NCBI GenBank assembly: GCA_000697475.1
Contig: JNEU01000272.1
Location: 1-25,345, forward strand
DNA from: Lichtheimia corymbifera B2541
Taxonomy: Eukaryota > Mucoromycota > Mucoromycetes > Mucorales > Lichtheimiaceae
Reading direction: 5' to 3'
Length of the DNA stretch: 25,345 nucleotides
The position numbers and the translations under genes are program-made. This document shows, in pieces, positions 1-25,345 of this stretch; position 1 is the first letter of the stretch; every line of letters starts with the position of its first letter. Under the pieces are notes generated by a model. The model worked only from the letters and a program-made list of their open reading frames with translations, had not been told where the DNA came from and made no database searches.

Positions 1-1046
1 GTTGTACTACGGTATTTGGCGTTATCCATTGTATACATCATACCATCAAAATCACGATCATGAAGGTAAAATCATCAGCTACCATAATAGATTAAAGGGT
101 TACTCACTAAGAATGCCACATGTTATGTGGTTTCCAACTATTGCACCCTTTTTATCATGGGATGACCTGGCGATATTATTCATACAAAAGCGAGTATAAT
201 ATTTACAAGTGAAATGAATTGCAAAGTATAGCATGTATGCTTTGTGCATAGTTGTAAATTGTGCATGTATACATGTGCCATGATGGATGCATTGCATGAA
301 AGACTCGAGTGCAAAAATGGTGCGGGCATGGTGGATATATACACGTGACGTGATGAATGCGTTGCATGAAAGACCCGAATGCGAAAATGGTGCGGGTATG
401 ATGAATAATGCACGTGATATTATGCCAGCGAGGGCAGAAAGGTGCTGTGTTTATATCACTTCATATTATTGGCTGATCTGAGTATATGACTAGCATGCCT
501 AGTTTTTTGGTGCGGGTGAGATGGGATTTTGGTGCGGGCGTAGTAATTCCCTTTTTTAGATGGCTGAATGATCGTCAAAGTTACATGTAGTGGATGTTTG
601 TATTATGTAAACAATCGATGTAACGACACAAAGCAATTTACTTTTGGACCTCTTCTACTTTGCTAACTGACAACATGTATAATCCAAGTGTCACGGGAAT
701 ACTATGCTGATCACATCATTGTGTAATGAGAAGGATCCTGTTTTGATTACCGGTACTGGGGACGTAAATTTACCGAGGACGATGATTACGCTTCTCAGGG
801 GTAATGAGAAGCGCCTCCAGATTCTCGCATATCAAAGAGGCCTTCTGATTTTATCGGGCAACTCTATTATCTGTCAGTCAATCTGATGAGTTTTTGGGAG
901 TACAATGTGACCCTCTGCATCCGACCCTTTCATGGCCCCACTATTAAAGTGTACTTTTTATGTTCGTTTAGCCGAGGCACACTATGCTAATGGGAATCAC
1001 GCCCGCCATCAAACTGGTATTCTTTTTCCCTTCCTTTGAATATCGT
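1..1046. other. Gene-poor region with repeats
   Basis: I see no convincing gene here. The open frames are short (about 60 to 77 codons), lack recognisable motifs and do not join into a plausible spliced product. The stretch contains a 70-bp tandem repeat and four copies of the octamer GGTGCGGG (starting at 319, 389, 509 and 531). The last ~100 bases form the promoter of the methyltransferase gene. Confidence 0.6.
282..421. repeat. 70-bp tandem repeat, two full copies
   Basis: Copy 1 (282-351) and copy 2 (352-421) align without gaps and share TTGCATGAAAGAC, AAAATGGTGCGGG and a CACGTGA block. A degenerate copy end precedes copy 1 (TATACATGTG at about 269-278). GGTGCGGG recurs at 509 and 531 outside the tandem units. 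Function unknown. Confidence 0.8.
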
Positions 1047-1056
1047 ATATAAAGGA
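1047..1056 (+). promoter_or_regulatory. TATA box of the methyltransferase gene
   Basis: TATATAAAGG lies 56 to 65 bases upstream of the ATG at 1112. It is followed by a pyrimidine-rich leader (CTCTCTTTTTCTCC) just before the start codon, a common fungal promoter layout. Confidence 0.6.
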
Positions 1057-1111
1057 CACGCATTTGGAGAAAAGTGAATGACTCACACACGCTCTCTTTT
1101 TCTCCTTAATT

Positions 1112-2026
1112 ATGACCTCTAACGTACACCCCACCGCCATTGCAGGCTTCAACGTCGCAGCTGATGATTACGGTAAGATGAATCCTATTTCAGCAGTTCT
1201 CTTTTATTATTGACCATGCCCCTTGTTTTGTAGCTAAATCAAGACCTTCCTATCCAACCGCGGCATTGGATCACATAAAGTCACTGGTACCTGATACAGA
1301 TCATGCCAAGATTCTTGATCTTGCTGCAGGTACCGGTATTATGACTATCTTGCTTGACAAGGCGGGATATAAGCATATTACTGCAGTCGAGCCCACCGAA
1401 AACATGCGTGAAAAGCTACATTCATTGTTGCCACATGTGCCTGTATTCGATGGCACCAGTTGGTCCATTCCTTTGGAGGATCAATCGCAGGATGCGGTGA
1501 TCGTTGCACAAGCCTTTCATTGGTTTGCAGATGTTGCCAGTCTCAAAGAAATGCATCGTGTTCTTAAACCCAATGGCTTTTTGATACTCATTTGGAACAT
1601 GGAAAGCGGTGAAAAAAGCAAATGGGTGCGTCTTTTGAAAGAGTAAGTGGCATCAATTATGAAAGGGATGATTGTTTGCTTATGACATGTTGTTGTAGAC
1701 GTTACGAGCAACTTGATCAAAATGTACCGCAATATCGAAAGGGAGAATGGAAGCAGTGCTTTGATACCAAGGAAGCTGCAGAGCTTTTTGAACTACCGTT
1801 CCAGCAACGCATGTTTGATTATGATATGACCATCCACAAGGATCATGTGTGTCGCCGTGTCATGACCAAGAGCTATGTTGCCAGTTTACCTGAACCTGAC
1901 AGAGAAGCATTGTACAAGGAACTGGAAGCAATTGTACAAGATCCAGCCAATGAATTCAAGCCCAATGCTGATGGTTATGTAATTTATCCTCATGACACTG
2001 AAATTGTATGGATGAAAAAGAAGTAA
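1112..2026 (+). CDS. Class I SAM-dependent methyltransferase
   Basis: Three exons (1112-1172, 1234-1642, 1699-2026) joined by GTAAG...TAG introns give a 265-residue protein. Motif I, ILDLAAGTG (about residues 47-55), is the S-adenosylmethionine-binding glycine loop. VEPTENM (about 72-78) follows as the acidic motif II, then DAVIVAQAFHWF (about 108-119) and the post-motif RVLKPNGFLILIWN. This is the Methyltransf_11 type of small-molecule methyltransferase. The N-terminal FNVAADDYAKSRPSYP is the usual lead-in of a fungal/slime-mould family of uncharacterised cytosolic enzymes; the substrate cannot be read from sequence. The start is supported by a TATA box 56 bases upstream, and skipping the first intron would lose the conserved N-terminus. 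It converges on ATP1, with only 117 bases between the two stop codons. I am sure of the fold and unsure of the reaction. Confidence 0.9.
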
Positions 2027-2143
2027 TAATAAACATACACATTCACAAGATTACTTTTTAGCTTTCTACTTTTCTTTTTTATTTGTGGATCAGCGAACAA
2101 TGTGTGTGTGTCACTGGGAATGCGATGATTTAAAATAAAAGAT

Positions 2144-3972
2144 TTACTGGAAAGACTTAACGTGGTTCTCGCAAATGTCACGGAGCTTGCCTTCGAGGTC
2201 CTTGGAAAGAACACCTTTGGTGCGGATTTCCTCAAGAACATCCTTGTGCTCAGATTGGATGTGGCTGATGAAGTCCTTTTCCCAGTCGACGATCTTGTTG
2301 ACAGGGAGCTTGTCAAGGAAACCGTTGACACCAGCAAAGACAATAGGAACTTGGACTTGGATAGCCAAAGGATGGTACTGGGGTTGCTTGAGCAACTCGG
2401 TCAAACGAGCACCACGGTTAAGCAAGAATTGGGTGGAGGCATCCAAATCAGAACCGAATTGGGCGAAGGCAGCAACTTCACGGTATTGAGCCAAGAAAAG
2501 CTTGAGCGAACCAGCGACTTGCTTCATGGCCTTGGTTTGGGCAGCGGAACCGACACGGGACACGGACAAACCAACGTTAATGGCAGGACGGATACCCTTG
2601 AAGAAAAGTTCGGCTTCCAAGAAAATCTGACCATCAGTAATGGAAATGACGTTGGTAGGAATGTAAGCAGACACATCACCACCTTGGGTCTCACTATGAT
2701 ATGTCAAAAAGATTAGTCTTCTATGTACACATGTAATGTAACAACAACTTACATGATGGGCAAAGCGGTCATGGAACCATAACCAAAGTCCTTGTTCATC
2801 TTGGCAGCACGCTCCAACAAACGGGAGTGGAGGTAGAAGACATCACCAGGGTAAGCTTCACGACCAGGGGGACGACGAAGCAAAAGGGACATTTGACGGT
2901 AGGCAACAGCTTGCTTGGACAAATCGTCATAGATGATCAAAGAGTGCTTGCCATTGTCACGGAACCATTCACCGAAAGCGGCACCAGAGAAAGGAGCAAG
3001 GTATTGAAGAGGAGCGGCTTCAGAAGCAGTAGCAGCAACAACGGTGGTGTACTTCATAGCATCGTGTTCCTCAAGAGTGCTGACAAGCTGGGCAACAGTG
3101 GAACGCTTTTGACCAACGGCAACGTAGATACAGTAGAGCTTCTTGGCCTCATCAGAGCCATTGTTCCAGTTCTTTTGGTTAAGAATGGCTTCAAGAGCGA
3201 CAGCGGTCTTGCCAGTTTGACGATCACCAATGATCAATTCACGTTGACCACGACCAATAGGAACCATGGAGTCAACAGACTTGATACCAGTTTGCATAGG
3301 CTCGTTGACAGAGTGACGGGGCAAGATACCAGGAGCCTTGACTTGGACACGGGAGCGGCCAACAGTCTCAAGAGGACCCTTGCCATCAATGGGGTTACCA
3401 AGAGCATCAACAACACGACCAAGGACACCAGGACCAACAGGGACGTCGACAATGGCACCAGTACGCTTGACAGTGTCACCTTCCTTGATCAAACGATCGT
3501 TACCGAAAACGACAATACCAACGTTGTCAGGTTCCAAGTTAAGGGCCATACCCTATTTCATTCGAGATGTGTTAATAAACAAAGGTATGTTGTTGATAAT
3601 GATGGATGTGGGTTGTTACCTTGAGACCACTGGAGAACTCAACCATTTCTTCAGCTTGGCAGTTCTTCAAACCATAGACACGGGCAATACCGTCACCAAT
3701 GGACAAGACGCGACCAGTCTCTTGGAGGTTGGCCTCAGACTCGGCACCAAGGATGCGTTGTTCAAGAACAGAAGAAACTTCAGAGGTGGAAGCCTTAGCA
3801 GTAGCGTAGGTGCGGAAGGCATTAGCAGCAGCAGCATTGATGCGCATCTATAATAAATAAATGGTAAGCAAAGGTGGCAATGGGAGCATTGTGTTGTGTG
3901 AATGAGGAAGAGAAGACTTACAGCCTGGGCAGGCTTGGCAAAGTTGGCAAGACGAGCAGCGTTTCTCAACAT
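2144..3972 (-). CDS. ATP1: Mitochondrial F1F0 ATP synthase subunit alpha
   Basis: Four exons on the minus strand (3972-3922, 3847-3620, 3552-2753, 2693-2144) encode 542 residues, close to the ~545 of yeast Atp1. The first exon plus the start of the second ([17 protein letters not shown], then a RTYAT region) is an Arg/Ala-rich matrix-targeting presequence. The Walker A loop GDRQTGKT is at about 202-209, Walker B SLIIYDD near 300, and the family signature [16 protein letters not shown] at about 396-411 includes the arginine that reaches into the catalytic beta site. The protein forms the alpha3beta3 hexamer of complex V in the mitochondrial matrix. The intron at 2694-2752 splits an Ile codon and restores [16 protein letters not shown]. 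Codon choice is strongly C-ended and biased, as expected for high expression, which also explains long antisense open frames over the gene. Confidence 0.98.
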
Positions 3973-4309
3973 GTTGTTTTGGCGCTACGATAGCGAGAAG
4001 GCAAGAGGATGGCTTTCGCTTCAACGCAAAAATATTGTTTATAGTCTCGTGACTGTGTACATCGCCCCTTGCAGCATATGAAATCCTCTTTTTATCTCTA
4101 TCCCAACCCAATCCCCATTGACAACAGAATCAATAGCATCATCTTATCATTCATCATGGATATAATACATGTTTATTCTTGAAGCAATTGGTCTAAAGAA
4201 TTATTTAAAATGAGAGATTAAGCGAGACATGTGACCAAACAAGCGAGGAGGCTGGCTGTTTAGCATCTGGGATTGGATTTGCCTATTGCTCAGATGTGAG
4301 ATTGGTTTT

Positions 4310-5576
4310 TTAAAGATCCGAGCAGCAAGCACGCCCTACCTTGGGAACCTGCTTCACCTCTGGGGAATCGCTCTTGACTTGATGTGCTGATCCATTGACA
4401 GATAAATTCACCCTAGACCCCCACACACATTTAGTTTTCATATTGAGACCTTGAAACAATCATATCACATACGTGGAGATATCATCAGCTCGTGTTGTTC
4501 CATTCACTAGCTTTTGCCAGTAGCCATGCGTTTCCTGTACGATCTCTTCCGTATAGGTCTATATCATCATGTCTTAGCACCAGTCATTGTATACATATAT
4601 GCTGTGCTCCTTACCTTATTCATGAAGCGGCCATCAAAGCCAAAATTATTCTCGGGTGAACCGTCGGGCTCCTTGTAAACAGCATACCAATGCTTGATGG
4701 CTGTCAACATGCTGTCTTCAACATCATCTATGTCTATATAACATCCTTGTAAGCTACACTTGCACGCGACATATAAAAGAGACCTCACTATTACCATTAT
4801 ATTGGTGGGCTTTCTTATCATTGATATCCACTGCGACGATTTTCCAATCCGTGTAGTTGTTGTCAATCATGAGCAATGCACCGAGAATCTTGACTTGCTT
4901 AATTTGGCCAGGATGACCGAGCAGATCACCGATTTCAATGACATCAATTGGATCATTGTCACCTCCTTTTGTACCAATGTCGTGATTGGGAACATTGGGA
5001 TCTTCCCATGTCTATGATGAGAATCATCTTTTTAGCTGAAACAGGCTCATTATTATCATGAGATCCAAAACGATACCTGAGGAATGGCACCATAATTTCC
5101 TACGTAACCAAAGAAAGGAAAGATGTTTGGAATGTAACGCAAACCATCATCAGGTGCTTTATCTTGGCGAATTGGGTTAAATGGTATGGTGCGGTTGATC
5201 TATATTAAATATAAATGTAAGCATGCTACTATTACAAGTAGCTCGGGAAACGCCGTGCTCCTTCTCACCTCTAACTTTGCATTATGCCATCGAGGGATCT
5301 CGACAACCATGTTATATATGGATGCGTTAGCGGGGTTAGGGCGAAATGGCAGATCATGGAAAGGTGATATAGGTATGCCATTTTCATTCTCTGAAAATAC
5401 ATGTTTAATACATGGGTTAACTTATATACATGTATGTATGATTTACCAAAGTAAATAGAGTATTCGGGTGTATTAGCTGCACCGACTTGACGAATCTTGT
5501 AGTGGTCAGCAGCAAGTGCTGCGGTGGTGGTAGCAAATAACAAAGTCAGCCAGCAAATGTTGTGGATGATCATCAT
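4310..5576 (-). CDS. Secreted/lumenal family I inorganic pyrophosphatase
   Basis: Seven exons (5576-5447, 5390-5269, 5199-5077, 5011-4795, 4733-4615, 4558-4473, 4412-4310) give 299 residues. The enzyme hydrolyses pyrophosphate to phosphate. Active-site residues matching yeast Ipp1 are present: E74, K82, E84, R105, Y120, the metal triad D143/D145/D148 in GDNDPIDV, then D175, D180 and K182. Unusually, the protein starts with a hydrophobic segment (IICWLTLLFATTT-like) ending in ALA-A, a typical signal peptide. It has six N-X-S/T sequons (N65, N86, N177, N256, N268, N272). The start at 5576 is favoured by a TATA box ~45 bases upstream. The frame extends further 5' without conserved sequence. The 3' end is uncertain: reading on gives a stop at 4310, but a GTAGGG...TAG intron (4339-4283) would instead give a different tail with a stop at 4205. 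Secretion is inferred from sequence. Confidence 0.9.
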
Positions 5577-6166
5577 GGAAAGAAACGTGCTGAAGATCCA
5601 GGTACACCTATAACCCCCGGGTTTATATATGGGTGGGTACATAACAAGTAATATACAGGTTTCGCGGCCATCACAGCGCCGACATGAGATGAACCAATGC
5701 GTATTACCCACTGTGTGTGTGACATGGACCATCCCAGCGAAGGGTTTTGGGTACATGCCATGTGGATCCCAGCCGCTTAGTGCATATGTATGAGTGGTGC
5801 TGATGATCAAATATTTCTAAACGTCATATGCTCCCTGCAAGTTTTAGATTTTGACACATTTTGCAGCTTGCTCATTTTTCCGGTTTCAGCAATCATAGTA
5901 GTAGCATCAGCGTTCATCTTTATATCACAGTAGTACTCGTGTTGTCACGTTTCCCTCTTTTCATCATGATGAATTTTGTGCAACATGGACATGGTGGATG
6001 GTGATGAACGAGTGCTGTCATTGTTTGGGCATGCGCCTTTGATTCACACGCCATGAACATACATGATGCATACATTTCGTTTACAATATGCCAAGATCCA
6101 CATTATCTCCCTTTGTCTTTTTTTTTTCATCTTGCTTTATAATAGAATGGGGGACGTAAACAACTA
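5577..6166. other. Intergenic, pyrophosphatase promoter and RPN5 3' flank
   Basis: About 590 bases with no supportable gene. It holds the TATA element of the pyrophosphatase gene and a T-run at about 6119-6127 just beyond the RPN5 stop. I see no RNA gene. Confidence 0.6.
5621..5630 (-). promoter_or_regulatory. TATA box of the pyrophosphatase gene
   Basis: On the minus strand ATATATAAAC lies 45 to 54 bases upstream of the ATG at 5576. It supports that ATG over in-frame codons further upstream, which would place the TATA box inside the coding region. Confidence 0.5.
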
Positions 6167-7982
6167 TTACATAACCTTTGCTATGCTATGGACCATTTCC
6201 TAAATAAGAAAAGATATACCCAATCAGCTCGCATACATCTAAGCATTAGGCAGAATCTGCTTACCTCTTTGGAGATCAAATGACAGGTCTTTTCGACGAG
6301 GTTAAGTAGGGAATTGATATCACTTGACCAATCGTTCAACACTTGGTTTGCATCCTTCTTGACCTGGAATGAGATAACACCGGCGGGTCGATCCACTCGC
6401 GCATAGATTGTCTTTGACACGACCAACTTTGACAAGAACTCCTCTGTATCCGCCTCACTGAGATCAAGCAACTGCATAAGACGTTTGGTGGTGACACGTG
6501 TGTAGTATTTGGCGATAACGCGGATATTGTGCTCAATGACACGGTGGTGCAATTCTTTCCATCGTTTGATGCCGTCGTCGCTGGTTTTGCTGAACACGGT
6601 AGTTTGGCCGAGTGCTTCACCATACAATTCCTCGATCTTTGGCCATCGCATCAATTCACTGGTCACAAAGCACTTTGCGAGTTCTCTATAAATTTGGGTG
6701 TTAAATTCGATCTTGTTTTCTCGTAAAGGTGTCCTGTACTTACTGATACAAGGGAATCTGGGAAAGGTTGGGATCTTCATAAGAACGGTGCAAGAGATCG
6801 GATTGCTCGTTATCATAGGGTGACAAGACGACGAAAAGAATTGCCTTCTCAAGAACCTATACGCTATGTTAATAAGCTGACACACACACACACAAACACA
6901 AAAGAAACCTACATCCTTCCATTTGCTGTCATCCTGTTTGATCGATTCAGAGTCGTAGATTTGCTTGTAGAATTTGTGAGCGTTCAAATATTGTTCTTCG
7001 TGAAGTGCATGTTGGATCATCAAATCATAGAATCGTAATTTGAGGTCCTAGATACCAAAAGTCAGACGAGGTCCCATCATTTTCTCATGCAAGCCTACCT
7101 CATTTTCTTTGTCTTGGAAAAATCGAGTGTTGATCTTTTTTGAAATGATTTGGGTGCGTACATAGTCATGCTTGGCCAAGCACAATCGCATTTGTTCAAG
7201 GATGAAGTCGGTCTTTTCACGCTTTTCCATTGAGCCAAAGGTCTCGACTTGCAATTCTTGAAGAATATCAGCTGCCTCGTTGATCTTTCCTTCGCTCTCA
7301 CGAATCTGTGCAAGGATACGAGTGACGCGTGCACGTTCCACTTCGACGTAGATCTAGGATGTTCGTTTCAAATCAGCCTCTACACTCAAAAGGAGGGTAG
7401 TGTTCTTCCAAATGCTGTACCTTTCCTTCCGTTACTGTCCTCAAGGTATCAATCAATTCAAGCTTGACTTCCATGTTGGGTGTGTTGTCGAGGTATGAGA
7501 ATGCCTCCTGGATCATCTTTGTGGTTGCCTTTATATAAAACATCCCAATAAGTTGTCGGTTCGTAAACGTGTCTCTATAAACGTACCGCCTTGAGTTGAC
7601 CGTGTTTCTTGGACAAGAGGACAATTTGCTCATTCAACAGCTTCCAGTCATCGACCTGGCGGCATAGTTTGACCACTTGCACCAAAATACGTCCAGTGGA
7701 TGAAGCATCAGCAGCCTAGTAGAAACCCCACAATGTCAGTTGTATTCTTTTCAATGCCGTTATTCACTTACATTGCGTGCTTGCTTTTCCAATGCTAAGA
7801 GTTTGTCGAGAGCTTCTTGTAGTTTGCCTTGCTATTGTCAGAGGGGCCGAGTCAGTGTATGTTTGTTTGTTAGAGATACGATCGCCAGCATCTACCTTGG
7901 TGAGGGATTCTGTTTCAGGCAACAAGGCATCGACTTGAGGACTAAAGTCCTTTTCCATCTTTTCGAGTTTTCCGTCAGACAT
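6167..7982 (-). CDS. RPN5: 26S proteasome lid subunit Rpn5 (PSMD12)
   Basis: Nine exons (7982-7896, 7831-7772, 7715-7587, 7528-7421, 7353-7099, 7047-6913, 6856-6744, 6685-6265, 6199-6167) give 446 residues, against 445 for yeast Rpn5. The N-terminal two thirds is helical-repeat sequence; the C-terminal part from about 300 is the PCI domain. Diagnostic stretches are [27 protein letters not shown] and the [16 protein letters not shown] winged-helix segment. The short last exon encodes [10 protein letters not shown], completing the conserved ISKEEMVHSI end. In the lid, Rpn5 is one of six PCI scaffold proteins that place the deubiquitinase Rpn11; it acts in nucleus and cytoplasm. The intron at 6857-6912 contains a (CA)7 tract, seen as TG on the coding strand. 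The close relative Csn4 of the COP9 signalosome is less likely given the C-terminal end. Confidence 0.96.
6881..6894. repeat. (CA)7 microsatellite inside an RPN5 intron
   Basis: Seven CA units, extended imperfectly to about 6900. On the coding (minus) strand this is a GT/TG run between donor and acceptor of the sixth intron. It is likely neutral, though it may vary between strains. Confidence 0.8.
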
Positions 7983-8512
7983 TGTGTTGCGATCGTTGTA
8001 GCAGGAATAAGAAAGGAAATTCAAGGACACGCGTCCCTTTCCAGGCTTGCCTGATATCCGCCTCTTCCACTGTAGCTCAGACCGTCACAGGCTCCGCCAT
8101 CCCTCTGCTTTGCATGCCCTCCCCCACCTGTTGTACTCTGCTTGATTAGCTCTTTTGTATCGTAAGAATAAACATGGCTATGTAGTATATACAACCATTT
8201 ACGAGCACCAGTGTTTAACATGTGATGAGGAATTCATTGTACATTATAATGACACCAGCATACAAAGAACCCAAGCGCTGTTGTATTGCAAGCTTGAGGA
8301 AGGATCATTGTTTCGATCATACAATACTCTGCTTCATTATGAATACAATAGCTGTTGACTTTTTCAGAGCTCCCGTTGCATGGCAACTAGTACATTTCGC
8401 CACCGCCACAATCTACCACAGGTGGCAGGCACCACGTATCTATGATACAAAAAAAAATCCAAATTTATGCACAAGTGAAATCCAATATACTACAATTTAA
8501 TGAATGCAAAAG
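7983..8512. other. Intergenic, RPN5 promoter region
   Basis: About 530 bases between the RPN5 start and the 3' end of the GT64 gene. Short open frames on both strands (66 to 92 codons) have no recognisable motifs. I found no RNA gene and no clear proteasome-type control element. Confidence 0.55.
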
Positions 8513-10537
8513 TTACACAAAAGAGGAATGGAGATCTGCCTGCATGTTCTCCCATCTCCCTTTCTGTATTTGAGGTCCTACGCGGCGCACCACGGCTGAA
8601 TGTGACATGATCAGTGGATCCACAGCATCCCAATATTCGGTGATGAAGCGACCTGCACATTCTCGTCGTTCTTCCATGTGATGGTTGTTGGTGCTAATGC
8701 CTTTTTTCCCGCCATAATCAATCATTGGTTTCGAAGGGATCACTGCAATGCTTTTGGCTCCCGTCATTCCAGAAACCATCATGTTGAATGCAATATCTTC
8801 ACAATTGGTCCGCTCATCAATGATATGATGTAGTTCCTTGTCTAGTAAACTACACCCCTTGTGTGTCAGCTAAATCGTCGTGTAATAGAAATGGGATACA
8901 ATGTACTTGCCATGTGTATGTAAACAAATAATCCGTACGAGCAAACATGCTCTTGGTAAGGATCATGCTGTATGCCTCATCATCTTTTGGCACTCGATAC
9001 GAGCCCTTGTGTGTTTCCGGGTTGTAACCATGGAGACGAGGAAAATGACCCACAATGCTGTCTTTGTTTAAACGCCAAACCTGCCACCTTACAATGAGTC
9101 CCTTTTGATCCAAACATGCACATATATGCATACGCTACCTCAAAAGTAAATTCAATGTCTTGTATATCAACCAGGACGTCGTCATCGATTATATAAACCG
9201 CTTCTGTTTCAATGGCGTTGATCGGGTTGAATCGGTTGTTAAGGGAATCATAGGATTGTTGCAGGATAGTCACCCGTTCACCCATTTGCAACAGAGCATC
9301 GGGCACATCCAAATGGGGATTATGCCATGTGACAAAGATTTTGTGGGCTTGTGTTGACTGCAGCAAATGCTGAATTAAAAGTTGCAAGTGCTGAATACGT
9401 TCCGGATTGTACGTGCTCAACAAGACTGTAAATTGATCAACGTTGTTCTTGGGGCTCATCATTGTTGATGATGCATCATCACACAGCAGCCGACGTCGAT
9501 CTTGGTTAATCCATTGTGCCGTTTCACCCTTGTTGCTGAAGGCCAATTCATCATGCAGATGACGCCAATGGTAAAACGGAAGCGGATTGTAATGGGTCTG
9601 CCAATCAATGCCGTGATATTGATGCGCATTCCATGGTTTCATTGGCCCATGGAACCAGAACACCTCCTGTATGCCAAGAACTAAGTATATACACACATCA
9701 CGCGCCAGCCACGTACTATACCTGATCTGCCATAGGGAATGTTTCTGGTATCAACAAGCTGCTGGAGGATGTTTGTTCTCCTCGTTCAAGGACTTTTAAT
9801 CCTATCGCAGCATCCTTCCTCAGCACGGTATGTGCAACATATCCAAAATAATGATCCACATTCTTGCTTTATGTTAATTTTCATATCACATGGATACCTA
9901 TGTATATCGTTACCTTTTGAAACATGATCTCGGTGGAGAAATACAATAGTTTTTCAAGCGTCGTCGGTACAAAGTTCCATATTTCCGTAGTATCAAGGGT
10001 TGCCGAAGAAGAAGCAGAAGGTGCCTATGTGTATTCACGAGACAAATTCTTGAGTTTCTTTTTCACAGCCACCTACTACTAAAAGCGACTGACCTTGATA
10101 ACAGCTGTATTCAAGCCGATCGATTGAATCGAGGTTGCATTGTCTTCTGAAAAGGTATCTGGGATGATAGCCACTATGCGTGCTTGTGGATGGGTTTTAT
10201 ACAGCGAATACAAGGCTACTTTGGCGGGATCGATCTTTTTTTAAAAGCGTGTTGGGTCAACTGATAGTTGTAAACTTCGTTTGAAAATCGAGCATATATG
10301 TACCTCCAACTCGTTGTGGATGATGGTGACATAGGCCTTGTCCAAAAAGTAATCACCCATAGGCTGTTGTTGTTCCATGGATACAACGGCGGGTGTTGAC
10401 GACGGCGACGACACAGGAGGTGGTATACTCAATGGCCGGATAATGTATGCAACGGAGCACACCATGGCAAGTACCAGTGATCCCAATGCAAGTGTTCGCA
10501 AGCTGGTATACAGATATTGCCGCTGAATAATGATCAT
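8513..10537 (-). CDS. Type II membrane glycosyltransferase: GT8-like lobe plus GT64 domain
   Basis: Seven exons (10537-10304, 10234-10094, 10024-9914, 9862-9722, 9666-9139, 9080-8907, 8857-8513) give 557 residues. A short cytosolic tail and one membrane segment (about 17-33) are followed by a Pro/Ser stem, as in Golgi transferases. Residues ~68-250 resemble a degenerate GT8 (glycogenin-type) lobe, with HPQARIVAIIPD and FHGPMKPW, but no DxD is visible there. From ~287 comes a GT64 exostosin-like domain: FTVLLSTYNPER, SLNNRF, the metal-binding DDD at 370-372, and NCED at 461-464 (the catalytic Asp region of EXTL2). GT64 enzymes transfer GlcNAc or related sugars from UDP-sugars. The acceptor here is unknown; a wall glucuronan-type polymer is my inference. 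Two introns use AAG acceptors (GCAAG, ACAAG), chosen because only they keep phase and conserved sequence. Confidence 0.88.
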
Positions 10538-10694
10538 GTTTCATATGGATGAAAAGGAAAGTGGAAAAAAGGTAGCAAAATATAAATGGGAGTGGTCAGC
10601 CTTCTTGTCAATCACAACAATAGCAGTAGCAGCAGCGCATGAGACAATCGCAGAAATCTACAAGCAGCAGACGACAATGACGCGATGATCAAAA

Positions 10695-11172
10695 GCATGC
10701 TTGTGTGCCCCAGTGGCAAAAAAGGAAATAAAAATAAAGCGACCCGTGCACTACTTTTCTTGGCGACGACCCAAATTGTAAAAGAGCTAAGCATAAATCG
10801 CATTAGCTCGTCTTTGTCTCTTGTAGATTACCCGAACACTTTGATGATCCATTATACATAAACTTTTTTATCGGGTAAAGAACAACAACATTGTACAGTC
10901 GATGGGTTTGTGAAATAGGGGGAAGACTACAATGATATAGCGAGTGCTAAGGATGAAAAAGGGATATATAAAATAAATGTCAATGCGGAGGAGGAGATGG
11001 AGGAGAGGAATGCGAAGGATGTTGTATATGTATATGATAGTAGAGTAGTAGTAGAGGTAACTATAGGGAGAATGGGACTTTGAGGGGCACCCAGCCGATC
11101 ATGCGTTTCAACATTTTGACCCAAGCTTCACTTTCATGAGGTTCATCACAAATGCAGTCGACATGCAATATC
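10695..11172. repeat. Left ~480-bp direct repeat (copy of the Bud4-like gene 3' end)
   Basis: This stretch aligns in the same orientation with 14208-14694, from CCCAGTGGNAAAAAAGG through AAAGCGACCCGTGC, GGCGACGACCCAAATTG, GGATGAAAAAGGGATATATA and AACTATAGGGAGAATGG to GCAGTCGACATG. In the 107 bases overlapping the coding exon I count 7 mismatches; the non-coding part is also close but has several small indels. The copy contains the gene's 3' flank plus the last ~35 codons. Confidence 0.92.
11061..11172 (-). pseudogene. Truncated copy of the last exon of the Bud4-like gene
   Basis: Read on the minus strand it encodes the PH-domain end: CDEPHESEAWVKMLK is identical to the intact gene and the end VPLKVPFSL plus TAG stop is kept. 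There are three substitutions in the readable part (V to I, S to R, R to W). Upstream coding sequence stops abruptly after the codons for HVD, so no functional protein is possible. It is a fragment of a DNA-level duplication, because non-coding 3' flank is copied as well. Confidence 0.88.
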
Positions 11173-11333
11173 ATAGATGAACCAGACAAGCAAGGTGGTA
11201 TAGATGATCATGGTAAAAGTGTAATATCATAAAATAAAAATTTTCCGTGCGATCAAGATCAATGGCTCGCTCATTTCTTGATAAGTCGCATATTATGGAT
11301 TACAGGCACAATGGCGATAAATGAATGTTACGA

Positions 11334-11633
11334 TTATGTATCATATATAAAGAATCGTTTATGAAAATGATCTGAGGAGTACGCTATATTCAGAGGGTGT
11401 TTTGATGGATGATGAATGTGATTCATGCCCAGCAATCTCCTTGACTTAAGGACAGCACCGAGAGCAAAGGTAATGACACCAAAGAGACCAAGGACCCAGA
11501 AGCAAACGCTTACATGGTACCAACAAAGGAGTTGCACACTTACACAATGTTGGATTCCTTCGTCTTGACTTGAGAAAAGCAAACAGCTATAGCAGTGAGA
11601 GCAATTACAAATAACGATCCAGAAATAAACACT
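11334..11633 (-). pseudogene. Remnant of a multi-pass membrane protein gene
   Basis: Two hydrophobic stretches can be read on the minus strand: ISGSLFVIALTAIAVCFSQ and CFWVLGLFGVITFALGAVLK. They are separated by GTAAGT...GTAAG, which would be a 35-base intron, shorter than any other here. The second segment continues open to a stop at 11334. Codons in these segments are C-ended, as in real genes of the window. No start codon, first exon or promoter can be found upstream, where a 51-bp tandem repeat lies instead. I interpret it as the 3' end of a small tetraspan-type protein gene cut off by rearrangement. The family is not identified, and a complete small gene with an unseen first exon is possible. 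Confidence 0.4.
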
Positions 11634-11728
11634 TGCTTGTGTCAACAGAAGAGCTACATGCTACATGTAGATTCCTTATCCACGGTTGAAGAACAATAAA
11701 GCCTGGTGTGTTCGCAAGCCGTCGTCAT

Positions 11729-11830
11729 CAGCTGCAAAATTGACACGCCGCAGCTGCGCAGTTCATGCTCGTGTCCTTCCAGCTGCATATTGACACGTCG
11801 CAGCTCCGCATATCATGCTCGTGCTCTTCC
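11729..11830. repeat. 51-bp tandem duplication upstream of the orphan gene
   Basis: Two adjacent copies (about 11729-11779 and 11780-11830), each beginning CAGCTGCA and containing ATTGACACG, CGCAGCT and CATGCTCGTG. Each unit also has an internal second CAGCT half-repeat. It ends ~100 bases before the start codon of the orphan gene, so it may sit in its promoter. Confidence 0.85.
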
Positions 11831-11927
11831 CTCTTCTCATTGCATTTGACAAAGTCTGATCTTTATACTTGTAAGCAGGTGGTTTTATCGAATCGATTCT
11901 TAAACTAAAGGTCTACTTCATATAGTG

Positions 11928-13696
11928 ATGGAGGAGCACTGCGACCAGGAAAGATACCCAAGTTTGGTGAAGCTATGCACCGCCCAAAAGGATGCTGTCA
12001 AGACCTTTATCAGCAACTTCGAAACGGTGGAATCAGCAAAAGCGAACCTGCAGTATAAGATGAAACTTGCGTTCAAGAACTCCCGGGGAAGGAAGAAACG
12101 AGGACCGGGGCTCGACGTTGATTTGAATCTATTGTATACTGAAGCAAAAGCGACCACGAAGATCACAGCAACCGGTTGGAGAACACTTGAAACTGCCGTA
12201 TCGGTTACGGGCGATACCTACATGGCAGGACAAGTAAGGGCTCAACTACTATGCATACTGCGTACTGATAGCATTTATAGCACGGCATATCCCAAGATGC
12301 CCATGATGGACATGATGACTATGACGACGATGAACACAGTTTGCCAAAACGATTCAATGCATACAAAAATGCATCAAGGGAAATGTCACGGAAGCAAGGA
12401 TTTTATGTTGACGGCCACCTGCAAGAGATTCTGTAAGTCTGACGTTCGTTGCTGTAGTATAAAAACTTATTACGCGTACTGGCTATATAGATCTTTATCA
12501 GATGTACTGTTCATGAAAGAAAACGAGTTCAGTCGGCAGCAAATTAGTTATTTTGGACTTGCAGAATTGGACCACCTACACAACGCTATAGTTAGCAAGT
12601 GTATGGATCCCAGTGTCAAGTTTAGTACCAGCTTGTACAAGGGAAAACATCTCGGCAATTCTACGTGTAAGGCTTGATGCTAGTTTCTGTATATTGAGTC
12701 TAACGTCGTCAATATTCACCTTTGTAGGACTTTCGCCCACAACATGACGGTACAAAATCAACGAAGGAGAAGCTCAACGACTTAGCAAAGAACGCAGATG
12801 ACGATGACTACAAACTGATTGATATTTTAATCAACTGGTGAGTTATCAAATGAATCCAAATATGATATGACATATCTAACATTTGCTTTTCATTATCATG
12901 ACGCCCAGCTTAAATAAGCTCCCATTGTTCACTCGTTTAAATGAAGAGGTTGGCGAGGCTGAATTGCAAGGAAATTACATCGATCCCATCATGTATCCCA
13001 TGTTTCACAATCCCCAAGAGAGCAGATACTTTCGATGGTACATGGATACGTTGCACTTGGCCAGGATCATATTTACTGACTAAGCGTTGATGCGTTCTTC
13101 TCCTATTAACTAGGTTGAATAAGCAAGTTACAGACACGAGCATCAGAAGACCAGATGGCAATATGTACAAAATGGAGCAAAGGGAATTTGGTTGTTCAGT
13201 CGGTTTCGTTGAGGTGAAAGCAGAGAGAAGTGAATCTGTCAAGCGCCATGAGGATATGATTCGGTTGGTGGTCTTCTGCAAAGATGCAATGGAAAAGCAA
13301 AGTACAAAGGCTATGATTGCTGTCCAGGTTGTCGGTAAGGGTAACTGGTTGTGGGGTATGTCAAGACACCTTTAAGCTTACAACTTCCCTCTACGTTGTT
13401 TTCGTGACGCAGGCTTCTATATCTCTTTTTATCTCTTCATGTCCATGGACGACATATACGTTATGGTTGAACTCTATTCATTTGAAACGGCCAAATATCT
13501 CGGACAACTTCCCCATCTTCTCAGCATGTTTGACAACTTGAAACGAATCATGATATGTAGCAAGGAGCATTGTGTTACAATTGCAGAAGATGGCAAACGA
13601 AGGAGAAACAGCAGCCTTGACAAGGAAGAACTAGATAGGATTATCAATACGAAAAAACCGAAGAGTGTGTCACCATCCTTGTCCTTTAGGAAATAA
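11928..13696 (+). CDS. Orphan protein with PD-(D/E)XK-like motif, frame problem at one splice
   Basis: Seven exons can be read: 11928-12233, 12281-12432, 12491-12664 (or 12666), 12728-12837, 12909-13037, 13114-13334, 13413-13696, about 458 residues. Exon 1 is basic (NSRGRKKRGPG). Exon 2 has an acidic DDYDDDEH tract. Exons 5-7 form the most conserved-looking part: IDPIMYPMFHNP, RPDG, then GFVEVKAE with an E-x-K pair, and GFYISFYLFMSMDDIYVMVE. Asp followed by a strand bearing E-x-K is the pattern of PD-(D/E)XK nuclease folds. I associate this layout with a large anonymous Mucorales protein family, from memory only. Exons 3 and 4 cannot be joined in frame by either GT donor (12665 or 12667) to the TAG at 12725-12727: one join makes a TGA, the other a frame with an early TAG. 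A GC-AG intron (donor GCTTGA after AAG) would fit phase but is weak. It may be a decayed gene. Function unknown. Confidence 0.6.
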
Positions 13697-14207
13697 GTGT
13701 AGCCATCCATGTCATCCGAAAAGCTCAATGTATATCATAATAAATCTGTATATGAAGGCCAGCCATCATTGATTCGTCATTTATTACATTGCACCCATTT
13801 TATGCATTGCGCCGTGCTACTTTTTGGCATGGAGCAAAGCATGTGAAATTAAAGCATCGCCACCGGCATGCTAATACTGCTGGCGTAAGTTGTGAAGCAT
13901 TGATATATATACATATATGTGAGGCAACAAACACCATCATAGGGAAAATCCAATTGCAAGTGCACTCATTTTCCAAGTTGAAGCGACAAAGGGAGTGCCG
14001 TGCTACTTTAATGTCGATCTCTTCTAACGGTGTTCTCTAAAAAGTTTAAGGCATCGATTGAGAACCCCACCTTCAACAAGCTTTTCCACTGATAAAATGC
14101 TATTTTATTCAGTATTGGTTGGACTATGTAGATTGTGACAGACCAAAAGCTGTACTACTAGATCAACATTTGTATCATATGCCCCACCTCTTGTTTTATC
14201 AAACGGA
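13697..14207. other. Intergenic 3' flank of the orphan gene
   Basis: About 510 bases. An 83-codon open frame at 13789-14040 has no motif or promoter support. GCCGTGCTACTTT occurs twice (about 13810 and 13997) as short direct repeats. Nothing else is recognisable before the right direct repeat begins. Confidence 0.5.
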
Positions 14208-14694
14208 AGCACTGCATTTGTCCCAGTGGTAAAAAAGGGAATGGAAATAAAGCGACCCGTGCGCTACTCTTTTTTTCTTGGCGACGACCCAAATTGTAAA
14301 AGAGCTAAGCATACATTGTATTAGCTCGTCTTTGTCGTTTATAGATTACCCGACCACTTTTGATCCATTATACATAAACTTTTTTTATCGGATAAAGAAC
14401 AACGTTGTAGAGTCTATGGGCTTGAGAAAGAGAAAGACTACAATAATATAGCGTGTGCTAAGGATGAAAAAGGGATATATATATAAAATAAATGTCAATG
14501 AGGTGGTGGAGGTGGTGGTGGAGAGGAATGCAAAGGATGTTGTGTATATATGTATATGATAGTAGAGTAATAGTAGAGGTAACTATAGGGAGAATGGTAC
14601 TTTCAGCGGCACCCGGCCGATCATGGATTTCAACATTTTGACCCAAGCTTCACTTTCATGAGGTTCATCACAAACGCAGTCGACATGAATATCT
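14208..14694. repeat. Right ~480-bp direct repeat (parent copy)
   Basis: This is the partner of 10695-11172. It comprises ~375 bases of 3' flank of the Bud4-like gene and the last ~110 bases of its final exon. Homology ends near GACATG, after which the parent continues as coding sequence. Both copies keep a 7-bp inverted repeat GAGCTAA/TTAGCTC with a 12-base loop. Confidence 0.92.
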
Positions 14695-17600
14695 GGAAAA
14701 GTGATTCGAAAGTAGCCTCGGCTTGTTTCCTCTATGATGGTGTCTGATTGGAACACGCGGGTATCAGGTACATCCACCAGGGTCACAATGACTTGATCTG
14801 AAGAAGCAACGAGTCTCAATGCATCTGCAATATCATATTGTACACGTGGCGTCCATGAAGATGCTGTCTTGGATGCATAGCCAAGCAATTGACTTCCGAT
14901 CAACCTGCAATAATGTCGATCCCATAACTTTCAAATAATAAGCATCTCGTACTTTTACTTTTTTCGATCCACCACAGGACGCTTCCTACGTACCTTGGAG
15001 CCTGCTACGCGTATGGAGAGGTAGCCACTATGCCAACAAGTATCATGCCATTGTCGTATCCGTAGTGCCAAATCACACTCTCTTAGATTCTTGGGGATGG
15101 GCTATATATATGTGCCAAGATAATCAGAAAGGATGCCATAAAAGGTTTGATTTTGTCACTACTACTTACAAGGGTAGGATCGGTGACAGGCAAATAAAGC
15201 ATTTCCATCGACATGCTTCCTACCACCTTGAGAATATCCTCATCCATGCTTTGTTGTCGTTTTTGTTCACGGGAAGATCGAACGTACCACGAATTGAAAC
15301 AATCCAAGCTGGCTTGATATGTCTTTTGATTGCATGCCTGGATCATATGGCCAAGCGCAAATCGTGTTTGTCCAATAGCGCCATCGTCAGGATGAACATA
15401 GCCGCCAATCGTTTCCCGTTGCTTGCGAGCTGATGTGAGCAACTTGCTTAATCCCGTTTTGGGTCGCACATGGGGATCAGGTCGTACATGCAATGCTGCT
15501 GTGATGATCATGTCGGGTCGTGCATCAATGATGCATTCATAATCAAACGTGATCTTTTGGCCAAGTAACTCGTATCGCGACATGAATTCAAACTCGCCAT
15601 CACTGACAACGCATCGCACATAACTTGTGAGCTTGGGTAAAGGAAGCAAGATGTCCTGAGCACTGTGGATGCGGATATACAATTTGCCAAATGCTGATGT
15701 GGGTTGTCCAGGATGCTGCGTCTTAATCTCGGGTAGTTCAAGCTTCACACTAGGAGGTCGATAGTCAGACGTAAATTCCTCATATTCACCCTTGTGGTGA
15801 TGCTGAGAAAGTCGGTGTGTCACATAATTGGAGGTCGTGCGTAATGCAATGTTGCCATATTCTTCTGTGCCTTGTTGTTGTTGCTGTTGACTTTGTTGTT
15901 GTTGTATGTCTTCATCCATGCGTTCTCCAGTATATCGAATCGTATCGGTCTCTGAGGCAGATTGTTGCTGCTCTTCTTCATGCGTTGATGTCTCTTTGTG
16001 CTCTTCCGATTGCTTATCCAAGGCCACGTAATAGGATGTTGATTGTACTGCTATGCTGCCATAGTCGCTTTGATGAGAGGCTCGTGTTCTGGCAGCAGTC
16101 GTAATCTCATTCACTGGCAAGGGTGGCACCTCTTTTTGTTCTTCTTCTACCCCTTTGATACTTAGTGGTGGCAAAGTATCAATGCTCTCTGTACCCATCG
16201 ATCGTCTTTGCTGTGGACTAAAAGATGCAGGAGGTGTACGTGAAGCAACAGATGTTTCATCAAACTCGGAAGATGTCTTTGGTGGAGCTGTTTCTTGTTG
16301 TTGCTGTTGGGGTGCTGTATCATCATCATCATCTTTTTCTTCTTCTTCATGCGTGGGGATCATTGCTATGACGGATTGACGTAGAGGTGATGATGATTGT
16401 CGTTTATCTCGAGCGGGTGGGTTGAGTGACATGCGGCCTTGCGGTGTATCAATCCATTCTTCATAGCTGTCAAAGAATTGATCACTCATTTCACTACGCA
16501 TACTAGCACGAGGATCATCATGAGCGATGGCCGCTGAAGCTTCAAATAATTGATTGCTATCACTCGAAAATCTTGCTGTATTCTTGTCACTGCTGGGAAC
16601 CTTTTCCTCAATCATTGTTGATGTCATTGGTTGCTCCTCCTCCTCTTTTGCGTTTGGTGAGATTTTGCTCACAATGTTGTCGTCCTCAGATTTGTCGCTT
16701 TGTAAGGAAGCTGCTGATTTCAAAGAATCGGAGGATGCTGGTCGAGGTAAATTCGCTTGTGTTGGCGTATCTGGTTGTTCTTCATCATGGTCTTCATCCT
16801 TGTTGTCAACCGGGATAATATCATCATCATCATCATTGTCTGCTATCGACGACGACGTTGGCATATCGTGTGGATCTGAGGCTACTTCATCGTCTTGCTT
16901 TATCTATTATAATTGCTTAATAAGTGCTGTTACAAGAACTATCACTCATTACCTTTTCATCATCCTCTTTTGAATGTACATCTTTAGGCTCTTCAGGTGA
17001 TGCTGGTTCTTTTCCTGTCAATGGCTCGTTTTGTTGCTCTATCTCCTCGTCTTTGGTCGTCTCTTTTGTAGTCGATGCTGACTGTGGTTGACTGTTCTCC
17101 TCTTCATCCTCTTCCTCTTTGACAATGGCTGATGGGGTGTTGGTATCAAGTTGCTGGGATGGTTCTGGTGATGATGGTGGAGGTATGGAAGGTGAAGGAC
17201 TACGCGATGATGATGGTGATGGTGATTCGCCCTGACGAAATACGCTCGAAGTGACATAGGACTTGTTCTTTAGCGAGCTGATGCCCTTTGAGTTTTTACG
17301 CACAAGATCCACCTTTTCAGGAACATTGAGTCGACGTGGTGATTTGCGTCCTGTTGCTGCTGTTGTTGTTGTATCATCCAAGCTGGAAGGTGATTGTTCA
17401 AATTTCTTAAAGAGTGGATTGTTCTTGACAGCTGAGCGTTTTGCCAAGCGAGCAATATCTTGTTGACGTTTTGTTTGATGTCGTAATAATTCGTCTTGAC
17501 TACTGCTGTTCTCATCCAGTTGCTTGAATCGCTCGGCTGATTTTTTGGGACGTGGTGATTTTGATTCCTTCTTTGTTGCTGCTGTGATGATGGCTGTGGA

Positions 17601-18141
17601 TGAATGACCCAAATCATTGTTGATGTCCATGGAAGCGCCTTGTTGTACAAGTTGATCCATCATGTGAGTATGACCAAGAAAGGATGCCAAATGCAATGTT
17701 GTATTGTGACAGGAACCCCAGGAACGAGAATTCAAATCGTTTGGAGTTGTGTGCTACCAATCTTATAATCAGCCCATGATGCCAGGAGAAACAAGGAGGT
17801 CATATATATAATGAACCAATACTTACTTTAATAAGAAACTGGAGTAGTTCTGATCTCTTTCTTTGCATAATATGCTCTTCTCCTTTGAGGCTTGTTGCAT
17901 TCTCGTCAAGATCCAGTAGCAAAAACGGGATAGCTGACATGTTATCAAGGTCGTTGCCGAGTAACTGCACCTGTTCAAGCTGAGCAACAATATCGCGCTG
18001 GTTGATAAATGCATCCTTGTCGAGTGGTTGCCAGAGCAAGTCGCCATGGGAACTTAGCAGTTGTTGGACAGCTTCAAGATCGATATCGGTAATGGCGGTG
18101 GTCCATTTCGCCACCTCTGAATCAGGGGCCTCATTGTCCAT
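14583..18141 (-). CDS. Ankyrin/anillin-like/PH protein, Bud4-type septation factor
   Basis: Five exons (18141-17827, 17753-16953, 16903-15170, 15101-14959, 14904-14583) encode 1104 residues. Near residues 115-165, TLHLASFLGHTHMMDQLVQQGA and NNDLGHS form one or two ankyrin-type repeats. Residues ~170-690 are disordered, rich in Ser, Glu, Asp and Pro, with poly-Q near 706-717. About 765-945 is an anillin/Bud4 C2-like region (GKLYIRIHSAQDI, TSYVRCVVSDGE). After RQWHDTCWHSGYLS a PH domain runs to the end (RITFPDIHVDCVCDEPHESE, AWVKMLKSMIGRVP). In yeast Bud4 this C-terminal layout binds septins and lipid at the division site. A similar role in septation or spore cleavage is inferred. The ATG at 18141 is the first in frame; upstream in-frame codons are TTG. 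The 3' end was copied to 10695-11172. Confidence 0.85.
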
Positions 18142-19125
18142 GACCAACAACTACGACGTCGTGTGTGTGCGTGTGTACGTGAATGGGGTTGAGCGAGCAG
18201 AATTACAAGAGAGAATGAGAGAATGGAACAAAGAATGAGTCGTCGTCGTCGTCGTAGTCTCCTAAAGAGCCAGCTCAAGAACAAAAAGAACAAGTTGACT
18301 GCCATAGCACATATTATCACACAAGAGAAATTCATCGCAACAGTGCATGTTGCACCAAAGGGATTTCGCAAGGTTTGTTGCCACATTAGGCAATGCACGC
18401 ACCATCGATCTCTTTACTGTTCCAGATCGATGCATATATCCATGTGGTTAATAGGATCAACATTCCCAATAAACTTTTGCTCCTCTTGCACTTTAAAACG
18501 TACTCTTTATGATGTCGCATATATATCATTTGTTTATCCATGTTGGAAGGTGGTTATACTGCAAAGGGATGGTAACGCAGATCATTAAGTGTGTGTAATT
18601 GAGATCGCAGTTTGGATTCGCTCTAGAGCCAGCATCTATCCAATTTCATTTAGCTTGCTGATGTTGTTGTGTTGTTCTATGGATATCCGCTCGTCGGATA
18701 GAAATGATGACGATACCATCTACTTTTCTCAGATCCTTTTTAAATCTCCAAACCTTGTAAGGTTGCTTATATTTTTGTCATGGCTGACTTTGACGTAGCA
18801 CAACAAGCACGCGGGTGCTGAGAAAAAGACACACAACAACTGAGAAATGAACTTGTCACACGTGCGTGGTATAAAATAGATCCCTTGACATCCATGCAAG
18901 AACTACTTTTTTTTGTGATACAAACGATCCACAATGATCATCTTGCAGCCCACACACCCACTCCCTCCCTCCCTCTAAAAGTTCTTCATGTTGAAAGCTG
19001 AAGCTGTGTTGTAATGAAAAAGACAAAAATGCAAAATGCTGTAATGTGGTAATAGTACAACGGGTGGTGGTGGGGATATGAAATATAGATGTTTGCAAAA
19101 GTATGTATAAGGGTTGTTGCTGTCA
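18142..19125. other. Intergenic, promoter of the Bud4-like gene
   Basis: About 980 bases. A 121-codon open frame on the plus strand (18223-18588) starts in a (GTC)n run and has no motif, so I do not call it. A TATAAAAT element at about 18870 (+) has no coding frame of note behind it. No RNA gene is seen. Confidence 0.5.
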
Positions 19126-21007
19126 TTAGCCTAGACTCCATTGAGTGGCAAGCCAGTCATATGTTACCATAGCATCAGGGCTAGTGCAATCGGGAGTGTC
19201 TTGCTTTCTTGTATACCTTGGCAATGAGATGGTGCTATTATCCGAGTTGGAATGAAAAGCGGCAAGCTTTCCATAACCTTGTGGACTGATAATGCGATAA
19301 TCGGTGTTTGCCAAGAGCCAATTCTCAATCACTGCGCTGTTAACACCAGGCGTCATGCGTTCAATCGTGACCTCCACGTGATGCTCGACATGGATATACT
19401 TTTCTACTTGATCAGGTTCAATATGCTGGATGGGCAAGCCGGTGATGACGGTGCTGGTTTCATTATGGTATTGGCCCAAATACATTTCGGCAAGCGTGCT
19501 GTTGCTATTGATGGATGCAAACTCATCACGTAAACGCACCGAGTCTGTGATCAAAAAATACACAACACGCTTGTGATGCGGCTGACGCTTGACACTAGCG
19601 AGCTGATTGGCGCAGGTTAAAAAGTAATCCCATTGCTCAAGCGAATTGCTATCCCATTGTGGATTGGCCATGGCATTATCATCTGTGCGGATCTACATAT
19701 GTCATCAATACAACTTGGCATGATCAATCACTCTATCTACATACCTGCATGCCAATACTGAGAATACTATCCATTTGGAAAAGACCACGGTATGCGTTAA
19801 TAAAACGTCGGGATCCAATGGTAGGTCGAAAAAGAAAATCAGTCAAGCATCCAAAGGTGTTCTCCTTGTGAAGACCCATGGTACTCAAAATGTCTGGATA
19901 TACGGATGACTCTTTAAAGGTACGAACAATGTAACCGCGATTGGAGCGTATTTCAACAAACTATAAAGATCATCATGATCAGCACAGGCTTATTTAAAAA
20001 ATCCCACCACCACCACCACCTACCGTGCCATTCCATAGCTCGTGAAAGTCTTGTGTGGGGCCATTGGGAAATAAAGTTTGGCCAAGCACTGGGTATTTTT
20101 GGTTAAGTGTATCCACATCCTGATGTGTTAGACCCTTGTCAGGTTGGTTGAAAAGCTCCTTCATTTCCTTGGGGTCATAAGACCAATCAATATTTGGCCT
20201 CTCAAATAGCACTTCCAATGGGATGGGATTGGCATCAGCCCAATGAGCAAGGTATGCTCGGTCGGTAAGCAATGCGTAAAAAAAGGTGGAGATCATGCCT
20301 AAACAACACATCAATCATCAGCTGCTTAGATAAGGCGGTGGCAGTCATTTACCATTCATGCGATCGGCTAATCCACCACAACCGCGGTTGCCTTTGACGG
20401 GTACTTCTCGACACAAGTAGGATACAAATTGAGGAGGCTCCTTCACAGCATCGATCTTGCCTTGCTTGATCAGCTCAAACTGCTCCAATCGTTCTTGGTG
20501 TAGCTGTTGATATCGCTGTTGCCAATTGCCGCATTCGCCCTTGGTGTTGTAGAGCGTAGCATCACTGAAGCCCTTGGTTGGGCTATATACGTTGCGACAA
20601 TAATTGTCAATATCGTTATAGGTGGCATGACGGATAGCTTCTAAAAGTGTGGCATCAGGATTGGGAGGGGTATACGTTCCATCTTCACTTGAAACGATGG
20701 ATAATTCGCTCGGTAACTCGCATCTGCCGTCATTGAGGTAATTGTCGTCTGATAAATTATTGTGAAACCATCGTGGCACTGCTGATACAAAATGCCATTA
20801 ACATCCATCGTCGACCCTACTACATTACAATCAACTCCAAGACTTACTAGGCGATACAAGCGTATGTATTGCCATGATGATGATCAGAATCATGCTGGCA
20901 ATCGTCAATCCTTTGGCCAACTTGTATTTGAACAAGATGCCATCGGCTACTGTGCTACCACCACCGCCAACACGCTTGTTGTTAGGAGCAGTTGACAATA
21001 TCATCAT
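19126..21007 (-). CDS. Fucosyltransferase-like type II membrane protein
   Basis: Five exons (21007-20848, 20781-20353, 20298-20024, 19960-19745, 19692-19126) give 548 residues. One membrane segment (about 33-51) after a short Lys-containing tail marks a type II Golgi protein. The lumenal part carries CGGLADRMNG (about 188-197), comparable to the G-x-x-[AN]-R-[MI] loop of GT-B fucosyltransferases. EIRSNRGYIVR follows at ~291, SIGMQIRTDD at ~356-365 resembles the HIRxxD donor-binding segment, and KRVVYFLITDSVRLRDEF a later Rossmann strand. Cysteines near 187 (GCGG) and earlier probably form disulphides. Fucose transfer from GDP-fucose to wall or glycoprotein glycans is inferred; donor and acceptor are not proved. 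The second exon begins at a tandem CAGCAG acceptor, so two products differing by one residue are possible. The family assignment is moderate, the gene itself certain. Confidence 0.8.
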
Positions 21008-22322
21008 GACACGGCTGTGTACAAAAGAAAAATAAAAAGACGAAAAGACCGGGAAAAGAAGCAAAAGATAGAGTTTGATGTAGAATCAATCACATTTATC
21101 CTGGTGATGATGACTCCAAAGAACAAGAGAATACCAGGAAACGCGCGGTAACCCAATAAAGGCACGTATCGAAGGCAAGGAAAAGACGGATGGCTCCGAT
21201 ACTGGGATATTCCTCTGCAGGATACTTTTATGGTTATGCATGTGCTACTTGCATCAGGCTTGTTTCGAAGGTGTAAGCCAATCGAATATCCCACCAGCAG
21301 CTGTTGTTGCCATTAATCCTATCGATGAATAACAACAACATAGCTGTCATTCCTTTTTACCCACCCGCCACGGGAAAACGGAGGAAATGAGCCACCTTTT
21401 TGATCAAGTGAACAACAATCTTCAAGTTATCATCATCATCTCATGGAACTTTATGATAACGAGTAATGATAATGCAAGGAGAGCAGGAGGAGGATAATGG
21501 AACAACAACGCACAGCCCCATTGTCCTTCCAAGACTTGACTGTATATAGGCAAAGCCGGGGGGTTTCTCTGTATCGTGCATATATATAAAGCGGTTGTGT
21601 GGGGATGTTGCATAGACCGATCATCGCTGTACCATGGGTTTGGTAAGCAAACCAATAGAGCGGAATGCACATGGCCGAGATTTGTGGAGCCGACAATGGG
21701 ATCGACCATGATAAGAGCATAAAGAAATCCATGTCACAAGATCAAAACATTTCCAAACTCGGAGATGTGCTTTGCACTCTTTTAGCATTGCTGAGGACAA
21801 CCGCTTGGCATCTGAAAGATTAAATCTTATCACCCTCGTTCTAAAAATATGGCAATGGTATATACAAGAGGTAGATCCATCCACGTGATCATATACTTCC
21901 ACAGGTCATTCTTTATTTGGGATAGCATGAGGGATACGAAGGATGAAGATAAAGCGAATGGATGGTGGTGAGTCATGATGTGCGTAGAATAGCGAATAGG
22001 ATTGACGATGAAAGAATAAAAGGATTCGCTGCCTAAATCATTTCTTCTGTTGCCCGAGATGAGCAAGATATAACCAGCTTCATTCTTCTGTACTTTCCAG
22101 CGTACACAAGACCACTTGTTGCTCTGCAGTACAAGTTAGATAAGCTCAACAATGGCCCAGTAACACCCTTTGTGCTCATCCGCAGCAATGAGCCTTCTTG
22201 TTGTAACCAAGTGAATCCTCATCCATGTATATATGTATAGACCAACCACCCATCATTGCAGACATGAGAACGAATCATTATTGAATAAACTGTATTGATA
22301 ATATTGACAACGACTATCCTGT
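21008..22322. other. Long intergenic region
   Basis: About 1.3 kb with no recognised protein or structural RNA. Minus-strand open frames at 21422-21902 overlap one another in different frames and have no motifs. A plus-strand TATA box at 21582-21590 is followed by a short ORF in good start context (21634-21711, 25 codons). Several AT and ATG repeats occur (about 22225-22240). Confidence 0.5.
21582..21590 (+). promoter_or_regulatory. Possible TATA box of a small plus-strand transcript
   Basis: TATATAAA lies ~44 bases before ACCATGG at 21631-21637. The ATG opens a 25-codon frame ending in TGA at 21709-21711 (MGLVSKPIERN...). This spacing equals that of the real promoters in the window, but AT-rich boxes are common here and the peptide is not recognised. 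Confidence 0.25.
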
Positions 22323-22947
22323 TTAGGCGGTAGCTGTAGCGGCAGGGTCAGCTGTTGAGGAAGTTGCAGCCTTGTTCAGTCGCTTGCTCTTGTAATCTTT
22401 GATGGCGGATTTGATAGCGTCCTCAGCCAACACTAGTAATTTCCCCATCAGAGATCTATATTTCTCATGACATCCCCAAATACACCCAAATGATGACTTA
22501 CTTGAACAATGCAACTTGACAGGAGGTAGACACAATTCCTTGGCAATCTCTGTATTCTTTATCTTGCCAGCCTCTTCCAAGGTCATTCCACGCACCCGTT
22601 CGGTCATAAAGCTGGAGGAAGCAATAGCAGAACCACAACCAAAGGTCTTGAACTTGACGTCGACAATTTTGCCAGTGGCATCGTCCACCTTGATTTGAAG
22701 CTTCATGACATCGCCACATGCAGGTGCTCCTACCAAACCAGTGCCAACGTCTGTTGCCGTCTTGGGAAATGAACCGACATTGCGAGGGTTTTCATAGTGG
22801 TCAATCACCTTATATATGAGTTAGAGTTTAATATATAAATATGTATAAACGCCCCCATTCCGTTTATACCTTTTGGTGGTATGCACGAGAACCTGCCAAG
22901 GGTCTTTGAATAGCTCGGAATGACTGGGTCAAAGTAGTGCGCAACAT
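22323..22947 (-). CDS. ISU1: Mitochondrial iron-sulfur cluster scaffold protein IscU/Isu1
   Basis: Three exons (22947-22870, 22808-22502, 22432-22323) give 164 residues. The first ~25 residues (MLRTTLTQSFRAIQRPLAG) form an Arg-rich matrix presequence. The mature part is canonical: VIDHYENPRNVGSF, then the three cluster-ligand cysteines C57 (APACGD), C84 (FGCGSA) and C127 (LHCSML). LPPVK at 120-124 is the binding site for the Ssq1/HscA-type Hsp70 chaperone. The protein receives sulfur from Nfs1 and iron, builds the [2Fe-2S] cluster and hands it on; it is essential in yeast. The second intron splits the ATG of SMLAED (A then TG), so the join is unambiguous. The Ala/Thr-rich end (about 148-164) is slightly longer than in bacteria. 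It lies downstream of the Fanzor gene on the same strand. Confidence 0.97.
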
Positions 22948-23357
22948 TGAGAGAAAAAGAGTGGGGAGGAAGGAGAGGAGTAGTGTGTGTGTGTACTGTT
23001 GTGAATAATAGACCCGAGAGGCCCTCTTTATTTTGGTGGAGACCTACCTACCTATTCCTCCCCATTTCATGTAACGTGTCACCAACAATCACCTCCCCTC
23101 CCCCACATACAAAGAGAGATTTATCATTGTTGTCCATCTATTCATTGTAGTTGTATACACCAGGAACACAGGCCCGAAAATATGTTTCAGGAGATGGTGA
23201 TGGCGATCATTATTCTTCCTTCCATGAGCCTTTTCATGACGAGAAGAAAGAGCTCTCATTCATTTCAAGAATGGGTCGCATCTACTATGTACAGCAATAC
23301 CATTGATTGATCATCAAGGACACGCAGCAAGTGCTTCTACTAGAATATATATATCCA
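22948..23357. other. Intergenic, ISU1 promoter region
   Basis: About 410 bases upstream of ISU1 on the minus strand. It contains a purine/pyrimidine-biased leader next to the ATG, a short (GT)n run near 22984 and C/T-rich blocks at 23050-23105. I see no gene or RNA. The boundary between the Fanzor 3' region and the ISU1 promoter is not visible. Confidence 0.5.
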
Positions 23358-23363
23358 TTTATT
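23358..23363 (-). terminator. Possible polyadenylation signal of the Fanzor transcript
   Basis: AATAAA on the minus strand, ~300 bases beyond the Fanzor stop codon. If used, the transcript would have a ~300-base 3' UTR, enough to hold a guide RNA scaffold. Confidence 0.35.
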
Positions 23364-23616
23364 ATACGGCATGAGAAAATAGTGGTGGTGTGTACATGTT
23401 ACTAGCTCTACAATATGGGTTCCTATCAATGACACCTATGGAAGTAGTGGTGAAGATTGACCCATGCATGGCTTGAAGGTCACGTGGACAATCATGCTGA
23501 ATAGATTCCATTCCCATTTTGGGGCTTTACTATTTGCACCACGCAAGTACACCATGTCAGCAAACATTATCGATTTGGATCCAATTCACTGTGACTTACC
23601 CCCCAATTACGCGGAT

Positions 23617-23642
23617 TTGGCGCATGCCTCACTATGCGCCAA
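23617..23642 (-). other. Perfect 9-bp hairpin just 3' of the Fanzor stop codon
   Basis: On the minus strand TTGGCGCAT and ATGCGCCAA pair perfectly around an 8-base loop (AGTGAGGC), starting 17 bases after the stop codon at 23660. In TnpB and Fanzor systems the guide RNA is encoded at or just beyond the 3' end of the nuclease gene, so this could be part of its scaffold. A terminator-like or element-end palindrome is an alternative. Confidence 0.5.
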
Positions 23643-23659
23643 GGAAGGTCTTCTTTCGT

Positions 23660-25345
23660 TTACAGCTCGTCATCTCCATCATCCGTTTCCAGCTCGTCTT
23701 CAGCTTCCACCTCGTCCACGACTTCTTGGACTTGACCACGCTGCATTGCTGCTGGCCTTGAGTCGATATCCCCATCGCTAAGCATGTACAGCTCAAAGAT
23801 CCTATGGATGTTGCTGCTTGCGCCAATGTCACGATCGAACACCTAGATAATAGAAACCAGTAAATCATTGTCCTTCGCATATCCATGGCACAAACATACA
23901 GTTTGACAAGTGGGGCACCACTTGACCGCATACACATTGTTCCGGAAATCATCGACTTGTGCCCGATCATTGCAGGTTGACGTCCAGTGGAGCCGCTGTC
24001 CATCATCATCCAAGCACCATTGTCGTGGTTTGGCATGTACAAGGCTGATACCATCATCATCATCAACAACAGGCCAGGAATCACGGATGTATTTTTTTCT
24101 GTAAGTAGATGAAAAACTGATTTAGGATGCGTGCTTTCAAAAGTATAGATATGCTTACTTGTGCTGGCAGATGAGGGTCTCTGGCTCCCTGAATTGTTGT
24201 AAGCGGCCATGACACTCATGACACGTAACGCTTGTTCTAAATTCATCAACCAAAACGAGGGGAGCTCGACGTGCGATCCGTGCCCTGAGAGTCTAAATAA
24301 TAAAAAGGTATGTTGATATTGAAGCATGAAATGATTAGCAGAGAAATAGTTACCTCGACTGGAACTGCTTGATGGCGTTTCGATGTGGCGCCAAATCGTG
24401 CAGCTCCATATGCGACAATCGTTTCTACCTCCGGTTCACCAGCGTCCTTCATAATCACGTCTTCATCTTGTTCGCGCCGTTCAGCACGAGCTGCTCGTCT
24501 TGCAAGCTTCCTTTGCCGTTTCCCACCGTTGCGATGAGCAAAGAAATCATTGCGAAGCTAGATACATTTATCCAAGTTAATCACACCCAAACAATAAAGA
24601 GCTAGTCCTTTGTACATACATCTGCGACATTTTCTAATCCGAGAATTTGATTCACTATGGATTCTTGAGCAGAAACCCTTGCTGCAAATGTAGTTGCTCG
24701 CTGTTCACGATGTCTATAATGACAGGCAAAATCATGCAGTCTAACAGATATATGCATATGATGAGATCACTGATAGCAGTATAATTTTCCATATACTTAC
24801 GCATGGTGTAAATGAGACCGCAAGTGTACATGATCAAAATATGCTTGCAAGCTGGTTGTATGATGTGGGAAGGCCTTAAGAGCCAAGTAGATGAACTCCA
24901 TGTCATGCTCACTTTTTTGGCGGGAAGACAATGTCTTTTGCTTTATCCAGTTGGAGAGGGACCGATTCCTGTGTAATGAATGGTAAATCAACAAAGGGAT
25001 TCCGAAACAACGTGACACAGTACACTTACTGGTACTCCTTGTTGGAGATTTGGATCAGATGTTGTTGCCTTGTTTGTTGATCGGCTAAGTTCTCGGTTGT
25101 GTCCGTGCCTGTAATCACTTCTCGAATGCCTGAGAGATGTAAAAGCTGAATTAGAGAGTGTGTGCTTCGCTATCCATTTTAATGCCATACCTGGATCAAT
25201 GCCAACAATTCGGGTTGCTTGTAGGCGCTGCTCATCCAAACCACCTGGTTCCTTGCTTAAATGATACATGCCGCGATGCCAATTGGTTAAATCAAGCTCT
25301 CTTGGGTAGTAACGCACATCAGCCGATGTATCAGGCATCCGCTCT
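23660..25345 (-). CDS. Fanzor RNA-guided nuclease, C-terminal part (N-terminus beyond window)
   Basis: Eight exons are visible (25345-25191, 25129-25030, 24968-24801, 24713-24620, 24557-24354, 24292-24159, 24098-23900, 23842-23660), about 411 residues; the gene continues past 25345. It is the eukaryotic homologue of bacterial TnpB, an RNA-guided DNA endonuclease with a split RuvC domain. RuvC-I is RIVGIDPG (catalytic Asp). RuvC-II is LVLVDEFRTS (Glu), preceded by the typical YGAARFGATSKRH stretch and followed directly by the zinc ribbon start TCHECHG. RuvC-III is VFDRDIGASSNI (Asp). The second knuckle WCPTCQT ends exon 7, with an unusually long acidic insert between knuckles. The last ~30 residues are acidic. 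All intron phases match and no stop or shift is seen, so this part looks intact. Seven introns argue against recent arrival. No transposase or element ends are visible. Whether the N-terminal REC/WED part exists cannot be seen. Confidence 0.88.

What the first reader, a model, noticed from the sequence alone, without database searches (positions are those of the whole stretch)
23660..25345. Intron-rich Fanzor (eukaryotic TnpB homologue) with intact RuvC triad
Spliced minus-strand exons give, in order, GIDPG, VDEFRTS + CHECH, CPTC and FDRDIGASSNI, which is the TnpB/Fanzor RuvC-zinc ribbon signature. The acidic catalytic residues D, E and D are all present and the frame is clean across eight exons. 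This copy may be an active or domesticated RNA-guided nuclease sitting next to housekeeping genes.
Basis: partly seen in the sequence, partly recalled or inferred. Interest (0 to 1): 0.92.

Follow-up and report, generated by a model that had tools for sequence, protein, structure and literature searches.

The report
Fanzor nuclease gene in jumping element
The window ends inside a gene for a Fanzor1-type protein, predicted to be an RNA-guided DNA-cutting enzyme, that sits in a transposable element with near-identical copies elsewhere in this Lichtheimia-like fungal genome; it is a new member of a known kind, and its insertion sites hint at the short DNA motif that the enzyme would likely need beside its target.

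Summary
Eight minus-strand exons (25343-23660) encode the last 419 residues of a Fanzor1-type protein with DPG, the Fanzor-specific displaced glutamate (E-x6-CxxC) and RD; Pfam PF07282 scores above its cut-off. The contig ends in an intron; contig C412 of the same genome supplies exons 1-9 (17 exons, 865 aa if joined). It is no domesticated gene: three copies 99.9% identical over 1.83 kb end at the same base (about window 23520) with different flanks; the ends are inverted repeats shared with an element encoding FAR1 and MULE transposase domains; and a 9-bp duplication (CAAAATGGG) pairs the window's right end with C412's left end. A conserved, Fanzor-specific 3' block of about 110 nt at the right end is the likely guide-RNA scaffold (inferred; folding gave no support). 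Fanzor1 in transposase-less MuDR elements of related fungi was reported in 2013, so this is a new member of a known kind. Unexpected: the dinucleotide just beyond the right end is CA in 5 of 5 Fanzor right ends and 1 of 23 other ends with this repeat, which may reflect the nuclease's TAM. Weak points: no usable structure model, no significant match to a solved Fanzor, no expression data.

The parts
25191..25343 (-). Fanzor exon 10 of 17, ends in GIDP(G): RuvC-I Asp codon 25197-25195
   Evidence: the two bases 25344-25345 are the intron acceptor AG, matching C412
25030..25129 (-). Fanzor exon 11
   Evidence: acceptor fixed by frame
24801..24968 (-). Fanzor exon 12
24620..24740 (-). Fanzor exon 13
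   Evidence: acceptor fixed by homologues P0001-P0003
24354..24557 (-). Fanzor exon 14
24159..24292 (-). Fanzor exon 15: VDEFRTSVTCHEC, displaced RuvC-II Glu (codon 24244-24242) and first CxxC
23900..24098 (-). Fanzor exon 16: second CxxC (CPTC)
23660..23842 (-). Fanzor exon 17: FDRDIGASSNI, RuvC-III Asp codon 23830-23828, acidic tail, stop
23520..23631 (-). conserved 3' noncoding block up to the right end, candidate guide-RNA scaffold (inferred)
   Evidence: 75-80% of columns identical among three lineages against 61% for introns of one pair; core motif only at Fanzor ends up to 1 mismatch; no folding support
23522..23560 (+). right terminal inverted repeat, GGGCTTTACTATTTGCACC... read inwards
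   Evidence: sharp end of homology in 5 copies; resembles left end (30 of 35 columns) and the C307 MULE end (33 of 39)
23513..23521 (-). 9-bp target-site duplication CAAAATGGG (right copy); left copy at L029 931-939 (C412)

Best explanation
The feature is the 3' half (exons 10-17 of 17) of a Fanzor1-type gene inside an element with Mutator-like (MULE) ends, which likely lacks a transposase of its own and would be moved in trans by a MULE transposase, and whose Fanzor protein is predicted to cut DNA at sites chosen by an RNA made from the element's right end. Shown: gene structure, sequence signatures, the shared element end, near-identical copies with different flanks, inverted repeats shared with a MULE that encodes FAR1 and MULE transposase domains, and target-site duplications in two left-right pairs. 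Inferred: that contigs C412 and C19 are the two halves of one insertion; that the conserved 3' block is the RNA scaffold and the adjoining flank the guide; and that after excision the nuclease cuts the restored empty site so that repair from a sister copy puts the element back (role proposed for TnpB; recalled, not tested).
For: PF07282 above cut-off (3 of 3 aligned relatives match at E<=1). Bao-Jurka motif, DPG and E-x6-CxxC present. TDG, DPG and DEFRTS invariant in an alignment of 4 relatives. Copies 99.9% identical over 1826-1828 bp with one common end. Terminal sequence at 28 places with up to 3 mismatches against 0 in the control and at both ends of C307:8057-12002 (60 of 60 bases identical), which encloses FAR1 and MULE domains. 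Of 9 left-right flank combinations, C412-C19 matches over 9 nt and C279-C109 over 10 nt, the other 7 over 0-1 nt. 3' block conserved and Fanzor-specific.
Against: C412 and C19 differ in their overlap (746 columns, 4 mismatches, one 5-nt gap), so they may be different copies. C412 reads TGG where relatives read TDG. The C279-C109 match needs an extra C between duplication and repeat, and the C124 left end pairs with none of the three right ends. Solved Fanzor hit is not significant (PpFz1 E=0.56) and absent with the longer query and the profile; NCBIfam TnpB models are far below cut-off. CxxC spacing is unusual. RNA folding is no better than shuffles (61 of 200 fold at least as well) and shows 0 of 29 compensatory pairs. 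The C174 copy has a stop codon. The 5' 1.45 kb was not scanned for domains.
Confidence: 0.8

Rival explanations
1. A domesticated Fanzor: taken over by the fungus for a cellular function and kept next to housekeeping genes.
For: Intact triad and low pN against pS; an IscU-type gene lies nearby.
Against: Near-identical copies at other sites with the same sharp end, transposon ends and duplications, 49 exon-level matches on 15 contigs, many of them degraded.
Confidence: 0.04
2. A dead or silent passenger: the reading frame is still open because the copies are young, but the protein is not made or does not act, and spread is wholly due to the MULE transposase.
For: No expression data; no folding support for the RNA; stop codon in C174; substitutions in the C412 copy relative to C278 at 8 of 754 positions, one in TDG.
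Against: Long-term constraint between the C19 and C174 lineages (pN 0.18, pS 0.76 over 860 codons) and conserved 3' block.
Confidence: 0.13
3. A prokaryotic TnpB from contamination.
For: Only the general TNB domain matches a curated family above its cut-off.
Against: 17 exons with short introns, closest relatives all from Lichtheimia, DPG and displaced glutamate.
Confidence: 0.01

Closest known systems
[quoted passage not shown] passages read)
   Same: Fanzor1 carried by an element with MuDR-like inverted repeats, 9-bp duplications and no MuDR transposase gene reported, in related Mucoromycotina
   Different: Other genera; their sequences were not compared here, so whether it is the same lineage is untested
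PpFz1 of Parasitella parasitica (PDB 9cf0; PMC11423790, passages read)
   Same: Fanzor1 of a Mucorales fungus; 34-residue local match around DEFRTS
   Different: Match not significant (E=0.56); its RuvC insertion (FRI) that binds cyclophilin was not looked for; its TAM is 5'-ATN, not CA
Unnamed Lichtheimia proteins P0001, P0002 (L. ornata) and P0003 (L. corymbifera)
   Same: Same family: 82%, 69% and 96% identity
   Different: Labelled only hypothetical or predicted protein; P0003's model seems to read into an intron and stops early

Membership tests
Fanzor/TnpB | D-X(125,275)-[TS][TS]XX-C4 zinc finger-X(5,50)-RD (PMC3627910, passages) | tested here: met
   D495-X218-TSVT-CHEC...CPTC-X5-RD in the joined 865-aa model; the two CxxC pairs are 78 residues apart. 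The P0001 and P0002 numbers were counted on gapped rows and are not used
Fanzor/TnpB | TNB / OrfB zinc-ribbon domain PF07282 | tested here: met
   29.6 bits, cut-off 26.3
Fanzor (against ordinary TnpB) | DPG in RuvC-I and glutamate six residues before the first CxxC (PMC10711439, passages) | tested here: met
   GIDPG; E-x6-CHEC
Pro-Fanzor search pattern | DPG-x(120-160)-E-x6-CxxC-x(12,18)-CxxC-x(4,8)-D (PMC10711439, passages); made for prokaryotic TnpBs | tested here: not met
   D-to-E and CxxC spacings are both longer here (D495, E711, CxxC gap 78)
Fanzor1 | TDG motif in the WED domain (PMC10711439, passages) | tested here: met
   Invariant in P0001, P0002, P0004, P0005, present in C278; C412 reads TGG; the motif lies outside the window
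Fanzor1 | Place in a tree with published Fanzor1 proteins; Fanzor fold | tested here: inconclusive
   No published alignment in hand; both AlphaFold models unusable (mean pLDDT 31.6 and 33.3); PDB search not significant
Fanzor1 | RNA-guided DNA cleavage with right-end RNA and TAM | not testable with these tools
   Needs RNA and activity data
MULE / MuDR element | Terminal inverted repeats shared with a transposase-bearing MULE | tested here: met
   Local matches LE 47 of 58 and RE 33 of 39 columns to the C307 end; scores 33 and 25 against shuffle maxima of 13; C307 encloses FAR1 and MULE domains
MULE / MuDR element | About 9-bp target-site duplication | tested here: met
   9 nt for C412-C19, 10 nt for C279-C109 (slack of up to 2 nt allowed), none for C124
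Autonomous MULE | Own transposase gene | tested here: inconclusive
   9 PF10551 hits in the genome, none on C19, C109, C278 or C412; ORFs in the 5' 1.45 kb are short (longest 157 aa stop to stop) but were not scanned for domains

The most novel reading that the evidence does not exclude
The Fanzor imposes a direction on where its MULE carrier persists: only insertions with (AGA)CA at the right-end side of the target are kept, because CA is the nuclease's TAM and doubles as the fixed last bases of its RNA scaffold, the guide starting two bases into the 9-bp target-site duplication. A nuclease passenger would thus filter the target sites of a transposase that itself sees near-symmetrical ends.
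Probability: 0.3. Interest if true: 0.7.

Novelty: new member of a known kind. Interest (0 to 1): 0.45.

Why it matters
It gives a concrete Fanzor1-MULE pair (passenger, candidate helper transposase, both ends, duplicated target sites) in one fungal genome, with copies that look young. If the CA asymmetry is real, the TAM of an untested Fanzor can be read off insertion sites, and the open question of what Fanzor does for a cut-and-paste transposon, whether it retains or steers insertions, becomes testable.

Tried and rejected
Domesticated gene: rejected on multi-copy ends and duplications. hAT origin of the ends (the C307 duplication can be read as 8 bp): the hAT hit on C307 (4694-4882) lies outside the repeat-bounded element, the MULE hit inside it. 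Rfam scan of 23300-24000: no match at E<=1. RNA fold of the 3' region: z -0.55; alignment fold: 0 of 29 pairs with a compensatory change. AlphaFold: two jobs, both unusable, so no fold search was run. Left end of the C174 copy: only doubtful matches, not used. Deeper homologue search gave P0004 (E 3.4e-14, lacks RuvC-III) and P0005 (E 0.58, not significant alone). PDB searches with Fanzor-like ORFs L003 and L005 and with P0004 and P0005 gave nothing at E<0.1. Two splice errors of my own were corrected: searches used a 411-aa model and an 856- or 865-aa model; the 856- and 411-aa models lacked 9 residues.

Full report
What is there. Minus strand 25343-23660 carries eight exons in one frame with seven GT-AG introns of 57-62 nt. 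They encode GIDPG, VDEFRTSVTCHEC, CPTC and FDRDIGASSNI and end in an acidic tail. The window is a whole contig (C19, 25345 bases) of a 35-Mb, 432-contig genome; its last two bases are the acceptor AG of an intron, so the gene is cut by the assembly. The closest relatives found are Lichtheimia proteins, P0003 of L. corymbifera at 96% over 57% of the query; no tool names the species of the window.

The missing half. Contig C412 overlaps the window end by 746 alignment columns at 98.8% and carries nine more exons, with a start codon at L029 2392; one of its introns is GC-AG. Joined: 17 exons, 865 aa, RuvC residues D495, E711, D810. The C174 copy has the same exon structure, 618 of 860 aligned residues identical, and one in-frame stop. 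C278 carries part of exon 2 through exon 17 in one open frame of 754 residues. L. ornata has two full-length relatives labelled hypothetical protein.

Is it Fanzor? Pfam PF07282 scores above its cut-off. The published Fanzor/TnpB motif is met, and so are two marks said to separate Fanzor from ordinary TnpB: DPG, and a glutamate six residues before the zinc ribbon (definitions from passages of PMC3627910 and PMC10711439). The TDG motif said to be typical of the Fanzor1 WED domain is invariant in an alignment of four relatives and present in C278; C412 reads TGG. Against: the spacings of the published pro-Fanzor pattern are not met, PpFz1 is hit only at E=0.56 with the short model and no solved Fanzor is listed with the longer model or the profile, NCBIfam TnpB models stay far below their cut-offs, and no usable structure model was obtained. 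I file it as a divergent Fanzor1, by signatures, not by tree or fold.

A mobile element, not a resident gene. C19, C109 and C278 are 99.9% identical up to window 23518-23520 and differ beyond it. C174 and C67 stop at the same place. The end, GGGCTTT(A/G)CTATTTGCACC read inwards, occurs at 28 places with up to 3 mismatches against 0 in the control, or at 58 against 3 in a second form with up to 2 mismatches. At C307:8057-12002 it forms inverted repeats identical over the 60 bases compared, round FAR1 and MULE transposase domains. C412, C279 and C124 carry matching left ends. Of nine left-right combinations two match at the boundary, C412 with C19 over 9 nt and C279 with C109 over 10 nt, and seven over 0-1 nt, with up to 2 nt of slack allowed. 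The window's insertion thus most likely has the duplication CAAAATGGG (window 23521-23513), though C412 and C19 are not identical in their overlap. The 5' part of the element shows only short ORFs, not scanned for domains, and none of the nine MULE-domain hits lies on the Fanzor contigs C19, C109, C278 or C412. This is the arrangement reported in 2013 for Fanzor1 in MuDR elements of Rhizopus, Phycomyces and Mucor (PMC3627910, passages). A search for papers with both Fanzor and Lichtheimia in the held library found none; other libraries were not searched.

The 3' block. Between stop and end three lineages share about 110 nt, with 75, 75 and 80% of columns identical in the three pairs; the seven window introns share 61% with those of C174, the one pair compared (shuffled controls 46 and 47%), while synonymous sites are saturated. 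The core AATTGGGGGGTAAGTCACA is found with up to 1 mismatch only at the five Fanzor right ends; at 3 mismatches one more place appears, against 4 in the control. Position and specificity fit a right-end guide-RNA scaffold; folding gives no support, and Rfam has no match.

The CA asymmetry. Directly outside the right end stands CA in 5 of 5 Fanzor copies and in 1 of the 23 other ends listed (Fisher p 6e-5). Three of those 23 are Fanzor left ends and two are the ends of one element, so not all are independent; three of the five copies are one family, though at different sites; ends with more mismatches, seen, were not examined. The search pattern began with the corresponding TG, which favours finding CA elsewhere and so works against the contrast. 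CA could simply be part of the element's right end; against that, both paired duplications include the CA on the left side too, and both are preceded by AGA. The ends are near-symmetrical, so a bias tied to the gene's orientation may come from the nuclease, as a TAM. PMC10711439 reports that Fanzor1 RNAs take duplication bases into the scaffold (passages). With two paired sites this is a lead, not a result.

Neighbourhood. The element's end lies about 575 bp upstream of the apparent start of an IscU-type gene (NifU_N). I saw nothing that suggests a functional link.

Noticed in passing
L001 (C363:27590-27751), L002 (C312:2060-2254), L003 (C364:107309-107500), L004 (C362:91579-91779), L005 (C281:51541-51756): Five further places in the same genome match PF07282 above its cut-off. 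By eye, L001, L003 and L005 hold other Fanzor- or TnpB-like frames with E-x6-CxxC or a similar spacing, so several Fanzor families seem to share this genome.
   Followed up: partly
L061 559-1212 (C307:8458-9111), minus strand: The MULE that shares the ends carries a second open frame beside the transposase with a GDGNCGFRA stretch that looks OTU-peptidase-like by eye; Pfam gave no hit.
   Followed up: partly
window 2737-3624: ATP synthase alpha exon on the minus strand (PF00006) overlapped by a 295-codon open frame on the plus strand, probably a codon-usage effect.
   Followed up: no
window 23590-23608, minus strand: The invariant 3' motif GGGGGGTAAGTCACA contains a perfect-looking 5' splice-site sequence (GTAAGT) after the stop codon in the C19-type copies and C174; C67 has GTAAGG. 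Whether it is used as a donor is unknown.
   Followed up: no
L047 (C124, from 14191): A left end of the same Fanzor element with an internal deletion of about 270 bp next to the repeat, whose flank pairs with no known right end.
   Followed up: no
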